Positions 1 through 64,000 of a stretch of 64,000 nucleotides of DNA are shown here, piece by piece. The notes beneath the pieces are model-generated. The model was not told the origin of the DNA and searched no databases. It saw nothing but the letters and a program-made list of their open reading frames with translations. The DNA is from Candidatus Zymogenaceae bacterium (GTDB taxonomy: Bacteria; Desulfobacterota; Zymogenia; Zymogenales; Zymogenaceae). The position numbers were made by a program, and so were the translations under genes. The stretch's first letter is position 1. Each line of letters opens with the position of its first letter. The stretch lies in NCBI GenBank assembly GCA_016931225.1, contig JAFGFE010000020.1, positions 1-64,000 on the forward strand, in the 5' to 3' direction.

Positions 1-17
1 CCCCCCCCCCCCCCCCC
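1..17. repeat. Poly-C run at the left edge
   Basis: Seventeen C residues in a row, followed by more C-rich sequence up to about base 26. It lies at the very edge of the window, downstream of the first minus-strand gene. It could be a real G-tract on the minus strand or an end-of-contig artefact; the sequence alone cannot tell. Confidence 0.6.
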
Positions 18-49
18 TCACCCCCGGACCGCACGCCCGTTGCGGCACC

Positions 50-823
50 TCACAGGTACTCCAGGAAAAAATCCCTCGCCATCCGATAGAACCCCTCGGG
101 CTCATCCACCATCACATTATGCCCCGCGTTTGGAAACGCCAGGTGATTCATGTCATAACGCTCGATGTACTCCTTCGACATCTCCGGCAGGCTCTTCCCA
201 CCCCAGACGAAGAGCGTCGGCATCGAAAGTGTGCGAAATTCATCCCCCGCAGCCGTCTCCCCCGTTGCCTCGGCGCACGACGTCCCCCACGCCAGCACCG
301 AATCCGGATCCGCCGAGAGAAAACCGGCCGTAAACCGCCTCTGGGTGGGGTCGGCCTGGGCCAGGGGGAGGAATATCCCCGCGAGGTGATCATAGAAGGC
401 CCCGGCGTCGTCGAAGCCTTCGCTGAGACCGGTCAGGAAGGCGTCCTGGCGGGTGAGATTTCCCTCCACGCTCACACATCCCCGCACCGACCGTCCCAGC
501 TCCTTCGCCGCCTTTGTCCCCACGATGCCCCCCAGGGAATGGCACAGAAAAAAAACCGGGGCGTCCCCGGTGACCTTCCGGACGAGATCGGATAGGAGCA
601 GGGCGCTGTCGGCGACGGTGTGGGGTGGAATCACGGGCGGGCTGGCCCCGAACCCGGGGAAATCCGGCAGGTAGATCGAAAAGTCGTCACACAGCACCGA
701 ATCGAAGACGTTTTCATACAGGTGCCCGCTGCAACAGAAGCCGTGAACATACCAGATGCACCCCCGGGCGGCGGGATTCTCGTGGTATCGAATCAACACC
801 TGGTTATGAGTCATAATCCTCAT
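50..823 (-). CDS. Alpha/beta hydrolase fold protein
   Basis: A 257-residue protein of the alpha/beta hydrolase fold. Visible are the oxyanion-hole segment HGFCCSG near residue 27, the nucleophile elbow CHSLGG near residue 94 (the family usually has G-H-S-x-G; here a Cys replaces the first Gly), and a C-terminal catalytic His in AGHNVMVDEP. No signal peptide is seen, so it is probably cytoplasmic. The ATG at 823 has a GGAG about nine bases upstream; an in-frame ATG at 814 is the alternative. It follows the methyltransferase gene by 15 bases and is the last gene of the wecB operon. The substrate cannot be read from the sequence; an ester or thioester is the family default. Confidence 0.85.
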   Translation of the reverse strand: MRIMTHNQVLIRYHENPAARGCIWYVHGFCCSGHLYENVFDSVLCDDFSIYLPDFPGFGASPPVIPPHTVADSALLLSDLVRKVTGDAPVFFLCHSLGGIVGTKAAKELGRSVRGCVSVEGNLTRQDAFLTGLSEGFDDAGAFYDHLAGIFLPLAQADPTQRRFTAGFLSADPDSVLAWGTSCAEATGETAAGDEFRTLSMPTLFVWGGKSLPEMSKEYIERYDMNHLAFPNAGHNVMVDEPEGFYRMARDFFLEYL

Positions 824-838
824 GTATCGTGTCTCCGG

Positions 839-1576
839 CTATTCTCCGGGCGTACCCGGTTTTTGGGCGTGAATGATCAGGATTTCTCCCTCCAGGATTT
901 CATCTCCCACAAGATACGGATCGGCCGGGAATGTCTTTTTCGTGAGCGTGATAATAATCCTTTTGAACACCGGATAAAACACTCCCAGCCGTTTCGCCCG
1001 CACTCTGCGGTTGGTATAAAGCCCGATAACCCGAAAGCCGGCCCGTTCCAACGCGTATCGGAGTTCATGATACGTCATCGGATTGATGTGTTCATGTTCA
1101 TATTCCGGAAGAGTAAGGCGATAGGCATCTTCCGCGGCAGGTCGAATAAACCGAAAATAATCGTGATAACTGTACAGAAAAAACCTCACCCGGCTCTTGA
1201 TCGTCATGATATTCGGGGTGGTAATAACCAGGTTGCCGCCGACGGAAATGATTCGAAAAAACTCCCGCAGGCACAGGAAAGGATTCTCAAGATGCTCGAT
1301 CCCCTCCACGCATGTGATGTGTTGAAAAAAACCGTCAGCGAAGGGAAGTCGCTCGTTCAGGTCAACCCTCACGAAGGGCACGTCATTTTGTTTGTAAAAA
1401 TCCGGGGCGATATCGGCAGCCGTTACGTCAAAGGTCTCGAACAATACTCCCGCGAGTACCCCCTCTCCCGCCGGTGCATCTAAAAGCCTGCCGGGAGAAA
1501 ACGTATTGACAATTCTCAATACCTCGGCCAGCGTACCCGGTGCGTTTTGATCTTTTATGTCTGCACTTCCATTCAC
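839..1576 (-). CDS. Class I SAM-dependent methyltransferase
   Basis: A 245-residue Rossmann-fold methyltransferase. Motif I is LLDAPAGEG near residue 31, an unusual variant of the common D-x-G-x-G-x-G. It is followed by an acidic end of strand 2 (TAADIAPD), motif II/III region HITCVEGIEHLENP, and GGNLVITTPN, which resembles UbiE/Methyltransf_11 proteins. The C-terminal third has aromatic and basic residues. It sits between a glycosyltransferase and a hydrolase in a four-gene minus-strand operon, so a sugar, lipid-linked glycan or related acceptor is plausible, but the acceptor is inferred only from neighbours. Confidence 0.82.
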   Translation of the reverse strand: MNGSADIKDQNAPGTLAEVLRIVNTFSPGRLLDAPAGEGVLAGVLFETFDVTAADIAPDFYKQNDVPFVRVDLNERLPFADGFFQHITCVEGIEHLENPFLCLREFFRIISVGGNLVITTPNIMTIKSRVRFFLYSYHDYFRFIRPAAEDAYRLTLPEYEHEHINPMTYHELRYALERAGFRVIGLYTNRRVRAKRLGVFYPVFKRIIITLTKKTFPADPYLVGDEILEGEILIIHAQKPGTPGE

Positions 1577-1611
1577 TGCTCAATCACATCTCAACTTCTA
1601 TTACTATAAGG

Positions 1612-2721
1612 TCATTCGGTTTTCCCTCTATTCTCATGAATTATTCCCTCAAGAAGGTCACCGGTCCGCTTCAGGGAATACTTCTCGGCCACTTCACATC
1701 CCCGGCGAACGATGTTGTTTCGTAACGCATCGTCCCCGGCCAGTTCCATCACCGCGTCGGCGATCCGCTCCGGCCGGTAGACGTCCACGAACCGCGCGTA
1801 GTCGTGGGGTTCGTCGAACGACAGAAAGGGGGCCACCCGTGTCAGAATCACCGGGGTCCCGGAGCTCATGGCCTCCACCGGCGGCAGGCCGAAGCCCTCT
1901 ATCTCCGTGGACGGGGAGATGTAAAAATGACTCTGTCGGTAGAGCTCCGCGATCTCGGCCTCCGGGATCTTCACCCGATACTCATCGGCCGCTCCGGTTC
2001 TCCGCTCCTCGTCGGGAATGGGCGCGGGCGACACCCGAACCAGCCGCACCGGGACTCCCCTCTGTTTGAGAATCCGTACCGCCTCATGCACATCCGGGAT
2101 TCGCTTGTACTCGATGGAGTAGTTTCCCACCGAGAGGATAGTGAGCCCTCCGGTATATCCCAACTCCGTCCTTTTCGGATGAAACACCCCCCGATCAATG
2201 CCGTTGGGAACGAAAAAACAGGGAAGGTTGTAGCGATCGACCACGCCCTCTGCAATATGCGGGGATATCGCCATCTTTATCGTCGGGAGCCGGTAGAGTC
2301 GATCGAACCATCTGAGCTCCCGCTTCCAGTTTCTAATCCTGATTTTATGCCTGAGCCGGGCGATCGGGCCCGTGCCCCGGTATCTATCCGGTATAACACG
2401 ACCGGAAATTCGCTGCAGGTTGTAATCCGGCTCGAAGCCCTGGAGAAAGTGAAACAGCGGTATGCCCCGCCTCTTCGCCACCGGCCACAGCGCCTCCACG
2501 TCCCGGGGGGCGGTCACCACCAGTGCGTCGGCAGCGGGTACGTCGCGATTCGAAAACGAGGGCACCACTTCCGGCTCCAACGACGATTCCCAGCTTTCCT
2601 CCACCACCCTGGTGATCAGCCGCACGTCATGCCCCCGCTCCCGGAGGGCCCTCACGTGTTGGGTCAGTACCTTCACGCCGCCGGTCATGCCCCAGTATGT
2701 GATCGCGTATACGATTTTCAT
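1612..2721 (-). CDS. GT4-type glycosyltransferase
   Basis: A 369-residue GT-B glycosyltransferase. The frame stays open further upstream, but the start is placed at 2721 because MKIVYAITYWGMTGGVK is a typical GT4 N-terminus and lies four bases after the wecB stop. The C-terminal donor-binding half has the linker motif GIDRGVFHP and the E-x7-E signature EGFGLPPVE near residue 285, followed by MSSGTPVI. Cytoplasmic, probably at the membrane face, transferring a sugar from a nucleotide donor. With WecB upstream, UDP-ManNAc or UDP-GlcNAc chemistry is a reasonable guess, but donor and acceptor are not determined by sequence. Confidence 0.88.
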   Translation of the reverse strand: MKIVYAITYWGMTGGVKVLTQHVRALRERGHDVRLITRVVEESWESSLEPEVVPSFSNRDVPAADALVVTAPRDVEALWPVAKRRGIPLFHFLQGFEPDYNLQRISGRVIPDRYRGTGPIARLRHKIRIRNWKRELRWFDRLYRLPTIKMAISPHIAEGVVDRYNLPCFFVPNGIDRGVFHPKRTELGYTGGLTILSVGNYSIEYKRIPDVHEAVRILKQRGVPVRLVRVSPAPIPDEERRTGAADEYRVKIPEAEIAELYRQSHFYISPSTEIEGFGLPPVEAMSSGTPVILTRVAPFLSFDEPHDYARFVDVYRPERIADAVMELAGDDALRNNIVRRGCEVAEKYSLKRTGDLLEGIIHENRGKTE

Positions 2722-2725
2722 ATTT

Positions 2726-3844
2726 TCATAGACGTTCGGTAAGTATGTCGATGATTCTCTGGGCCGCCCGACCGTCACCGAAGGGATTATCCAAAACGGA
2801 GAATCTCGCCCGCGCCTCATCGTCGTCCAGGAGCTGAAGCGTCTGTCGGGTGATCGTGTCTCGATCGGTCCCCACAAGGATTGCCGTCCCCGCATCCAAG
2901 GCCTCTTTCCGCTCGGTCACCCGTCTGAGGAGCAACACCGGCGTTCCCACGGTGGGCGCCTCCTCGGAAACGCCCCCCGAGTCCGAAAGGATGACAACGG
3001 AGTCCCGCATCAGGTGGATAAAATCGAGATACCCCAGGGGAGATACCAGATGAACACGATCCTGTCCCTGTAAAATTCGCGCCGCCGCCTCCTTCACCCG
3101 GGGATTCGGGTGCACTGGAAAAACCACATGGACATCGGGGCGCTGTTCGACAATCTCCACCAGGGATCGAAACACCTCCTCCATCGGCTCTCCGAAACTC
3201 TCCCTCCGGTGGGCGGTCACGAGGATGACCCGCGTTTTCTTCGGGTCCACGCCACCCAGGCGGGAGGGAGTATGGCAAAACTCGTCGTCCATTCGCTCAC
3301 GAACGGCATCCACCACGGTATTGCCGGTGACGAAGATCGTTTCGTCGGCTACGCCCTCACGCAATAGGTTTTGCCGGGCGTTTTCGGTGGGACAGAAATT
3401 AAACGAGGCGAATCGGGAAATCAGCGCCCGGTTCACCTCTTCAGGGAAGGGGTTGTGTATGTCAAACGAGCGAAGCCCCGCCTCCACATGGGCCACCGGC
3501 ACGCCCCGATAAAACGCCGCCAGCCCCGCAGCGAAGGCGGTGACGGTGTCTCCCTGGACCACCACGACGTCGGGTCCCGCCCTCCCGATGATCTTGTGGG
3601 CTCCGGCGATCACCCGGGCGCACACGTCCGCCGGGGTCTGATCGCTTGTCATCACATCCAGGTCGTAATCGGGCCGGAGGTGAAAAATCTCCGTTGCCTG
3701 ATCGATCAGCTCCCGGTGCTGGGCGGTTGCCAGCATTTCCACCCGAAGGTCATTCGTCTCCGCCGCTCGTGCGACCACCGGCGCCAGCTTGACGACCTCG
3801 GGACGGGTGCCGAAAACGACCAGAATTTTTTTTCGCTGCGACAT
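2726..3844 (-). CDS. wecB: UDP-N-acetylglucosamine 2-epimerase (non-hydrolysing)
   Basis: A 372-residue GT-B fold epimerase that interconverts UDP-GlcNAc and UDP-ManNAc in the cytoplasm for surface polysaccharide synthesis. Family signatures are the N-terminal FGTRPEVVKLAPVV, HVEAGLRSFD, PFPEEVNR, VTAHRRES, and the C-terminal DSGGVSEEAPTVGTPVL followed by RRVTERKE. The length matches the family. The longest frame starts at 3901, but the internal ATG at 3844 (MSQRKKILVVFG) fits the family start and follows a minus-strand promoter-like sequence at 3873-3901. It is the first gene of the operon that continues into the glycosyltransferase, methyltransferase and hydrolase genes. Confidence 0.95.
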   Translation of the reverse strand: MSQRKKILVVFGTRPEVVKLAPVVARAAETNDLRVEMLATAQHRELIDQATEIFHLRPDYDLDVMTSDQTPADVCARVIAGAHKIIGRAGPDVVVVQGDTVTAFAAGLAAFYRGVPVAHVEAGLRSFDIHNPFPEEVNRALISRFASFNFCPTENARQNLLREGVADETIFVTGNTVVDAVRERMDDEFCHTPSRLGGVDPKKTRVILVTAHRRESFGEPMEEVFRSLVEIVEQRPDVHVVFPVHPNPRVKEAAARILQGQDRVHLVSPLGYLDFIHLMRDSVVILSDSGGVSEEAPTVGTPVLLLRRVTERKEALDAGTAILVGTDRDTITRQTLQLLDDDEARARFSVLDNPFGDGRAAQRIIDILTERL

Positions 3845-3872
3845 TACTATCAATACAAATAGTACCGGACCC

Positions 3873-3901
3873 CTTATAGCAAATGAAATGTCTTTTTGCA
3901 A
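3873..3901 (-). promoter_or_regulatory. Sigma70-like promoter for the wecB operon
   Basis: On the minus strand: TTGCAA, a 17-base spacer and TATAAG, ending about 30 bases before the chosen wecB start. The match to consensus is good in both boxes. It lies in the divergent gap between wecB and the metallo-hydrolase gene. Confidence 0.5.
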
Positions 3902-3971
3902 TTACTCTTTTATCGCGAATCGGCCTGTGTTAGAATACCGGCTCTTACGGCATCCGTATCGAAGGGACATC

Positions 3972-4868
3972 ATGGAACGCATACACGACCGCCTTGTCAT
4001 CCTCGGCAACAGGGACATCCCCTCGTTTCTCCTCATCGGTGATACAAAACGCGCCCTCATCGACGCCGGGACCGCCGATTTGGCTCCGCTGTATCTCGAT
4101 GACCTCACCCGCGCTCTGGGCGACGACCCCCGGGTGGACCTCATCCTCTTTACCCATTCTCATTTCGACCATATCGGCGCGGCCCCCTTTCTCCTGCGCC
4201 GAGTGACGGGCCTCACGTGCTGCGCTCACCCCTACCTCTTCAAGGTGCTGACCCGGGACGGGGCGAGGAAGACCATAGAGCGGCTCAGCCGGAAAATCTC
4301 AAAAAAGGCCGCCGATGCGGGAGGTCTCCAGGAGGCCGACTTCAACTACGGCATGATCCGCCCGGGGATTACACTCTCGGACGACGACGTCATCGACCTG
4401 GGGGGGATTTCGATCCGGGTCGTCGCCACCCCCGGCCACACGGGCGACAGCCTGAGTTACTTCATCGAGCCCACAGGAGAGATATTCACCGGCGAGGCGG
4501 CGGGGATTATTCCGGGAGAAGAACTCTATGTCGGGCCGGAGTTTCTCTCCAGCTACCGGGACTATATGAACTCCCTCGAAAAAATCAAGGCCCTTCATCC
4601 CACAACCATCTTCACCGGCCATCATACACGGGTCGAACAGCGGGACCTGGATCGCTTCTTCCAGGCGGCGATTCGGGATACCAAAAACCTGAAAGAGAAA
4701 ATTGAGCGGTATCTTCTGGAAACCGATATGGACGAGGCGATGGTCATTGCCCGCATCAAGGCGGAAGAATACGAGGACTTAAGAAAATCGAGGCAGATGG
4801 AGGAGGCATACGTGCTCAACCTCACCGCCCAGGTACGCCATATCGCCCGATTGCTCGAAAACGACTGA
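3972..4868 (+). CDS. Metallo-beta-lactamase fold hydrolase
   Basis: A 298-residue MBL-fold protein. The metal-binding H-x-H-x-D-H motif is seen as THSHFDHIG near residue 62, with further ligands in ATPGHTGDS (about 158), the Asp/Glu region FTGEAAG, and TGHHTRV (about 218). The C-terminal 75 residues are charged and helical, as in the glyoxalase-II/RNase-Z-like and LACTB2-like subgroup. The upstream frame is open to 3789 but the N-terminus from the ATG at 3972 (MERIHDRLVILG) is what the family needs. Cytoplasmic, likely two-zinc hydrolase; substrate unknown. It is divergent from wecB and convergent with a small gene, so it is probably monocistronic. Confidence 0.9.
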   Translation: MERIHDRLVILGNRDIPSFLLIGDTKRALIDAGTADLAPLYLDDLTRALGDDPRVDLILFTHSHFDHIGAAPFLLRRVTGLTCCAHPYLFKVLTRDGARKTIERLSRKISKKAADAGGLQEADFNYGMIRPGITLSDDDVIDLGGISIRVVATPGHTGDSLSYFIEPTGEIFTGEAAGIIPGEELYVGPEFLSSYRDYMNSLEKIKALHPTTIFTGHHTRVEQRDLDRFFQAAIRDTKNLKEKIERYLLETDMDEAMVIARIKAEEYEDLRKSRQMEEAYVLNLTAQVRHIARLLEND

Positions 4869-4878
4869 CGCCCGAACG

Positions 4879-4901
4879 AAAAAAACGGGGCATACGCCCC
4901 G
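4879..4901 (-). terminator. Intrinsic terminator for the 60-residue protein gene
   Basis: Hairpin CGGGGC-gtat-GCCCCG read on the minus strand, followed directly by seven T residues. It lies about 54 bases past the stop of the small gene at 4955-5137. Confidence 0.75.
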
Positions 4902-4908
4902 CTCGTTT

Positions 4909-4931
4909 CGGCACGGGATCGTCCCGTGCCG
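4909..4931 (+). terminator. Perfect inverted repeat between convergent genes
   Basis: CGGCACGGGA-tcg-TCCCGTGCCG is a 10-bp perfect stem with a three-base loop, 40 bases past the metallo-hydrolase stop. The T-run on the plus strand is poor (attcatctctt), so it is either a weak terminator or an RNA-stabilising hairpin. Confidence 0.45.
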
Positions 4932-4954
4932 ATTCATCTCTTACCTGATTGTCG

Positions 4955-5137
4955 TTAGTTTGTCTTTTTCAATTTCCCAAGGACATCGTTTGTCACGGCG
5001 TGGGTTTCCTCTTCCCAACTGTCGTCACGATGGCGGTACTCATCGGGTTGTTTCCCGAGAAATCCCCGTAACATGAAGTTGGCCCAGTTATCAAATGTGT
5101 TGACATTGACATGTCTGGTCTTGCGATCCTGTTTCAC
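4955..5137 (-). CDS. Small hypothetical protein, 60 residues
   Basis: A 60-residue, highly polar protein with many Asp, Glu, Lys, Arg and Asn residues, starting MKQDRKTRHVNVNTFDNWA. No domain recognised; no membrane segment or signal peptide. Support for being real: a GTG start at 5137 with a strong GGAGG ribosome-binding site five to six bases upstream, and its own intrinsic terminator at 4879-4901. The C-terminus is basic (VLGKLKKTN). Function unknown. Confidence 0.65.
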   Translation of the reverse strand: MKQDRKTRHVNVNTFDNWANFMLRGFLGKQPDEYRHRDDSWEEETHAVTNDVLGKLKKTN

Positions 5138-5219
5138 GGCGTACCTCCATGCCCGAAACTCATTTCACATCGGCAACAGAGGACCGTCCAAACCGCCGCC
5201 GATCGCTCACACAAAACCT

Positions 5220-5247
5220 AAAAAACCGCCCGGACATTCCCGAGCGG
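5220..5247 (-). terminator. Terminator of the ketosynthase-ligase operon
   Basis: On the minus strand an eight-position stem with one mismatch (CCGCtCGG against CCGGGCGG, loop of six) followed by six T residues. It lies 80-105 bases past the last ligase gene and just before the start of the small gene at 5137. A T-rich stretch at 5290-5325 on the same transcript may add a second weak stop. Confidence 0.6.
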
Positions 5248-5325
5248 ACGTGCATTTTGTTATATGGTACGACGGTTTTTTTAAAAAATCAAAAAAAAAG
5301 TGAACATCGTCTGTTTTTTTATTTT

Positions 5326-6852
5326 TCATCGATACGACTCTTTCAGGACCTTCTTGAGAATTTTCCCCCCCTGATTTCTGGGAAAGTCATCGACGAAGAA
5401 GATCTTCTTCGGTATTTTGTATGAGGCGATCATCCCGGCCAGGCGCTTTACCAGTTCTTCTTCAGTGAGAACGGCCCCCCGCTCCAACATCACAAAGGCC
5501 GCAACCACCTCGCCCCTCCGGGTATCCGGGATCCCCACCGCCGCCGCCTCGGCGACCTCCGGCTGGGCCTGGATGGCCCGCTCCACCTCCATCGGGTAGA
5601 TATTCTCCCCGGAGCTGATGATCATCTCCACCTTGCGGCCCACCAGAAAGATATAGCCGTCCTCATCCCGGTACCCCATGTCCCCGGTGTGAAACCAGCC
5701 TTCGGTGAAGGCCTGCTCTGTCGCCTCCGGCTTCTCCCAGTATCCGGAGAAGAGGTTCGGGCCGCGGATGATCACTTCGCCGGTGTCGCCGGGGGATACG
5801 TCCCTTTTGTCGTCGTCGACGATGCGCAGCCCCGTGTGAAAATCCTCCTTGCCGACGGATCCCGCCTTCCGGATCGAATCGGCGAGCGGCACGGCGGTGA
5901 TCTGGCAGGCCTCGGTCATGCCGTATCCCTGTGCGAAGGAGACCCCCTTTTCGTTCTGATATTTTTTAATCAGCGGCACCGGCATGGGCGCCCCGCCGGA
6001 GAAAAAATAGTGCACATGCGAAAAATCCGCCTCCGGCCACTCGGCGGCCTCGGTCATCATCTGGTACATCACCGGCACAGCGAACATGTAGTTGATCTTC
6101 TCATGCATAATGAGCTTAATCATCTCCGAGGCGTTGAAAAAGTGCCTGAGCACCAAGGATCCCCCGGCATATACCACCGGCGTCGTCGAGGCCGCCAGGG
6201 AGCCGATGTGAAACAGGGGCGTCGAGACCAGGGACTTGAAGGTATGGTTCAGGCCGTAATTGAGAAGGTTGTGGATGGCGTCGAACGTGATCGCCCGGTG
6301 GGAGAGGACGGCCCCCTTGGGGTCCCCGGTGGTGCCGGATGTATACATGATCAAAAGGGGGTCGTACTCGATCACGTCACCCACCCCAGGCGGCTCGTGG
6401 ATGGACGCCCCGGCCGTCAGATCGGATACGGATCGATCGTCCAGGATCTCCTCGCCCCCGTGCTTGATCCACGCCGCGATCTCCCTGCGGATCGATTTCA
6501 GGGACTCCACCTTCTCGTAGAAATCCGAGGAATAGAAAACCACCCGGGGTCGTGAGTTATGGAGGATATAGGAAAGCTCCGGTACCGCCAGGCGGAAATT
6601 GACCGTCACGATGATCGCCCCGATCTTGCCGCAGGCAAACAGTATCTCCAGAAATTCCGACGAGTTTAAAAGCAGCGTCGCCACCCGGTCGCCCTTTTTC
6701 ACGCCCATGCCGAGAAGCGCGTCGGCCATGCGGTTGACCCGCTCGTTGAACTGACGGTTGGTAAATGCGCGATCGCCCCCTTCCTCCTCCTGCAGGAAGG
6801 GGCCGTCGGGATTTCTCTCGGCCCGTTTTATGATCCATTCACCGACATTCAT
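5326..6852 (-). CDS. AMP-forming acyl-CoA ligase, paralogue 1
   Basis: A 508-residue member of the ANL (acyl-CoA synthetase) superfamily, which adenylates a carboxylic acid and transfers it to CoA or another thiol. Seen in order: P-loop motif YTSGTTGDPKG near residue 172, GYGMTEA (A5), HTGDMGYRDEDGY (A7), VGRKVEMIISSGENIYP (A8) and the C-terminal catalytic Lys in QGGKILKK (A10). All key residues are present. It is closely similar along its whole length to the gene just upstream (6880-8406), 27 bases away, so the pair arose by tandem duplication. Last gene of a four-gene operon with two ketosynthase-like genes. Substrate unknown; medium/long-chain or aromatic acids are typical for this clade. 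Confidence 0.93.
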   Translation of the reverse strand: MNVGEWIIKRAERNPDGPFLQEEEGGDRAFTNRQFNERVNRMADALLGMGVKKGDRVATLLLNSSEFLEILFACGKIGAIIVTVNFRLAVPELSYILHNSRPRVVFYSSDFYEKVESLKSIRREIAAWIKHGGEEILDDRSVSDLTAGASIHEPPGVGDVIEYDPLLIMYTSGTTGDPKGAVLSHRAITFDAIHNLLNYGLNHTFKSLVSTPLFHIGSLAASTTPVVYAGGSLVLRHFFNASEMIKLIMHEKINYMFAVPVMYQMMTEAAEWPEADFSHVHYFFSGGAPMPVPLIKKYQNEKGVSFAQGYGMTEACQITAVPLADSIRKAGSVGKEDFHTGLRIVDDDKRDVSPGDTGEVIIRGPNLFSGYWEKPEATEQAFTEGWFHTGDMGYRDEDGYIFLVGRKVEMIISSGENIYPMEVERAIQAQPEVAEAAAVGIPDTRRGEVVAAFVMLERGAVLTEEELVKRLAGMIASYKIPKKIFFVDDFPRNQGGKILKKVLKESYR

Positions 6853-6879
6853 GATACAATACGTCTCTCTTTTATGATT

Positions 6880-8406
6880 CTATTGGAATGATTCCTTCAA
6901 CTCCCGCCTCAATATCTTCCCCGAGCTGTTTCGGGGGAAATCATCGACGAAAATCACCTTCTTTGGTATTTTGAAATAGGCGATCCGATCCTGGATGGAG
7001 TCGATCAGCTCGTCCTCGGTCAGCTTCTCGCCCGCCTTCAACATCACAAAGGCCGCCACCACCTCGCCCCGCTTTTCGTCCGGCATCCCCACCGCCGCCG
7101 CCTCCTTCACCTGGGGGATCGACTGGATGACCCGCTCCACCTCGGCGGGATAGATATTCTCCCCGGAGCTGATGATCATCTCCACCTTGCGCCCGAGGAT
7201 GTAGAGGAATCCCTCCTCGTCCCTCCGGCCCATGTCGCCGGTGCGAAACCACTCGCCGACAAAGGCCGCCTTTGTCTCGGCGGGTTTGTTCCAATAGCCG
7301 GGGAACACGTTCGGACCCCGCACCAATATCTCCCCCGATCCACCGGGGGGCACGTCTTGATCGTTTTCATCGACGATCCTGACAAACACGTGAAACTCCT
7401 CGACCCCCACGGAGCCCGCCTTTCTGATGGAGTCGGTAAGGGGGAGCGACGATACCCGCCCGGTCTCGGTCAGGCCGTACCCCTGGGCGAAGGAGACGCC
7501 CTTCTCCTCCTGGTATTTCCTGATGAAGGGCACCGGCATGGGCGCCCCGCCGGCGATGAAATAACGCACGTGGGAAAAGTCCGCCCCCTCCCACTCCGCG
7601 GCGTCGGACATCATCTGGTACATCACCGGCACCGCAAACATATAGTTGATCTTCTCCGAATCGATGAGCTTGATGATCTCCGACGCGTTGAAGAAACGCT
7701 TGAGCACAAGAGACCCGCCGGCATAGATGACCGGGATCGCCGCCGCCGCCAGAGCCCCTATGTGAAACAGGGGTGCCGTCACCAGCGACACGAAGGTCGA
7801 ATCGACCCCGTATCCCAAAAGGTTGTGGATGGCCATGAAGGTGAGATTTCGGTGGGTGATCATCACCCCCTTCGGATCGCCGGTGGTGCCGGATGTGTAG
7901 ATGATGAGAATCGGGTCGGTCTCCGTTACTTCCACAGACGGCGTCGGCTCGGATGCGTCCTGATTCGAAACCGCGTCGGCGAGGGATGTGTCCCGATCGC
8001 CGCCGTTCTGACCGTGCACCAGCCACGCATCACAGTGTTTGCCCCCCTCTCGTATCTCGTCTATCTTCTCCGAAAAATCGGCGGAATAGATCATTACCCG
8101 GGGGGAGGCGTCATCTATCATGTACGACAGCTCCGGCATCGCCAGGCGGAAGTTCATCGGGACGAGGATGGCCCCCAGCTTGGCGCAGGCGAAGAGCACC
8201 TCCAGAAACTCCGATGAGTTGAGCATGATCGTCCCGACCCGGTCGCCCGAAGAAACTCCACGGCCCGCCAACATGTGGGCCGTCCGGTTGACCCGCTCGT
8301 TGAAGGCGGCGTTGTTGTATCTTTTATCCTCACGCTCGGCTTCTCTGAGGAAGGGACGATTCGGGAAGGCGAACGCCCGCTTGTATACCCATTGTCCGAT
8401 ATTCAT
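6880..8406 (-). CDS. AMP-forming acyl-CoA ligase, paralogue 2
   Basis: A 508-residue ANL-superfamily ligase with YTSGTTGDPKG, GYGLTETGR, RTGDMGRRDEEGF, VGRK-equivalent LGRKVEMIISSGENIYP and the A10 Lys in SSGKILRREL. The start at 8406 (MNIGQWVYKRAF) is chosen because it aligns with MNVGEWIIKRAE of the paralogue; an upstream in-frame ATG at 8436 would add ten residues. The two ligases differ mostly in the first half, including the substrate-pocket region, so they may take different acids. It follows the chain-length-factor-like gene by 53 bases and precedes paralogue 1 by 27. Confidence 0.93.
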   Translation of the reverse strand: MNIGQWVYKRAFAFPNRPFLREAEREDKRYNNAAFNERVNRTAHMLAGRGVSSGDRVGTIMLNSSEFLEVLFACAKLGAILVPMNFRLAMPELSYMIDDASPRVMIYSADFSEKIDEIREGGKHCDAWLVHGQNGGDRDTSLADAVSNQDASEPTPSVEVTETDPILIIYTSGTTGDPKGVMITHRNLTFMAIHNLLGYGVDSTFVSLVTAPLFHIGALAAAAIPVIYAGGSLVLKRFFNASEIIKLIDSEKINYMFAVPVMYQMMSDAAEWEGADFSHVRYFIAGGAPMPVPFIRKYQEEKGVSFAQGYGLTETGRVSSLPLTDSIRKAGSVGVEEFHVFVRIVDENDQDVPPGGSGEILVRGPNVFPGYWNKPAETKAAFVGEWFRTGDMGRRDEEGFLYILGRKVEMIISSGENIYPAEVERVIQSIPQVKEAAAVGMPDEKRGEVVAAFVMLKAGEKLTEDELIDSIQDRIAYFKIPKKVIFVDDFPRNSSGKILRRELKESFQ

Positions 8407-8459
8407 GGTGAAGCAATCATTCCTTTCGTTCTGCATCGTCAGGTGGGATTGAAGGTGTG

Positions 8460-9683
8460 TCAGTGGGTGTTTTTATACACCAGCGAGACGAAGGTCCCGC
8501 CGGAGGAAAAACCGTTTTGGACCACATAGCGGATATCCGTCTTTCGGCCCGTACCCATGATGTGATTCAGGGGCGCAGCCGGGGTTACAAGCCCCGTCGT
8601 GGGGGGAGCCGTCCCCCGGGCAAGTGTGAGGCCCGCCAGCGCCGCTCGAACGCCGCCGGAGGAGGCGCTCTCTCCAACGGCCCCCTTCACAGACGATACC
8701 GCGGGACCTCCCTCCCCCTCGCCGAAGACCTCACGAATCGCCTTCGCCTCCAAATCGTCCAAGGCCGGATAGCCGCTTGCCGACGCGCTGATATACGACA
8801 CATCACCGGGGGAGATGCCGGCGCTCTCCAGCGCCCGGGTCAGGGCCAGGACAGGTCCCTGTGTCGACGTCGGCCAGTCGTTCAGCGGTGCGGGCGCCGT
8901 GCTCATGCCCCAGCCCACGACCTCCCCGTATATCTTTGCCCCCCGGCGCCGGGCCGACTCCTCCGATTCCAGGCAGATCACCCCCGCCCCCTCCCCCGCC
9001 ACGGCGCCGTTTCGGGAAACGTCGAAGGGCCGGGCCGCCTCGTCGCTTCCGTCCAGGGGGGAAAGCGCCCGAAAGCGGGTCAGGATTTCATATATCAGCC
9101 GTCCCATCACGTCCGCCCCCCCCGCGAACATTGCGTCCGCCCGCCCCTTTTGGATCTGGTTTGCGGCGAAACCGACGGCCGCCTCGCCCGAGGACTCCTT
9201 GTGGTTGACGGTCACGTTGATTCCCCGAAATCCCAGGGCGATGGAGGCGTGCCCCGCCGGGGCGTTCATGACGGTATTGGGAACCAGTATCGGGTTGACC
9301 GTCGTCGGCCCCTCGGTGAAGAGGGTGGTCGCAAACTGGACCGACACGTCCACGCTGCCATAGGCCACCCCCAGGCTTATCCCGACCCGATCGCGATTGT
9401 CGTCGTCGATATTGATGCCGGCGTCATCCATCGCCAGCTTCGCCGCCGCCACCGCGATCCGGGAGAGCCGATCCATTTTCCGAATCGCCTTTGACGGAAT
9501 GAACTCCTTCGCCTCGAAATCGACGATCTCCGCACACATGTGGGAGGGAAGCGACTCGGTATCGAAGGAGGAGGCCGGACGGATGCCCGTCTCCCCACTG
9601 ATGAGCCGATCGAAGACGCGATCCGCCTCGAAACCCAGGGGCGTGACCATTCCTACGCCGGTTATCACCACGGACCTACTCAT
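8460..9683 (-). CDS. Ketosynthase-like protein without catalytic residues (chain-length-factor type)
   Basis: A 407-residue thiolase-fold protein of the FabF/KS family. Aligned by eye with its neighbour, the active-site Cys is replaced by Glu163 (context HKESSGEAA), the first His by Ser301 (ISASASGYP) and the second His by Glu338 (KGAVGESASS). In type II polyketide and aryl-polyene systems, a KS-beta or chain-length factor with a lost Cys pairs with an active KS-alpha. That is the simplest reading here, as a heterodimer partner of the adjacent gene. The start at 9683 (MSRSVVITGVGMVTPLG) is the family N-terminus and overlaps the upstream gene by eight bases, which suggests translational coupling. 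An upstream open extension to 9830 is not used. Confidence 0.9.
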   Translation of the reverse strand: MSRSVVITGVGMVTPLGFEADRVFDRLISGETGIRPASSFDTESLPSHMCAEIVDFEAKEFIPSKAIRKMDRLSRIAVAAAKLAMDDAGINIDDDNRDRVGISLGVAYGSVDVSVQFATTLFTEGPTTVNPILVPNTVMNAPAGHASIALGFRGINVTVNHKESSGEAAVGFAANQIQKGRADAMFAGGADVMGRLIYEILTRFRALSPLDGSDEAARPFDVSRNGAVAGEGAGVICLESEESARRRGAKIYGEVVGWGMSTAPAPLNDWPTSTQGPVLALTRALESAGISPGDVSYISASASGYPALDDLEAKAIREVFGEGEGGPAVSSVKGAVGESASSGGVRAALAGLTLARGTAPPTTGLVTPAAPLNHIMGTGRKTDIRYVVQNGFSSGGTFVSLVYKNTH

Positions 9684-10917
9684 GAGTAACCCCCTCCTCA
9701 GTGAATCGTCCGATGATAATCGTCGTGTTGTTGCCGCCGAAGGCGAACGAGTTGGAGAGAAAGATGTCCATCGACCCCTCCCGGGCGCCTTCCGTGACGT
9801 AGTCCAGGTCGCACTCCGGGTCCGGCTCACTGTAATGGATGGTGGGGGGGATGAAGCCGTCGTTCATGGCGAGGATGGAGGCGACGGCCTCCAGGGCCCC
9901 CGCGGCCCCCAGGGTGTGGCCGATCATCGACTTTGTGGACGAGACCGGCACATCGTAGGCGCGTTTTCCGAACACCGCCTTGATCGCGGCGGTCTCCACC
10001 GCGTCGTTGGCGGGGGTGGCGGTGCCGTGGGCGTTGATGTAGTCGATCCGGGAGGCGTCGATGCCGGCATCATTCAGCGCCGCACGCATGGAGCGGGCCG
10101 CGCCCCCCGCATCGGGGTCGGGTGCGGTCATGTGGTGTGCGTCGCAGGTAACGCCGTAGCCGAGGAACTCGGCGAAGATATTTGCCCCCCGCTCCTTCGC
10201 GTATGAGAGGGCCTCCAGGATGACAATCCCCGCCCCCTCGCCCAGGGAGAGCCCCTGGCGGTTTTTATCGAAGGGCTTCGGGTATTCGGGGTCCACGGAG
10301 CGAAGCGAGTTGAACCCGGCGTAGGTAATGCGCGAGAGCGGCTCGGTCCCCCCGGTCACCGCCACACGGCACACACCGTCCCTGATCAGGTCCGCGGCGT
10401 AGCCCATGGCGTTGGCGCTGGAGGAGCAGGCGGTCATGAACGTGGTCTTGGGGCCGAAAAGGGAGAACTTACTCGCGATGTGATCGGCGCTCGCCGCACA
10501 ATGGAGCGGAGCCATCTTGGAAAACCTGGCCCGCTCGGGGCCGTTCGTGATGTATTCGCGAAAGAACTCCTCCCCCTGGAGCATGCCGCCCGCGCCGCCG
10601 CCGATGATCACCCCGGTATCGGAAGCAAGCTCCTCCGGGAAGGGGAACAGCCCCGCGGAGGACAACGCCTCCACCGCGGCGGCGAAGGCCAGAAGATCCG
10701 CCCGGGACATGCGATGGGTGCGAAACTCCTTCGGGATCATCTTTCGCGGATCGAAGTCCGTCACCTCGCCGCCTGTGTGGGTGCGGTAGTCCGTGGTGTC
10801 GAAGACGGAAATAGGCCCCACGCCGCACCGCCCCTCTTTCAGGGCTGTGGCGTATTCACTGATATTTTTGGAGACGGCGTTGACCGTCCCCAAACCTGTT
10901 ATGACGACTCGTTCCAC
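9676..10917 (-). CDS. Beta-ketoacyl synthase, catalytically complete (KS-alpha/FabF-like)
   Basis: A 413-residue condensing enzyme with the full triad: Cys164 in TACSSSANA, His297 in NAHGTATPANDA and His334 in KSMIGHTLGAAG. It should carry out decarboxylative Claisen condensation of an acyl thioester with malonyl-ACP. The N-terminus MERVVITGLGTVNAVS is intact and no transmembrane segment is seen. It is the first gene of an operon followed by the inactive KS-like protein and two acyl-CoA ligases. No acyl carrier protein, ketoreductase or dehydratase gene is next to it, unlike a fab locus, so a dedicated pathway borrowing a carrier from elsewhere is more likely than housekeeping FabF. Confidence 0.93.
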   Translation of the reverse strand: MERVVITGLGTVNAVSKNISEYATALKEGRCGVGPISVFDTTDYRTHTGGEVTDFDPRKMIPKEFRTHRMSRADLLAFAAAVEALSSAGLFPFPEELASDTGVIIGGGAGGMLQGEEFFREYITNGPERARFSKMAPLHCAASADHIASKFSLFGPKTTFMTACSSSANAMGYAADLIRDGVCRVAVTGGTEPLSRITYAGFNSLRSVDPEYPKPFDKNRQGLSLGEGAGIVILEALSYAKERGANIFAEFLGYGVTCDAHHMTAPDPDAGGAARSMRAALNDAGIDASRIDYINAHGTATPANDAVETAAIKAVFGKRAYDVPVSSTKSMIGHTLGAAGALEAVASILAMNDGFIPPTIHYSEPDPECDLDYVTEGAREGSMDIFLSNSFAFGGNNTTIIIGRFTEEGVTHE

Positions 10918-10966
10918 GATACGGCGTCCGCCTGTATGTTGAATATTTTACAGTGTATTGTTTGGT

Positions 10967-10995
10967 ATTGTATCCAAGGGGACCTGTCTTTTCAA
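10967..10995 (-). promoter_or_regulatory. Sigma70-like promoter for the ketosynthase operon
   Basis: Minus strand: TTGAAA, 17-base spacer, TACAAT, about 50 bases upstream of the ketosynthase ATG at 10917. Both boxes are one base from consensus and the spacing is optimal. Confidence 0.6.
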
Positions 10996-11226
10996 CCGAA
11001 AAAGTGAGACCTTCGATATGAGTGTTGTCACTACGGTTTTCTCTTTCGAATCGAGTACCTCGTTATGCTTCGTCATACGTTTTCCCACTAGAAAAACCGT
11101 CAAATAAATTTATATATAAACAAATATAATGTTTATTATAATAAAATATTTTACACTTTCTATCAACATGCTAAATATTACTTGATTTCAGCCGGAACCA
11201 TGATATATTTGATAAAAGGAAAAACT
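10996..11226. other. AT-rich divergent intergenic region
   Basis: Gap between the divergent ketosynthase and SieB-like genes. From about 11100 to 11180 it is almost entirely A and T (runs such as aaatttatatataaac), very unlike the surrounding DNA. Several possible -10 boxes for the plus-strand gene lie here but none has a clear -35 partner. The composition suggests acquired DNA or a bound nucleoid-protein target. Confidence 0.6.
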
Positions 11227-11796
11227 ATGAAAAAAATCTGCAATGTGCTCGTATCCATCTTTAAAAAAACCTCCGCCTTTGTTATCGATCAATTAAAAGA
11301 CCCGAAGATCGCACTTTTTCTTTTTATAAGCTCGGCTCTCTTGTTATTCCTGCCACAATCAATTCTCACACATCTGGAAATAGACGCTTTCATTGAAGGG
11401 AAAAGAAGGCTGATTGGTCTTGTGTTTTTTTATTCCGTCAAGTGTTTTCTGGCCATCCTTGTCTTCTGGGTCCTGGTGCGGATTAAAGACAAAATAAAGG
11501 CCAAACGCCTCGCACAAAACGGAAGACCGGCTTTGCGTGATCTCACATCAGAAGAAAAAACATTCCTTGCGGGATTTTTCGTTCTGGAATCAAAAACACA
11601 GCATATCGACGTTCGAGATATTTCGCTTGATGGACTTATTTGTAACAATATTCTCTTTCTGGCCTCGAATATCAGCCTGGCCGAATCAAGGATTAACTAT
11701 CATATGCACTCCTGGGTGTGGAAGGAGTTGAAGAGATATCCGGAGTTGTTGGAACCGGAATTGTCCGACCTCGCAAATACCATGCAGGGGGCTTAG
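11227..11796 (+). CDS. Membrane protein resembling the superinfection exclusion B (SieB) family
   Basis: A 189-residue protein. The start at 11227 (MKKICNVLV) has AAAGGA eight bases upstream; the frame is open to 11182. Two membrane segments are seen at about residues 28-48 (IALFLFISSALLLFLPQS) and 64-85 (IGLVFFYSVKCFLAILVFWV), then a cytoplasmic domain with DLTSEEKTFLAGFF, a His-Asp-rich middle and the C-terminal WVWKELKRYPELL. This layout matches what I know of SieB-like proteins: two N-terminal helices and a small domain beginning L-T-x-x-E-K. SieB of P22/lambda aborts superinfecting phage, but many chromosomal family members are untested. The gene is lower in G+C than its neighbours. Confidence 0.6.
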   Translation: MKKICNVLVSIFKKTSAFVIDQLKDPKIALFLFISSALLLFLPQSILTHLEIDAFIEGKRRLIGLVFFYSVKCFLAILVFWVLVRIKDKIKAKRLAQNGRPALRDLTSEEKTFLAGFFVLESKTQHIDVRDISLDGLICNNILFLASNISLAESRINYHMHSWVWKELKRYPELLEPELSDLANTMQGA

Positions 11797-11903
11797 ATTA
11801 TTTCTCACATAAGAAACGAACATATATGAATGGATGGATACACCCGGGGTGATCGCCTCATGTAATATCCTTTCAGTGTGCCCTCTGGTTGGTTACCCTA
11901 TCG

Positions 11904-11960
11904 TCTCATTGAAGTGCGTTGAATGAGATTATAACTGATTTCACAAGGGAATTCTCCCTT
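11904..11960. repeat. Two small hairpins in the gap after the SieB-like gene
   Basis: TCTCATT-gaagtgcgttg-AATGAGA at 11904-11928 and AAGGGA-attc-TCCCTT at 11945-11960, the latter followed by a mixed T-rich stretch to 11982. They may end the SieB-like transcript. Nothing else is seen in 11797-11983. Confidence 0.4.
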
Positions 11961-11983
11961 TATTACGGCGCTTTTTTATTTCC

Positions 11984-12012
11984 TTGACATGCATAAAATC
12001 CTAATGTAATAT
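11984..12012 (+). promoter_or_regulatory. Strong sigma70 promoter for the RRM gene
   Basis: TTGACA at 11984-11989, a 17-base spacer, TAATAT at 12007-12012. The -35 box is perfect and the -10 box differs at one position. Transcription would start near 12019, leaving an unusually long leader of about 200 bases before the ATG at 12217. Confidence 0.8.
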
Positions 12013-12018
12013 TATTAC

Positions 12019-12216
12019 AGTATCAGGACACCGTGTCCTGAATTTGTTGTGCTGCCGTAGAGAGAGTTGAGACGTCTCCATCCGGGCGTCAGACAATTTC
12101 TTCAGCAGCTTTTTTGTTTCTCGAGTTTAATGATGTGTATGAATAAGAGGTATCGCTGTTTTCCTTCTTTCACCTCCGATAGCGTCCGTTATTAAAAAGA
12201 GAAAAAGGAGTCAAGA
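12019..12216 (+). ncRNA. Long structured leader of the RRM gene, possible small RNA or attenuator
   Basis: The untranslated leader starts with an 8-bp perfect hairpin TCAGGACA-ccg-TGTCCTGA (12023-12041), then a GCTGC (12051-12055) that can pair with GCAGC (12105-12109) just before six T residues (12110-12115). A 10-bp palindrome gagacgtctc lies at 12069-12078 in between. This could be a roughly 95-nucleotide RNA ending at the T-run, or a leader that terminates conditionally, or a cold-shock type leader. No known riboswitch class was recognised. The rest of the leader up to the AAAGGAG ribosome-binding site has no clear structure. Confidence 0.45.
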
Positions 12217-12477
12217 ATGCAAGGGAAAAAGCTTTTTGTTGGAAACCTCAGTTACTCGGTAACGTCGGAAGATCTTTCTAATCTCTTTTCAGAACATGGA
12301 GAGGTCGTGGAGGCCAAGGTCATCGAGGGCAAGGGATTCGGATTCGTTGAGATGTCGTCCCAGGCCGAAGCCGAGCAGGCGAAGGACGCGCTGCACGGTA
12401 AGGATTTCTCCGGACGCTCTCTCAATGTCGATGAAGCCAAGCCTCCCCGGAACAGGGATAGAGGCGGCTATCGATAG
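12217..12477 (+). CDS. RRM-domain RNA-binding protein
   Basis: An 86-residue single RNA recognition motif. RNP2 is LFVGNL at residues 6-11 and RNP1 is KGFGFVEM near residue 40; the short tail is NRDRGGYR, like the glycine/arginine tails of bacterial and cyanobacterial Rbp proteins. Compared with the standard RRM the loop before RNP1 is short. It binds single-stranded RNA in the cytoplasm; in several bacteria such genes respond to cold or act as RNA chaperones. The ribosome-binding site AAAAAGGAG lies seven to eight bases before the ATG. Monocistronic, with its own promoter and terminator. Confidence 0.93.
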   Translation: MQGKKLFVGNLSYSVTSEDLSNLFSEHGEVVEAKVIEGKGFGFVEMSSQAEAEQAKDALHGKDFSGRSLNVDEAKPPRNRDRGGYR

Positions 12478-12505
12478 TATCACACCCGATACGAAAACCA
12501 ACGAA

Positions 12506-12537
12506 GGAAGGGAAGGCACTGTCTTCCCTTCCTTTTT
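12506..12537 (+). terminator. Intrinsic terminator of the RRM gene
   Basis: GGAAGGGAAG-gcactgt-CTTCCCTTCC followed by five T residues. A 10-bp perfect stem. It ends exactly where the convergent TPR gene ends. Confidence 0.85.
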
Positions 12538-12959
12538 CATTCGACCCGCCCGAGTCCTTCCAGCTTTATACACGCCCGCTCCAGGCCAAGCTCACACGCC
12601 CGCCTGAAACCGGCCCTCGCACGATCCCTTTCATCCATGAGAACATAGGTAAAGCCGAGGCAGTAATACGCATCGGCATCCCCCGGGTCCATGCGAACAA
12701 CCTCCTTGAAATCAGAAACGGCCTCTCGAAATCGTGACAGATAGATATACGCGTTCCCCCTGTCGAAATACGCCTTTTTGTACTGTGGGTCTCTCTCGAC
12801 GGCCCTCGTGTAGCAGTAAACGGCCTGTTCAAATTCAGATGATTTCATGTGCTCAAAACCCCTGGTGTACCAGGTCACCCCGCTTTTGGATCGTGCCTTC
12901 ATTGATGCGGCAAAGAGGTCGATGATGTATTCCGTCACCATCCCATCACATCCGATCAT
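12537..12959 (-). CDS. TPR-repeat protein (short)
   Basis: A 140-residue protein with about two and a half tetratricopeptide repeats: WYTRGFEHMKSSEFEQAVYCY, AYFDRGNAYIYLSRFREAV and AYYCLGFTYVLMDERDRA. It ends in an ACELGLERAC segment. Start chosen at the ATG at 12959, preceded by AGAGGTGAC, rather than 13097, because the upstream extension is basic low-complexity sequence. TPRs mediate protein-protein contacts. It resembles the TPR gene at 14161-14916 in repeat pattern and in its A-C-x-x-G-x-E-x-A-C end, so the two are probably paralogues flanking the AT-rich gene. Partner unknown. Confidence 0.8.
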   Translation of the reverse strand: MIGCDGMVTEYIIDLFAASMKARSKSGVTWYTRGFEHMKSSEFEQAVYCYTRAVERDPQYKKAYFDRGNAYIYLSRFREAVSDFKEVVRMDPGDADAYYCLGFTYVLMDERDRARAGFRRACELGLERACIKLEGLGRVE

Positions 12960-13124
12960 GTCACCTCTGTTCTCCTGAATGCGCATCTTCCGTGCCCCGA
13001 TTGCACACGGCCCGTTTCGCCGACCGCCCGCTCGACCGGCCGAAAAGCCCGCCGTCTTTCCTTTTAAACCTGTTTTTAGCATACTCGCTCCCGTCACAAC
13101 AAAACGTGATATCGCTCATGTTTT

Positions 13125-13141
13125 TTTAAGTTTTTCTTAAA
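13125..13141. repeat. Small AT-rich inverted repeat in a 325-base gap
   Basis: TTTAAG-ttttt-CTTAAA. It lies in the gap 12960-13284 upstream of the TPR gene. The rest of that gap holds no convincing gene; its left part could code for an N-terminal extension of the TPR protein, and its right part is AT-rich like the next gene. Confidence 0.35.
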
Positions 13142-13284
13142 CTAAAAGATGTTTCATTACCTACGGCGATAGATGCGTAGACTGCTGATAAAGACCGTTG
13201 GATTGGTGGGAAATATGTTAAAGAAAACCGATAAATAGGTAGCATCGAGGAGACACACAGTAGGCAGTTGCACGATTTTACAGC

Positions 13285-14016
13285 TTACAATTTTTCTTCC
13301 AATCTATTTATCAAGTATTTAACTATAGCATCTGCAAACTCGAATACAGTTATAACATTTCCTTTATCAACAAATGGTTTTGCATAAGATTGAATAATTG
13401 GATTGTCGTCAGCATACATATCCTTTTCTTCATATTGTTGTGTTTCAAAATTCAGAATCTTTGCTTTTTCCACTACTGCTCCTTTTGTAATACTTCTCAA
13501 ATTATAATGTATATATGGATTGCGAATGTTTTTCCTAAAAGATTTAAGTTCTTTGGCAGGCTTTGATCCCAATAGTCCAACTTTTTTGGCTCTTCCAATG
13601 GATTCTCCAAAATCCATTTTTTCAAATTCTTCCCATTTTTCAGGATCATATTCTCCATATCCTCCAACTTCTTTTGTATAAGTTGTACGCTTCAGTGTAA
13701 ATTCTATTAAGATTGCAGAAAGGGTAATTGCAGCTCCATTAAGACTAAATAGAATACATTCTTGAATTTCCCTATAGAGTGACCGTATTGATTGTGAAAA
13801 AAATTCATTTGGTACGGGAGGCAATTCCTTTTCCAATTTAATTGCAGACTCTAATCGTTCTTTAAAAAGTTCAGGTAATGTTTTATTGTGTGCAATCTCT
13901 ATGGGAACTCCTTTTTCCCTGAGTTTTTCGATACCATTTGGATTTACAATAATAGTATCCGATCCTTGTGACAATCTTGTCATTAAATCAGCAAGACTAT
14001 TCTCTTTTTTTGTCAT
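13285..14016 (-). CDS. HEPN-like protein of foreign composition
   Basis: A 243-residue protein rich in Lys, Ile, Glu and Asn, encoded by DNA that is by eye only about one third G+C, against mostly over half around it. Residues 72-110 form long helices and residues 161-171 read RKNIRNPYIHY, which contains R165-x4-H170, the R-x4-6-H signature of HEPN ribonuclease-like domains, here as the common R-N-x-x-x-H-Y form. HEPN proteins act as toxins or RNases in defence and toxin-antitoxin systems, but some are inactive. No partner nucleotidyltransferase or antitoxin gene is next to it. The start at 14016 has AGGA seven bases upstream. Assignment rests on one motif and helix pattern. Confidence 0.6.
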   Translation of the reverse strand: MTKKENSLADLMTRLSQGSDTIIVNPNGIEKLREKGVPIEIAHNKTLPELFKERLESAIKLEKELPPVPNEFFSQSIRSLYREIQECILFSLNGAAITLSAILIEFTLKRTTYTKEVGGYGEYDPEKWEEFEKMDFGESIGRAKKVGLLGSKPAKELKSFRKNIRNPYIHYNLRSITKGAVVEKAKILNFETQQYEEKDMYADDNPIIQSYAKPFVDKGNVITVFEFADAIVKYLINRLEEKL

Positions 14017-14108
14017 GGCTTGTTCCTGATAACACTACAAAGCAATATGATTTCTTTTTAAAAAATAGCCCCTCCCTAATTACATGGCTAACATTCTCAA
14101 CCACCTTC

Positions 14109-14162
14109 TCACCCGATATCCAAAAGCGACAGCCTTCCCGCAAAGCGGGTCATCAGCACTTC
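14109..14162 (-). repeat. Truncated copy of the recG 3' end
   Basis: 54 bases that match 15085-15138, the last 18 codons including the stop of recG, at 50 of 54 positions with no gaps, in the same orientation. The copy ends within two bases of the stop of the TPR gene at 14161. It carries no start and is not expressed as a gene. It looks like one side of a target-site duplication or a leftover of tandem duplication. Confidence 0.85.
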
Positions 14163-14916
14163 ACAGTTCTCCCAGGATGGTGCACGCCTCTTCCTCGCCT
14201 TTTTCGCAAGCCGCCGCAAGGTCTACCTTCGCCTTTTCCACATCCCCCATGTCCCGATACATCAAACCCCGATTGAAATACGCCTCACTGTTATCCGGGT
14301 CCAGCTCAATGGCTTTCCCGAAATCCTCGACGGCCTCGTTATACCGGCCCATATTCTTATAGGCGATCCCCCGAGCGGTGTACGCATCGACACGTTCTCT
14401 ATCCAGCTTGATAACCATATCGAAGTCATCGATCGCCTCTTCATAGCGCTCCAACTCCATGTAAGCGGATCCCCGGTTGTAGTATGCTTCGATATTTCCC
14501 GGATTCTCCTCGATCGCCGATGTGAAAAAGTTGACGGCCTCTTCATAGGCTCCCCCCTCGGCGAAGGAACGCCCTATCATGTTATTATGGGATGACAGCT
14601 TGATATTCCACTCGCTGGGACCTTCAGTGGTTGAGTCGTTTTCGGAGCCTTCGTTTTGAGACATTGGCGCCTTGTTATCGATTTCGCGGCCCGGAGAAAC
14701 AGAGATGATTTCCCGGACATGGTACGCCGCCTTCTTGAAAAACTCTTCAACTCTTTCGAATGATTTGCCCCCAAAAAAATACTCATTTACTATTCTCGTT
14801 ACCTTTGTATCGGAGCATTCACACACGACACCCAGAACCAGACAGAGGATTATAAAAAGCGCGACGATATCCCTCGGATCCCGCAGGTTGATTTGCATGT
14901 TCAGGATATTTCTCAT
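14161..14916 (-). CDS. Membrane-anchored TPR-repeat protein
   Basis: A 251-residue protein with an N-terminal hydrophobic segment (IVALFIILCLVLGVVCEC, about residues 16-33) that is a signal anchor or lipoprotein-like signal (Cys after VVCEC), a polar linker to about residue 110, then four TPR repeats (NNMIGRSFAEGGAYEEAV, AYYNRGSAYMELERYEEAI, AYTARGIAYKNMGRYNEAV, AYFNRGLMYRDMGDVEKA). The C-terminus ACEKGEEEACTILGEL is shared in pattern with the TPR gene at 12537. Probably periplasmic-facing scaffold. The start is uncertain: ATG at 14916 is used, TTG at 14931 and ATG at 14898 are alternatives. It lies between the recG-end copy and recG itself. Confidence 0.82.
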   Translation of the reverse strand: MRNILNMQINLRDPRDIVALFIILCLVLGVVCECSDTKVTRIVNEYFFGGKSFERVEEFFKKAAYHVREIISVSPGREIDNKAPMSQNEGSENDSTTEGPSEWNIKLSSHNNMIGRSFAEGGAYEEAVNFFTSAIEENPGNIEAYYNRGSAYMELERYEEAIDDFDMVIKLDRERVDAYTARGIAYKNMGRYNEAVEDFGKAIELDPDNSEAYFNRGLMYRDMGDVEKAKVDLAAACEKGEEEACTILGEL

Positions 14917-15084
14917 GTATGCAGACGTCAATCCACTCTATGAATTTCTTAGAGTATTCCCATGTGCAGGATAATTACATGTCTGTCGATAGAGCCGGGG
15001 AGAAATGGTATCCCTGCGTTTCCCGCCCCTCGTTTCCGTAATATGGAGCCATACACAAAATCGGCGGGCCTTCGGAGACACCCT

Positions 15085-15138
15085 TCACCCGATATCCAGA
15101 AGCGACAGCCTGCCCGCAAAGCGGGTCATCAAGACTTC
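15085..15138 (-). repeat. Parental copy of the duplicated recG 3' end
   Basis: Last 54 bases of recG, from codon 18 before the end to the TGA. It is repeated at 14109-14162 with four mismatches. The repeat unit begins exactly at the recG stop codon. Confidence 0.85.
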
Positions 15139-17616
15139 CCGGGTGATTTTGTGGGCGGGGTCGGTGAGGGTGGGGTCTTTTTTCAGCAGCGCTTCCGCCT
15201 CCCGGCGGGCGAGCAATAATGTCTCTATATCCCGTATCAAATGCGCCGCCCGGAACGCCGGGAGGCCGGATTGCCGGGTGCCCAGGAACTCCCCCGGCCC
15301 CCGGAGCTTCAAATCCTCCTCGGCGATGACGAAGCCGTCGGTGGTCCGGACCATCACCTCGAGCCTGCGCCTCCCCTCATCCGTCACGTTTCCGCGTGAT
15401 ATCAGCACACAGTAGGCCTGCTCCGCCCCCCGCCCCACCCGGCCCCTCAGCTGGTGGAGCTGGGCCAGGCCGAAGCGCTGGGCCTCCTCGATGACCATCA
15501 CCGTGGCGTTGGCCACGTCCACCCCCACCTCCACCACGGTGGTGGAGACCAGGATCGATATCTCCCCCGCCTCAAAGGCCCCCATCACCCGCTCCTTCTC
15601 GTCCCCCTTCATCCGGCCGGTCAGAAGCCCCACCCGGTATTCGGGAAACGCCGCCGAGAGCTCCTCGGCGGTGCGGGTGGCGTTTTTCAAATCCAGCTTC
15701 TCCGACTCCTCCACCAGGGGGCAGACCACATAGGCCTGTCGCCCGTGGGAAAGCTGGTGGTGCAAGAGATCATGGAGGCGTTTCGTCTCGTCGGCGCCGA
15801 GGAGCAGGGTCTTTATAGGTTTCCTCCCCGGGGGCTGCTCGTCGATGACGCTCACATCCAGGTCGCCGTAGACCGTCAGCGCCAGGGTCCGGGGGATGGG
15901 CGTGGCGGTCATGACGAGGACTTCCGTTAAATGCCCCTTCTCCTTCAGGGCGCCCCGCTGGAGCACGCCGAAGCGGTGCTGCTCATCCACCACCGCAAAC
16001 CCCAGATCCGAAAACTCCACCCCCTCCTGTATCAGGGCGTGGGTGCCAAAGACGATCTGTATCGTGCCCGCGGCAAGCCCAGAAAGGATCTCCTCCCGCT
16101 GGGTTCCCGCCACCGACGCCGTCAGAAGCGCCGACGTCACACCGATGTCGGAAAGGGGCTTTTCGAGATTCCGGTAATGCTGCTCCGCCAAAATCTCCGT
16201 GGGGGCCATCAGCGCCGCCTGGGCGCCGTCCTCCACGGCCGCCAGCGCCAGGGCCGCCGCCACCACGGTCTTGCCGGAGCCCACGTCCCCCTGGATGAGC
16301 CGGTGGGTGGGCCGGGGGGAGGTGAGGTCGGCAAGGGTCTCCGCCAGCACCCGCTTTTGCGCGCCGGTGAGGGGAAAGGAGAGCCCCCCCAGGAACTTTT
16401 CCATGAGCGCGCCCTTCCCGGTAAAGGCCCTGCCGGGAGACGTGATAATGTGCTTCTTTTTCACCAAGAGCCCCAGCTCCATGATGAAAAATTCATCCAT
16501 GGCGACGCTCTTTACCGGGAGCCAGTTTCCGTCGTCGATGTTCGGCTCGCCGTGCGTGCGGTCCGGATCGTGGATGTGGGAGACGGCCTCGGAGAGGGAG
16601 AGAAGCCCCAGGCGCGACCTGACCTCCTCGGGCACCCCGTCCGGGAGGTATCCGGCGAACCCCCCGGAGGCGTTCTTGACGATGCCGACCATCTGCATCA
16701 GGCGCATCCGCTCAGGCAACGGATAGCGGGGGATGAACTCCCCCCGGTAGTCCGCCTCCCCGCCCTCCCAAGTCTCCACGTCCGGGTGGACCATGTTCCA
16801 TCGGTTTCCGAACTCCGTCGGCGTGCCCCGGATAAGCAGCTTCATCCCCTTTGAAAAGCGGTTTTTCATGTAGGGGAGGTTGAACCAGACGAGGCTCAGA
16901 ACGCCCTTGCCGTCGGTGACGATCACCTCGGTGATGCGCCTGCTCCGCCGCCCCCTGCCTCCGGTGAACCGCTCCCCCACCGTCACCACGTCGGCCACCA
17001 GCGCCGCCTGTTCCCTCAGCGTCAGCTCCCGGATCGATTTGAGGCGGGTCATATCGATGTAGTAATTGGGAAACTGGTAGAGCAGATCCTCCACGGTGTG
17101 CACGTCCCGCTTGGCGAATACCTGCGCCCTTTTCGGCCCCACGCCCTTGACGAAGGTCGCCGGCGTATCCAGCTTTTCCCGGGAAAGGGCGTAGGAGAGA
17201 GCGTCCGGCGGCCTCCCGGAGAGGGGGGGAGGTGTGGGTGCGGCGGGGGCTTTTGGTTTTTTCCCCGGCTTTTTCCCGGTCCGGGGCGGTTTCTCCTTTT
17301 TTTCCTCCTCGTCGATGACGGCCTCAAGGATCGTCCGGATCGCCCCCAGGCGCCGTTTTTTCTCTTCGAGAGACGCCCCGTCGAACCCGGCGCTCAATCC
17401 TTCCAGCTCTTCAATGACGGCGGCGTGTGAATCTTCTCCCACCGATGACCGCATCACCCCAATGAGGGCGGCGGCCGTCGCCTCGAATCCCTTCAGGTTG
17501 GCGAGGTTGGCGAAGTCGTCCTTCATGGCGAAGGTCACCGGCTTCATCAATCGATCTGCGACATCACTCGTCGAGACGATGTCCCCGTTTTTCCCGTGTG
17601 TGCGCCCGGAATCCAT
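15085..17616 (-). CDS. recG: ATP-dependent DNA helicase RecG
   Basis: An 843-residue superfamily-2 helicase that reverses stalled replication forks and migrates branched DNA. In order: an N-terminal extension of about 150 residues with a Lys/Pro-rich linker (KKEKPPRTGKKPGKKPK), as in other Deltaproteobacteria-type RecGs; the wedge OB domain with FPNYYIDM; Walker A GDVGSGKT near residue 440; the DExH box VVDEQHRFGV near 540; TATPIPRTLAL (motif III); and motifs V-VI in LVSTTVVEVGVDV and QLRGRVGRG. The C-terminal DIG is followed by the stop. The length exceeds E. coli RecG (693) because of the extension. Transcribed alone, divergent from the ABC gene. Confidence 0.97.
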   Translation of the reverse strand: MDSGRTHGKNGDIVSTSDVADRLMKPVTFAMKDDFANLANLKGFEATAAALIGVMRSSVGEDSHAAVIEELEGLSAGFDGASLEEKKRRLGAIRTILEAVIDEEEKKEKPPRTGKKPGKKPKAPAAPTPPPLSGRPPDALSYALSREKLDTPATFVKGVGPKRAQVFAKRDVHTVEDLLYQFPNYYIDMTRLKSIRELTLREQAALVADVVTVGERFTGGRGRRSRRITEVIVTDGKGVLSLVWFNLPYMKNRFSKGMKLLIRGTPTEFGNRWNMVHPDVETWEGGEADYRGEFIPRYPLPERMRLMQMVGIVKNASGGFAGYLPDGVPEEVRSRLGLLSLSEAVSHIHDPDRTHGEPNIDDGNWLPVKSVAMDEFFIMELGLLVKKKHIITSPGRAFTGKGALMEKFLGGLSFPLTGAQKRVLAETLADLTSPRPTHRLIQGDVGSGKTVVAAALALAAVEDGAQAALMAPTEILAEQHYRNLEKPLSDIGVTSALLTASVAGTQREEILSGLAAGTIQIVFGTHALIQEGVEFSDLGFAVVDEQHRFGVLQRGALKEKGHLTEVLVMTATPIPRTLALTVYGDLDVSVIDEQPPGRKPIKTLLLGADETKRLHDLLHHQLSHGRQAYVVCPLVEESEKLDLKNATRTAEELSAAFPEYRVGLLTGRMKGDEKERVMGAFEAGEISILVSTTVVEVGVDVANATVMVIEEAQRFGLAQLHQLRGRVGRGAEQAYCVLISRGNVTDEGRRRLEVMVRTTDGFVIAEEDLKLRGPGEFLGTRQSGLPAFRAAHLIRDIETLLLARREAEALLKKDPTLTDPAHKITREVLMTRFAGRLSLLDIG

Positions 17617-17679
17617 ACCGGCAAGTCTACACTAACCGGCTCCGGTTGAAAACCCTTTTTCTCGCCCGCGGCAAAGGCC

Positions 17680-17708
17680 TTGACATGCACGGTCCTGGGA
17701 TTTACTAT
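17680..17708 (+). promoter_or_regulatory. Sigma70-like promoter for the ABC-TonB operon
   Basis: TTGACA, 17-base spacer, TACTAT; transcription would start near 17715, leaving a very short leader of about 25 bases before the GTG at 17739. Confidence 0.7.
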
Positions 17709-17738
17709 GAGTTTTTATGCTGACCCTGTGAGTCGCCG

Positions 17739-18788
17739 GTGAGCTATCTTTCCCTCCAAAACATCTCCAGGCGCTTCGGCGAGATCGTCGCCCTGGACGA
17801 CATCAGCCTCAACCTCGAGCGGGAGCGGATCACGGCGGTCCTGGGGCCGTCTGGATGCGGAAAGTCGACCCTCCTTCGCATCGCGGCGGGGCTGGAGGTC
17901 CCGGACACGGGATCCGTCTTCCTCGATGACCGCGACATCACGCACCTTCCCCCCCGGGAGCGAAACGTGGCGATGGTCTTTCAGGATTTCGCCCTCTACC
18001 CCCACATGACGGTGGAGAAAAACCTGACCTTCGGCCTGACGGTTCGGGGCACACCCCGCCGGGAGGCGAAGAAAAAGGCATACGAGGCGGCAGAGCTTCT
18101 GGGCATCACCGATCTTTTGGGGCGAAAGCCGGGGAAGCTCTCCGGCGGGCAGCAGCAGCGGGTGGCCCTGGGCAGGGCCATCGTGAAGGACCCGGCGATC
18201 TTTCTGATGGACGAGCCGCTGAGCAACATCGACGCCCAGCTCCGGGGGCGGATGCGGACGGAGATCGCCTCCCTCATGCGGGACGTGAAGGGGACGCTGC
18301 TCTACGTGACCCACGACCAGGTGGAGGCGATGACGATCGCCGACACCCTTGCGGTGATTGAGAACGGCAGACTCCTCATGGCGGCCCCGCCCCGGGAGGT
18401 ATACGACCGGCCCGCCGACCTTTTCGTCGCCCGGTTCGTGGGGACCCCCTCCATGAACATCATCGAGCCGAAGGAGCCTCTCTACCGGGACCTTGCGGGG
18501 CTTCTGGCGAAAAAGGCCGCCTCACCGAACGGCTCGATCCTCGGGTTTCGTCCCGAGGCGTTATCCATCACCCCGGAGGATGATACGTTGTCCGTCGCCC
18601 TGGAGGCACGGGTTGTCTTCGTGGAGGAGATGGGTCACGAAAACCACTTGACCGTGGAGATAAGCGGCTCACGGCTCGTCATCCGGGAGGAGCGCCGCTC
18701 CCCCTCCCCCGGAGAGACGGTGACGGTATTTTTCGATGCGGGCCGCATGCACCGATTCGACGCCGACACGGGGAAGAGACATGACTGA
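17739..18788 (+). CDS. ABC transporter ATP-binding protein (MalK/PotA/FbpC type)
   Basis: A 349-residue importer ATPase: Walker A GPSGCGKST near residue 36, Q-loop VFQDFALYPHM, signature LSGGQQQR near residue 134, Walker B IFLMDEPLSNID, switch His in THDQ, and a C-terminal TOBE-like beta domain (residues about 240-345) with GFRPEAL. This architecture energises uptake of sugars, polyamines, phosphonates or ferric iron. No permease or binding-protein gene is nearby, so the partner is elsewhere or the subunit is shared. GTG start at 17739 (MSYLSLQNISRRFG). The TonB gene overlaps its end by eight bases, so the two are translated together. Confidence 0.93.
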   Translation: MSYLSLQNISRRFGEIVALDDISLNLERERITAVLGPSGCGKSTLLRIAAGLEVPDTGSVFLDDRDITHLPPRERNVAMVFQDFALYPHMTVEKNLTFGLTVRGTPRREAKKKAYEAAELLGITDLLGRKPGKLSGGQQQRVALGRAIVKDPAIFLMDEPLSNIDAQLRGRMRTEIASLMRDVKGTLLYVTHDQVEAMTIADTLAVIENGRLLMAAPPREVYDRPADLFVARFVGTPSMNIIEPKEPLYRDLAGLLAKKAASPNGSILGFRPEALSITPEDDTLSVALEARVVFVEEMGHENHLTVEISGSRLVIREERRSPSPGETVTVFFDAGRMHRFDADTGKRHD

Positions 18789-19509
18789 CACCCGCGGGCG
18801 CCGCACACCCGCAGAAACCAACAAGGTCCGGGAAGGCATCATACCCCCACCCCGGGATGAAAACAGGCGGAGACCCGCGTCCTTCTTGACCCTGTCTTTC
18901 CTCCTGCATGCGGCCTTCCTGGTTCTTCTGGCCCCCCTGATATTCATCCCGGGAGACGCGGCGACGGGAGACCTCGAGGTCATCAGCGTGACGGTCCTGG
19001 TCGATGAGGGTCACTCCGATACGGAGCCGACGACATCGATGGAGGAAACCCGGACCCCGGAGGAGACCGTCCCCACGACCGACGCTCCCGCCATCGACGT
19101 CCCCGCCCCGGACGGGGATGTGCACGACAAGAGAGAGCTGTCGGGGGAGCCGAATGATCGGGAAAACAGCGGCGGGGATGAGGTCGGAACGAATCTCACG
19201 GGCATTCCCGGTGATAATCCCGCCCTCTTCCGCTATATCGCCCGGGTGCACACCAAAATAGAGCAAAGGAAATACTACCCCTCATCATCGCGCCGGATGA
19301 AGGAGGAGGGAACGGTAACGGTGTCGTTTCAGCTGACGCCTGCGGGGGACCTCGTCACCCTGTCTGTTTCTTCAAGCTCGGGGTTCCCCGATCTGGACGA
19401 CGCCGCCCTGGACGCCGTGCGAAACGCCTCTCCATACCCCCCGTTTCCCAAGAGTCTCGGGACGGCGCTTCTTTCGCTGAAGGTGCCCATCACCTATGAG
19501 CTGAGATAG
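18781..19509 (+). CDS. TonB-like energy transducer
   Basis: A 242-residue protein: short cytoplasmic N-terminus, one membrane anchor at about residues 36-57 (LTLSFLLHAAFLVLLAPLIF), an acidic, Thr- and Pro-rich periplasmic linker (residues 75-145) and a C-terminal TonB domain with KYYPSSSRRMKEEGTVTVSF and ASPYPPFPK. TonB proteins pass proton-motive force from ExbB/ExbD to outer-membrane receptors. No exbB or exbD lies in the window. The ATG at 18781 overlaps the ABC ATPase stop. The linker is acidic rather than the usual Pro-Lys/Pro-Glu repeat. A siderophore or metal-uptake role fits with the DtxR-type gene downstream, but is inferred. Confidence 0.85.
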   Translation: MTDTRGRRTPAETNKVREGIIPPPRDENRRRPASFLTLSFLLHAAFLVLLAPLIFIPGDAATGDLEVISVTVLVDEGHSDTEPTTSMEETRTPEETVPTTDAPAIDVPAPDGDVHDKRELSGEPNDRENSGGDEVGTNLTGIPGDNPALFRYIARVHTKIEQRKYYPSSSRRMKEEGTVTVSFQLTPAGDLVTLSVSSSSGFPDLDDAALDAVRNASPYPPFPKSLGTALLSLKVPITYELR

Positions 19510-19581
19510 GCCGACGTCCTTCGATTGACAGATCGAGCTCTCCGGCCTACAATAGAAAAAGTGAGATCGAAAGGAAAGAAA

Positions 19582-20079
19582 ATGACCACACGGCACGACC
19601 TGAGCGCCAGCATGGAGGACTACCTTGAGGTCATTCACCACCTCATCGTCAAGCACCAAACGGCCCGGGTTCGGGACATCGCCGACGCCCTGGACGTCAA
19701 GATGCCGTCGGTCACGGGCGCCCTCAGGAAGCTTTCCCAAAAAGGCCTGGTCAATTACGATCCGCACCAGTTCATCACCCTGACAGATGAGGGCGAGCGG
19801 GTGGCGAAGGAGGTCGCCCGGAGTCACCGCACCATCGCACGGTTCCTGGAGACGGTGCTGGACGTCGACCCCGAGACCGCCGATAAAAACGCATGCCGGA
19901 TGGAACATGCCGTGGATGACGTGGTACTGTCCCGCCTGGTGAAATATCTCGAATATATCGAAACCTGTCCCCTCGCGGGCGCCGAATTTAAGGAGCGATT
20001 CGGCACGTTCTGCAAACACGGGAAAGACCCGGACATGTGCGATCTCTGTATGCATGAGCGCACGAAAAACATGAAATAG
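19582..20079 (+). CDS. DtxR/MntR-family metal-dependent regulator with Cys-rich tail
   Basis: A 165-residue repressor-type protein. Winged helix at residues 8-70 (SMEDYLEVIHHLI, VRDIADALDVKMPSVTGAL) and a metal-binding/dimerisation region (EHAVDDVVLSRL). The C-terminal 35 residues hold four Cys in a C-x15-C-x8-C-x2-C pattern (ETCPLAG, GTFCKHG, DMCDLCMHE), absent from classical DtxR and MntR, and could bind a metal. Regulators of this family control iron or manganese uptake. The start at 19582 follows AAAGGAAAG. The gene is 72 bases after the TonB gene and probably cotranscribed, so it may regulate its own operon. Confidence 0.9.
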   Translation: MTTRHDLSASMEDYLEVIHHLIVKHQTARVRDIADALDVKMPSVTGALRKLSQKGLVNYDPHQFITLTDEGERVAKEVARSHRTIARFLETVLDVDPETADKNACRMEHAVDDVVLSRLVKYLEYIETCPLAGAEFKERFGTFCKHGKDPDMCDLCMHERTKNMK

Positions 20080-20472
20080 CGCCGCGAACCGATTGCAGTC
20101 GCCGACGAGGGGCCTATCTCCCCTTTCCACACCGGGGTGGGTCACAAGACTTCACCTCTTTTGCATACACGCCCGACGCTCTTCGAAAGCGCCCGTTTCC
20201 GATCCCGGGGTCTCCCTTCTTTCAAAAACAGATAATTCATGCCCCGGTCCGCCCACCTTACCTTCGATCGCCGTAGAAATTAATCAAGGATTCCACCACC
20301 CCACCCGGATCCGGCGGCTTACCCTGCGGGTGGTTTCCCTCAGGGCCGTTTCCCCCCGGCGGTCACGCCGGCCCCTCCGCCCCGCCGCATGTGAGAATCA
20401 CACATAACCTCCAACATCATGAGCGCCGCGCCGGCCCGGCGTTTCCCCCATATCATTCTATATTAAAAAACT
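20080..20472. other. Intergenic region without a recognisable gene
   Basis: Nearly 400 bases between the DtxR-type gene and the next promoter. Open frames here have no ribosome-binding site, no domain and skewed composition. C-rich on the plus strand at 20290-20400. No terminator with a clean stem was found. Confidence 0.5.
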
Positions 20473-20502
20473 TTGACAGATTGATTACTTGTATGGTATT
20501 TT
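20473..20502 (+). promoter_or_regulatory. Sigma70-like promoter for the acyl-CoA synthetase alpha/DUF362 operon
   Basis: TTGACA, 18-base spacer, TATTTT in an AT-rich island, about 105 bases before the ATG at 20608. Confidence 0.6.
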
Positions 20503-20521
20503 TTCAGATTATGCGCTTAAG

Positions 20522-20554
20522 GGAAGGGCGCCTCGGTAATCGAGACACCCTTCC
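20522..20554 (+). promoter_or_regulatory. Hairpin in the leader of the 20608 gene
   Basis: GGAAGGG (20522-20528) pairs with CCCTTCC (20548-20554), and inside it CTCG pairs with CGAG around a five-base loop. It lies in the untranslated leader between the promoter and the start codon and has no T-run, so it is a candidate control or stability element rather than a terminator. Confidence 0.5.
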
Positions 20555-20607
20555 ACACAGTTGAAAGAAAATTCGTATCAATCACCAACCAACACACAGG
20601 GCACATC

Positions 20608-22047
20608 ATGATCGACCTGAACCCGCTGTTTTATCCCGAATCAGTCGCCGTCATCGGCGCGTCTCCAAACGTAATCAGAGACCGGGGCGGTTTTTTCAAC
20701 AGCCTCAGGCTGCGTTATTCGGGAAGGCTCTACGCCGTCAATCCCAAATACGATGAAATCCACGGGGTCGCCTGCTATCCCTCCATCAAAGACATCAAGG
20801 ACCGTATCGACTACGCCCTGATTATGGTCCCCAACACGGCGGTCCTCCCGGTGCTGACCGAGTGCGTGGAGGCGAAGGCCCGCTTCGTGCTGATATTCAC
20901 CTCCGGTTTCTCCGAGGCGGGCAACGACGAACTGGAAAACCGCCTCAAAGAGGTGCTTCAGGGGGGCGAAACCCGGGTCATCGGCCCCAATTGCATCGGT
21001 GTGCACTGCCCGGAGTCCGGCGTCATCTATTACCCGGAGATGGCGGGAGCCATTCCGGGAACCATCGGATATTTTTCCCAGTCCGGCGGCCACGCCCTAA
21101 ACTTCCTCCTTCGGGGCATCTCCATGGAACTTGAGTTCAACAAGGTGGCGAGCATCGGCAACCAGATGGATTTGAAGGTTGAGGATTATCTGGAATACTT
21201 TGCCTCGGACGATCGAGTCAAGGTTATCTGCGGCTACGTGGAGGACATCAAGGACGGAAAACGATTCAAGAAACTTGTGTCGAAAACCCTCCTGGAGGCA
21301 AAAAAACCGCTCGTCATCTGGAAGGGCGGCCGATCCGAGGCCGGTGCCCGGGCCACAGAGAGCCACACGGGGGCGATCACCTCGCCCATCAAGGTGTGGG
21401 ACGCGGTGATGGATCAGCTGGGAGTTATCAGCGCCGAGAACCAGGAAGAGCTTGCGGACATCCTGCTGGCCTTCAAGTGCGGATTTCTCCCCAGCGGTAT
21501 GAACACCTGTATCGCCGTGGCCGGGGGCGGCAGCTCCGTGGAGCTGACCGACGGGGCGTCTATGAACGGCCTCTCGGTTCCCCCCATTGCGGAAGACATC
21601 CAGGAGATCATCGCAAGGGACATCTCCAGCGTGAATACGTCCACGAAAAACCCCATAGACCTGGGGATGTTCGGCTTCGCTCCGAATATTTTCGTCAACG
21701 CCGCGGTCGAGGCGGCGAAGGACCCGAACATAGATATCATCATGGTCTGTCAGTATCCTGAAATGATTAAAACCATGGTCAAGGATTTGTGGGAAGCCAG
21801 CGTCACCATGATCGTTGAAGGTCTGCAAACCGTCGACAAGCCGGTGGTAATGATCATCCCGAGACTTTTCCAGAACAACGCCGAAACAGAAGCAGCTCGC
21901 GGTGAATTCGTCCACAGACTCACTCGAGCGGGCATCCCCTCATATCCCACCGCAGAACGGGCCGCCAGGGTGGCGGTCAAACTGATACGCTACCGGAGAT
22001 TTCTGGAAAGTAAAGGTGTAACGCTCCCAAAACGCGGGGCGGCTTAA
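20608..22047 (+). CDS. Acyl-CoA synthetase (NDP-forming) alpha subunit, CoA-binding
   Basis: A 479-residue protein with the order of the alpha subunit of ADP-forming acetate/acyl-CoA synthetases: CoA-binding Rossmann domain (ESVAVIGASPN at residue 11), succinyl-CoA-synthetase-like domain with IGPNCIGVHCP and YFSQSGGHALNF, then GARATESHTGAITSP near residue 252, which carries the His that is phosphorylated in family enzymes. The third domain (residues about 300-465) is also seen. The ATP-grasp beta subunit is missing here and not adjacent. It could work with a distant beta subunit or have a non-catalytic CoA-binding role. It is 16 bases from the DUF362 gene and probably cotranscribed. Confidence 0.9.
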   Translation: MIDLNPLFYPESVAVIGASPNVIRDRGGFFNSLRLRYSGRLYAVNPKYDEIHGVACYPSIKDIKDRIDYALIMVPNTAVLPVLTECVEAKARFVLIFTSGFSEAGNDELENRLKEVLQGGETRVIGPNCIGVHCPESGVIYYPEMAGAIPGTIGYFSQSGGHALNFLLRGISMELEFNKVASIGNQMDLKVEDYLEYFASDDRVKVICGYVEDIKDGKRFKKLVSKTLLEAKKPLVIWKGGRSEAGARATESHTGAITSPIKVWDAVMDQLGVISAENQEELADILLAFKCGFLPSGMNTCIAVAGGGSSVELTDGASMNGLSVPPIAEDIQEIIARDISSVNTSTKNPIDLGMFGFAPNIFVNAAVEAAKDPNIDIIMVCQYPEMIKTMVKDLWEASVTMIVEGLQTVDKPVVMIIPRLFQNNAETEAARGEFVHRLTRAGIPSYPTAERAARVAVKLIRYRRFLESKGVTLPKRGAA

Positions 22048-22063
22048 AAAGAGAGGTGTTCCC

Positions 22064-23368
22064 ATGTCACAACCCATCGTCTCCATCGTTACCTATACCG
22101 AACCTGTTGAATCGTTAAGAAGCGCGGTTGAAAAGGCGGAAGGTTTTTCCAAACTGAAATCGGGCGACCGGGTGGTTATCAAGCCCAACGCCCTTACCTG
22201 GGACAACGACCACAAAATCCCCCCGTACGGCGTGTTCACCACCACCCGGATGGTCCAGGACATGGTGACACTGCTGAAGCAATTCGGCGTTACGGATATC
22301 ACCATCGGCGAAGGATCGGTCCAAATCTACAAAGATTCCCCGGGGTCTCTTGAGGTAATGAAAAACCTCGGATACGAGGAGATCGCCCGAAAAGAGGGGG
22401 TGAAGCTTGCGGACTTCAACACGGGAGAATTCACGAAGGTAGAGGTGGCCGACGGCGTCTCTCTTCATTTCGCAAAAGAGGCGATGGAGGCCGATTTTCT
22501 CATCGATATCCCCGCCATGAAGACCCACTCCCAGACGAAGGTATCCCTCGGATTCAAGAATCTGAAAGGCACCCTCAAGACGGTATCGAAGCGGACCTGT
22601 CATCACAAGGACCTGGACCTCGATTACTTCGTCTCCCTGGTGGGAGAGACCGTGGCCCCGGCGCTGACGATCATCGACGGCATATACGTCCTGGAAAAAG
22701 GCCCCATCCACACCGGGAACGCCTACCGGGCGAACACCATCGTCGCCTCCACCGACATGCTGGCGGCGGACATCACCGCCACGGTACTGATGGGGCTTGA
22801 TCCCCACGACATCGGCCACCTCGCGGCCTTCGCGGAGCGAAACGGCCGCTCGCTGGATACGGCGGATTTTGACATCCGGGGTGAGAGCATCGAAATAAAG
22901 AAGACACCCGTCAAGTGGGATTGGAACTGGAACGCGGACAACACCGGCCCGACGATCTTCGACCGCATGGGCATCAGCGGCGTTGCGGTGCCCAAGTACG
23001 ACTCGACGCTGTGCACCGGCTGCTCCCCGGTGGTGAACATGGCCAATATCTTCATCATCTCCGGTCACAAGGGAGAGCCGTTCTCCAACTTCGAGGTTCT
23101 CTCGGGGAAAAGGATGCAGGCGCGCCCCGGCTACGACAAGACGATACTTATCGGAAACTGCATCATCAAGGCGAACAAAGACAATCCGAACATCAAAGAG
23201 GCCGTGAAAATCCCCGGATGCCCGCCGAAGGTGAGCGATCTGAAATCGGCGCTTTCCGACTGCGGCGTTCAGTACGTGGAAGGCGCCTACGACTATTACC
23301 TCAACCAGCTCTCCGGAAAATACGACGGCAAGGAGGGATTCGAACCGTCATTTTATATTGCCGGGTAG
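22064..23368 (+). CDS. DUF362 domain protein with C-terminal Cys residues
   Basis: A 434-residue member of the DUF362 family, seen from GDRVVIKPNALTW near residue 34, VFTTTRMVQDMVTLL, ITIGEGS, and FLIDIPAMKTHSQTKVSLG near residue 150 followed by FKNLKGT. The C-terminal 110 residues have Cys in a C-x2-C (TLCTGCSPV), GNCIIKAN and PGCPPKV, a pattern that could hold an iron-sulfur cluster. DUF362 proteins occur often in anaerobes and are mostly uncharacterised. A ribosome-binding site GAGAGGTG precedes the ATG. It shares an operon with the acyl-CoA synthetase alpha subunit. Confidence 0.88.
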   Translation: MSQPIVSIVTYTEPVESLRSAVEKAEGFSKLKSGDRVVIKPNALTWDNDHKIPPYGVFTTTRMVQDMVTLLKQFGVTDITIGEGSVQIYKDSPGSLEVMKNLGYEEIARKEGVKLADFNTGEFTKVEVADGVSLHFAKEAMEADFLIDIPAMKTHSQTKVSLGFKNLKGTLKTVSKRTCHHKDLDLDYFVSLVGETVAPALTIIDGIYVLEKGPIHTGNAYRANTIVASTDMLAADITATVLMGLDPHDIGHLAAFAERNGRSLDTADFDIRGESIEIKKTPVKWDWNWNADNTGPTIFDRMGISGVAVPKYDSTLCTGCSPVVNMANIFIISGHKGEPFSNFEVLSGKRMQARPGYDKTILIGNCIIKANKDNPNIKEAVKIPGCPPKVSDLKSALSDCGVQYVEGAYDYYLNQLSGKYDGKEGFEPSFYIAG

Positions 23369-23387
23369 ACCAACGTATGGAATAGAA

Positions 23388-23417
23388 AACCGGTGACGTG
23401 CTCAGCCGTCACCGGTT
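23388..23417 (+). terminator. Hairpin after the DUF362 gene
   Basis: AACCGGTGAC-gtgctcagcc-GTCACCGGTT, a 10-bp perfect stem 20 bases past the stop. The following bases (acatctttgcc) are only weakly T-rich, so termination is likely but not certain. Confidence 0.55.
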
Positions 23418-23728
23418 ACATCTTTGCCGCCGAGGGCCCCTTTCTCCTTCGTGGGTGGAGCGGGGCGGAAAAATCTACGGCATGATTCCCCCTCATGTTC
23501 CCGACTCACCAACCTTTCGCACCTCTTTCTGTACCGAAAAACGCGGATACTGGTTCTTTTTTGCATCCTCATATGTACAGACGGAATACTCTTGTGTGAC
23601 AAAAATACCCGATTTCGCAGAACACACCGTTTTCTGCAACACGGACACAAGACATCACACCCCGCTGCGACACCCAATGAGTTATACGGCGTCCTGAATA
23701 CCGCATGGGTAATATACTATATTTTAAC
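23418..23728. other. Intergenic region without a recognisable gene
   Basis: About 310 bases after the DUF362 hairpin and before the next promoter. A 99-codon open frame at 23398-23697 has no ribosome-binding site or domain. The part after 23560 is more AT-rich. Nothing else is seen. Confidence 0.5.
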
Positions 23729-23758
23729 TTGACTATTCGGCCGATACGGCCCTATACT
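23729..23758 (+). promoter_or_regulatory. Sigma70-like promoter for the DUF2934 gene
   Basis: TTGACT, 18-base spacer, TATACT. The spacer holds an imperfect dyad ggccgatacggcc that could be an operator. The leader to the ATG at 23844 is about 80 bases. Confidence 0.6.
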
Positions 23759-23843
23759 GTATACGTGTGCCGTCATCACGGCAGTATTCCTTCCTAACCG
23801 CACCGCACGTGCCTCATGTTCCGTTTTTTTAATGGAGTGTATC

Positions 23844-24050
23844 ATGGCGAAACAGGCGGCGAAGACAAAGGCGGCGACGCCGAAAAAACCAGCAAGAAAA
23901 AAGGTTGATCTGGGGGAGTTTCTGGAGGAAATCAGGGCCCGAGCCCACGAAATCTTCGAGCAGCGAACCAGAGACGGCATTTCAGGAGACGACCTCTCCG
24001 ACTGGCTCCAGGCGGAAGCGGAGATCAAGAAAAAGTACAAGATCACGTAA
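23844..24050 (+). CDS. DUF2934-like small protein
   Basis: A 68-residue protein: a basic Ala/Lys-rich N-terminus (KQAAKTKAATPKKPARKK) and a helical domain EEIRARAHEIFEQRTR with SDWLQAEAEIKKKY, which is the DUF2934 pattern (an R-A-x-E-x-F/W helix and D-W-x-x-A-E-x-E). The basic tail suggests nucleic-acid contact. GGAG lies about six bases before the ATG at 23844; an ATG at 23832 is possible but would overlap that site. Function of the family is unknown. Single gene with its own promoter. Confidence 0.75.
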   Translation: MAKQAAKTKAATPKKPARKKVDLGEFLEEIRARAHEIFEQRTRDGISGDDLSDWLQAEAEIKKKYKIT

Positions 24051-24197
24051 TACTATTTTATTCCGACCCTCCTCCGCCACACGATCCTTTTATTTTCTCA
24101 AGCGACCGTTACCTTCCCTGTACCGACTCCCGGAAGCCTGCAACCGCACTCGACAACACACGACATACGATCACCCGACTTCTGGATGCAGTACGCT

Positions 24198-25052
24198 TCA
24201 ACCCCGAGGTTCATGAGCCTCGTGCGATGGGATTGTGTCACCCTTTTCGTCATCACCTCCTCTTTCCGGCGCCAGCTTTTTCACCAGGAAGATCGACGCC
24301 AGGAATATCGCCCCGGCCCCGGCTAAAACCCCCGCCGGCACGTGGGCCAGCTCGTCCGCCGGGGCGGCGGACATCCCCGGCACCTCCGCCAGCTCCAATA
24401 AAAACGGGATGGAGATGGAATTGTGCAGCGCATGGGCGATGAAGGTGTCCGACGTGCGGTACCCCGCCGATATCATCCAGGCGTAGATCAGCCCCAGGAT
24501 GAGCGTGGCCGGAAACTGTATCGGATTGAGGTGGATAACCATGAATACGACGGCGGTGAAGACAATTCCGAACCGTATCCCGTGATGGGACGCCACCCCC
24601 CGGTAGATCACCCCGCGAAACACCCCCTCCTCCATGGCCGGGCCGATAATCGCCACCGACGCCACCACCAGGGCCAAATCTACCGGGCTGTCCTTTGGAA
24701 AAAGCCTGGTGATCTGCCAGAGGAGATCCTCGTACCGGGCCGGATCGATCAGGTATGTGGCCACCAGGTTGTCGAGTTCGGAAAGCAGTATCGCTAAACT
24801 CACCGTCATCGTGAGTATCGGGAGTAGCGCCTTCAGGTTGAGCGCCCCCCAGGCGACGGCCTGCTCCAGCGGCTCCCGGTTGACCTTCGACGCGATGATC
24901 ATCACCGCAAGGGCCGAAATGCTGATGGAGACGAGAATCATCAGGCCCGTTGAGCCGATCAGCGCCCCGAGGAAGCCGAGATAGGCCTGAAAAAAAAGAT
25001 AGAGAATCACCAGCACGAAAGAGAAAAAAATCCCCGGAAATCGCTGTTTCAT
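24198..25052 (-). CDS. CPBP-family intramembrane metalloprotease
   Basis: A 284-residue membrane protein with about six to seven hydrophobic segments. The Abi/CPBP motifs are GPAMEEGVFRGVIYRG (E-E-x3-R) near residue 156, FMVIHLNPIQF and FIAHALHNS, giving the Glu, His and His/Asn set of CAAX-like intramembrane proteases. Family members process membrane proteins or give immunity to bacteriocins. The start at 25052 (MKQRFPGIFF) has GGAGG six to seven bases upstream; the longer frame to 25181 overlaps the promoter of the divergent gene. The C-terminal 25 residues are charged and unstructured. Confidence 0.88.
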   Translation of the reverse strand: MKQRFPGIFFSFVLVILYLFFQAYLGFLGALIGSTGLMILVSISISALAVMIIASKVNREPLEQAVAWGALNLKALLPILTMTVSLAILLSELDNLVATYLIDPARYEDLLWQITRLFPKDSPVDLALVVASVAIIGPAMEEGVFRGVIYRGVASHHGIRFGIVFTAVVFMVIHLNPIQFPATLILGLIYAWMISAGYRTSDTFIAHALHNSISIPFLLELAEVPGMSAAPADELAHVPAGVLAGAGAIFLASIFLVKKLAPERGGDDEKGDTIPSHEAHEPRG

Positions 25053-25119
25053 ATATATCCTCCAATGTCCCCGGCCCACTGGGCGAAACCCGTACCCAAG
25101 GTAACCAAAAAAAAGCCTT

Positions 25120-25148
25120 TTGACAAGGCCAAACCGCCCTGATAGACT
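25120..25148 (+). promoter_or_regulatory. Sigma70-like promoter for the DUF1648 gene
   Basis: TTGACA, 17-base spacer, TAGACT, about 60 bases before the ATG at 25207. Confidence 0.65.
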
Positions 25149-25206
25149 GTCCCGGTGAAATTTGAAGCCCCGATCGCCCATGAATCATACATGGAAAGGA
25201 ACGATC

Positions 25207-25998
25207 ATGTCCAACCCCTCCGTTCGCTCTCATCTGCCGGCATTTGTGATCGTCCTCATCGTGATTGTGGTCGGCGTGCTGCTGCTCCCCTCCCTGCCGG
25301 AAGAGGTGCCCATCCATTACGACCGCGCCGGAAACCCGGACGCCTCCGGCCCGGCAACACTTGTGGTGACCCTGTTTTCCGCCTCCATGCTGGGCATGTT
25401 CATCTTCATGCTGATTTCAGACATTTTTTTGGTGTATCCGGTTCTTCCGGGAAAGATGATGGCCGCCATCAACGCCGTTATCGCCGCCACGATGTCCGTG
25501 GTGTACGGCACCGCCCTGGCGATGGACCTGGGAAAGATTGAAAACATGAACACCGGCCTGGTCCTCGGATTTCTCATTATCATCGCCGTGTGCCTGTTCC
25601 TCTATTTTGCCGCGGCCCGAAGGCTGGATGAGTCGGTCTCGGCACTGGGCTCCGTGGAGTACTTCGAGAAAACCAGCCCGTCGTGGTTCTATTATCTTTT
25701 TATCTTTGCGATCCCCCTGATTCCCCGATATCTCCTTTTAAGCGATAGGGGTATCGGCATCCTGGGTGTGCTCTATCGGATCACCATCCCCTGGTACGAC
25801 GTCGATTCCGTCACGGCGATGGACCTCACTACGGGGGGCAAAAAGGCGGGTCTCCCGGTGAAGATCTACCACACGTTCACAAACCTGGTCCTTGTTCGCA
25901 TTACGGGAAAGAAGGCGTCCATCATCATCTCCCCACGGGAAAGGGAGAAGTACCTTCGCATCGCCGGGGATTATGTGTCGGGAAAACCGCCGGCATGA
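25207..25998 (+). CDS. DUF1648-domain membrane protein
   Basis: A 263-residue membrane protein. Residues 1-60 carry the DUF1648 pattern: a first membrane helix then LPSLPEEVPIHYDRAGNPD, which faces outside. Further membrane helices lie at about 57-80, 88-110, 120-140 and 165-182. The last 80 residues are soluble and beta-rich (ITIPWYDVDSVTAMDL, IIISPREREKYL), resembling a bacterial PH-like domain. DUF1648 is found in SdpI-type immunity proteins and in stress-related membrane proteins; the role here is unknown. AAAGGA precedes the ATG by seven bases. Confidence 0.8.
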   Translation: MSNPSVRSHLPAFVIVLIVIVVGVLLLPSLPEEVPIHYDRAGNPDASGPATLVVTLFSASMLGMFIFMLISDIFLVYPVLPGKMMAAINAVIAATMSVVYGTALAMDLGKIENMNTGLVLGFLIIIAVCLFLYFAAARRLDESVSALGSVEYFEKTSPSWFYYLFIFAIPLIPRYLLLSDRGIGILGVLYRITIPWYDVDSVTAMDLTTGGKKAGLPVKIYHTFTNLVLVRITGKKASIIISPREREKYLRIAGDYVSGKPPA

Positions 25999-26022
25999 TG
26001 ACGTGAATCCACGGGGTGAAAT

Positions 26023-26055
26023 AAAAAGGGCCGAAGTCTCTCTTCGGCCCTTTTT
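26023..26055 (+). terminator. Bidirectional terminator between convergent genes
   Basis: AAAAAGGGCCGAAG-tctct-CTTCGGCCCTTTTT: a long perfect stem with A-run and T-run on opposite sides, so it can stop both the DUF1648 gene and the PxxKW gene. Confidence 0.9.
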
Positions 26056-26077
26056 ACGTCCCTGTTCGGGGTATCGG

Positions 26078-26368
26078 TTACCGGGCGCCTGCCGCGGCCC
26101 GCTTCGAGGCCTTCAGGGGGTTGATCTTTTTGGTGTCATCCACCGCTTCGCCGGCCTTCATATGAGTGGCGAGGTTGCATACTCCCCGGGCCCATTTGAT
26201 ACTGGGATCCGGCGTCGACGAGCAGTACTTGCCGGTGGGAAGTTCGATTATACGGGCGCATCCTTCGCACGCTTCGACGATGGTGTAGCAGCTACCGCCG
26301 TTGAAGTCACACCCCTTCTTGGTCATAAATACACAAGACGTTCCCGGTTTGATGGTTGCACAGTCCAT
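26078..26368 (-). CDS. PxxKW-type cysteine-rich protein
   Basis: A 96-residue protein with eight Cys (residues 3, 12, 20, 27, 34, 37, 49, 64) and the motif PSIKW at residues 55-59, which names the PxxKW family seen in Desulfobacterota-type anaerobes. C-E-G-C at 34-37 with the other Cys suggests metal or iron-sulfur binding. No signal peptide. The start at 26368 (MDCATIKPG) has a perfect AGGAGG nine bases upstream, so the longer frame to 26431 is rejected. It has its own promoter and shared terminator. Function unknown. Confidence 0.88.
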   Translation of the reverse strand: MDCATIKPGTSCVFMTKKGCDFNGGSCYTIVEACEGCARIIELPTGKYCSSTPDPSIKWARGVCNLATHMKAGEAVDDTKKINPLKASKRAAAGAR

Positions 26369-26495
26369 GGCTGGGGTCCTCCTCTTTTCAGAAATACGAT
26401 TGCGAAAATGAGATGTAAAAAAACCGGACACCTCTGTTTCACGCCCGGTTATAATGAAACGCCCGAAACTAAGATAATCGGGACAGTAACTTTAT

Positions 26496-26524
26496 ATTAT
26501 CTCAAAATAAAAAATATATGTCAA
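26496..26524 (-). promoter_or_regulatory. Sigma70-like promoter for the PxxKW gene
   Basis: Minus strand TTGACA, 17-base AT-only-like spacer, GATAAT, about 130 bases before the ATG. The AT-rich block 26480-26550 is the only notable feature of the 26369-26645 gap. Confidence 0.65.
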
Positions 26525-26645
26525 GAAAATAATTAAGCTTTTTAAAAACATCGATGACATACAATGAACCCTTTCTTTCAATGACTCAGGGCATACAACG
26601 CGCCCCCGCAGAACCCGCGCAAAACGTCCATACAGAGAAAGCGAT

Positions 26646-26685
26646 AAAAAAAAGGCGCCTTGCAGGATGTTCCCGAAAGCGCACC
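26646..26685 (-). terminator. Intrinsic terminator for the Cys-containing gene at 26707
   Basis: Minus strand: GGTGC pairs with GCGCC (one G-T pair) around a loop that can itself fold, followed by eight T residues. It lies just after the stop at 26707. Confidence 0.55.
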
Positions 26686-26706
26686 ACCCGGGGAGGGTCC
26701 TGTCTT

Positions 26707-27342
26707 TCACTCCTCCCTGTCTTCGGATTCAGGGTTTTTCCTGAAAAACGCGTTTCCGACCGTGTCGATCTTGTCCGGTGACGCATGCGTCGGATGAACT
26801 CGATAAGACGTCTTTGACGGTTTCATGTTTGTCAGTGAAAGATTCTTGAGCGTCTTTTCATGATGAATACCGTCACAGTTCGTATAGATACACCTCCTGC
26901 ACTTTTCTCTCGCCGTGTCTATATCCGCAATCTTCATGAGCTTCTCGGAAGATTCGATCCTGAAGAATCCGTTCAGACACATCATGGATTCATAGCATGA
27001 ATCGATATCTATCATTTCCTCATATACCGAACAGTAGTGCGGATGGTCAAAATCGCAGTAGTCATAGATGTTATCCGAGGTGTTCTCGTGATACACCCGC
27101 ACCACGAGGTCTCCGGAGCGGTATATCACAGGCACGTCGGTGTATAACAGCAGGTCGCAGTGGTGAACGCTGGCGTCAAACCCACCGTTGAATGAATACG
27201 TCCTGTCGCCGAAATCATACAGGTATTCAACATCCGATACACTGTATACGCCCTGAATCCTTTTCGCCAGATCATCCAGGGTGTGCGTGATCGCCATGTC
27301 GATCTCGCGTCTTCCGGCTTCACTGTTTAGGAGTATTTTCAT
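26707..27342 (-). CDS. Hypothetical Cys-containing protein
   Basis: A 211-residue protein with no family I recognise. The first half is acidic and aromatic (DVEYLYDFGDRTYSFNGGFD), followed by CDFDHPHYCSVYEE and a C-x2-C-x4-C group in REKCRRCIYTNCDG near residue 145, which may bind a metal or cluster. The C-terminus is polar and basic. No signal peptide or membrane helix. Start at 27342 (MKILLNSEAG), with GGGGGAG ten bases upstream; the frame is open to 27438. It may be linked in expression with neither neighbour: the next gene upstream ends 95 bases away. Confidence 0.75.
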   Translation of the reverse strand: MKILLNSEAGRREIDMAITHTLDDLAKRIQGVYSVSDVEYLYDFGDRTYSFNGGFDASVHHCDLLLYTDVPVIYRSGDLVVRVYHENTSDNIYDYCDFDHPHYCSVYEEMIDIDSCYESMMCLNGFFRIESSEKLMKIADIDTAREKCRRCIYTNCDGIHHEKTLKNLSLTNMKPSKTSYRVHPTHASPDKIDTVGNAFFRKNPESEDREE

Positions 27343-27437
27343 GATACAGACACTCCCCCGATGCGTCGATTCCGACCGGTCTTCCCCCCCATCCCACACT
27401 TCAGGCCGTAGGACGGCGCACATCGGCGCTCGATGCA

Positions 27438-28760
27438 TCAGTCGGATCGGTCATCGGCGTCCCCCTTCCGGACGAGGCGGGCCAGCGTCTCCACGTGAAA
27501 GGTGTGGGGGAACATGTCGAACACGGAGGCGGATTCGAGGCGAAAGCCGTGATCCATCAGGATGCGCACGTCCCGGGCCAATGTCGCAGGCGCGCATGAG
27601 ATATAGAATATCTCCTCGGCACCCAGAGACGGCAGGAGCCGGGCGACATCATGTGCGCCGGTCCGGGGCGGATCCAGCACCACAACATCGAATTGCTCCC
27701 CCTGCTCGACGGCGTCTGTGAGGTAGTGCGCCGCGTCGGCCGTGACGACCTGTGAGTGTTGCGCGCCGAGGGATTGAAGCGTCTTTTCGGCACGGGCCGA
27801 CAGCGTCTCGTCCCGTTCCACCGCCGTCACCCGTGCCCCCCCGGCCGCTAGGGGAAGGGTAAAGTTCCCGCCGCCGGAAAAAAGCTCCAGCACCGTTTTT
27901 TCGGAAATATCATGAGAGAGAAGGTGATCAATGAGCTTTCTGTTTACGTCCGGATTCGCCTGGACGAATCCGTTCGCCGAAAACGATATCGCCCCGCCGG
28001 GTGCTGTGGACGACCCCGGATAGACGACCAGGGGGTCACCGAAGGTGCGGCACCCCGATCGATTGGCGAGTACGAGGCCCGAAACGTCGAGCCGCCGCAT
28101 CGCGGCCCGTACCGCCTTCTCCCCCGGTATAAACCCGCCGGAAAGAGTGAGAAGAGCGACGACCCGATCCCCCTCCCCCGCCAGGAGCCTGAGCTCCCCC
28201 CGTCCATGAAACTTCAGGGCGGAGAGCGCCGCCCCCGCTCCGGCGATTCGTGAAGAAAGCGCAGGAAACGCCACGGGACACTCCTGAACCTTTATGATGC
28301 GTCGGCTCTTCCGGGCGAAAAAACCGACCTGCTGCCCCCGGGGGCCCGCCTCGCACTGCATCTCCAGGACGACGCGCCAGCCGCGAAGAGAGGACGACGG
28401 CGCCACGGGCGGGACATGCACCCCCTCGATCCCCGCAATGCGCTCCAGGGCGTCCGTCACGATGCGCTGCTTCGCGTTAAGCTGCATCGGGTAGGAAATG
28501 TGCTGCCACTGGCACCCGCCGCATACGCCGGCATGGGGGCAGAAGGGGTCCGTCCGATGGGGCGAGGGCGTCAGGAGCTCCTCCAGCCTTCCCCTGATGT
28601 AGCTTTTTTTGTCCTCGACCGCAGAAAAAAAGACCACGTCCCCCGGCACGGCGTCGGGGATGAAGACCACCTTCCCCCGGTGTCGGGCGACGCCGAAACC
28701 GCCCTCGGCCAGGGATTCAATCGTCACCGTGCCGCCGGAATAGATGTAGGATGCGCCCAT
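27438..28760 (-). CDS. rlmD: 23S rRNA (uracil-5-)-methyltransferase RlmD/RumA type
   Basis: A 440-residue RNA m5U methyltransferase. N-terminal TRAM domain (residues 5-65; SLAEGGFGVARHRGKVVFIP), iron-sulfur Cys set with CPHAGVCGGCQWQHI near residue 77, SAM site VLELFSGGGNFTLPLA near 285, VVLDPPRTGAHD near 366, and the catalytic Cys in ISCAPATLARD near 393. It methylates U1939-equivalent in 23S rRNA, though TrmA- or RlmC-type specificity cannot be excluded by eye. The start at 28760 (MGASYIYSGGTV) is preferred to 28808. Confidence 0.92.
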   Translation of the reverse strand: MGASYIYSGGTVTIESLAEGGFGVARHRGKVVFIPDAVPGDVVFFSAVEDKKSYIRGRLEELLTPSPHRTDPFCPHAGVCGGCQWQHISYPMQLNAKQRIVTDALERIAGIEGVHVPPVAPSSSLRGWRVVLEMQCEAGPRGQQVGFFARKSRRIIKVQECPVAFPALSSRIAGAGAALSALKFHGRGELRLLAGEGDRVVALLTLSGGFIPGEKAVRAAMRRLDVSGLVLANRSGCRTFGDPLVVYPGSSTAPGGAISFSANGFVQANPDVNRKLIDHLLSHDISEKTVLELFSGGGNFTLPLAAGGARVTAVERDETLSARAEKTLQSLGAQHSQVVTADAAHYLTDAVEQGEQFDVVVLDPPRTGAHDVARLLPSLGAEEIFYISCAPATLARDVRILMDHGFRLESASVFDMFPHTFHVETLARLVRKGDADDRSD

Positions 28761-28870
28761 TTTATGAAAAAACGCCTCAAAAAAAACCGAGGCTCCGTCG
28801 GGTTGCACACGCCCTTACGGGCGGCGTCCCGGAACCCCGAGTCGTGTTTTGAATCATGCCTCCGCCCGGG

Positions 28871-30793
28871 CTACGTCCCGCTTTCTGGGGATTGTGCCGG
28901 TTCAAGAAAGCTCTTGAGCTCGTCGTCCTCCAGCACCTCGATATCCAACAGACGCCTGGCCATCCTCTCCATGCGATCCCGGTTCTGAGAGAGGATACCC
29001 TCCGCGGTCCGGTAGGCCTCGTCGATGATGCGCTTGATCTCCTTGTCGATCTCCCGGGATGTATCGTCGCTGTAGTCCGGAATCGACTCGAGACCTGTAC
29101 CCATCATGTTCGCCCTCGGCTCGCTTTCGTAGGAGACCAGGCCCATCTTTTCGCTCATGCCGTACTCCTTGACCATGCGCCGGGCGATGTCCGCCGCCTT
29201 GCTCAGGTCGTTGTGTGCGCCGGTGGAGGGCTCTCCGAATACGATCTCCTCCGCCGCCCGGCCTCCCAGGAGCGTCGCCAGCTTTCCGTTGAGCTCTGTC
29301 CTGGTCATCAGGTATCGATCCTCGGTGGGAAGCTGCAGCGTGTATCCCAGGGCGGCGATGCCCCGGGGGACGATGGATATCTTCTCCACCGGGTCAGTGC
29401 CGGGGAGGTTTGACGCCACCAGGGCGTGGCCGACCTCGTGATAGGCCACCCGTTCCTTCTCCTCCTGGTTCATCAAGCGGTTTTTCTTCTCCAGTCCCGC
29501 CACCACCCGCTCGATGGCCTCGTCGAAATCGTCCCCGTCCACGGCGTCCTTTCCCCTTCTCGCCGCAAGCAGCGCCGCCTCGTTGGCGATGTTCGCCAGG
29601 TCCGCTCCGGCGAAGCCGGGGGTTTTAGCGGCGATTCGATCGAGATCCACGTTGCCTGCGAGAACCAGCTCCCGGACGTGAATCTTTAGGATATCCAGCC
29701 TCCCCTTCTTGTCCGGCCTGTCCACCAGGACGTGCCGGTCGAACCGTCCGGGCCGAAGCAGGGCGGGATCGAGAATCTCGGGCCGATTGGTGGCGGCCAT
29801 CAGGATGAGCCCCGCCCGCGCGTCGAATCCGTCCATCTCCACGAGCAACTGGTTGAGGGTCTGCTCTCGCTCGTCGTTGCCACCGGATACGTTCACCCCC
29901 CGCACCTTTCCCAGGGCGTCAAGCTCGTCTACGAAGATGATGCAAGGGGCCTTGGACTGGGCCTGGTTGAAGAGGTCCCGCACCCGGGCGGCCCCCACTC
30001 CCACGAACATCTCCACGAATTCAGATCCGGAGATGGAGAAAAACGGCACGCTGGCCTCCCCCGCCACGGCCCGGGCCAGCAGCGTCTTCCCTGTCCCCGG
30101 CGGGCCCACCAGGAGTATCCCCTTCGGGATTTTGCCCCCCAGCCGCCGGAACTTGTCTGGATTCTGCAGGTATTCGATGACCTCTGTCAGTTCCTCCTCC
30201 GCCTCGTCCACCCCCGCCACGTCGGTGAAATCGACGCTTACCTGGTCCTCGGCGTAAATCTTCGCCTTGGAGCGGCCCACGGACATGAAATCCGCGCCAC
30301 CCCTCCCCATGCGCCTGAGCAGGTAAAACCAGACGAAGCCGAACAGGAGGAACAGGGGGAGCCACAATAACAGCTGCATCAGAAAGGTGTTTTCCAGCTT
30401 CCCGGAATATGTGACGCCCTTCTCGTTGAGCAGCGGCACCAGATCCGGGTCCTCCACCACGACGGTCTTGAAGGTCACCTCGCCGTTCTCGTCACCTTCC
30501 ATCTCGTCGTCTTTCTCCACCTTCAGCGTTCCCTGGATCTCGGCGGTGCCGATCTTCAGGTCGCTCACCCGTCCCTCCTCCACGGCGGCGCGAAACTCGC
30601 TGTAGGTCAGCTCCTCGACCTTCTCCTTGAAGAAAAAGCTCGCCGCAAAGTATATCGCCACCACTGCCAGGATGATAAACCAGGGTGAAAATTTCATGCC
30701 GGGCGTTTGCCGGTCCCGGGGAGGACGGTCCGGGCCCTTGGGGTTGGTTTCCGGTTTGTCCGGTTTTTTCTCTTTATTATCGTGTTCTGTCAT
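28871..30793 (-). CDS. ftsH: ATP-dependent zinc metalloprotease FtsH
   Basis: A 640-residue inner-membrane AAA+ protease that degrades membrane and regulatory proteins. Charged N-terminus (31 residues), first membrane helix at about 35-52, a periplasmic domain of about 90 residues, second helix near 133-155, AAA module with Walker A GPPGTGKT near residue 229, Walker [10 protein letters not shown], second-region-of-homology [19 protein letters not shown], and zinc site HEVGH near residue 450 with the third ligand Glu/Asp downstream. HEVGH instead of the usual HEAGH keeps H-E-x-x-H. The long polar N-terminus is unusual. Single gene. Confidence 0.97.
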
Positions 30794-31172
30794 ATGTCTC
30801 TTTTTTTTCGGTTAAATTTCAGTATACCCGACACCGGTCGAAAATGAAACCGAAAAAAACCGGCTTCAATCCCCCCGCCGGACGCCTACTTCGCACTGCA
30901 TACACCCCAGAGGCCCGCGTTTCCCACCACCCGTCGTGTTATTCACCTCTTATGCCGCCGCCCGGACACCTCCCGCCGGTTATATGACGATATATCGGCG
31001 GCTGTATTGCCCGAAGCGGTGCCGGGGAGAACGGCCCATCGCCCCATGACACCCCCGGACGGCCCCGGGCCTGACGGAACACCCGGCGCCTCATTCCGGC
31101 AGGGAACCGCACATGAGCATGGGACATATGGTGCAATAATGCTATAGAATGTTATTCCTTTGGAGGGATCTC
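30794..31172. other. Intergenic region upstream of ftsH
   Basis: About 380 bases between the ftsH start and the small broken gene. G+C-rich, with short A-runs near 30850. No intact gene, RNA structure or strong promoter recognised. Confidence 0.5.
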
Positions 31173-31419
31173 ATGAATCAGGCGATACCCCATCAGGGCG
31201 ACCCCCACTGGATGTACATGCACGGCGGGATGTCCGAAAGCATCATCACGGCGAGGGTGAGGTGGACGAGCACGCCCCCCCTACACCGACGAGCTGATCA
31301 TTCGGGCGATCCGGAAAGAACCTGATGCCGACGGCGAGGAGTTGGAATGGGACATGCCGAGACGGGATTTCTCTGATGATGACGTGAAGGAACTGCTTGA
31401 TTATCTAAAAATGCTGTAG
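31173..31419 (+). pseudogene. Frameshifted small gene with cytochrome c-like C-terminus
   Basis: A perfect GGAGGG ribosome-binding site lies five bases before the ATG at 31173, and the first frame gives MNQAIPHQGDPHWMYMHGG before it stops at 31324. A second frame, joined near the seven-C run at 31275-31281, continues as PPYTDELIIRAIRKEPD and ends WDMPRRDFSDDDVKELLDYL with the stop at 31417-31419. That end is typical of class I cytochrome c (axial-Met loop and last helix). No C-x2-C-H haem motif is seen. Either a one-base indel inactivated the gene or the C-run was misread. Without a haem site, even a corrected gene would be a fragment. Confidence 0.6.
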
Positions 31420-31474
31420 CGCCGATATGCGCGTCCAAAATAAGAAATATACCACCCCGTCTGATCCCTCATCC

Positions 31475-31500
31475 CCGAAAACAACAGGCGCATATCGCCT
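31475..31500 (-). terminator. Weak terminator after dapA
   Basis: Minus strand AGGCG-atatg-CGCCT followed by GTTGTTTT. A short 5-bp stem, about 20 bases past the dapA stop; low confidence. Confidence 0.35.
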
Positions 31501-31518
31501 CACGGCGGTGTTTTTCCC

Positions 31519-32391
31519 CTACAGCAGCCCGTACTCCTTCAGCACCTTCTTGAGCGTCTCCATGCTGGCGTCGGACAACGGCGCCTGGGGAAGGCGCACA
31601 TCCGGGTCGATTTTCCCCATCAGGCCGAGGGCCGCCTTGGCCGGCACCGGATTGGTCTCGATGAACATGGCCCGGGCGACGGGCATGATCTTGTAGTGGA
31701 GCCGCCTCGCCTCCTCCCAGTCCCCGGCGGCCGCTCGCCTGACCATCTCCTCCATATCCCGGGGCGTCACGTTGGAAACCACGGAGATGACCCCCGTGCC
31801 GCCGATGGCGATCAGGGGGAGAACGGTGAAGTCGTCTCCCGAGAGGACGATGAAATCCTTCTCCGCCTGCTCGATGACGTCCGAGACCTGCCGGAGGTCG
31901 CCGGTGGCCTCCTTGATGCCGACAATGTTTTTCACCTTCGAAAGCCTGGCCACCGTGGGCGGCAACATGTTCACCCCGGTCCTCCCCGGCACGTTGTACA
32001 TGATGATGGGGATATTAACCTCTTTCGCCACGGTGGTGAAGTGGAGATACAGCCCCTCCTGGGTGGGCTTGTTGTAATAGGGGGTGATCACAAGCGCCGC
32101 ATCCGCGCCCACCTCTTTCGCATGGATGGTCAGGGCGATGGCCTCGGCGGTGCTGTTGGAACCGGCCCCGGCGACAACCGGCACCCGGCCCTTTGCCTGT
32201 TTCACCACGAACTCCACCACCCGGTGGTGTTCCTCGTGGGAAAGGGTGGCCGATTCACCGGTGGTGCCGCAGGGCACCAACCCGGATATCCCCTGGTCTA
32301 TCTGGAATTCCACGAGATCGGCCAGTGAATCAAAATCGACTTCCCTCTTCTTGAAGGGGGTCACGATTGCGGTCAAAGCTCCTGAAAACAT
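31519..32391 (-). CDS. dapA: 4-hydroxy-tetrahydrodipicolinate synthase
   Basis: A 290-residue TIM-barrel enzyme that condenses pyruvate with aspartate semialdehyde, the first step committed to lysine and diaminopimelate. Seen: GTTGESATLSHEEH near residue 42, the catalytic Tyr in MYNVPGRTG, and the Schiff-base Lys in VGIKEATGD near 161. The length matches the family. It is the last gene of the arg-lys block, 14 bases after dapF. In related genomes dapB usually follows; here the broken cytochrome-like gene on the opposite strand follows instead. Confidence 0.97.
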   Translation of the reverse strand: MFSGALTAIVTPFKKREVDFDSLADLVEFQIDQGISGLVPCGTTGESATLSHEEHHRVVEFVVKQAKGRVPVVAGAGSNSTAEAIALTIHAKEVGADAALVITPYYNKPTQEGLYLHFTTVAKEVNIPIIMYNVPGRTGVNMLPPTVARLSKVKNIVGIKEATGDLRQVSDVIEQAEKDFIVLSGDDFTVLPLIAIGGTGVISVVSNVTPRDMEEMVRRAAAGDWEEARRLHYKIMPVARAMFIETNPVPAKAALGLMGKIDPDVRLPQAPLSDASMETLKKVLKEYGLL

Positions 32392-32405
32392 GCGTTCACT
32401 CCCTT

Positions 32406-33242
32406 TTACGTCAGTGCGTCGTTATGTAATGTTGCGGTATATATCAGGCGGGCATCGCCCTCCAGGTATACCTCGGTCACACCGTTTTCGCCTTTTATAA
32501 AATGCACCACCAGCGGGATGGTGGATGTCGGGATGAGGGTGACCGGCGGAGACACGTCTCCCGCCAAAAAAAGCGTGACCGCCGCCGCCACGGCCCCGGT
32601 GCCGCAGGCCAGGGTCTCCGCCTCCACTCCCCGCTCGTAGGTACGGATGGTCACGGTCCCGTCACTCTCAACCCGGACGAAGTTCGCGTTGGCGCCGTTC
32701 GGCGCAAAGTTTTCGTGATACCGCACCGCGCGCCCCATCTGTGCCACGTCCATTCCCACCACGTCATCGGTCACCAGCACCGCATGGGGAACGCCGGTGT
32801 CGGAATAGTGATAGCTCAGTCTTTTTCCCGAAACAACAAGAGTCCGATCCAGCGCCGTCTCCTTCGGGTCGGTCATGGCGAGCTTCACCCGTCCCGACTC
32901 CAGGACCTCGGCCCGAATGACGCCCGCGCCGGTGAAAAAGGCCGTCGTCGTTCCCGAAATGCCCAGGATATGGGCCAGGCGGGCGGCGCACCGGGCGGCG
33001 TTGCCGCACATATCGGCCTCAGAGCCGTCGGCGTTGTAAAACCGCCAGCGAAAATCGAGGGCCGGGTCGTCCGCGGACTCAATAAGCACCAAGCCGTCGG
33101 CCCCCACGGACACCCCCCGACGGCACAGAAGACGCGCCGCCCGGGCCGGATCGGCGGAGGGAAACAAGCCGTCTCGATTATCTATAAAGATGAAATCGTT
33201 GCCGCTGCCGCTCATTTTATAGAATTGTATCGAATCCACCAA
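32406..33242 (-). CDS. dapF: Diaminopimelate epimerase
   Basis: A 278-residue enzyme that interconverts LL- and meso-diaminopimelate without a cofactor. The two catalytic Cys are in ADMCGNAARCAARL (residue about 77) and TLACGTGAVAA (about 215); SGSGNDF opens the protein. The start appears to be TTG at 33242, with AAGGA seven bases upstream; the GTG next to it at 33239 is also possible. The 210 bases between it and lysA hold a purine-rich transcript segment. Confidence 0.95.
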   Translation of the reverse strand: MVDSIQFYKMSGSGNDFIFIDNRDGLFPSADPARAARLLCRRGVSVGADGLVLIESADDPALDFRWRFYNADGSEADMCGNAARCAARLAHILGISGTTTAFFTGAGVIRAEVLESGRVKLAMTDPKETALDRTLVVSGKRLSYHYSDTGVPHAVLVTDDVVGMDVAQMGRAVRYHENFAPNGANANFVRVESDGTVTIRTYERGVEAETLACGTGAVAAAVTLFLAGDVSPPVTLIPTSTIPLVVHFIKGENGVTEVYLEGDARLIYTATLHNDALT

Positions 33243-33353
33243 TACCGATTCCTTATGAATGCTCCTCGATTATAGTATTTGACACCGCAGTCTGTGAATT
33301 GTTCTCTTTTCGGCGTTCCCGGGGGCGAGGCGATGCGATCACTCCCATACACT

Positions 33354-33460
33354 TCAGCGCATACCCCCGTTCTCCTTCCCGGCCTTCCCTCTCGTCCTCC
33401 TTCCCGTTCTTCCCCCCCCTCTTACCGTCCTCCCCTTCATTCCCCCCTTCCCGTCAGATT
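33354..33460. repeat. Long polypyrimidine/polypurine tract between lysA and dapF
   Basis: About 105 bases almost all C and T on the plus strand, so the operon transcript is almost all G and A, with G-runs of 6, 4, 7 and 3. It lies in the spacer after the lysA stop at 33454 and the next gene. Such a tract can form a triplex in DNA or a G-quadruplex in RNA. Nothing else is in the 33243-33453 gap. Confidence 0.7.
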
Positions 33461-34692
33461 TCCTCGCCCCGAATCAGGTCCTCGTATGTCTCCCTCTTCC
33501 GGACGACCCGGGCCTCTTTTCCGTCCACCATGATCTCGGCGCATCGGGGTCGGGAATTGTAGTTCGAGGCCATCGAGAAGGAATAGGCCCCGGCGCTCTC
33601 CACCGCCAAAAGATCGTCCCGAACTACCCGGGGGATGTCTCTATCCTTCGCCAGGTAGTCGGACGATTCGCATATCGGACCCACAATGTCGGCGGTGATG
33701 ACGTCGGCCCCATTCTCCACCACCGGGACGATCCTGTGATAGGAATCATAGATCGCCGGCCGGGCCAGATCGTTCATCCCGGCATCGACGATGACGAAAT
33801 GCTTTTCAGTCTCCTTGGTGTACAGCACCCGGGTGACCAGGATGCCGGCATTGCCCACCAGGACCCGGCCCGGCTCCAGGATGAAGGTCACCCCCAGGTC
33901 CCCGGCGATTTCTTCTATGGCACGGGCATATTCCGTGGGGTCGGGCGGCTCCTCGCTCTGGTAGGTGATCCCCAGGCCGCCGCCGAAATCGAGGTATTGT
34001 ATCTCGAAATTACGCTCTCTGAGCCTTTCAATCAACTCCACCAGGCGCTTGAGGGCGTCCTCGAACGGGCCGATCTCGGTGAGCTGGGAGCCGATATGAC
34101 AGTCCACCCCCACCACCTGAATGTTTTTCCGCTCCCGTGCCCGCTCGTAGTCGTCGATGACGCCGGTGATATCGAGGCCGAACTTGTTGGCCTTGAGCCC
34201 CGTGGATATCTTCGGATGGGTTTTCGGGTCCACATCCGGATTGACCCGAACCGATATTCGTGCGGTCGCACCCATCTCTTGTGCGATGCCGTTGATGACC
34301 GTCAGCTCCTGGAAGGACTCAACGTTGAACATCAGGATATCGGCTTCTAACGCCGCTGTTATTTCATCCTCGGTCTTCCCCACACCGGAATAGACCACCT
34401 TTGACGGGTCCACCCCGGCCTGGAGCGCCCGGAACAGCTCCCCGCCGGAGACGATATCCGCCCCGGCCCCCAGATCGAAAAAGAGCTTCAACACCGACAG
34501 ATTGGAATTCGCCTTCATGGCGAAACAGATAAGGTGATCCATCCCCCCCAATGCGTCTTTGAAGACCCGATAGTGGTGTCTCAGGGTGCGGGCGCTGTAG
34601 ATGTACAGCGGCGTTCCGTGCTCCCGAACGAGGTCCACCACCGGGATCTCCTCGACGGAGAGCTCCCCGTTTTCCCGATTGAAATAGTTCAC
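33454..34692 (-). CDS. lysA: Diaminopimelate decarboxylase
   Basis: A 412-residue PLP-dependent fold-III enzyme that makes lysine from meso-diaminopimelate. The PLP Lys is in CFAMKANSN near residue 60; YSGVGKTEDE, DCHIGSQLTE, FGGGLGI, EPGRVLVGNAG and the C-terminal GPICESSDYLAKD are all present. GTG start at 34692, one base after the lipoprotein stop, so translation is coupled. In the arg-lys block between the lipoprotein and dapF. Confidence 0.97.
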   Translation of the reverse strand: MNYFNRENGELSVEEIPVVDLVREHGTPLYIYSARTLRHHYRVFKDALGGMDHLICFAMKANSNLSVLKLFFDLGAGADIVSGGELFRALQAGVDPSKVVYSGVGKTEDEITAALEADILMFNVESFQELTVINGIAQEMGATARISVRVNPDVDPKTHPKISTGLKANKFGLDITGVIDDYERARERKNIQVVGVDCHIGSQLTEIGPFEDALKRLVELIERLRERNFEIQYLDFGGGLGITYQSEEPPDPTEYARAIEEIAGDLGVTFILEPGRVLVGNAGILVTRVLYTKETEKHFVIVDAGMNDLARPAIYDSYHRIVPVVENGADVITADIVGPICESSDYLAKDRDIPRVVRDDLLAVESAGAYSFSMASNYNSRPRCAEIMVDGKEARVVRKRETYEDLIRGEEI

Positions 34693-34693
34693 G

Positions 34694-35152
34694 CTATCTC
34701 CCGAAGTAGACGTCTATGGGATTGGAGTAGGAACCGGTGTGTCCGTCGGTGTTGAAGGGAACCACCACATAGGTATAGGTGATGCCGGCGGACAGGGACG
34801 AATCCTCAAAGGCGATGTCATCGCCCTGGACGTGCGCCCAACCCGGAGCCTCCAGGGTGAACTCATATACCTTCTCGAACTCCCCGGAACAGGAGCGGCA
34901 CTCCAGATCCTCGTCCGCCACGTCCCGGCGCAGCACGCTGAACCCGGCCAAATCCGTGAGCTCCGAGCCGTCGGTATTCGTTTTCGGAACGGTCCAACTC
35001 AACATAGCGCCGTTCTCTCCCAGAGAAGCGGAGAGATTATTCACCCGGGCAGGCTCCACCCGGGACGGGGGCACCGGGGGCGCCTTGACGCCGCAGGCAC
35101 ACAAAAAAAGCACCATGCCGACACACATGATCGGTAGTAGTATCCGTCTCAT
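34694..35152 (-). CDS. Lipoprotein with fibronectin type III-like domain
   Basis: A 152-residue lipoprotein. The signal peptide is MRRILLPIMCVGMVLFLCAC with lipobox L-C-A-C; the mature protein begins CGVKAPPVPP and then forms an Fn3-like beta sandwich (NNLSASLGENGAMLSW ... ITYTYVVVPFNTDG). Start chosen at 35152 because it gives the signal peptide; the frame is open to 35293. It stops one base before lysA. A small lipoprotein beside lysA and dapF occurs in many Proteobacteria (LptM in enterics); this one is larger and its link to amino-acid synthesis is unclear. Confidence 0.88.
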   Translation of the reverse strand: MRRILLPIMCVGMVLFLCACGVKAPPVPPSRVEPARVNNLSASLGENGAMLSWTVPKTNTDGSELTDLAGFSVLRRDVADEDLECRSCSGEFEKVYEFTLEAPGWAHVQGDDIAFEDSSLSAGITYTYVVVPFNTDGHTGSYSNPIDVYFGR

Positions 35153-35255
35153 GACTGTTGCCTCATATACACACATATAAAAGAATACAATATCGAAAAA
35201 TGCCGCGTTCGGATTCCCGTCGGAGAGTTGTTGAAGATTCCGCCCGCGATATGTC

Positions 35256-36641
35256 TTACGTTTCGTCTTTTTCGAGTTTTTCCGCCTCGTCAAGCATCAT
35301 CACCACCTGCCGCCTCGCCGTTCCGCCGGGGAGGTCCCGGGAGTCGACGCTGGCCCGGGGATCCATTGCGCTCAGGATATCCTTTTCAAAAAGGATAGAC
35401 GCCTCCCGCCATCGATCGAGACCTAGGTCCGGGAGGTCCATCCCCTCCTTTTCACACACCGCAACGAGCCTGCCGACCGTCTCGTGGGCGTCCCGGAAGT
35501 TCATGCCCTTTTTAGCCAGGTAATCGGCGGCGTCGGTGGCGGTGATGAACACGGACGACGCGGCCCTTTCTGTCGCCTCCCGATTGTAGGCGACCTGGGC
35601 CATCAGCCCGGTCATCACCGAAAGAGAACCGGTTACGGTGTCTACGGTGTCGAACAGCGGCTCCTTGTCCTCCTGGAGGTCCCGCATGTACGCGAGAGGC
35701 AACCCCTTGAGGGTCACGAGAAGACTTTGGAGGTTTCCGAAGACCCGCCCTGTCTTTCCCCTGACCAGCTCCGGTACGTCCGGGTTCTTCTTCTGGGGCA
35801 TGATGGAGGATCCGGTGGCGTACCCGTCCGGGAGCGTCACAAAGCCGAACTCCGGGCCGGAAAACAGCACCAGCTCCTCGGCCAGCCTGGAGAGGTGCGC
35901 CATCACCACCGACGCGGAAAAGAGGTACTCCAGGATATAGTCCCGGTCGCTGACGGCGTCCATGCTGTTTCGGGTGATCGCCGAAAACCCGAGGAGCTTC
36001 GCCGTGTATTCCCGATCCAGCGGATACGCCACCCCTGCGAGCGCCCCGGAGCCCAGGGGACAGACGTCCGCGGATTTCTCCACGGAACGAAACCGCCGCC
36101 CGTCCCGGTGGAACATCTCCCAGTAGGCCAAGAGGTAGTGGGAAAGAAGCACCGGTTGTGCCCGCTGGAGGTGGGTGTATCCGGGCATGAGCACGTCCAC
36201 CGATTCGGCGGCCCGATCGAGGAGGACCCGTCTCAGGCCTTTGAGCAGCTCTGCCGTCCGCCCCGCCTCCTCCCGGACGAAGAGCCGGGTGTCCGCCGCC
36301 ACCTGGTCGTTTCGGCTCCGGGCGGTGTGGAGGCGGCCTCCCGTCTCTCCGAGGCGCTCCCTGAGGACACCCTCAATGTTCATGTGGACATCCTCGAGCC
36401 GGGGGTCGAACCAGAAGGTCCCGGCCTCGATCTCTCCCGCGATCTCCTCGAGCCCCTTCACCAGGGCGTCGGCGTCGTCCTCGGTGATGACGCCGGCCCG
36501 GGCCAAGGTCCTGGCGTGGGCGATGCTGCCCCGGATGTCATAGGGCGCAAGGCGGGCGTCGAACCGGACCGACTCGGTGAACCGCTCCACCAAGTCGTCG
36601 GTGATCCCCTGAAACCTGCCTCCCCAGGGCTTTTTGACCAT
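35256..36641 (-). CDS. argH: Argininosuccinate lyase
   Basis: A 461-residue fumarase-superfamily enzyme that splits argininosuccinate to arginine and fumarate. Signature GSSIMPQKKNPDVPEL near residue 283 (catalytic Ser loop), plus SRNDQVAADTRLF near 108 and TPLQ-equivalent GYTHLQRAQP near 156 are intact. Begins MVKKPWGGRFQG as usual. Thirty-five bases after argG. Confidence 0.98.
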   Translation of the reverse strand: MVKKPWGGRFQGITDDLVERFTESVRFDARLAPYDIRGSIAHARTLARAGVITEDDADALVKGLEEIAGEIEAGTFWFDPRLEDVHMNIEGVLRERLGETGGRLHTARSRNDQVAADTRLFVREEAGRTAELLKGLRRVLLDRAAESVDVLMPGYTHLQRAQPVLLSHYLLAYWEMFHRDGRRFRSVEKSADVCPLGSGALAGVAYPLDREYTAKLLGFSAITRNSMDAVSDRDYILEYLFSASVVMAHLSRLAEELVLFSGPEFGFVTLPDGYATGSSIMPQKKNPDVPELVRGKTGRVFGNLQSLLVTLKGLPLAYMRDLQEDKEPLFDTVDTVTGSLSVMTGLMAQVAYNREATERAASSVFITATDAADYLAKKGMNFRDAHETVGRLVAVCEKEGMDLPDLGLDRWREASILFEKDILSAMDPRASVDSRDLPGGTARRQVVMMLDEAEKLEKDET

Positions 36642-36676
36642 GAGAGATCCTCCTTCTTGTCAACCCGCTCCCGGCC

Positions 36677-37887
<1,211 letters not shown>

Positions 37888-37891
<4 letters not shown>

Positions 37892-38820
37892 TTCGCTTCC
37901 TCCCGCCGCTGATTCAGAATATCCATAATAGCTTTTTGCACGTGCAGTCGATTATGCGCCTGGAGAAACACCACGGACTGCTTCCCGTCCATGACGCTGT
38001 CGGTGATCTCCTCGCCCCGGTGTGCCGGAAGGCAGTGCATCACCTTCACATGGTCCGGGGCGGCCTCTAACAGGTCATCGTTCACCTGGAAACCCTTGAG
38101 GAGCTTGATCTTCTTCTGTCTCTGTTCATCCTCACCCATGCTCACCCAGGTGTCGGTATAAATGACGTCCGCCTCACCCACCGCCTCCCGGGGATCGGTG
38201 GTCAGGTTCAGACGCTCTTCCAATATCTTCTTTCCTTTTTTGAAAATCTCATCGTCCGGCGCCAGCTCCTTCGGACAGGCCAGCGTCAGGCGAAAGCCGA
38301 AGAGACCGGCGGCGTGTATCCAGGAGTTGGCCAGATTGTTGCCGTCCCCGATGTATACCATCTCCACATCCTTCAGGTCTTTTCCGGTCACCTCCATTAC
38401 CGTGAAGACATCGCTCATCACCTGGCACGGATGCAACAGATCCGTCAGGCCGTTGATGACCGGCACCGATGAATACTCGGCCAGCTCCTCCACCATATCC
38501 TGGGAAAAGGCCCGGATCATCACCATGTCAACGTACCCCGAGAGGGTTCGGGCGGTATCGCCCACCGACTCTCCCCGGGAAAGCTGGATGTCCTGGCTGC
38601 TCAGGTAGATGCCCTGTCCCCCCAGTTGATATATGCCGGTCTCGAAAGAGACCCGGGTTCGGGTGGAGGGCTTCTCGAAAATCATGGCCAGGGTCTTTCC
38701 AGCCATTGGGGTGTAACGGATGTCGTTGAGCTGCCTGATTTTCAGGTCCCGGCCCCGATCTAGAATTTCCCGACCCTCGTCGGCGGTGAGATGTGAAATC
38801 CTTAAAAAATGGTCCAGCAT
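37888..38820 (-). CDS. argF: Ornithine carbamoyltransferase
   Basis: A 310-residue enzyme that makes citrulline. Carbamoyl-phosphate loop [11 protein letters not shown] near residue 49, HPCQ in [10 protein letters not shown], ornithine-binding [12 protein letters not shown] and [12 protein letters not shown] with the catalytic Cys-Leu-Pro. ATG at 38820 has a G-rich ribosome-binding site and lies one base after the argD stop. Confidence 0.98.
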
Positions 38821-38821
38821 G

Positions 38822-40006
38822 TCACAACCCCCCTATAATATCTTTAAAGGCGCTCGTCACCTCGTCCACTTCATCTTTTGTAACGATAAGCGGAGGGAGA
38901 AATCTCAGCACCCTTTCTGCGGTGCAGTTGACCAGTATATTTCGCTCACGAAACGCATCCACGACCTCCGGTCCCCCCCGCGTGAGCTCAACCCCGATCA
39001 TGAGGCCCACCCCCCGTACCTCGGCAATGAGGTCCGTCTCACCCGCGATGCGGCGAAGCTCATTCATGAAATATTCGCCCATTGTAACACAGTTTTCGAG
39101 CACTCCGTCACTCAGTGTGGCCCTCAGCGCCGCACATGAGGCAGCGCTTACCAGCGGATTCCCGCCGAAGGTTGAGGCGTGGCTCCCCGGCTCGAAGACG
39201 GACGCCGCCCGATCCCCCGCCAGGCACGCCCCCATCGGCAATCCCCCGGCCAGGCCCTTGGCCAGCACCATCACATCGGGCTTGACATCGAACCGCTCGT
39301 AGGCGAAGAGCGTCCCGGTCCGACCCATGCCCGTCTGGATTTCATCGAAGATGAGAAGGGCACCCTCCCGATCACAGATCTCCCTCACTCGGGAGAGATA
39401 GCCGTCCGGGGGCGTCACCACGCCGCTCTCCCCCTGAATCGGCTCCAGTATAACCGCGGCGGTATCCTCCCCCACCTCTTCCTCCAGGGCGGCGGCATTT
39501 CCAAAGGGGACATGGGAGAAACCGGGCACCAGCGGGCCGAAGCCCGAGTGGATTCTCTCCTGCCCGGTGGCGGTCATGGCGCCCATCGTCCTGCCGTGAA
39601 AAGACCCCTTTGCGGCGACGATGCCGGACGCCCCCTCCCCCTTCGTTCGAATCCCGTATCGCCGGGCCAGCTTCACGGCGGCCTCCACCGCCTCGGCGCC
39701 GCTGTTACAAAAAAAGCAGGCCCAGGCAAACGAGTGATCGCACAAAAGCTCCGCCAGCTCCGCCTGAACCGGAATGCGGTAGAGGTTGGAGACGTGGATG
39801 AGGGTTTCCGCCTGTCGCCTCACCGCATCCACCACCGCCGGATGGCAGTGGCCCAGGTTGTTCACGGCGATGCCGGCGACGAAATCGAGAAATCGCCGTC
39901 CCGTCACATCCCAGACGTACGCCCCCTCGCCGCGAACCAGTTCCACGGGCTGGGGACGATACGTGTTCATCAGGTGACTGTAGTCGTTCTGGAGCGTCTC
40001 GTTCAT
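38822..40006 (-). CDS. argD: Acetylornithine aminotransferase
   Basis: A 394-residue class III PLP aminotransferase. GSFHGRTMGAM near residue 139, the PLP Asp in LIFDEIQTGMGRTG near 220, the Schiff-base Lys in MVLAKGLAGGLPMG near 250. The start at 40006 (MNETLQNDYSHLMNTY) fits the family; the frame is open to 40039. It may also act in lysine synthesis (succinyl-DAP aminotransferase), as some ArgDs do. Confidence 0.96.
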   Translation of the reverse strand: MNETLQNDYSHLMNTYRPQPVELVRGEGAYVWDVTGRRFLDFVAGIAVNNLGHCHPAVVDAVRRQAETLIHVSNLYRIPVQAELAELLCDHSFAWACFFCNSGAEAVEAAVKLARRYGIRTKGEGASGIVAAKGSFHGRTMGAMTATGQERIHSGFGPLVPGFSHVPFGNAAALEEEVGEDTAAVILEPIQGESGVVTPPDGYLSRVREICDREGALLIFDEIQTGMGRTGTLFAYERFDVKPDVMVLAKGLAGGLPMGACLAGDRAASVFEPGSHASTFGGNPLVSAASCAALRATLSDGVLENCVTMGEYFMNELRRIAGETDLIAEVRGVGLMIGVELTRGGPEVVDAFRERNILVNCTAERVLRFLPPLIVTKDEVDEVTSAFKDIIGGL

Positions 40007-40105
40007 CGGTTTTTTTGTCTTCCTCCCCCGCCGGAACACGACAATTTATATGGTCCGACAGGACATATGCCGACAATATTCATACGGAGGCATCCACCCC
40101 CCCGG

Positions 40106-40996
40106 TCAATCCGGGATGATCTGGGTTCCCACGCCGCCGTCGGTAAAGATTTCAAGTAACACCGAGTGGGGATCCCGGCCGTCAATGATATGGGTCTTTT
40201 CCACCCCGGCCTCCAGGGCCTCCAGGCAGCAGGCGACCTTCGGTATCATTCCGCCGACGATCGTGCCGTCGTCGGTGAGCCTCCCCGCCTCGGTTGCGCT
40301 CATGCTGCTGATCAGCTCCCCGTCCCGCAGGACTCCGGGCACGTCGGTAAGGAGAATCAGTTTTTTCGCTCCCAGCGCCCCCGCCACGGCGCCGGCGACC
40401 AGGTCCGCGTTGATATTCAGCGTCCCCCCGTCCTCGTCGGCCCCCACCGGGGCGATCACCGGGATGAATTGTTCCAGGGCAAGCCCGGAAAGAAGCTCGG
40501 TATTCACACGGACCACTTCACCCACCCGGCCCAGGTCGATGATCTCCGGCGGCATTCCCTCACGATCGCTTTTTTTCAGCGCGATTTTCCTGCCCGTAAT
40601 CAGTCCACCGTCCCGACCCGAAAGGCCCACGGCGCTCCCTCCGAGGGAGTTGATGAGGCCCACGATCTCCTGTCTGACCTTGCCCGCAAGCACCATCTCC
40701 ACCACGTCCATAGTCTCGTCGTCCGTTACCCGCATTCCGCCGACGAAGGTCGACGGCATTCCCAGCCTTTCCAACAGTTCGCCGATCTGTGGACCGCCGC
40801 CGTGGACAATCACCGGATTGATGCCGATGTATTTCATCAGGATGACATCCAGGGCGAAATTTTTCTTGAGGTCATCGTCCACCATGGCGTGTCCGCCGAA
40901 CTTGATGACCATCGTCGATCCCGAGAACATCCGAATGTACGGCAGGGCCTCAAGAAGGATGGTCGCCTTTTCCCTGGCCCTTTCGATTGGACTCAT
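40106..40996 (-). CDS. argB: Acetylglutamate kinase
   Basis: A 296-residue amino-acid kinase, second step of arginine synthesis. VIKFGGHAM near residue 28, [11 protein letters not shown] near 64, [15 protein letters not shown] near 187 and [11 protein letters not shown] are present. The N-terminal helix before the kinase core is typical of arginine-sensitive, hexameric enzymes, so feedback inhibition is likely. First gene of the arg block; divergent from the hybrid kinase gene, with a 229-base gap that shows a small inverted repeat (CTTTCTT/AAGAAAG at 41130-41153) but no clear ARG box. Confidence 0.97.
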
Positions 40997-41225
40997 GTCG
41001 CTCTTTTTCTCTACGCAATCATCTCAAAATGTGGTATCTTAACATGACCAAAAAAAAATATCCACCAAAACTTGTTTACACGTTCCGCAAAACGATGTCC
41101 CGCCGTTTTGACGGGGCACCGCGTGCATTCTTTCTTGGCGATACTTAAGAAAGTAGTATATACTTGTTCCATCATGCGGTGTGTTTTTTTGGATAACTCC
41201 CTTCTCTTTCCCGTAGGCGTTCATC

Positions 41226-44200
41226 ATGGCTGACAACACAGAAACGATCAATAAACTCCGTGAAGAAGACACGCTCCCGGAAAAAAACAGGGATGGGGCG
41301 AAAAGCGGCCCCGATACGGATCACGAGGACATACACCGGACGCTCGTTGAACGATCCCCCGTGGGTATTGCGGTCATTCAAGAGGACACCATCGTCTTTC
41401 ATAACCAAACATTGAAAGACTGGATCGGGCATACCGACAAAAAAATTTCTACTGCCCCATTTACCACATTCATCCATCCGGACGATGTCGATGAGATCAC
41501 CGACAGGTACACGCGACGATTGGCCGGAGAGGACATTCCGAGTAATTTCAAGATCCGCATCGTTACAAAAGACAAGAACATCATGTACATGGATGCACAC
41601 GTCGCCGTGGATTCATGGAAGGAACATCCTGCGGTTTTGTGTTATTTCAACGCCGTCACTCCCCCGATACAGGCGGAATTAGACCACACAAAGATCGAGG
41701 CGATATACGGAAAACTGCTGGAGAACACAAACGAATCGATCGCCGTCATCCAGGACGGACACATACAATTCGCCAATCCTGCCACACAGACAATCACCGG
41801 ATACAGCGCGGAGGAGCTTTCACGCCGACCGTTCATCGACTTCATCCATGCCGATGATCGAGAAGTCGCCTCATCGGAATACAATCGAAAGCTGACCGGT
41901 GACGACGTCTCGTATGTATCCAGATTTCGATTCCAGACAGAAAGCGGAGAGTACCGGTGGCTTGAATCCAATGCGATCATGATCCTCTGGGACGACAAGC
42001 CGGCGGTGATGTCGTTCACCAGGGACGCAACCAGACAGATGGAAGCGGAAGAGCAGTACAAGGTCACCTGGGAGATATTCTCCCGGTTCGCCGATCAGGT
42101 GCCGGCGGTGGTATTCATCAAGGATATAGAGAGCAGGCTTTTATACGCAAACAAGCTGATGCGGGAGACCTTCAACGCCGATGACTGGATCGGCAAGATC
42201 GCGACGGAATACCTCGATCCCGTTGATGCCGGCCGCACCATGTGGAACGACACGGAAACATTTGAGCGGGGGTCCCTGCTCAAGGAAGAACAGCTCACCG
42301 ATATAAACGGCGAGCGCCGATTCTTTGAAACCCGCTCGTTCCTCATCGATCGACACGACGACGACCCGCTCCTGGGAGGCATCAGCATCGATATCACCCA
42401 GCGGAAGCTCTACGAAAACGCCCTCAGACGATCCGAGGGTAAATATCGCACCGTGGTGGAACACGCCAAAGAGGGCATTGCCGTCATCCAGGATGAATTC
42501 ATCCGCTTCGCCAACCCGGTGATTTTGAAGATGACCGGAAGCTCCCTGAAAAACCTGCAGAAAAAACCATTCGTCCATTTCTTTCACAAAAAAGACCGCG
42601 ACAGGATCATGGAGCTGTATCTCAAGATACAGAACGGCATCGATATGCTCACCCCCGGACAGTATCGTCTGATCGATGCCCAAAACGAAACGCGATGGGT
42701 GGAGGCAACCGGCGTATCGATTTCCTGGGACGACCGGCCCACCGTATTAATGTTTCTCAGCGACGTGACCGAACGAAAAAAAACCCTGGACGCCCTCAGG
42801 GACTCCGAGGAGCAACTTCGAAGCATCTTCGAAACATCGGCCGATATCCTCTTCGTCTCACAGCTTGACGGGCGAATACTCGATATCAACCCGGCCATCG
42901 AGGAGATTTTCGGACTTCCCAGAGAGGTGGTCATCGGCGCAGATACGGGTGTGTTTTTCAGGGACGCTGAAGAGAGGGACACTCTTTTCAGAGACATTCG
43001 GGAGACGGGCCTTGTAAAAAACCGTGAGATCGAACTTCAAAAAACAGACGGGACCATCGCCGAATGTCTGATTACGGCGACGGGGCGCTATAACGAATAC
43101 GGGGCCATCATCGGCATCCAGGGAACCATCAAGGATATTACCGAAAAGAAAAACCTGGAGCGACAGCTCATATATGCCCAAAAGATGGAGGCCATCGGCA
43201 ACCTGGCCGGGGGCATCGCCCATAACTTCAACAACATACTGGTGGGCATCATGGGATATTCGGAAATGCTCATGGCGAAAACGAGCTCGGAAAACCCGGA
43301 TTACAAACCCATCAAGACTATATTCGACGGCACGACCCGGGCCGCGGAGATGACCCGTCAGCTTCTGAATTTCTCCAGGGGCGGCGGCGAAACGTTGTTT
43401 CAACGGGTCAGCCTCAACAACGTCGTACAGAATGTTATCCCGCTTCTGTCGAGCACCTTCAAGGGAGCTATCGATCTGAAAACAAGCCTGGATACAAACA
43501 TACTCCCGATAAAGGGGGATGAGGGACAGCTCGAGCAGTGCCTGTTGAATCTGTGTATCAACGCCCGGGACGCCATGCCCGACGGCGGTGAATTGCTTAT
43601 CGAGACGACGAACCGGTACCTTGACGAGGCATTCGTCAAGACCCACCTCGACGCCCACGCCGGTGAGTTCGTCGTGCTGTCGATATCCGATACCGGGACA
43701 GGTATACCCCCGCACGTCAAGGAACACATCTTTGAGCCCTTCTTCACCACGAAAAAGTCCTCGGGAGGCACCGGGATGGGACTGGCGACGCTTTACGGTA
43801 TCGTGAAGACTCACAATGGATTCATCACCGTATACAGCGAGGAGGAAACGGGCACCGTCTTCAAGCTCTACTTCCCCTCGACAACAGGTAAGTTTTCCGA
43901 GACAAGTAAAGAAACCGACCCGCAGAACCTGGAGGAAAACGAAACGATCCTCCTCATTGACGACGAGCCGACGGTGCTCACCATGTGGTCCGATTTCCTG
44001 GTGGACCGCGGCTATACCGTTATCACCGCGGAAAACGGTCCCCTCGGCGTCGAGCAATACAAGAAAATGAAACACATCATCGACCTGGTCATCCTGGACT
44101 ACATCATGCCCGGCATGAGCGGCACGGATGTGCTGGAGGCGCTCAAGGAAATCGACACAGACGTAAAAGTGCTCATCGCATCGGGATACAGGGAAAACGA

Positions 44201-44300
44201 CAAGGAAAAACACCTGATTGTCGACGATGCCGACGGCTTTCTCCAGAAACCGGCGACCATGAACCAGCTGATCTGCGCGATCAGGTCGATACTCGACTGA
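41226..44300 (+). CDS. Hybrid sensor histidine kinase with five PAS domains and a receiver
   Basis: A 1024-residue cytoplasmic kinase with no membrane helix. Five PAS domains at about residues 38-150, 160-280, 285-395, 405-520 and 530-645; PAS 1, 2 and 4 share the core I-A-V-I-Q, suggesting internal duplication. Then HisKA with the phosphorylated His666 in GIAHNFNNIL, an HATPase with Asn779 (NARDAMPDG), DTGTGIPP and GGTGMGLATLYGI, and a C-terminal receiver with acceptor Asp958 (LDYIMPGMSG) and LIDDEP. N-F-N-N after the His is typical of NtrB-like kinases with own receiver. No DNA-binding partner is adjacent. Confidence 0.95.
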   Translation: MADNTETINKLREEDTLPEKNRDGAKSGPDTDHEDIHRTLVERSPVGIAVIQEDTIVFHNQTLKDWIGHTDKKISTAPFTTFIHPDDVDEITDRYTRRLAGEDIPSNFKIRIVTKDKNIMYMDAHVAVDSWKEHPAVLCYFNAVTPPIQAELDHTKIEAIYGKLLENTNESIAVIQDGHIQFANPATQTITGYSAEELSRRPFIDFIHADDREVASSEYNRKLTGDDVSYVSRFRFQTESGEYRWLESNAIMILWDDKPAVMSFTRDATRQMEAEEQYKVTWEIFSRFADQVPAVVFIKDIESRLLYANKLMRETFNADDWIGKIATEYLDPVDAGRTMWNDTETFERGSLLKEEQLTDINGERRFFETRSFLIDRHDDDPLLGGISIDITQRKLYENALRRSEGKYRTVVEHAKEGIAVIQDEFIRFANPVILKMTGSSLKNLQKKPFVHFFHKKDRDRIMELYLKIQNGIDMLTPGQYRLIDAQNETRWVEATGVSISWDDRPTVLMFLSDVTERKKTLDALRDSEEQLRSIFETSADILFVSQLDGRILDINPAIEEIFGLPREVVIGADTGVFFRDAEERDTLFRDIRETGLVKNREIELQKTDGTIAECLITATGRYNEYGAIIGIQGTIKDITEKKNLERQLIYAQKMEAIGNLAGGIAHNFNNILVGIMGYSEMLMAKTSSENPDYKPIKTIFDGTTRAAEMTRQLLNFSRGGGETLFQRVSLNNVVQNVIPLLSSTFKGAIDLKTSLDTNILPIKGDEGQLEQCLLNLCINARDAMPDGGELLIETTNRYLDEAFVKTHLDAHAGEFVVLSISDTGTGIPPHVKEHIFEPFFTTKKSSGGTGMGLATLYGIVKTHNGFITVYSEEETGTVFKLYFPSTTGKFSETSKETDPQNLEENETILLIDDEPTVLTMWSDFLVDRGYTVITAENGPLGVEQYKKMKHIIDLVILDYIMPGMSGTDVLEALKEIDTDVKVLIASGYRENDKEKHLIVDDADGFLQKPATMNQLICAIRSILD

Positions 44301-44314
44301 TAAAAAAAGACGAT

Positions 44315-44343
44315 TTGACATATCGTCCTGAAAGCGGTAAAGT
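44315..44343 (+). promoter_or_regulatory. Sigma70-like promoter for the acyltransferase gene
   Basis: TTGACA, 17-base spacer, TAAAGT, 60 bases before the ATG at 44403. It separates the acyltransferase gene from the kinase gene as a transcription unit. Confidence 0.6.
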
Positions 44344-44402
44344 TTGAATAAGGATCGTGTAAAACGAGACAGGTGCCTTTACTCTTTTTTTAGAGGTTGT
44401 GT

Positions 44403-45251
44403 ATGAAGCGATTGCTCTATATCATGTATCAGCCCTACAAATTTCTCATCTTTACGCCGTTCTTGATCTTTTCAACCCTCGGCTTTGGATCCCTGGCGGT
44501 TATACTGCTTTTCATCGGCTTTTCACCCCGGTTCGTCAGCGATTTATGCGGCGCCCGGTGGTCTCGCCTCAACAGTTTGATGACACCCATGTTCGTCTCC
44601 GTTCAGGGACGGGAGAATATCGATCCGGAACAGTCATACGTTATCGCATCCAACCACCAGAGCCACTACGATATATTCGTCCTGTACGGATGGCTGGGGG
44701 TGGATTTTAAGTGGGTGATGAAACAGGAGCTGAGAAAGGTTATCGCCCTGGGTATCGCCTGTGAAAAGCTGGGCCATATTTTCATCGACCGATCAAACAA
44801 GAAGGCCGCCCTGGAATCTCTCAATGAGGCGAAGAAGAAAATTACGGGCGGAACCTCCGTTTTGTTCTTCCCCGAGGGAACAAGAAGCGGATCAGAAGAG
44901 ATGGGCGATTTCAAAAAGGGGGCGTTTCGCATGGCCCTTGACCTCAATATCCCGGTCCTCCCGATTACCATACTGGGCACCGGAATGATACTCCCCCCAA
45001 AAACAAGACGGCTGTTTCCGGGCCGGGCGAAGCTCATCATCCACCCGCCCATTCCCATTGAGGATTTCGATACTGAAAACACCGACGAGCTGATGGATGT
45101 CACCAGGGCGGTCATCCAGGTGGGAATTGACACAAAAGAACCGGCTTCACAGGAAACCGTGTCGTCCTACCGGAAAAGCCGGCTGTCGTTTCACCCACAG
45201 TCTGATTCACATCACCAACCTTCGGCCCATGAAAAAGGCCCGGGCAATTAA
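44403..45251 (+). CDS. 1-acyl-sn-glycerol-3-phosphate acyltransferase (PlsC-like)
   Basis: A 282-residue membrane-associated acyltransferase. Hydrophobic N-terminus (residues 10-45), catalytic H-x4-D in SNHQSHYDIF near residue 84, the substrate motif FPEGTRSGSEE near 157 and a C-terminal PITILGTG segment. It likely makes phosphatidic acid in phospholipid synthesis. The last 35 residues are polar. Start: ATG at 44403 with AGAGG six bases upstream. Confidence 0.9.
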   Translation: MKRLLYIMYQPYKFLIFTPFLIFSTLGFGSLAVILLFIGFSPRFVSDLCGARWSRLNSLMTPMFVSVQGRENIDPEQSYVIASNHQSHYDIFVLYGWLGVDFKWVMKQELRKVIALGIACEKLGHIFIDRSNKKAALESLNEAKKKITGGTSVLFFPEGTRSGSEEMGDFKKGAFRMALDLNIPVLPITILGTGMILPPKTRRLFPGRAKLIIHPPIPIEDFDTENTDELMDVTRAVIQVGIDTKEPASQETVSSYRKSRLSFHPQSDSHHQPSAHEKGPGN

Positions 45252-45262
45252 ACCCGGGCCTT
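45232..45262. terminator. Bidirectional terminator between the acyltransferase and hslU genes
   Basis: GGCCCGGG-caattaaa-CCCGGGCC, an 8-bp perfect GC stem. On the minus strand it is followed by five T residues, so it suits hslU best; on the plus strand only two T residues follow. The acyltransferase stop codon lies in its loop. Confidence 0.75.
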
Positions 45263-45320
45263 CGCCATTTCACACCGTATTTGTTAGTCCCGATGACCTT
45301 CTTTCCGTCGGAAGGTTTGC

Positions 45321-46766
<1,446 letters not shown>

Positions 46767-46814
46767 GATTATTCGTCCTTTGTCCTATGTGTGATGTCTT
46801 AACTCCCCTGTCGT

Positions 46815-47384
46815 CTACAGAACCTCCAGGTGAATCGTATTGTTCGTGTAAATGCAAATATCCGCGGCGATCAAAAGCGCCTCCCGGGCGATCTCCTCCG
46901 CGGTCAGCTTCGAGTGCCGCACCAGCGCCCGGGCCGCCGCGGCGGCGTATCCGCCGCCGGAGCCGATGGCCAGTATCTCGTCGTCAGGCTCAAGGACATC
47001 CCCGCTGCCGGAGATGACCAAAGACGCCTCCTCGTCGGCGACCAGGAGCAGCGCCTCAAGGCGCCTGAGGTATTTGTCCATCCGCCAGTCCTTGGTCAGC
47101 TCCACCGCCGAGCGAACGAGGTTGCCGTTGTATTGCTCCAGCTTTCCCTCGAAGCGTTCAAAGAGGGTAAAAGCGTCGGCGGTGGCCCCGGCGAATCCCG
47201 CCAGTATCTTTCCGTGATAGAGTCGGCGTACCTTCTTGGCCGTCCCCTTGACCATCTCCTCTCCCATCGTCACCTGGCCGTCCCCGGCCATGGCGACCAT
47301 CCCGTCTTTGCGAACGGTAAGCACGGTGGTACTGCGGACTTTCGGGGTTGTCAAGGACGCCGCTCGTTCATGTGGTATCGTCAT
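46815..47384 (-). CDS. hslV: ATP-dependent protease peptidase subunit HslV
   Basis: A 189-residue proteasome-like Thr protease. The core from [12 protein letters not shown] (Thr19 aligns with the N-terminal nucleophile Thr of E. coli HslV) through [36 protein letters not shown] to [14 protein letters not shown] is intact. The ATG at 47384 leaves 18 residues in front of Thr19, more than the single Met of E. coli, so a propeptide must be cleaved or a later start such as the TTG codon at Leu11 is used. It overlaps xerC by 17 bases. Confidence 0.96.
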
Positions 47385-48414
47385 ATGCTCTCCTTTTCGA
47401 CCGGGGATGGGCCTTGTCGTATACTTCCATCAGCCGATCGAGGCTTACATGGGTATATTTCTGCGTGGTGGCTATCGATTCGTGTCCCAGAAGCTCCTGG
47501 ATGTCCCTCAGGTCCGCCCCCATTTCCATCAGATGCGTGGCGAACGCATGGCGCAGGCTGTGGGGAGACACATCCAGGGCGAGGGACCCGATGAGAATGT
47601 ATTTCTTTATGATGCGATTGATGCTTCGGGACGTCAGCCTCCTGCCCCGGAGATTGAGAAACAGCGCCTCCCCATCCCGGCGCGCGCCCGAATCCAAAGG
47701 CGACGTAACATCCAGGACCTTCAGGTACGCGCTCAAGGCCTTCAGGGCCGGATCGCCCACCGGCACGATGCGCTCCTTCGATCCCTTCCCCACCACCCGC
47801 ACCGTCGATTCATCCCACCGGACATCCTCACGATTGAGGGCCACCAGCTCTCCCACCCGGATGCCTGTGGAGTAGAGGATCTCCAGGATCGCACGATCCC
47901 TCAGCCCCGATTCCGTCCCCGCCTCCGGCAGAGAGAGCAGGGCGAAGACGTCATCCACGGTCAGGTATTCTATCCGGCGGCCCGTCTGTCGGGGATACGA
48001 CACCAGGGATGCGGGATTCGCCGATATGTATCCATTTTTTCTTAAAAACCGGAAAAAGGTTCGAAAGACCGACAGGGCCCGGGACGCCGAGCTCTTCTCC
48101 CGGGTCCCGAGGAGCACTCCCAGGTAACTTCGAATATCCCGGTGGGTAATTCCGGTCCAATCCACCACCTCGAGGGACTCATCCTCCCGGACCAGATACG
48201 CCTCGAAGGCCCTGAGGTCATACTCGTACCCCCGGAGCGTGTGTGGGGACGCACCGCGCTCCCTTTCCAGGTAACGGATAAAGGCTGTGACGAGATCGGC
48301 CGTGCCGCCCTCCTTTCCACCCACGCCCCCGAACGGACCCGTGAGAATGGGAACGCCTGCGCAACGGTCCGCATCCGACAAGCACGTTTTCGTTCGAATG
48401 CGGACCGATGACAT
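47368..48414 (-). CDS. xerC: Tyrosine recombinase XerC
   Basis: A 348-residue site-specific recombinase, core-binding domain at about residues 40-125 and catalytic domain to the end. The active residues are in STGIRVGEL (Arg), GKGSKER (Lys), [13 protein letters not shown] (His, Arg), [15 protein letters not shown] (His/Trp position His, Tyr nucleophile). It resolves chromosome dimers at dif with XerD. The first 35-40 residues are longer than in known XerC, so the true start is probably inward, but no alternative with a clear ribosome-binding site was found. xerC-hslV-hslU is a known operon order. Confidence 0.94.
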
Positions 48415-48443
48415 ATAATTTCGTTTAATATAACCGCTTCCGG

Positions 48444-51197
48444 TCAGTTTTTCAAGGCGCTGGTGATCAAAGAGGTGATGTTTTTGAGAATTTTATTGTC
48501 AAGACCGAACAGAGAGATGAGCGCCGGCAGAAATACAATGGTCACCAGGGAACTGATGATCATCGTCGCGGCGACCAGCCAACCGATATTCATAATCGGC
48601 CTGAAGTGGGAAAAAATCAGAACGAGAAATCCCGCAGCCACCGCCAGGGCGTTGAATATGATGGCCCGGCCGGTGGTATGGATGGTCTCGGCGACGGCTT
48701 CGTCGGGCGCCCTGTTCTTCAGAAACACCTCAATACGGTAGCGGGTGACAAAATGGATGGCGTAATCGATACCGATGCCCAGGGCCATTGAGGCGATCAT
48801 GGCGGTGGCGATGTCCAGATTGACCCCAAAGCACTTCATGATGGTAAAATTGGCGAGAATCGTAAACACTAAAGGCAGCATCGAGAAGATGCCGGCCTTG
48901 AACGATCGAAATACGATAAACAGCATCAACAGCACAACACATATGGACGTCACCAGGCTGATGAGCTGGCTTCTGACGATATAGTTCGAAATGATGACGA
49001 TCAGATCGCCGACGCCGCTCAGGTGACCGTCCACCCCATTGGTGAACAATTCGTCGATATATCCCTGGGCCTCCTTCTGTATGTCGAATATCTCCCGTGA
49101 GTATGAGGTCTTGAGCTGAAACACCACGTTGAGTTTTTGATAATCGAAATCGACGACCTTTTCGATATCCTCGCCGCCGGAGTTTTCATAGAGTAGAAGA
49201 TACTGCGCCACCAGATCCCGGCCGTTGACCTCCTCAATGACCTCTTCCGCTTCGCTTGTGTCATCTGTCTCTGTGACCACCCGCTCCACCGGCAGGGGGA
49301 GCCGGTTGTATTCGGCGTCCTTGTCGTGCATCACGTAGTTCATCCGGTCGATGAAATCGACGATGGATGTGCTGCCGCCCACCAGCGGGTCCTCCTCCAT
49401 CCGCTCCTGGAGGAGCGCCACTTTATCGAGAAACTCCGGATCCTTGGCCCCGTCGGTCTCCCCCGTATCCAGGATGACGTTGATGCTGATGGATCCGGGA
49501 AATTTCTCGTTGATGACGCCGTCGGAGATCTTGATTTCGCTGTTCTTTTTGAAATCCCTCATGAATCCGTACCCCACATCGACCCGGCTCGTCATGAAGG
49601 CGACGAACACAAACAGCGGAATCATGGCAAGGCACACCAGGCGCTTTCTTCTCACCGTCACAATCCCCACCCGATCAAGAAACCGGGAGAGGAGGGTCTC
49701 ACTCTCGGTCCGCTTCACCGCTCGGCCGATTTTCTTCGGAGGAGCCAGAATCATCATCACGGCGGGGATGAAGGTCAAAGAGAAAATCATGGCGGCGAAA
49801 ATGCCGAACGCGGTGAAGACGCCGAACTCACGGATGGGAGAGAGGCTCGATGTAATGAGGGAGGCGAATCCCGCCATGCTGGTGAGGGATGTCATGATCA
49901 CCGGAGAGGTTATCTCCTCCATGGTATCAACAATCGCCTTTCGCTTTTCGACCCCCCCGGACAGCCTCCCGTAATATTCAGTGACGATATGTATACCGTC
50001 TGCGCACCCGATGGCCACAAGGATGACCGGCATCGCCGTAGTGATAATGGATATCGGCACCTTGACCAATGCCATCAACCCCAGGGTCCAGATGACCGAG
50101 ATGACCACCACCATCAGGGGGGTCATCATGCCCCGGATGTTTCGAAATACCATGAAGAGGATGAACATGATCAGGATGATGACCGCCGGGATCAGGGTGA
50201 GCATGTCGTTCTGCATGTAAATGGCGTCCCACGTCAGGATAATCGGCACCCCGGACATGTAATATTCCTCCGGCCCTTCCAGTTCACGGGTTATGTCGTC
50301 TATGGCGTTTTTGAGGGCGATGGTTCTCCCCGGGTGACCCTCGAAGGTAAGGGATGTAAATATCAACGTGGCGGTATGGTCCTCGGATACCATGCCGTCT
50401 CTGAGCATGTCGTTATCCTCAAGCCTTTCCATGAGGGCGGTCATCTCCGCATCATTTTGGGGGACATCCTCCATGAGCGGGTCGGTGTAGAGCACGCCGC
50501 CTCTGGTATCGATATGCTCCACCGTTGAGATGCTGACGACGTCATCCAGCGGGGTCAGGGCGATCCTGATATCCTCAAGCTTTGTGACCACGGACGGCTT
50601 CACGTTGGGATCGTCTGTGGCCATGTCGATGGCCCGTGTGATGTCCCCCCGGTCCGATCGATCCAGTCCGTTTTCAATTATACCGTACAGGAGCTCGCCC
50701 AGGTCGCCCCCGTATTTGTCGGCCATTTTCTCTATCGCCGCCACATCCCGCTCATCCGTCACGATCAGCCTTTCGAGACGATCGCTCAGTTCATTCACCT
50801 TCGCGAGGGTCGTTTTGGAAAAAACGGTGTCGGGGTTGACCACCGCAACGATGAGGTTGTCGGAGCCGCCGAAGAGTTCCTTGACTTCTTCCCAGTACAG
50901 CACCGCGGGATCATGCTGGGGAACCATTTTCCATGGATCAGGATCTATCTCCAGGGTCATCACGGCCAGAGAAAACAGTAAGGTGATACCCATGATGGTC
51001 GTCACTGTCCAGCGCGGATAGGTCACCATAACCTCCGCCAGCCGACGATATCGGCGATGTCTCTCCATATCCTGAAAAAAGTCCCGCATGCCGTTTTCGC
51101 CCTTGAGATCGGAAAGATTGCGTATTTTTAAAGCCAGGGAGACGCCCATTTCTTCCAGCATCTTTTTCAATTTTTTCGGATATCGCGGATTTCTCAT
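48444..51197 (-). CDS. RND/MMPL-family transporter
   Basis: A 917-residue exporter-like protein with two repeats, each of one membrane helix, a large periplasmic domain and five further helices (helices at about 60-80 and 330-490; 545-560 and 745-890). It lacks the length of AcrB-type pumps and matches the hydrophobe/hopanoid exporter and MMPL group (GMMTPLMVVVISVIWTLG, AIGCADGIHIVTEYYGR, ALGIGIDYAIHFVTRY). The Asp in GCADG and GIDYA probably carries protons. The start at 51197 (MRNPRYPKKLKK) is favoured by GGGAGG twelve bases upstream; later starts would also fit. No membrane-fusion partner gene is adjacent. Confidence 0.88.
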   Translation of the reverse strand: MRNPRYPKKLKKMLEEMGVSLALKIRNLSDLKGENGMRDFFQDMERHRRYRRLAEVMVTYPRWTVTTIMGITLLFSLAVMTLEIDPDPWKMVPQHDPAVLYWEEVKELFGGSDNLIVAVVNPDTVFSKTTLAKVNELSDRLERLIVTDERDVAAIEKMADKYGGDLGELLYGIIENGLDRSDRGDITRAIDMATDDPNVKPSVVTKLEDIRIALTPLDDVVSISTVEHIDTRGGVLYTDPLMEDVPQNDAEMTALMERLEDNDMLRDGMVSEDHTATLIFTSLTFEGHPGRTIALKNAIDDITRELEGPEEYYMSGVPIILTWDAIYMQNDMLTLIPAVIILIMFILFMVFRNIRGMMTPLMVVVISVIWTLGLMALVKVPISIITTAMPVILVAIGCADGIHIVTEYYGRLSGGVEKRKAIVDTMEEITSPVIMTSLTSMAGFASLITSSLSPIREFGVFTAFGIFAAMIFSLTFIPAVMMILAPPKKIGRAVKRTESETLLSRFLDRVGIVTVRRKRLVCLAMIPLFVFVAFMTSRVDVGYGFMRDFKKNSEIKISDGVINEKFPGSISINVILDTGETDGAKDPEFLDKVALLQERMEEDPLVGGSTSIVDFIDRMNYVMHDKDAEYNRLPLPVERVVTETDDTSEAEEVIEEVNGRDLVAQYLLLYENSGGEDIEKVVDFDYQKLNVVFQLKTSYSREIFDIQKEAQGYIDELFTNGVDGHLSGVGDLIVIISNYIVRSQLISLVTSICVVLLMLFIVFRSFKAGIFSMLPLVFTILANFTIMKCFGVNLDIATAMIASMALGIGIDYAIHFVTRYRIEVFLKNRAPDEAVAETIHTTGRAIIFNALAVAAGFLVLIFSHFRPIMNIGWLVAATMIISSLVTIVFLPALISLFGLDNKILKNITSLITSALKN

Positions 51198-51439
51198 GCT
51201 CGATCGACGCCTCCCGGTCGGAAAGATGTCCATGACACAAAGCGGGATGCACTGCGAACAAACACCTCTGGTGCGCAACGCGTCCCGCCCGTCCGGACGT
51301 TGTTTTATAACGATGCGATGAGTCTATCAAACGATTGATTGAATGTCAAGAAAAAAAGAAATTCTCTTGAAAAACCCGGGCACAGAAAGGCGCAGCGTGA
51401 TATGAAATCGTCCACGTATGAATACGGAAATGTATCATG

Positions 51440-53878
51440 CTACAGAAAGGCGACCTCATCCAGGCAGGTCAGAAATTCGTCCACATCCATCGGCTTGAAC
51501 AGATATCGATTGCCGGTATTATCTAAAAAATGCTGCGTGTTCTCGCCCAGGGTATCGCCGGTGATGAAGATGATCTTTTTCATCATCTCGGGTATGTTGC
51601 TGACCACGTAATCGTATACCTCCCGCCCCCCCAGTCCCGGCATTTTTATATCGCATACCACCGCGTCGAACCGATGTTTTCTGAGTTGATATATCCCCTC
51701 GCTGCCGCCGGTGACCAGGGTGGCCCGGTAGTTGTACTCCTCAAGGATCTCCCCGCACAGGTTCAATACCGATTCTTCATCGTCTATCACCAAAACATGC
51801 CGCTCGACGCCGTCGTGATGCAATGGTGTCAACTGTCCGGTCTCGGGGAGGATCAGCTCGCCCCGGGGCAGCTCGATAGTAAACGTCACCCCCTTCCCCT
51901 CTTCCGACTCCACCCAGAGATTCCCCCCGTGGCTTGCGATAATCCCGTAGGATACGCTCATGCCCAGGCCCGTGCCCCGTCCCGGCTCCTTCGTGGTAAA
52001 GAAGGGATCGAACACCCGTTTTTTTACCGATTCCGACATGCCGGGGCCGTCATCGGACACCTTCACAATCACCCGGTCGACCTTGTGGGAGGTGGTGATA
52101 GTGATATTTCCCCCTTTCTTCTTCTTCAGGATATCATGGGAGTTGTTGATGATGTTCATGAACACCTGCTGGATCTGACCCGGGTCCACCATTATGAGCG
52201 GAAGGTCCGTATCCAGCCGCGTCTCCACATGTATGTTGTCCACCTTCAGGTTGTACGTGCGAAGGCTGATGGTATCCTTCAACAGCTCGTTGAGATCGGT
52301 GGGCTTGGATACGGTGCCGGTCTTCCGGGCGAATTTCAACAGATTCTGTACGATCTTCCCGCTCCTGACCGATTCCTTCCTGATGACGTTGAGCTTTTTC
52401 ACCATATGATCGGGAATATTCTTTTTGAACAGGAGATCCACATTGCCGATAATCGACGTCATGGGATTGTTCAGCTCGTGGGCCACACCGGAGAGGATTT
52501 CGCCCAGGCTCGAAAGCTTTTCCGCCTGAAGAAGCTGCTCCTCCAGCCGCTTTTTGTCCGTGATGTCCCGAATTATCCCCTCATACCCGGTCACATCCCC
52601 TTCGCCGTCAAGTACCGTCGAGACGGTTCCAACGCACATCACCATTGAGCCGTCTTTTTTCTTCAACACCACTTCGTAATCGGTCACCGAACCGTCATTA
52701 CGAATAACCTCGATGAACCGCTTCCAGTCTTCCGGATTGAAAAAAAGCTGTTCGAGCCGCATGGTGGCAAGCTCTATCTCGTCATAGCCGAAAAGCCGTA
52801 CCGCGGAGGTGTTGAAATCCAGAAACCACCCCTGGCCGTCGGCGATGAAGATCGCGTCAAGAGAATTGAGAAAAAGCGTCCTCAGCTTCTGTTCGGACTC
52901 CTTGAGAGCCTCCTCTATCTCCAGGTTCGATGTAATGTCCACAAGCACGCCGATAACGCCCGTTACCTGATCGTTCTTGGTCTGGACCCGACGGGAAATC
53001 CTGACGGGATGAGGACGGCCGTTCTTGTCCAGCACGCTCATATCCAGCGGTTTGTCCTGTCGCCCTTTTGAAGAGAGAAACATCTCGGAAAACAACGCGA
53101 CATCGTCGGGGTGGAGAAAATCAGAAAACAAGAGCCCCGTCATATCTCCGTGACGCAATCCGGTAATCGTCTCGATAACCGGGCTGATATACGTGATCCT
53201 TCCCCCACCGTCGAGGTAAAAGACCACGTCGTTCATGTTCTCCACGAAATAGCGGTATTGCTCCTCGGATCTCCATATCAATTCGTGAGAATTCCATTGC
53301 TCGATGAATCTGCCGAGACCCTCGGCCACATATAAAAACGCGATCCGGTGAGCATCGCTCCATTCCATCGTTGTCCCGGTTCGGTCCGCCACGAGGAATC
53401 CGGGCCGCTCCTCGCCGTAATGAACCGGCGCCATGAGGAAATCAGGCACCTCCCAGAGAAAATCATCGGGATCGTCTTTTCCTTCCGTTTCATCCCGGGG
53501 AATCAAGCGGTTTTCATCCAATAGAATCGATACGGATCGCGCCTGTTTTCCCGTTATTCGCAGCGTCGATGCCGCAATCGCCCGGGAAGATCGGCTCCAT
53601 TCCTGGGAACAGAAATAATCATCATGGTCCGTTTTTTCGTTCGCCTCGCGAAAGTAAAGGGCCACCCGCTCTGTGTCGTAGGCGTCCCCGACGAGGGCCA
53701 GGATTTCACCGATTGTCTGATCCCTGTCGATGGTGCTGGTTCTCAAACCTGACACACCGGATACCAGATCATCCAGCGTGCGGCGGGGTGAAGAGGCCCT
53801 CATCTCTTCGACGTCTGGAGCCAAACCGCCGCGCCGGTTGTCGTTTTTTTGTTTTGTCCTGGCCATGTTCGCACGCAT
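51440..53878 (-). CDS. Hybrid sensor histidine kinase, GAF-like plus two PAS and a receiver
   Basis: An 812-residue cytoplasmic kinase. N-terminal GAF-like region (about 45-205), PAS domains at about 215-330 and 335-450, HisKA with His467 in GVAHELNNP, HATPase with NNSHDIL (Asn), DDGPGM and GRGTGLGMSVSYGI, and a C-terminal receiver with Asp743 in CDIKMPGLGG and LVIDDEES. It is convergent-free: next to the RND transporter on the same strand 242 bases away. Start uncertain (ATG 53878 used, ATG 53866 possible). Input signal unknown. Confidence 0.94.
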   Translation of the reverse strand: MRANMARTKQKNDNRRGGLAPDVEEMRASSPRRTLDDLVSGVSGLRTSTIDRDQTIGEILALVGDAYDTERVALYFREANEKTDHDDYFCSQEWSRSSRAIAASTLRITGKQARSVSILLDENRLIPRDETEGKDDPDDFLWEVPDFLMAPVHYGEERPGFLVADRTGTTMEWSDAHRIAFLYVAEGLGRFIEQWNSHELIWRSEEQYRYFVENMNDVVFYLDGGGRITYISPVIETITGLRHGDMTGLLFSDFLHPDDVALFSEMFLSSKGRQDKPLDMSVLDKNGRPHPVRISRRVQTKNDQVTGVIGVLVDITSNLEIEEALKESEQKLRTLFLNSLDAIFIADGQGWFLDFNTSAVRLFGYDEIELATMRLEQLFFNPEDWKRFIEVIRNDGSVTDYEVVLKKKDGSMVMCVGTVSTVLDGEGDVTGYEGIIRDITDKKRLEEQLLQAEKLSSLGEILSGVAHELNNPMTSIIGNVDLLFKKNIPDHMVKKLNVIRKESVRSGKIVQNLLKFARKTGTVSKPTDLNELLKDTISLRTYNLKVDNIHVETRLDTDLPLIMVDPGQIQQVFMNIINNSHDILKKKKGGNITITTSHKVDRVIVKVSDDGPGMSESVKKRVFDPFFTTKEPGRGTGLGMSVSYGIIASHGGNLWVESEEGKGVTFTIELPRGELILPETGQLTPLHHDGVERHVLVIDDEESVLNLCGEILEEYNYRATLVTGGSEGIYQLRKHRFDAVVCDIKMPGLGGREVYDYVVSNIPEMMKKIIFITGDTLGENTQHFLDNTGNRYLFKPMDVDEFLTCLDEVAFL

Positions 53879-54105
53879 TCCGTTATAGGGGATGTTACAT
53901 CACTTTCATTTCTTCCGTATAAGAACGTGTCTTAAAAATGAGACGAACAGTATTACTATACCACATATCACCGATCCATTTCCAGATTCTGTTTTTTTTC
54001 ATGGTAAGGGAAGGGGCGTAAACGATACGGGGAAAACGGACGGGGGCGAGCCGATACGGGTGCGATCTTTCACCCATAATAAATAAAAGACAGAAGCGAA
54101 ATTAC

Positions 54106-54134
54106 TTGACAAAATAAGTAGGCGATATTATCTT
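54106..54134 (+). promoter_or_regulatory. Sigma70-like promoter for the DUF1858 gene
   Basis: TTGACA, 17-base spacer, TATCTT, about 50 bases before the ATG at 54184. The rest of the 305-base gap 53879-54183 between the divergent genes shows nothing recognisable. Confidence 0.65.
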
Positions 54135-54183
54135 AATTATACTTGATGTGACCTGTGAAAATTATCCGAAAGGAGACGATTGA

Positions 54184-54393
54184 ATGAGCAACGACAGGAA
54201 AATAACGGCTGATATGTCGATTTTTGAGGTGATAGAAAAATATCCGGAAACCGCCGATGTGTTTCGAAAACACTTCCATGGGGGCTGCTTTGCGTGTCCC
54301 GCCGCCAGAATGGAAACGCTCAACGACGGCGCCAGCGTGCACGGGCTGAATATCGACGATATCCTTGAAGAGCTGAACGCCGCCGCGGAATAA
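54184..54393 (+). CDS. DUF1858 domain protein (redox-disulfide type)
   Basis: A 69-residue protein that is a whole DUF1858 domain: DMSIFEVIEKYPETADVF, then GCFACPAARMETL with a C-x2-C pair (Cys35 and Cys38) and SVHGLNIDDILEELN. Members often sit with hybrid-cluster or other redox proteins and are thought to use the disulfide. AAAGGAG precedes the ATG. Monocistronic, with a short hairpin at about 54448-54475. Confidence 0.93.
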   Translation: MSNDRKITADMSIFEVIEKYPETADVFRKHFHGGCFACPAARMETLNDGASVHGLNIDDILEELNAAAE

Positions 54394-54627
54394 ATCAGTC
54401 AGGTTTTTTTCAAGCCCGGGGCCGGACGAAACATAATAAAAACACAAGGGGCCGAAAGAGTGACCGGCTCCTTCATCTTCTTTTAGCGAGCATCTTTTCC
54501 CTCGGGCAGATCGAGAAAAACATATGTTCCCTGTGAATACGCAACCGGCGGCTTATCCCCGATTATTTGCCGTGTTCACCGTTTTCATTCCCACGGGGAT
54601 CCCTCCGACACCTGCATGAGAGGAATT

Positions 54628-55482
54628 TTATTTTTTCGTTGCATCTTTCCTAGTAAAGACCGCGTCATCCAGGAACGCGTTGAGGCTTCCCGTTCGGTAT
54701 CCATCCAGATCCAGCGAGACATAGAGAAACCCCGCCTCCTTGAGCCGCCGGGAGATCTCCGTGGCCACGTCGCGGCGGAGGGCCCGGTCCATCTCGCCCG
54801 TTGCGATTTCCACCCGGGCCGCGTCCCCGTGACTGCGGACGCGATACTGCACAAATCCCATTTCGGAAAGATGTGCCTCGGCCTTCCTGACCCGCTCAAC
54901 CCCCTCGGGAGTGATCCGCTCGCCGTAGGGAAACCGCGAGGCGTAACATGCTTTCGCCGGACGATCGCCCCCCTCGATACCGAGCATTCGCGATAACGCA
55001 CGAATGTCTTTCTTTGTAAGGCCCGCCTCCCACAGCGGCGAGACGACCTTCAGCTCCCCAAGTGCCCGGATGCCCGGACGATAATCGCCCGGATCGTCCG
55101 CATTGGTACCGTCCATGACAACATGAAACCCTTCTCTCCGTGCGGCATCTAATACATATCCAAAGAGACGCAGCTTGCAGATATAGCATCGATCCGGCCC
55201 GTTTCTGACCAGATCATCGATGGAGAACGGGTCAAAAAAAATCTCCCGGTGTGTCACTCCCAAAAGTTCGGCCTCTTCTGCGGCGCGTCCGGTCTCATCG
55301 GGATCGAAGAACGGTCCTGTGGCGGTATATGCAACGATATTGTCATCCAGCGCCTCCCGGGCGGCATGCAGCAGCAGGAGGGAATCAACGCCACCGGATA
55401 CTGCGAGGGTCGCGGCCTCATGCGGGCGAATGCATGCGATGAGCCGTGTATATTTCGTTTTGTCCGTTTCGGTAGACGTCAT
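54628..55482 (-). CDS. larE: ATP-dependent sacrificial sulfur transferase LarE
   Basis: A 284-residue PP-loop enzyme. SGGVDSLLLLH at residue 29 binds ATP, DRCYICK at 98-103 is conserved in the family, and Cys179 in KACYASRFPYGERIT is the position of the sacrificial Cys. LarE adds sulfur to the nicotinic-acid-derived precursor of the nickel pincer cofactor. larB, larC and a lactate racemase-like gene are not in this window. Other PP-loop sulfurtransferases are possible but the motif set fits LarE. Confidence 0.88.
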   Translation of the reverse strand: MTSTETDKTKYTRLIACIRPHEAATLAVSGGVDSLLLLHAAREALDDNIVAYTATGPFFDPDETGRAAEEAELLGVTHREIFFDPFSIDDLVRNGPDRCYICKLRLFGYVLDAARREGFHVVMDGTNADDPGDYRPGIRALGELKVVSPLWEAGLTKKDIRALSRMLGIEGGDRPAKACYASRFPYGERITPEGVERVRKAEAHLSEMGFVQYRVRSHGDAARVEIATGEMDRALRRDVATEISRRLKEAGFLYVSLDLDGYRTGSLNAFLDDAVFTRKDATKK

Positions 55483-55628
55483 ACTTCACCCGCAGGGCAA
55501 TATGTCTGGCACACATGTAAAAATATGTTATCATAAAGGCATGGTAAATGATATGATGTGAATCGCTTCGGAAAACCCACCGGATTTTCCGTGTCCCCGT
55601 ATATTCTCAAAAAAGAAAGATACTCGCA

Positions 55629-56165
55629 ATGAAAAGACCTTTTCAACCGATGCTTTTTATACTGATCGCTTTTATTTTATTTTTCGTTATCGTCGTCCTC
55701 CCGGGTTGTCTCGATTCGGGGCGTGCCGACATCCCCTCCGTGGGGAATCCGGCCCCGGACTTCACCCTTACCAGTATCAACGGCACAAAGGTGACCCTCT
55801 CGGATTATCAGGGCCGTGTCGTACTCCTCAACTTCTGGGCTTCCTGGTGTTCCCCCTGCAGGTCCGAGATGCCGTCGATGGAACGCCTCCACCAAACATT
55901 GGGTGACGAGGATTTCGTGATCATCGCGATCAACATAGACGGCGGAGTGACGGACAAGGTCAGGGAATTTATCACGCAAAACGGATACACGTTTGAAATA
56001 CTCCACGACAAAGACCAGATCGTGGCGGAACCCTATGGAGTGCGGGCCATTCCCACAAGCTATATCATCGATAAAAACGGCACCGTGGTGGAGATTTCCC
56101 GTGGCGCGGAAGACTGGAACTCCGAGAGGCGCCTCTCTCAATTCAGGGATCTCATGGCCCAATAA
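55629..56165 (+). CDS. TlpA-like thioredoxin lipoprotein
   Basis: A 178-residue thioredoxin-fold protein. The N-terminal membrane segment LFILIAFILFFVIVVLPGC ends in a lipobox (L-P-G-C), so it is likely a lipoprotein facing the periplasm. The active site is C-S-P-C in WASWCSPCRSEMP near residue 78; the cis-Pro loop AIPTSYIID near 146 is present. It reduces or oxidises periplasmic disulfides, often in cytochrome c maturation. Tandem with a second TlpA gene, 85 bases apart. Confidence 0.92.
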   Translation: MKRPFQPMLFILIAFILFFVIVVLPGCLDSGRADIPSVGNPAPDFTLTSINGTKVTLSDYQGRVVLLNFWASWCSPCRSEMPSMERLHQTLGDEDFVIIAINIDGGVTDKVREFITQNGYTFEILHDKDQIVAEPYGVRAIPTSYIIDKNGTVVEISRGAEDWNSERRLSQFRDLMAQ

Positions 56166-56250
56166 CACCAATCAAGTCCATACGCCGGGTTCCGGATATA
56201 CGGTATATACAAAAAAACATCACACAAAAACACACGGGAGAAACCGACCC

Positions 56251-56820
56251 ATGAAAAACAGAATCAGCTACATTGGGGCGATTCTTGCCTTGACGACGGT
56301 CTTCATCTTCGGATCCGCCGTGCTGCAGGTCCGGGCGGCGGATTGTCCGCGAGTCGGTGACGCCGCCCCCGAATTCACCATCGAGACCCTGGACGGAAAG
56401 ACCGTGAGCCTCTCGGATTATCGGGGCAAGGTGGTTTTTCTGAATTTCTGGGCCTCCTGGTGCCCCCCCTGCAAGGCGGAGATGCCCTCCATTGAAAGCC
56501 TGAAAGACAAGATGGCCGGCTGCGACTTTGTGATTCTGGCCGTCAGTGTTGACTCCGGAAACCAGGAAAAGATCGTCAGCAAGGTACAGAACTATATTGA
56601 CGACAACGGCTTCACGTTCGAGGTGCTCATCGACAATGAACAGACACTGGCACGGGACTACGGCGTGACCTCCGTTCCGACCACCTTCATCCTGGATGAA
56701 TCGGGCGAGGTCGTTGAGGTTTCCCGGGGCGCTGAATACTGGGATGATGATGCACGTCTTGTGCAGTTTCGAGACCTCTCGCCCACATGCGGCGGGGAAC
56801 TGTCGGATAAGGAGAAATGA
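56251..56820 (+). CDS. TlpA-like periplasmic thioredoxin
   Basis: A 189-residue secreted thioredoxin. Signal peptide to about residue 30 (ISYIGAILALTTVFIFGSAV ending VRAAD), active site C-P-P-C in WASWCPPCKAEMP near residue 70, cis-Pro loop SVPTTFILD near 144, and extra Cys near residues 32, 91 and 181. Similar all along to the preceding gene, so a tandem duplication, but with a different anchor. Start chosen at 56251 (MKNRISYIG); the frame is open further upstream without a signal. Confidence 0.92.
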   Translation: MKNRISYIGAILALTTVFIFGSAVLQVRAADCPRVGDAAPEFTIETLDGKTVSLSDYRGKVVFLNFWASWCPPCKAEMPSIESLKDKMAGCDFVILAVSVDSGNQEKIVSKVQNYIDDNGFTFEVLIDNEQTLARDYGVTSVPTTFILDESGEVVEVSRGAEYWDDDARLVQFRDLSPTCGGELSDKEK

Positions 56821-56894
56821 TCGTCGGGACTATTGCGGACATCGATGCCCGACCCGCGACGACACGACCCACACACACTGGTCCAGGCTGATGT

Positions 56895-57557
56895 ATGGAA
56901 GAATTCGCCCTTGAGCTGATGCAGACCAACGCGGTGTTTCTGGTCTACGTTATGCTCTTTCTCGGTTCCGGCATCGAATATATCTTTCCCCCGTTCCCGG
57001 GAGACACCGTGCTGTTGTTCGGGGCGTTTCTCTCCGGCCTGGGGGATATCCCCCTCATCTGGACCTTCACCGCCGCAACGGCGGGAAGCTTCCTGGGATC
57101 CATGGGCATCTATGCATTCGGGGTCACCAAGGGGCGTAAGTATTTTCTCAAAAAGAACCTCCGCTTCTTCGACGCCGCCCGGGTCCAGTCTTTGGAAAAC
57201 ATATATCGTCGCAGGGGCGGCGCCATCATTATCGTCAACCGCTTCATCCCCGCGTTTCGAACCTTTTTCTTCATCGCAGCGGGCATCGCTAAAATGCCGC
57301 CGGTCAGGGTAGCCGTCTACAGCTTTATCAGCATACTGCTCTGGAATCTCCTCATCGCCGGTCTCGGATATCGCGCCGGGTCCGACTGGGACGTCCTGAA
57401 GGGATATCTGGATACCTATTCACGGGCCGTGCTGGCGGGGCTGGCGGTCCTCACGCTGGGGTATGTTGTCTACCGGTTGATTCGCAGAAAAAGGGACGCG
57501 AAAAAGTCTGAAAATACCGTGAACTCCGATACAGAACAGGAGAGGAGTCGATCATGA
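56895..57557 (+). CDS. DedA-family membrane protein
   Basis: A 220-residue membrane protein with about five helices. DedA/SNARE-associated motifs: FPPFPGDTVLLFGAFLSG (Pro-rich loop) near residue 33, FLGSMGIYAFGVTKGRKYF, and VNRFIPAFRTFFFIAAG near 118. DedA proteins are proposed undecaprenyl-phosphate or phosphatidyl flippases. The last 20 residues are polar. It overlaps the GalT-like gene by four bases, so the two are coupled. Confidence 0.93.
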   Translation: MEEFALELMQTNAVFLVYVMLFLGSGIEYIFPPFPGDTVLLFGAFLSGLGDIPLIWTFTAATAGSFLGSMGIYAFGVTKGRKYFLKKNLRFFDAARVQSLENIYRRRGGAIIIVNRFIPAFRTFFFIAAGIAKMPPVRVAVYSFISILLWNLLIAGLGYRAGSDWDVLKGYLDTYSRAVLAGLAVLTLGYVVYRLIRRKRDAKKSENTVNSDTEQERSRS

Positions 57558-58570
57558 AATTTGTCTCCGTCAAGAGGGACGCCGTCTTTCACGATCCCTT
57601 TAACGAATTCAAGAAGACCTCCCGCACAACCGACATCCGCATAGATCCCCTCACGGGAAAGACCAGCCGCATTATCTATTTCCCGGTGACTCTGCCGCCG
57701 CCGCCCGATCCCACGCCCTTGGCCGAAGCCACTCAACCCTTTTGCCCCTTCTGCAAGCCGGGTGTCTATGAAAAGACGCCCCGGTTTCCCGAAGAGATCG
57801 TACCCGAGGGCCGCATCGAGCGGGGGGATTCACTCCTCTTCCCCAACGCCTTCCCCTATGACGCCCACAGCGCCGTGGCGGTGGTGGGGGACGATCATTA
57901 TACCCCCATAGACGCCTTCCGGCCCGAAACCCTGACCAATGCCTTTGCTGCGTCCGTCGACTATATCAGACATGTCGCCGAATACGAAGATTCGGCCGTC
58001 TATCACTCCATCAGTATGAATTACATGCCCACCGCCGGAGGGAGCATCATCCACCCCCACATCCAGGTGATCGCCGGAGATATCCCCACCACCTACCAGC
58101 GGGAGTTCACCCTGGCCGCGCGGAAGTACCGGGAGGAGGAGGGCGCCTTCTTCTTCGACGATCTGGTCAGACTGGAGAAGGAGGCGGGGGTGCGCTTCAT
58201 CGACGCGGGAGACGGCGTCACGTGGCTGTCATCCTTCGCGCCCAAGGGCATCGCCGAATTCCTGGCGGTGTTCGAATCAAAAGAGCCCCTGATATCCCTC
58301 GACTCCAATGCCATGGTGGCCTTCTGCCGGGGGGTGACCCGTATCCTCGCCTATCTCGGCTCCCGCAACTTCGCCTCGTTCAACCTGGCCCTCTATTCGG
58401 CGATCAATCAGGATTCACCCTACCCCACCCATGCCCGGGTGGTGCCCCGCACAACACTGCCGCCCATGGGCGCCAGCGATATCAACTACCTGGAGCTGCT
58501 GCACGACGAGGTGCTGACCATCATCACGCCCGAAGACGCCGCCGCCGAGGTGAAGGGCTTTTTCTCCTGA
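57554..58570 (+). CDS. GalT-like galactose-1-phosphate uridylyltransferase family protein
   Basis: A 338-residue HIT-superfamily nucleotidyltransferase. The active-site triplet is IIHPHIQVI (H-P-H-x-Q) near residue 163, with a Zn-like CPFC at 57-60. The order matches GalT, but the sequence around the sugar site is divergent and members of this clade have other transfer partners (for example adenylyl- or phosphorylase types). Coupled to DedA by overlap; the pair could act in lipid-linked sugar or nucleotide-sugar handling, which is a guess from context. Confidence 0.82.
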   Translation: MKFVSVKRDAVFHDPFNEFKKTSRTTDIRIDPLTGKTSRIIYFPVTLPPPPDPTPLAEATQPFCPFCKPGVYEKTPRFPEEIVPEGRIERGDSLLFPNAFPYDAHSAVAVVGDDHYTPIDAFRPETLTNAFAASVDYIRHVAEYEDSAVYHSISMNYMPTAGGSIIHPHIQVIAGDIPTTYQREFTLAARKYREEEGAFFFDDLVRLEKEAGVRFIDAGDGVTWLSSFAPKGIAEFLAVFESKEPLISLDSNAMVAFCRGVTRILAYLGSRNFASFNLALYSAINQDSPYPTHARVVPRTTLPPMGASDINYLELLHDEVLTIITPEDAAAEVKGFFS

Positions 58571-58752
58571 TATAAAAGGCGTCTCGGGGGGATACGCCGC
58601 ACCGGTGTATCTCTGGATGCCGGCGGGTACGGTCCTTACCGCCCCTGTTGGATTCGCCCGGTTCGCCCCGGTATTTCTCTTGAAACTCCTGTTTGGCTTT
58701 TTGACGATCGAGGAGATTTCGGCACTCACGGGACGTTGATAGCTTCATACGA

Positions 58753-58789
58753 ACGGCCGACCCCCACTACGGGGATCGGCCGTTTTTTT
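58753..58789 (+). terminator. Intrinsic terminator of the TlpA-DedA-GalT unit
   Basis: ACGGCCGAcCCCC-actac-GGGGaTCGGCCGT followed by a run of seven T residues, a very stable stem with one mismatch. About 180 bases past the GalT-like stop. Confidence 0.88.
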
Positions 58790-58808
58790 ACGCGACCTCT
58801 CTCTCGAT

Positions 58809-59681
58809 CTACATCGGATTTTCCCTGGCCCGCTCGATGAGACTGTCAATGTCGTCCCCCGTGGCGTACTGGCTGGATCCGGTGATGACCGTGAATCGCT
58901 CGGGCAACACCAGTCCGGAATCATCTCTGATAATCCGTTCGAGTTTTTCGGCGACCATTGTGGTGTCGCCCTCATTCGCATTGGGCAGCAGCATCAGAAA
59001 CTCCACAGGCCCCAGCCGCCCGGATACGTCGCCCCTGCGGGTGTTCATTCGAATAAGATATCCGATTCTCTGGATGACCTCTTGCAGCTTCTTGTCCCCG
59101 AATCTCTTTCTGATCTTGTCGCTGTTTTGAAGGACAACCATCACCACGCCCAGGGGTGCATCGTAGCGCCTCGAATTTTCCAGCTTTACCTCGAAGAACT
59201 CCAGGATTTTTTCCCGGGTGTAGAGGCCGGTCAGGATATCCACCGGAATGATGCGCTGAATATCCCGCTTGAGCTCTTCGCTTTCCAGTCTCGGTCGATC
59301 GTCACTCATCACCTCCACAAGTCCGATCATCCTTCCCTCTGCATCTTTCGCCGGCAGCACCCGCACCATGACCGGGATGACATCGCCGTTCTTCCCTCGG
59401 AAGTAGAGATGTTCGTTATATATCTCCCCAGTGGTGAGGACATGATCCAGCGGACATGCGGTATCACAGAGACGCTTCCCGGACTTGTCGGTATGTTCCT
59501 CCGTAAAGTCACCGCAAAAACGGCCTAGAATGTCTTCGGAGACACATCCGGTCAACCGCTCGCCGAAGGGATTGATATACAGGATTCTTTTATCGCAATC
59601 GAGAAAGCGCACACTTTCCCTGAGATCGTCGACCAGCGTCGAGAAAAAGGTCCTGTCCATGTTTTTATCGTCCCGTTTCAT
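58809..59681 (-). CDS. PAS-GGDEF-like protein with degenerate active site
   Basis: A 290-residue cytoplasmic protein. Residues 12-118 form a PAS domain with extra Cys (TGCVSEDILGRFCGDF, CDTACPLDH); residues about 135-285 form a GGDEF fold (IPVDILTGLYTREKILEFF, VVMVVLQNSDKIRKRFGD). The signature G-G-D-E-F is replaced by G-P-V-E-F in RLGPVEFLM, and the metal-binding Asp equivalent is Gln/Asn (LQNSD), so cyclase activity is unlikely. It may still bind nucleotide or act by contact. Start at 59681 (MKRDDKNMD) with GGGAG ten bases upstream; TTG at 59699 is possible. It follows the COG3044-type ATPase by 18 bases, so is cotranscribed. Confidence 0.85.
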   Translation of the reverse strand: MKRDDKNMDRTFFSTLVDDLRESVRFLDCDKRILYINPFGERLTGCVSEDILGRFCGDFTEEHTDKSGKRLCDTACPLDHVLTTGEIYNEHLYFRGKNGDVIPVMVRVLPAKDAEGRMIGLVEVMSDDRPRLESEELKRDIQRIIPVDILTGLYTREKILEFFEVKLENSRRYDAPLGVVMVVLQNSDKIRKRFGDKKLQEVIQRIGYLIRMNTRRGDVSGRLGPVEFLMLLPNANEGDTTMVAEKLERIIRDDSGLVLPERFTVITGSSQYATGDDIDSLIERARENPM

Positions 59682-59699
59682 GAGGCGCAACTCCCGCAA

Positions 59700-61406
59700 T
59701 TATTTCACAGAGAGGGTTCTCATCCTGTTGATGGCGCCGGCCACTTCGAATATCCTGGGTTGTGCCAGATTCCCCGTTCGATAGGGCGTCAGGTCGTCCA
59801 ACCCTCTCTCTTCCATGTCCCGGTATACCTCCCGGACTCCTTCGGACAGCTTCAAGCCGCGGGTGGCGTAGCGGGTGGCGTAGCGATGAATGATGTTTCC
59901 GATGGCCCGGGTCTGGCTCTCGTCCACAAGCTGGGACAACCCCGATAGGTCGATGTCCTCCCGCCCGTAGAGAATTTTATACAATCCCTTTGCGTCTATC
60001 TTCACATCCCGCTTGCCCCGGCTCGGATCGAAGCCGTCGGGCACCGGGGTGCGCTGTGTGATCTCACCGAAGGCCTCACCCCCCTCATCGGTCCGGGCGG
60101 CCCTGTGTCTTGCAGCCACCTCCGCCGCCCGGTCGGTGACATCTTCGGGCAGATAGTTCTCCATGGCGATGACCGTATCGGCCACATCGAAGTAGTCCCC
60201 GCTCCCTCCCATTACCAGGACCGTGGAGACACCAAAGTCGCTGTGGAGCTTTTTGACTTTATCGACAAACGGCGTGATGGGCTCCTTCTCCTTGCTGATG
60301 AGCTCCTGCATCCGCTCGTCCCGGATCATGAAGTTTGTGGCAGAGGTGTCCTCGTCAATCAGAAGCACCCTCGCCCCCATTTCCAATGATTCGATGATAT
60401 TGGCGGCCTGGGACGTGGAGCCGCTGGCGTTGTCGGTGGAGAATGCGCTCGTATCCCTCCCGTAGGGAAGATTGGTGATGAACGGGCTGATGTTCACTCG
60501 CTCGATGTACCGCCCGTCCTCGGCCCGAATCTTGACCGCCCCGGGATCCGTCACCACAAGCTCCCTGCCGTCTCCGGGAACATGGGGATACACCCCCCGC
60601 TCCAGCGCCACAAGGAGGGTTGACTTGCCGTGAAATCCCCCCCCCACAATCAGCGTCACCCCCCGGGGGATGCCCATACCGATGACACTCCCCCGGTGGG
60701 GGAGGTCCACCGAGACCCTGAGGGACTCGGGGGATTGAAAGGGGATCGCGCCGCTCGTCAGGGGGCGGTCGTCCACGCCGCTTCGCCGGGGGAGGATGGA
60801 GCCGTTCCCCACGAAGGCGACCAACCCCATCTCCCCGAGGCGCTCTCTGAGGACTTCCTGGTCCTCAACGGCGTCGACGTGTTCCCGAAACGCCCGCTCA
60901 TCGACGGGGCCCACCCGCAAGGACGCCTCCACCACCCGGGGGATCTCCTCGAAAAATATCGACAGCGCCTCGTTTCCCAGGATCGTCCTTCCCGCGGCGG
61001 GAAGGCCCACCACGAAACGCACCTGGACGGAGTCTTCATCTATGACACAGGAGTTTCTCGGCAGCACCTCCTGCCCTGGCCGATCGATGCCCACCAGACC
61101 GCTCTTTCCCATTCCCCTGCCGCCCCGGACGATCCGCTTTGCGGCGTCGGAGAAGCATCTGGTCAAAAAATCGGCCGCGGCCGTCACACGAATCCGGTTC
61201 GAAAACAGATCCTGTGAAAACCGGGTGGCCTGTCGCTTTGTAATCACGCACACGCGGGAGGGCGCGGCGAAGGGATCGCCCTGGACATGGTCGACGGCCA
61301 GGACATATCCCCCAAAATCGTATACGCCGAAAATGTCCTTGTACGCCTTGTAGCCCTTTCGGTCGATGCGCTTCAGCGTTCGAGACAGGTCGTCCTTTTG
61401 TTTCAC
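59700..61406 (-). CDS. ABC_ATPase-domain protein (COG3044 type)
   Basis: A 568-residue soluble ATPase of the family called predicted ATPase of the ABC class (COG3044). Seen: MGIPRGVTLIVGGGFHGKS (Walker A) near residue 251, ASGSTSQAANI (signature-like) near 334, LLIDEDTSATNF (Walker B) near 352, MGGSGDYFDVADT and VDESQTRAIGNI towards the end. The N-terminal 240 residues hold the family-specific fold. Bacterial members have no settled function; related eukaryotic proteins bind RNA. Start: GTG at 61406 (context AACAAAAGG) has a GGAG 11 bases upstream; a TTG at 61436 gives 578 residues. Confidence 0.85.
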   Translation of the reverse strand: MKQKDDLSRTLKRIDRKGYKAYKDIFGVYDFGGYVLAVDHVQGDPFAAPSRVCVITKRQATRFSQDLFSNRIRVTAAADFLTRCFSDAAKRIVRGGRGMGKSGLVGIDRPGQEVLPRNSCVIDEDSVQVRFVVGLPAAGRTILGNEALSIFFEEIPRVVEASLRVGPVDERAFREHVDAVEDQEVLRERLGEMGLVAFVGNGSILPRRSGVDDRPLTSGAIPFQSPESLRVSVDLPHRGSVIGMGIPRGVTLIVGGGFHGKSTLLVALERGVYPHVPGDGRELVVTDPGAVKIRAEDGRYIERVNISPFITNLPYGRDTSAFSTDNASGSTSQAANIIESLEMGARVLLIDEDTSATNFMIRDERMQELISKEKEPITPFVDKVKKLHSDFGVSTVLVMGGSGDYFDVADTVIAMENYLPEDVTDRAAEVAARHRAARTDEGGEAFGEITQRTPVPDGFDPSRGKRDVKIDAKGLYKILYGREDIDLSGLSQLVDESQTRAIGNIIHRYATRYATRGLKLSEGVREVYRDMEERGLDDLTPYRTGNLAQPRIFEVAGAINRMRTLSVK

Positions 61407-61508
61407 CAGATTTTTTTCTCCGGTCCCCTGTTGCAAAATACCCTAATTTTACGATATGATACCATTTTAAATCCGGTGATGACAACCCTTTATTCCAAAC
61501 GAAAAAAC

Positions 61509-62243
61509 ATGAATACGGCGGAACGTATTATAAAGGCGCTCTCTTCCCGGGCTGTGAACGATGAGATCACAGATATCACCATCGGGAGGATATATGCGGC
61601 GGTGACGCTGAAATCGGGCGGCTTCGGCGTCGCCCATCTCGAGGGCGCCCACGGCACGCACCGGGCGTCCCCGCAACCCGATGCCGAAAATGGGGTAGGA
61701 GACCTGACCGATATGCTCTTTCGCCTGGGGGATGCAAAACCCCTCGCGTCCGCCCTGGGGTGCGCCGCGGCGGCGGCTTTGGCGGCAGCGGACATCGGCC
61801 CCCTCCCCGAGGGCGACGTGCTCGATCGGCTGGCGGTCTCCGACGGGGACCGGGTGGTGATGGTGGGGGGATTCCCGATTGAGGAGGCACTCCGGGAGCG
61901 GGGGGCCGCCCTCTCGGTATACGATCGGAGCCGGGGACTCGGAGACATGGACGAGCTCCCGACAAAACTCCACGATGCCGATCTGGTCATTGTCACCGCC
62001 ACGGCGATCATCAACAACACCATCGATGACATTCTAAAACAAATCCGCCGCGCCAGAGAAACGGTGATCCTGGGGCCGTCCACCATTCTCGCGCCCGAGG
62101 CGTTCCGATACACCCCCGTCACCCGACTTTTCGGGGTCGTTTTCCGGGACGCATCCGCCTCCAGGCAGGCCATAGCCGACGGGGGGGGGACCAGGTCCTT
62201 CATTCGGTACGCGAAAAAGGTGGAGGCCGCCGTTCCCGGATAA
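61509..62243 (+). CDS. DUF364-domain protein
   Basis: A 244-residue protein of the DUF364 family, which is linked to heavy-metal chelation in annotations. Seen: GGFGVAHLEGAHG near residue 40, SALGCAAAAALAAAD near 83, DGDRVVMVGGFP near 112 and DADLVIVTATAIINNTIDDIL near 155. The start at 61509 (MNTAERIIKA) is chosen over the ATG at 61479. Divergent from the COG3044-type ATPase; the two share a 102-base gap. Function not settled. Confidence 0.8.
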   Translation: MNTAERIIKALSSRAVNDEITDITIGRIYAAVTLKSGGFGVAHLEGAHGTHRASPQPDAENGVGDLTDMLFRLGDAKPLASALGCAAAAALAAADIGPLPEGDVLDRLAVSDGDRVVMVGGFPIEEALRERGAALSVYDRSRGLGDMDELPTKLHDADLVIVTATAIINNTIDDILKQIRRARETVILGPSTILAPEAFRYTPVTRLFGVVFRDASASRQAIADGGGTRSFIRYAKKVEAAVPG

Positions 62244-62385
62244 AGAAACCGACAGGACTTTTGAGGGACGCGCCGACCGGCGACGTCTCAATACCACCGA
62301 TACTCAAGAAAGGAAGAGACGGGCACCCCGGCGAGGGCCGCCGCGTTCGGGACGCCGACGCCGATTCCACGATAGGAGATGTTTA

Positions 62386-62880
62386 ATGCTGACCATCCGA
62401 CCGGCGCGTCCGGACGACGCCGAAACCATCATCGAACTAATCAGGGAACTCGCCGAATATGTAAAGGATACGGACACAATCGATATCACGACTGAAGATA
62501 TCATCCGATACGGCTTCGAAGATAATCCGATTTTTCATTGCCTGATATGCCTAAAAAACGACGTTCCGACGGGATTCGCACTCTACTTCTACACCTTCTC
62601 CCCGTTAAAGGGAAAACCGGTGATATTTCTGGAGTGTTTCTACATCTGTCCCGAGTACCGCCGACAGGGCATCGGTAGGGCACTGATGACCCGGATGGCC
62701 GAAACCGCACTACGGGACGGATGCGTCTGTTTCGAGTGGATCGTCCCGGACTGGAACACGCCGGCCATTGATTTTTACCGGTCCCTAGGGGGATATCACC
62801 TCCCCGGAATGGTGCCCTACCGCATGGATTCCGGGGATATAACGGCTCTCGTAAAAAGGAGCGAATCCGATAAAAAGTAG
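62386..62880 (+). CDS. GNAT acetyltransferase, copy 1
   Basis: A 164-residue N-acetyltransferase of the diamine/thialysine N-acetyltransferase type. Opening MLTIRPARPDDAETIIEL, the CoA site YRRQGIGRALMTRMAE near residue 88 (R/Q-x-x-G-x-G/A) and the C-terminal DFYRSLGGYHLPG. FEWIVPDWNTPAIDFY is the SSAT-like segment. AGGAG lies six to seven bases before the ATG. Very similar to the next gene. Confidence 0.93.
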   Translation: MLTIRPARPDDAETIIELIRELAEYVKDTDTIDITTEDIIRYGFEDNPIFHCLICLKNDVPTGFALYFYTFSPLKGKPVIFLECFYICPEYRRQGIGRALMTRMAETALRDGCVCFEWIVPDWNTPAIDFYRSLGGYHLPGMVPYRMDSGDITALVKRSESDKK

Positions 62881-62954
62881 TCGAGCAACGGCTCCATTAT
62901 GTTTGCGGGAATTCGATACATCCGTCATACCTATTCCATAACGGGAGTAACACC

Positions 62955-63449
62955 ATGCTGACCATCCGACCGGCGCGTCCGGACGACGCTGAAACCATCA
63001 TCGAGCTGATCAGGGGGCTCGCCGAATACGAGAAGGAACCAGACGCAGTCAGGACTTCCACGGAAGATATCATCCGATACGGCTTCGGAGAGAAGCCTGT
63101 ATTTCACTGCCTGATGTGCCTGTGGAACGACGTCCCGGCGGGATTCGCTCTCTATTTTTATACCTACTCCACATGGGAGGGGAAACCGGGGCTATTTCTG
63201 GAGGACATTTTCATTCGTCCCGAGTATCGACGACACGGCATCGGCAAGGCGATAATGATCCGACTGGCGGAAATCGCCGTGCGGGAGGGATGCGCCCGGT
63301 TTGAGTGGAACGTCCTGGACTGGAATACGCCGGCCATCAGGTTCTACGAGTCCCTGGGAGGATATCACCTCTCCGAATGGCTCCCCTACCGCATGAACCC
63401 CGAGGATGTGAAAGCCCTTGCAGAAAAGGCCGGTCCCGACAGTAAGTAA
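62955..63449 (+). CDS. GNAT acetyltransferase, copy 2
   Basis: A 164-residue paralogue of the preceding gene: same length, same opening, CoA site YRRHGIGKAIMIRLAE near residue 88 and FEWNVLDWNTPAIRFY. The first 35 bases of the two genes are identical and most changes are in the middle. The catalytic Tyr near residue 135 (RFYESLG) is kept. GGGAG precedes the ATG by about nine bases. Recent tandem duplication; polyamine, thialysine or amino-sugar substrates are possible. Confidence 0.93.
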   Translation: MLTIRPARPDDAETIIELIRGLAEYEKEPDAVRTSTEDIIRYGFGEKPVFHCLMCLWNDVPAGFALYFYTYSTWEGKPGLFLEDIFIRPEYRRHGIGKAIMIRLAEIAVREGCARFEWNVLDWNTPAIRFYESLGGYHLSEWLPYRMNPEDVKALAEKAGPDSK

Positions 63450-63533
63450 CCGGGGAACGCACCTCCATTCTGCTTGTGGAACCCCAATAAATCCGATATA
63501 ATAAGTGGCGGTTTTTCCAGCTCATCCGCCGCG

Positions 63534-63547
63534 GCCGATCGATCGGC
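63534..63547. repeat. 14-bp perfect palindrome upstream of the last gene
   Basis: GCCGATCGATCGGC, in the 126-base gap between the GNAT gene and the final gene, 28 bases before the ATG. Possible operator or a small hairpin; no T-run. Confidence 0.45.
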
Positions 63548-63575
63548 GGGGGAATCGCCTCTATCCGGAGATGCT

Positions 63576-64000
63576 ATGGAACTCAACTATTTCAAGCTCG
63601 CGTGGTGGTTCCTGAAATATCGCCTGCTCTATCCCCTGTTCAAAAGCAGATCGATGTACTTCTCTGAGCCGAACGTGATCTACGGCCTGACCGATCACCC
63701 CATGGATAGGAACGGAGCGCCGGTAAACGACATCTTCTCACTGCCCCGAAAGCTCTTTTCCCGCACCCCCCGATCAGTCTTGAATGTATACCTCTTGGAC
63801 AAGGAGAAAAATTCGTTTCTCTTCCGGGCCAGGGCGTATAATATCTTCAACCGAAAGCTGGGCGTCTGGCACGTTGAATACAACACGGGGCCGGATGAAA
63901 AATATACCGAATGCGCCCTGCGCATCGACCTCTTGACTCCAGATTCGTATCGCCTGCGCCTGGCCCAGGGCCGACAGGTACCCGCGCACAACACCCCCAT
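63576..64000 (+). CDS. Partial gene at the right edge, possible glycoside hydrolase 31 N-terminus
   Basis: ATG at 63576 with GGAG five bases upstream opens a frame of 141 codons that runs off the window without a stop. It begins MELNYFKLAWWFLKYRLLYP and continues with SMYFSEPNVIYGLTDHPMDR, then a beta-rich part (VLNVYLLDKEKNSFLFRARA, LGVWHVEYNT) and DSYRLRLAQGRQVPAHNTPM. The last part resembles the N-terminal domain of family 31 alpha-glucosidase/xylosidase proteins (R-x-R-x-x-x-G-x-x-V-P-x-x-N-T-P-M). The assignment is tentative; the catalytic domain is outside the window. Confidence 0.65.
   Translation, partial: MELNYFKLAWWFLKYRLLYPLFKSRSMYFSEPNVIYGLTDHPMDRNGAPVNDIFSLPRKLFSRTPRSVLNVYLLDKEKNSFLFRARAYNIFNRKLGVWHVEYNTGPDEKYTECALRIDLLTPDSYRLRLAQGRQVPAHNTP

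Follow-up and report, generated by a model that had tools for sequence, protein, structure and literature searches.

A second copy of the recG 3′ end behind a TPR gene in a Zymogenaceae genome, possibly the displaced end of an older recG

The last 18 codons of recG, stop codon included, occur twice in the 64,000-nucleotide stretch of DNA analyzed here (the window), once at the end of the gene itself (right copy) and once on the far side of a TPR gene (left copy). This second recG end is most likely the scar of a past insertion more than the sign of a working mobile element. With a probability of roughly 45%, we propose that the left copy is the displaced 3′ end of the resident recG and that it marks a single event in which DNA of a related strain was inserted. 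In the ancestor, recG would have been followed by the HEPN-like gene that now lies beyond the left copy. An incoming fragment from a related strain would have carried recG with the TPR gene downstream of it; one end of this fragment would have recombined with the resident recG through homology, and its other end, just behind the TPR stop codon, would have joined illegitimately to the resident gene at a point 18 codons short of its end. In this way the recipient would have acquired the TPR gene together with a complete recG end of the donor type, and its own former recG end, with the neighbor behind it, would have been shifted downstream. We infer the direction of this event, its donor, the identity of the old neighbor, and the mechanism from the arrangement of the region, the features of which are collected in Table 1.

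Table 1. Features of the region between recG and the FabF-like gene, in window coordinates
Feature	Position	Strand	Remarks
Variable recG-fabF interval	10918..15084	.	4,167 bp here; 208 bp in G003; 3,977 bp in G002
HEPN-like gene (name tentative)	13285..14016	-	243 aa; RNPYIH motif; GC 0.32, GC3 0.19
Left copy of 54-bp unit, putative displaced recG 3′ end	14109..14162	-	Same 17 residues plus stop as right copy; 4 synonymous differences
TPR gene	14161..14931	-	256 aa from TTG; TPR_1, E = 3e-33; hydrophobic N terminus plus TPR repeats
Gap from recG stop to TPR gene	14932..15084	.	153 bp
Right copy of 54-bp unit, recG 3′ end	15085..15138	-	Functional gene end, EVLMTRFAGRLSLLDIG*
recG, intact	15085..17616	-	843 aa; Pfam RecG_wedge, DEAD, Helicase_C, RecG_dom3_C

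The first-pass annotation of this DNA had reported a 54-bp copy of the recG end, in the same orientation and starting at the recG stop, and its coordinates and identity proved exact. The two copies match on the same strand, without gaps, at 50 of 54 positions, and the unit begins at the recG stop codon (15085-15087). Translated in the frame of recG, each copy gives EVLMTRFAGRLSLLDIG and then a stop codon. A gapped alignment of the two adds only ∼7 weakly matching bases past the recG stop, and such a drop in similarity at this point is expected if two strains have different neighbors there. When the window was searched with a 20-base probe from the repeat, 2 sites were found, compared with 0 expected from 100 shuffles. 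A 47-base pattern allowing up to 3 mismatches matched these two copies only in the whole 3,726,185-base assembly, so a repeat dispersed through the genome, which had been raised as a competing possibility, did not materialize, and this pattern search of the 3.73-Mb assembly returned no third copy of the unit. When the DNA from fabF to the left copy was examined for a further copy, the best local score was 14, compared with 48 for the true pair, and this was dismissed as a chance match. Neither was a second pair of this kind (length 35-250 bp, identity of at least 82%, separation of 150 to 10,000 bases) present in 499,273 bases of the same genome, made up of the window and 26 stretches that cover TPR paralogues, matches to integrases, and what remains of contig C20. 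In the left copy we detected no structured RNA family, tRNA, or terminator, and its predicted fold was not better than that of shuffled sequences. The left copy is probably without function today.

The four differences between the copies are all synonymous in the recG frame. Among single changes in the unit, 42 of 162 are synonymous, and the probability that four random changes to one copy would all be of this kind is 0.004-0.008. Synonymous-only differences are what two diverged recG alleles predict, and because all four differences fall into this class, the left copy was probably once a working, coding recG end from a slightly diverged allele, a conclusion that the pattern favors and does not prove. 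The argument weakens when the comparison is confined to the last 15 codons of the unit, a trimming that drops the two adjacent differences near its 5′ end, as only 2 differences are then left and the corresponding probability for random changes becomes 0.07-0.09. The chance that the extension of the match past these two adjacent differences arose by accident is ∼0.016. At codon 2 of the unit, the left copy has GTG, as do G002 and G003, and the present recG has GTC; these two genomes and G001 are members of the same family, and their recG orthologues are 59-66% identical. The polarity proposed for the event depends on this codon and on a marginal likeness between the sequence past the left copy and that past recG in G003 (p = 0.033). 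This was one of six comparisons of downstream sequence with relatives, of which the other five gave p values of 0.05 to 1.0, and the set is not convincing after six tests.

The segment between the copies (14163-15084, 922 bp) had been described as holding a TPR gene and nothing else, and this was borne out, as that gene is the sole plausible one there. On the minus strand, the order is recG, the 153-bp gap, the TPR gene, the left copy, 92 bp, and the HEPN-like gene. There are 81 TPR matches in this genome, and because the paralogues finish near the same residue, the TPR gene between the copies seems complete at its 3′ end. The left copy starts within the TPR stop codon, with which it shares 2 bases, as would an old gene end that had been cut at its 5′ side by a new neighbor. 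A terminator was called after four of nine TPR paralogues, and one more was recognized by eye; terminator scans found no intrinsic terminator 3′ of the TPR gene next to recG, and its absence gives weak support to a join directly behind the TPR stop codon. A gene cassette, too, would account for a junction that coincides with a stop codon, and to that extent this position counts against a displaced recG end. The attC core at the end of a cassette gene is GTTRRRY, and since inspection of the 54 bp by eye did not reveal this core, an integron cassette was rejected. A displaced recG end explains why there are two coding ends that have diverged, why no recombinase was found in the interval, why similarity drops past the recG stop, and why the junction follows the TPR stop codon. 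As a separate observation, a second TPR gene (12537-13097, minus strand) has a strong terminator-like hairpin directly 3′ of its stop codon.

The interval between recG and fabF was compared in the three family members named above. In G003, recG is close to a FabF-like gene; in G002, which belongs to the same genus as G003, the space between recG and fabF is filled by other genes (by eye, a response regulator, a V4R-like protein, and an SDR); and in G001, there was no FabF match within the fetched stretch. Because the interval varies in this way among relatives, we regard it as a place where genes come and go. The first-pass annotation recommended looking for an empty site; recG and fabF are indeed near each other in G003, but because the whole 4.2 kb is absent there, this genome does not show a site that lacks just the 922-bp segment. 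Within the interval of the window there is also an ORF whose product has a SieB superinfection-exclusion domain, a phage-related gene (11182-11796; PF14163, E = 1.3e-19; GC 0.42).

Base composition changes across this region. Both recG and the FabF-like gene have a GC content of 0.65, the TPR gene has one of 0.50, and the HEPN-like gene has the lowest (0.32); the step is sharp and falls at the left copy, which the AT-rich block adjoins. The presence of an AT-rich gene just beyond the left copy had been noted from the outset, and its position and composition stood up to analysis; the gene product also carries an RNPYIH motif. The name of the gene stays tentative, because the protein has no Pfam, PADLOC, or NCBIfam match and its PHROG match is weak (phrog_1305, E = 6.6e-5). 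The structure model of the protein is of low confidence (mean pLDDT 59), a fold search with this model returned nothing significant (the sacsin HEPN domain ranked 39th, with E = 4), and a comparison of its sequence with solved structures gave weak, unrelated matches only. A homologue was found in 1 of 38 relatives, the distant genome G019 of the same phylum, where the protein is 46-47% identical, the motif is kept as R-N-P-Y-x-H, and the flanking genes are unrelated. The protein was absent from the viral contigs, phages, and plasmids searched, and no plasmid DNA resembling positions 13100-15138 was found. This HEPN-like gene is a possible earlier neighbor of recG.

The arrangement could also be read as a pair of attachment sites, as the first-pass annotation had suggested. 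A small circle that bore the 3′ end of a recG gene would have been inserted by an external integrase into the same part of the resident recG, so that attL and attR came to bracket the TPR gene; the integrase gene would have been lost or would never have been on the element. We consider this explanation rather unlikely. Direct repeats do flank the segment (50 of 54 positions identical), the repeat finishes at the recG stop so that recG is restored intact, and both the synonymous differences and the variable interval count in favor of this explanation. In these respects the locus is like islands made by integrases in the 3′ ends of protein genes, where the gene end is duplicated and the gene restored; according to one account of integrases, islands often rebuild the gene that they enter (PMC12884075), and H47 is described as a 13-kb island that lacks a recombinase of its own (PMC5426353). 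Unlike integrase-made islands, the recG locus shows neither an integrase nor repeated use of the site. The recG-fabF interval contains no match to the integrase family PF00589, in agreement with the initial remark that none is seen. The sole PF00589 match in the window is XerC-like and lies ∼30 kb away (47368-48414; TIGR02224, 312.9 bits, below the cut-off of 335). This gene, which is adjoined by genes that we take to be hslV and hslU, is probably the housekeeping XerC.

Further searches for attachment sites and for reuse of the recG end gave the same picture. An inverted-repeat core with a spacer of 5-10 bases was looked for and not found. None of 80 genome regions from the phylum (937 kb downstream of recG in all; the top 80 of 202 genomes with a recG match, some of the regions ending at contig ends) contained a duplicated recG end, the best score elsewhere being 22 compared with 46 for the pair described here. 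None was present in 50 other recG loci either, where the best score was 27 (L028, with a reverse-complement control of 25) and the pair described here again scored 46; in this set L010-L030 had ∼1.5 kb of downstream sequence only, two family genomes were entered twice, and nine of the 80 genomes above were shared. A degenerate search of viral sequences for a carrier of the site returned one contig, in which the match fell inside an unrelated protein containing a similar peptide and was attributed to chance, so this search gave no relevant viral contig. Other elements carrying the same 54 bp were thus found neither in the assembly nor at the 80 plus 50 recG loci nor among viral contigs, and the unit is present in one only of the genomes examined. 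Because no reuse was seen in these loci, in the viral collection, or in the 499 kb of this genome, the unit represents, as far as can be seen, a single event and not a used site. The idea of attachment sites gained no positive support from the searches for an integrase, a third copy, or reuse. A literature search found no paper on integration at recG and none naming the family Zymogenaceae, and recG is missing from the main text of the integrase paper cited above (PMC12884075). A more specific case would be a one-gene cassette, a 976-bp circle that carries a recG end, moves with no recombinase of its own, and targets the 3′ end of recG, which it would repair on entry; this is highly improbable.

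We consider it unlikely that the left copy arose by local duplication, in which a template switch or an unequal exchange would have copied the last 54 bp of recG behind the TPR gene with no foreign DNA involved. This would be the simplest event, it needs no recombinase, it accounts for the same orientation and short distance of the copies, and a sole such pair in 499 kb is what a one-off accident would leave. A non-coding copy should, however, gain non-synonymous changes. Under a null model fairer than that of four random changes, in which the left copy drifted freely and recG changed synonymously only, the probability that a given difference is synonymous is ∼0.41 (derived from the 42 of 162 changes above), and that for all four is ∼0.03, or ∼0.17 for the two differences in the trimmed unit. 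Local duplication also requires a chance coincidence with both stop codons. Of the two origins left open by the first-pass annotation, insertion agrees with the data in that it would have duplicated the end of recG, and a local duplication would make four synonymous differences out of four unlikely. The genome is a 46-contig assembly, but an artefact of assembling a metagenome bin is barely credible: the copies are distinct from each other at four positions, both are located within a contig of 206,863 bases, and no other pair like them was present in the 499 kb.

A displaced recG end resembles the displaced effector 3′ ends with orphan immunity-gene arrays of V. cholerae T6SS loci, and orphan Rhs 3′ regions as well. 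In the T6SS arrays, which are also free of recombinases, an old effector 3′ end and its neighbor are proposed to have been moved downstream of new ones, perhaps by homology-facilitated illegitimate recombination (PMC5361080). Those arrays involve a variable toxin gene and recur across strains, whereas the locus analyzed here involves a conserved repair gene and a single event in one genome. Homology-facilitated illegitimate recombination, as described, combines one homologous and one illegitimate end, as we propose for the recG fragment (PMC3240628). It was described from experiments, whereas here it is deduced from static sequence. For conjugation in E. coli, the same report gives a frequency of 3 × 10^-10 per recipient (PMC3240628), and this rarity in experiments counts against a displaced recG end.

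Direct repeats around a segment that lacks a recombinase are found in the H47 island and in pUY-FRT, as they are here (PMC5426353). In E. coli, pUY-FRT carries 46-bp repeats 886 bp apart, dimensions close to the 54 and 922 bp at recG, and the intervening DNA is reported to be lost without RecA (PMC5426353). Excision of H47 and pUY-FRT was detected by PCR, whereas the recG segment is not known to be mobile; H47 also differs from it in its size of 13 kb. Based on these two cases, the recG repeat pair could still recombine, and the segment could occasionally be lost, which would not make it a mobile element.

If the left copy is indeed a displaced recG end, then a conserved repair gene can acquire the same scar as toxin loci, an old 3′ end followed by an old neighbor, and this kind of scar looks like a pair of attachment sites; if it is not, the case matters little. 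The synonymy of the differences, taken together with a junction at a gene end, provides a cheap test for genome scans that can separate local duplication from two diverged gene ends.

The remaining short direct-repeat families in the window (30-300 nt, 71-90% alike) are taken, from their position and spacing, for pieces of duplicated genes or of protein-coding sequence. Two similar tandem genes at 5326-8436 contain repeats that are 71-74% alike over up to 300 nt at a spacing of 1,554, and this tandem pair is also found near fabF in G002. Two further similar tandem ORFs, 79% alike over 300 nt, are located at 62386-63449, and the fetched stretch of G002 contains one homologue of these ORFs.
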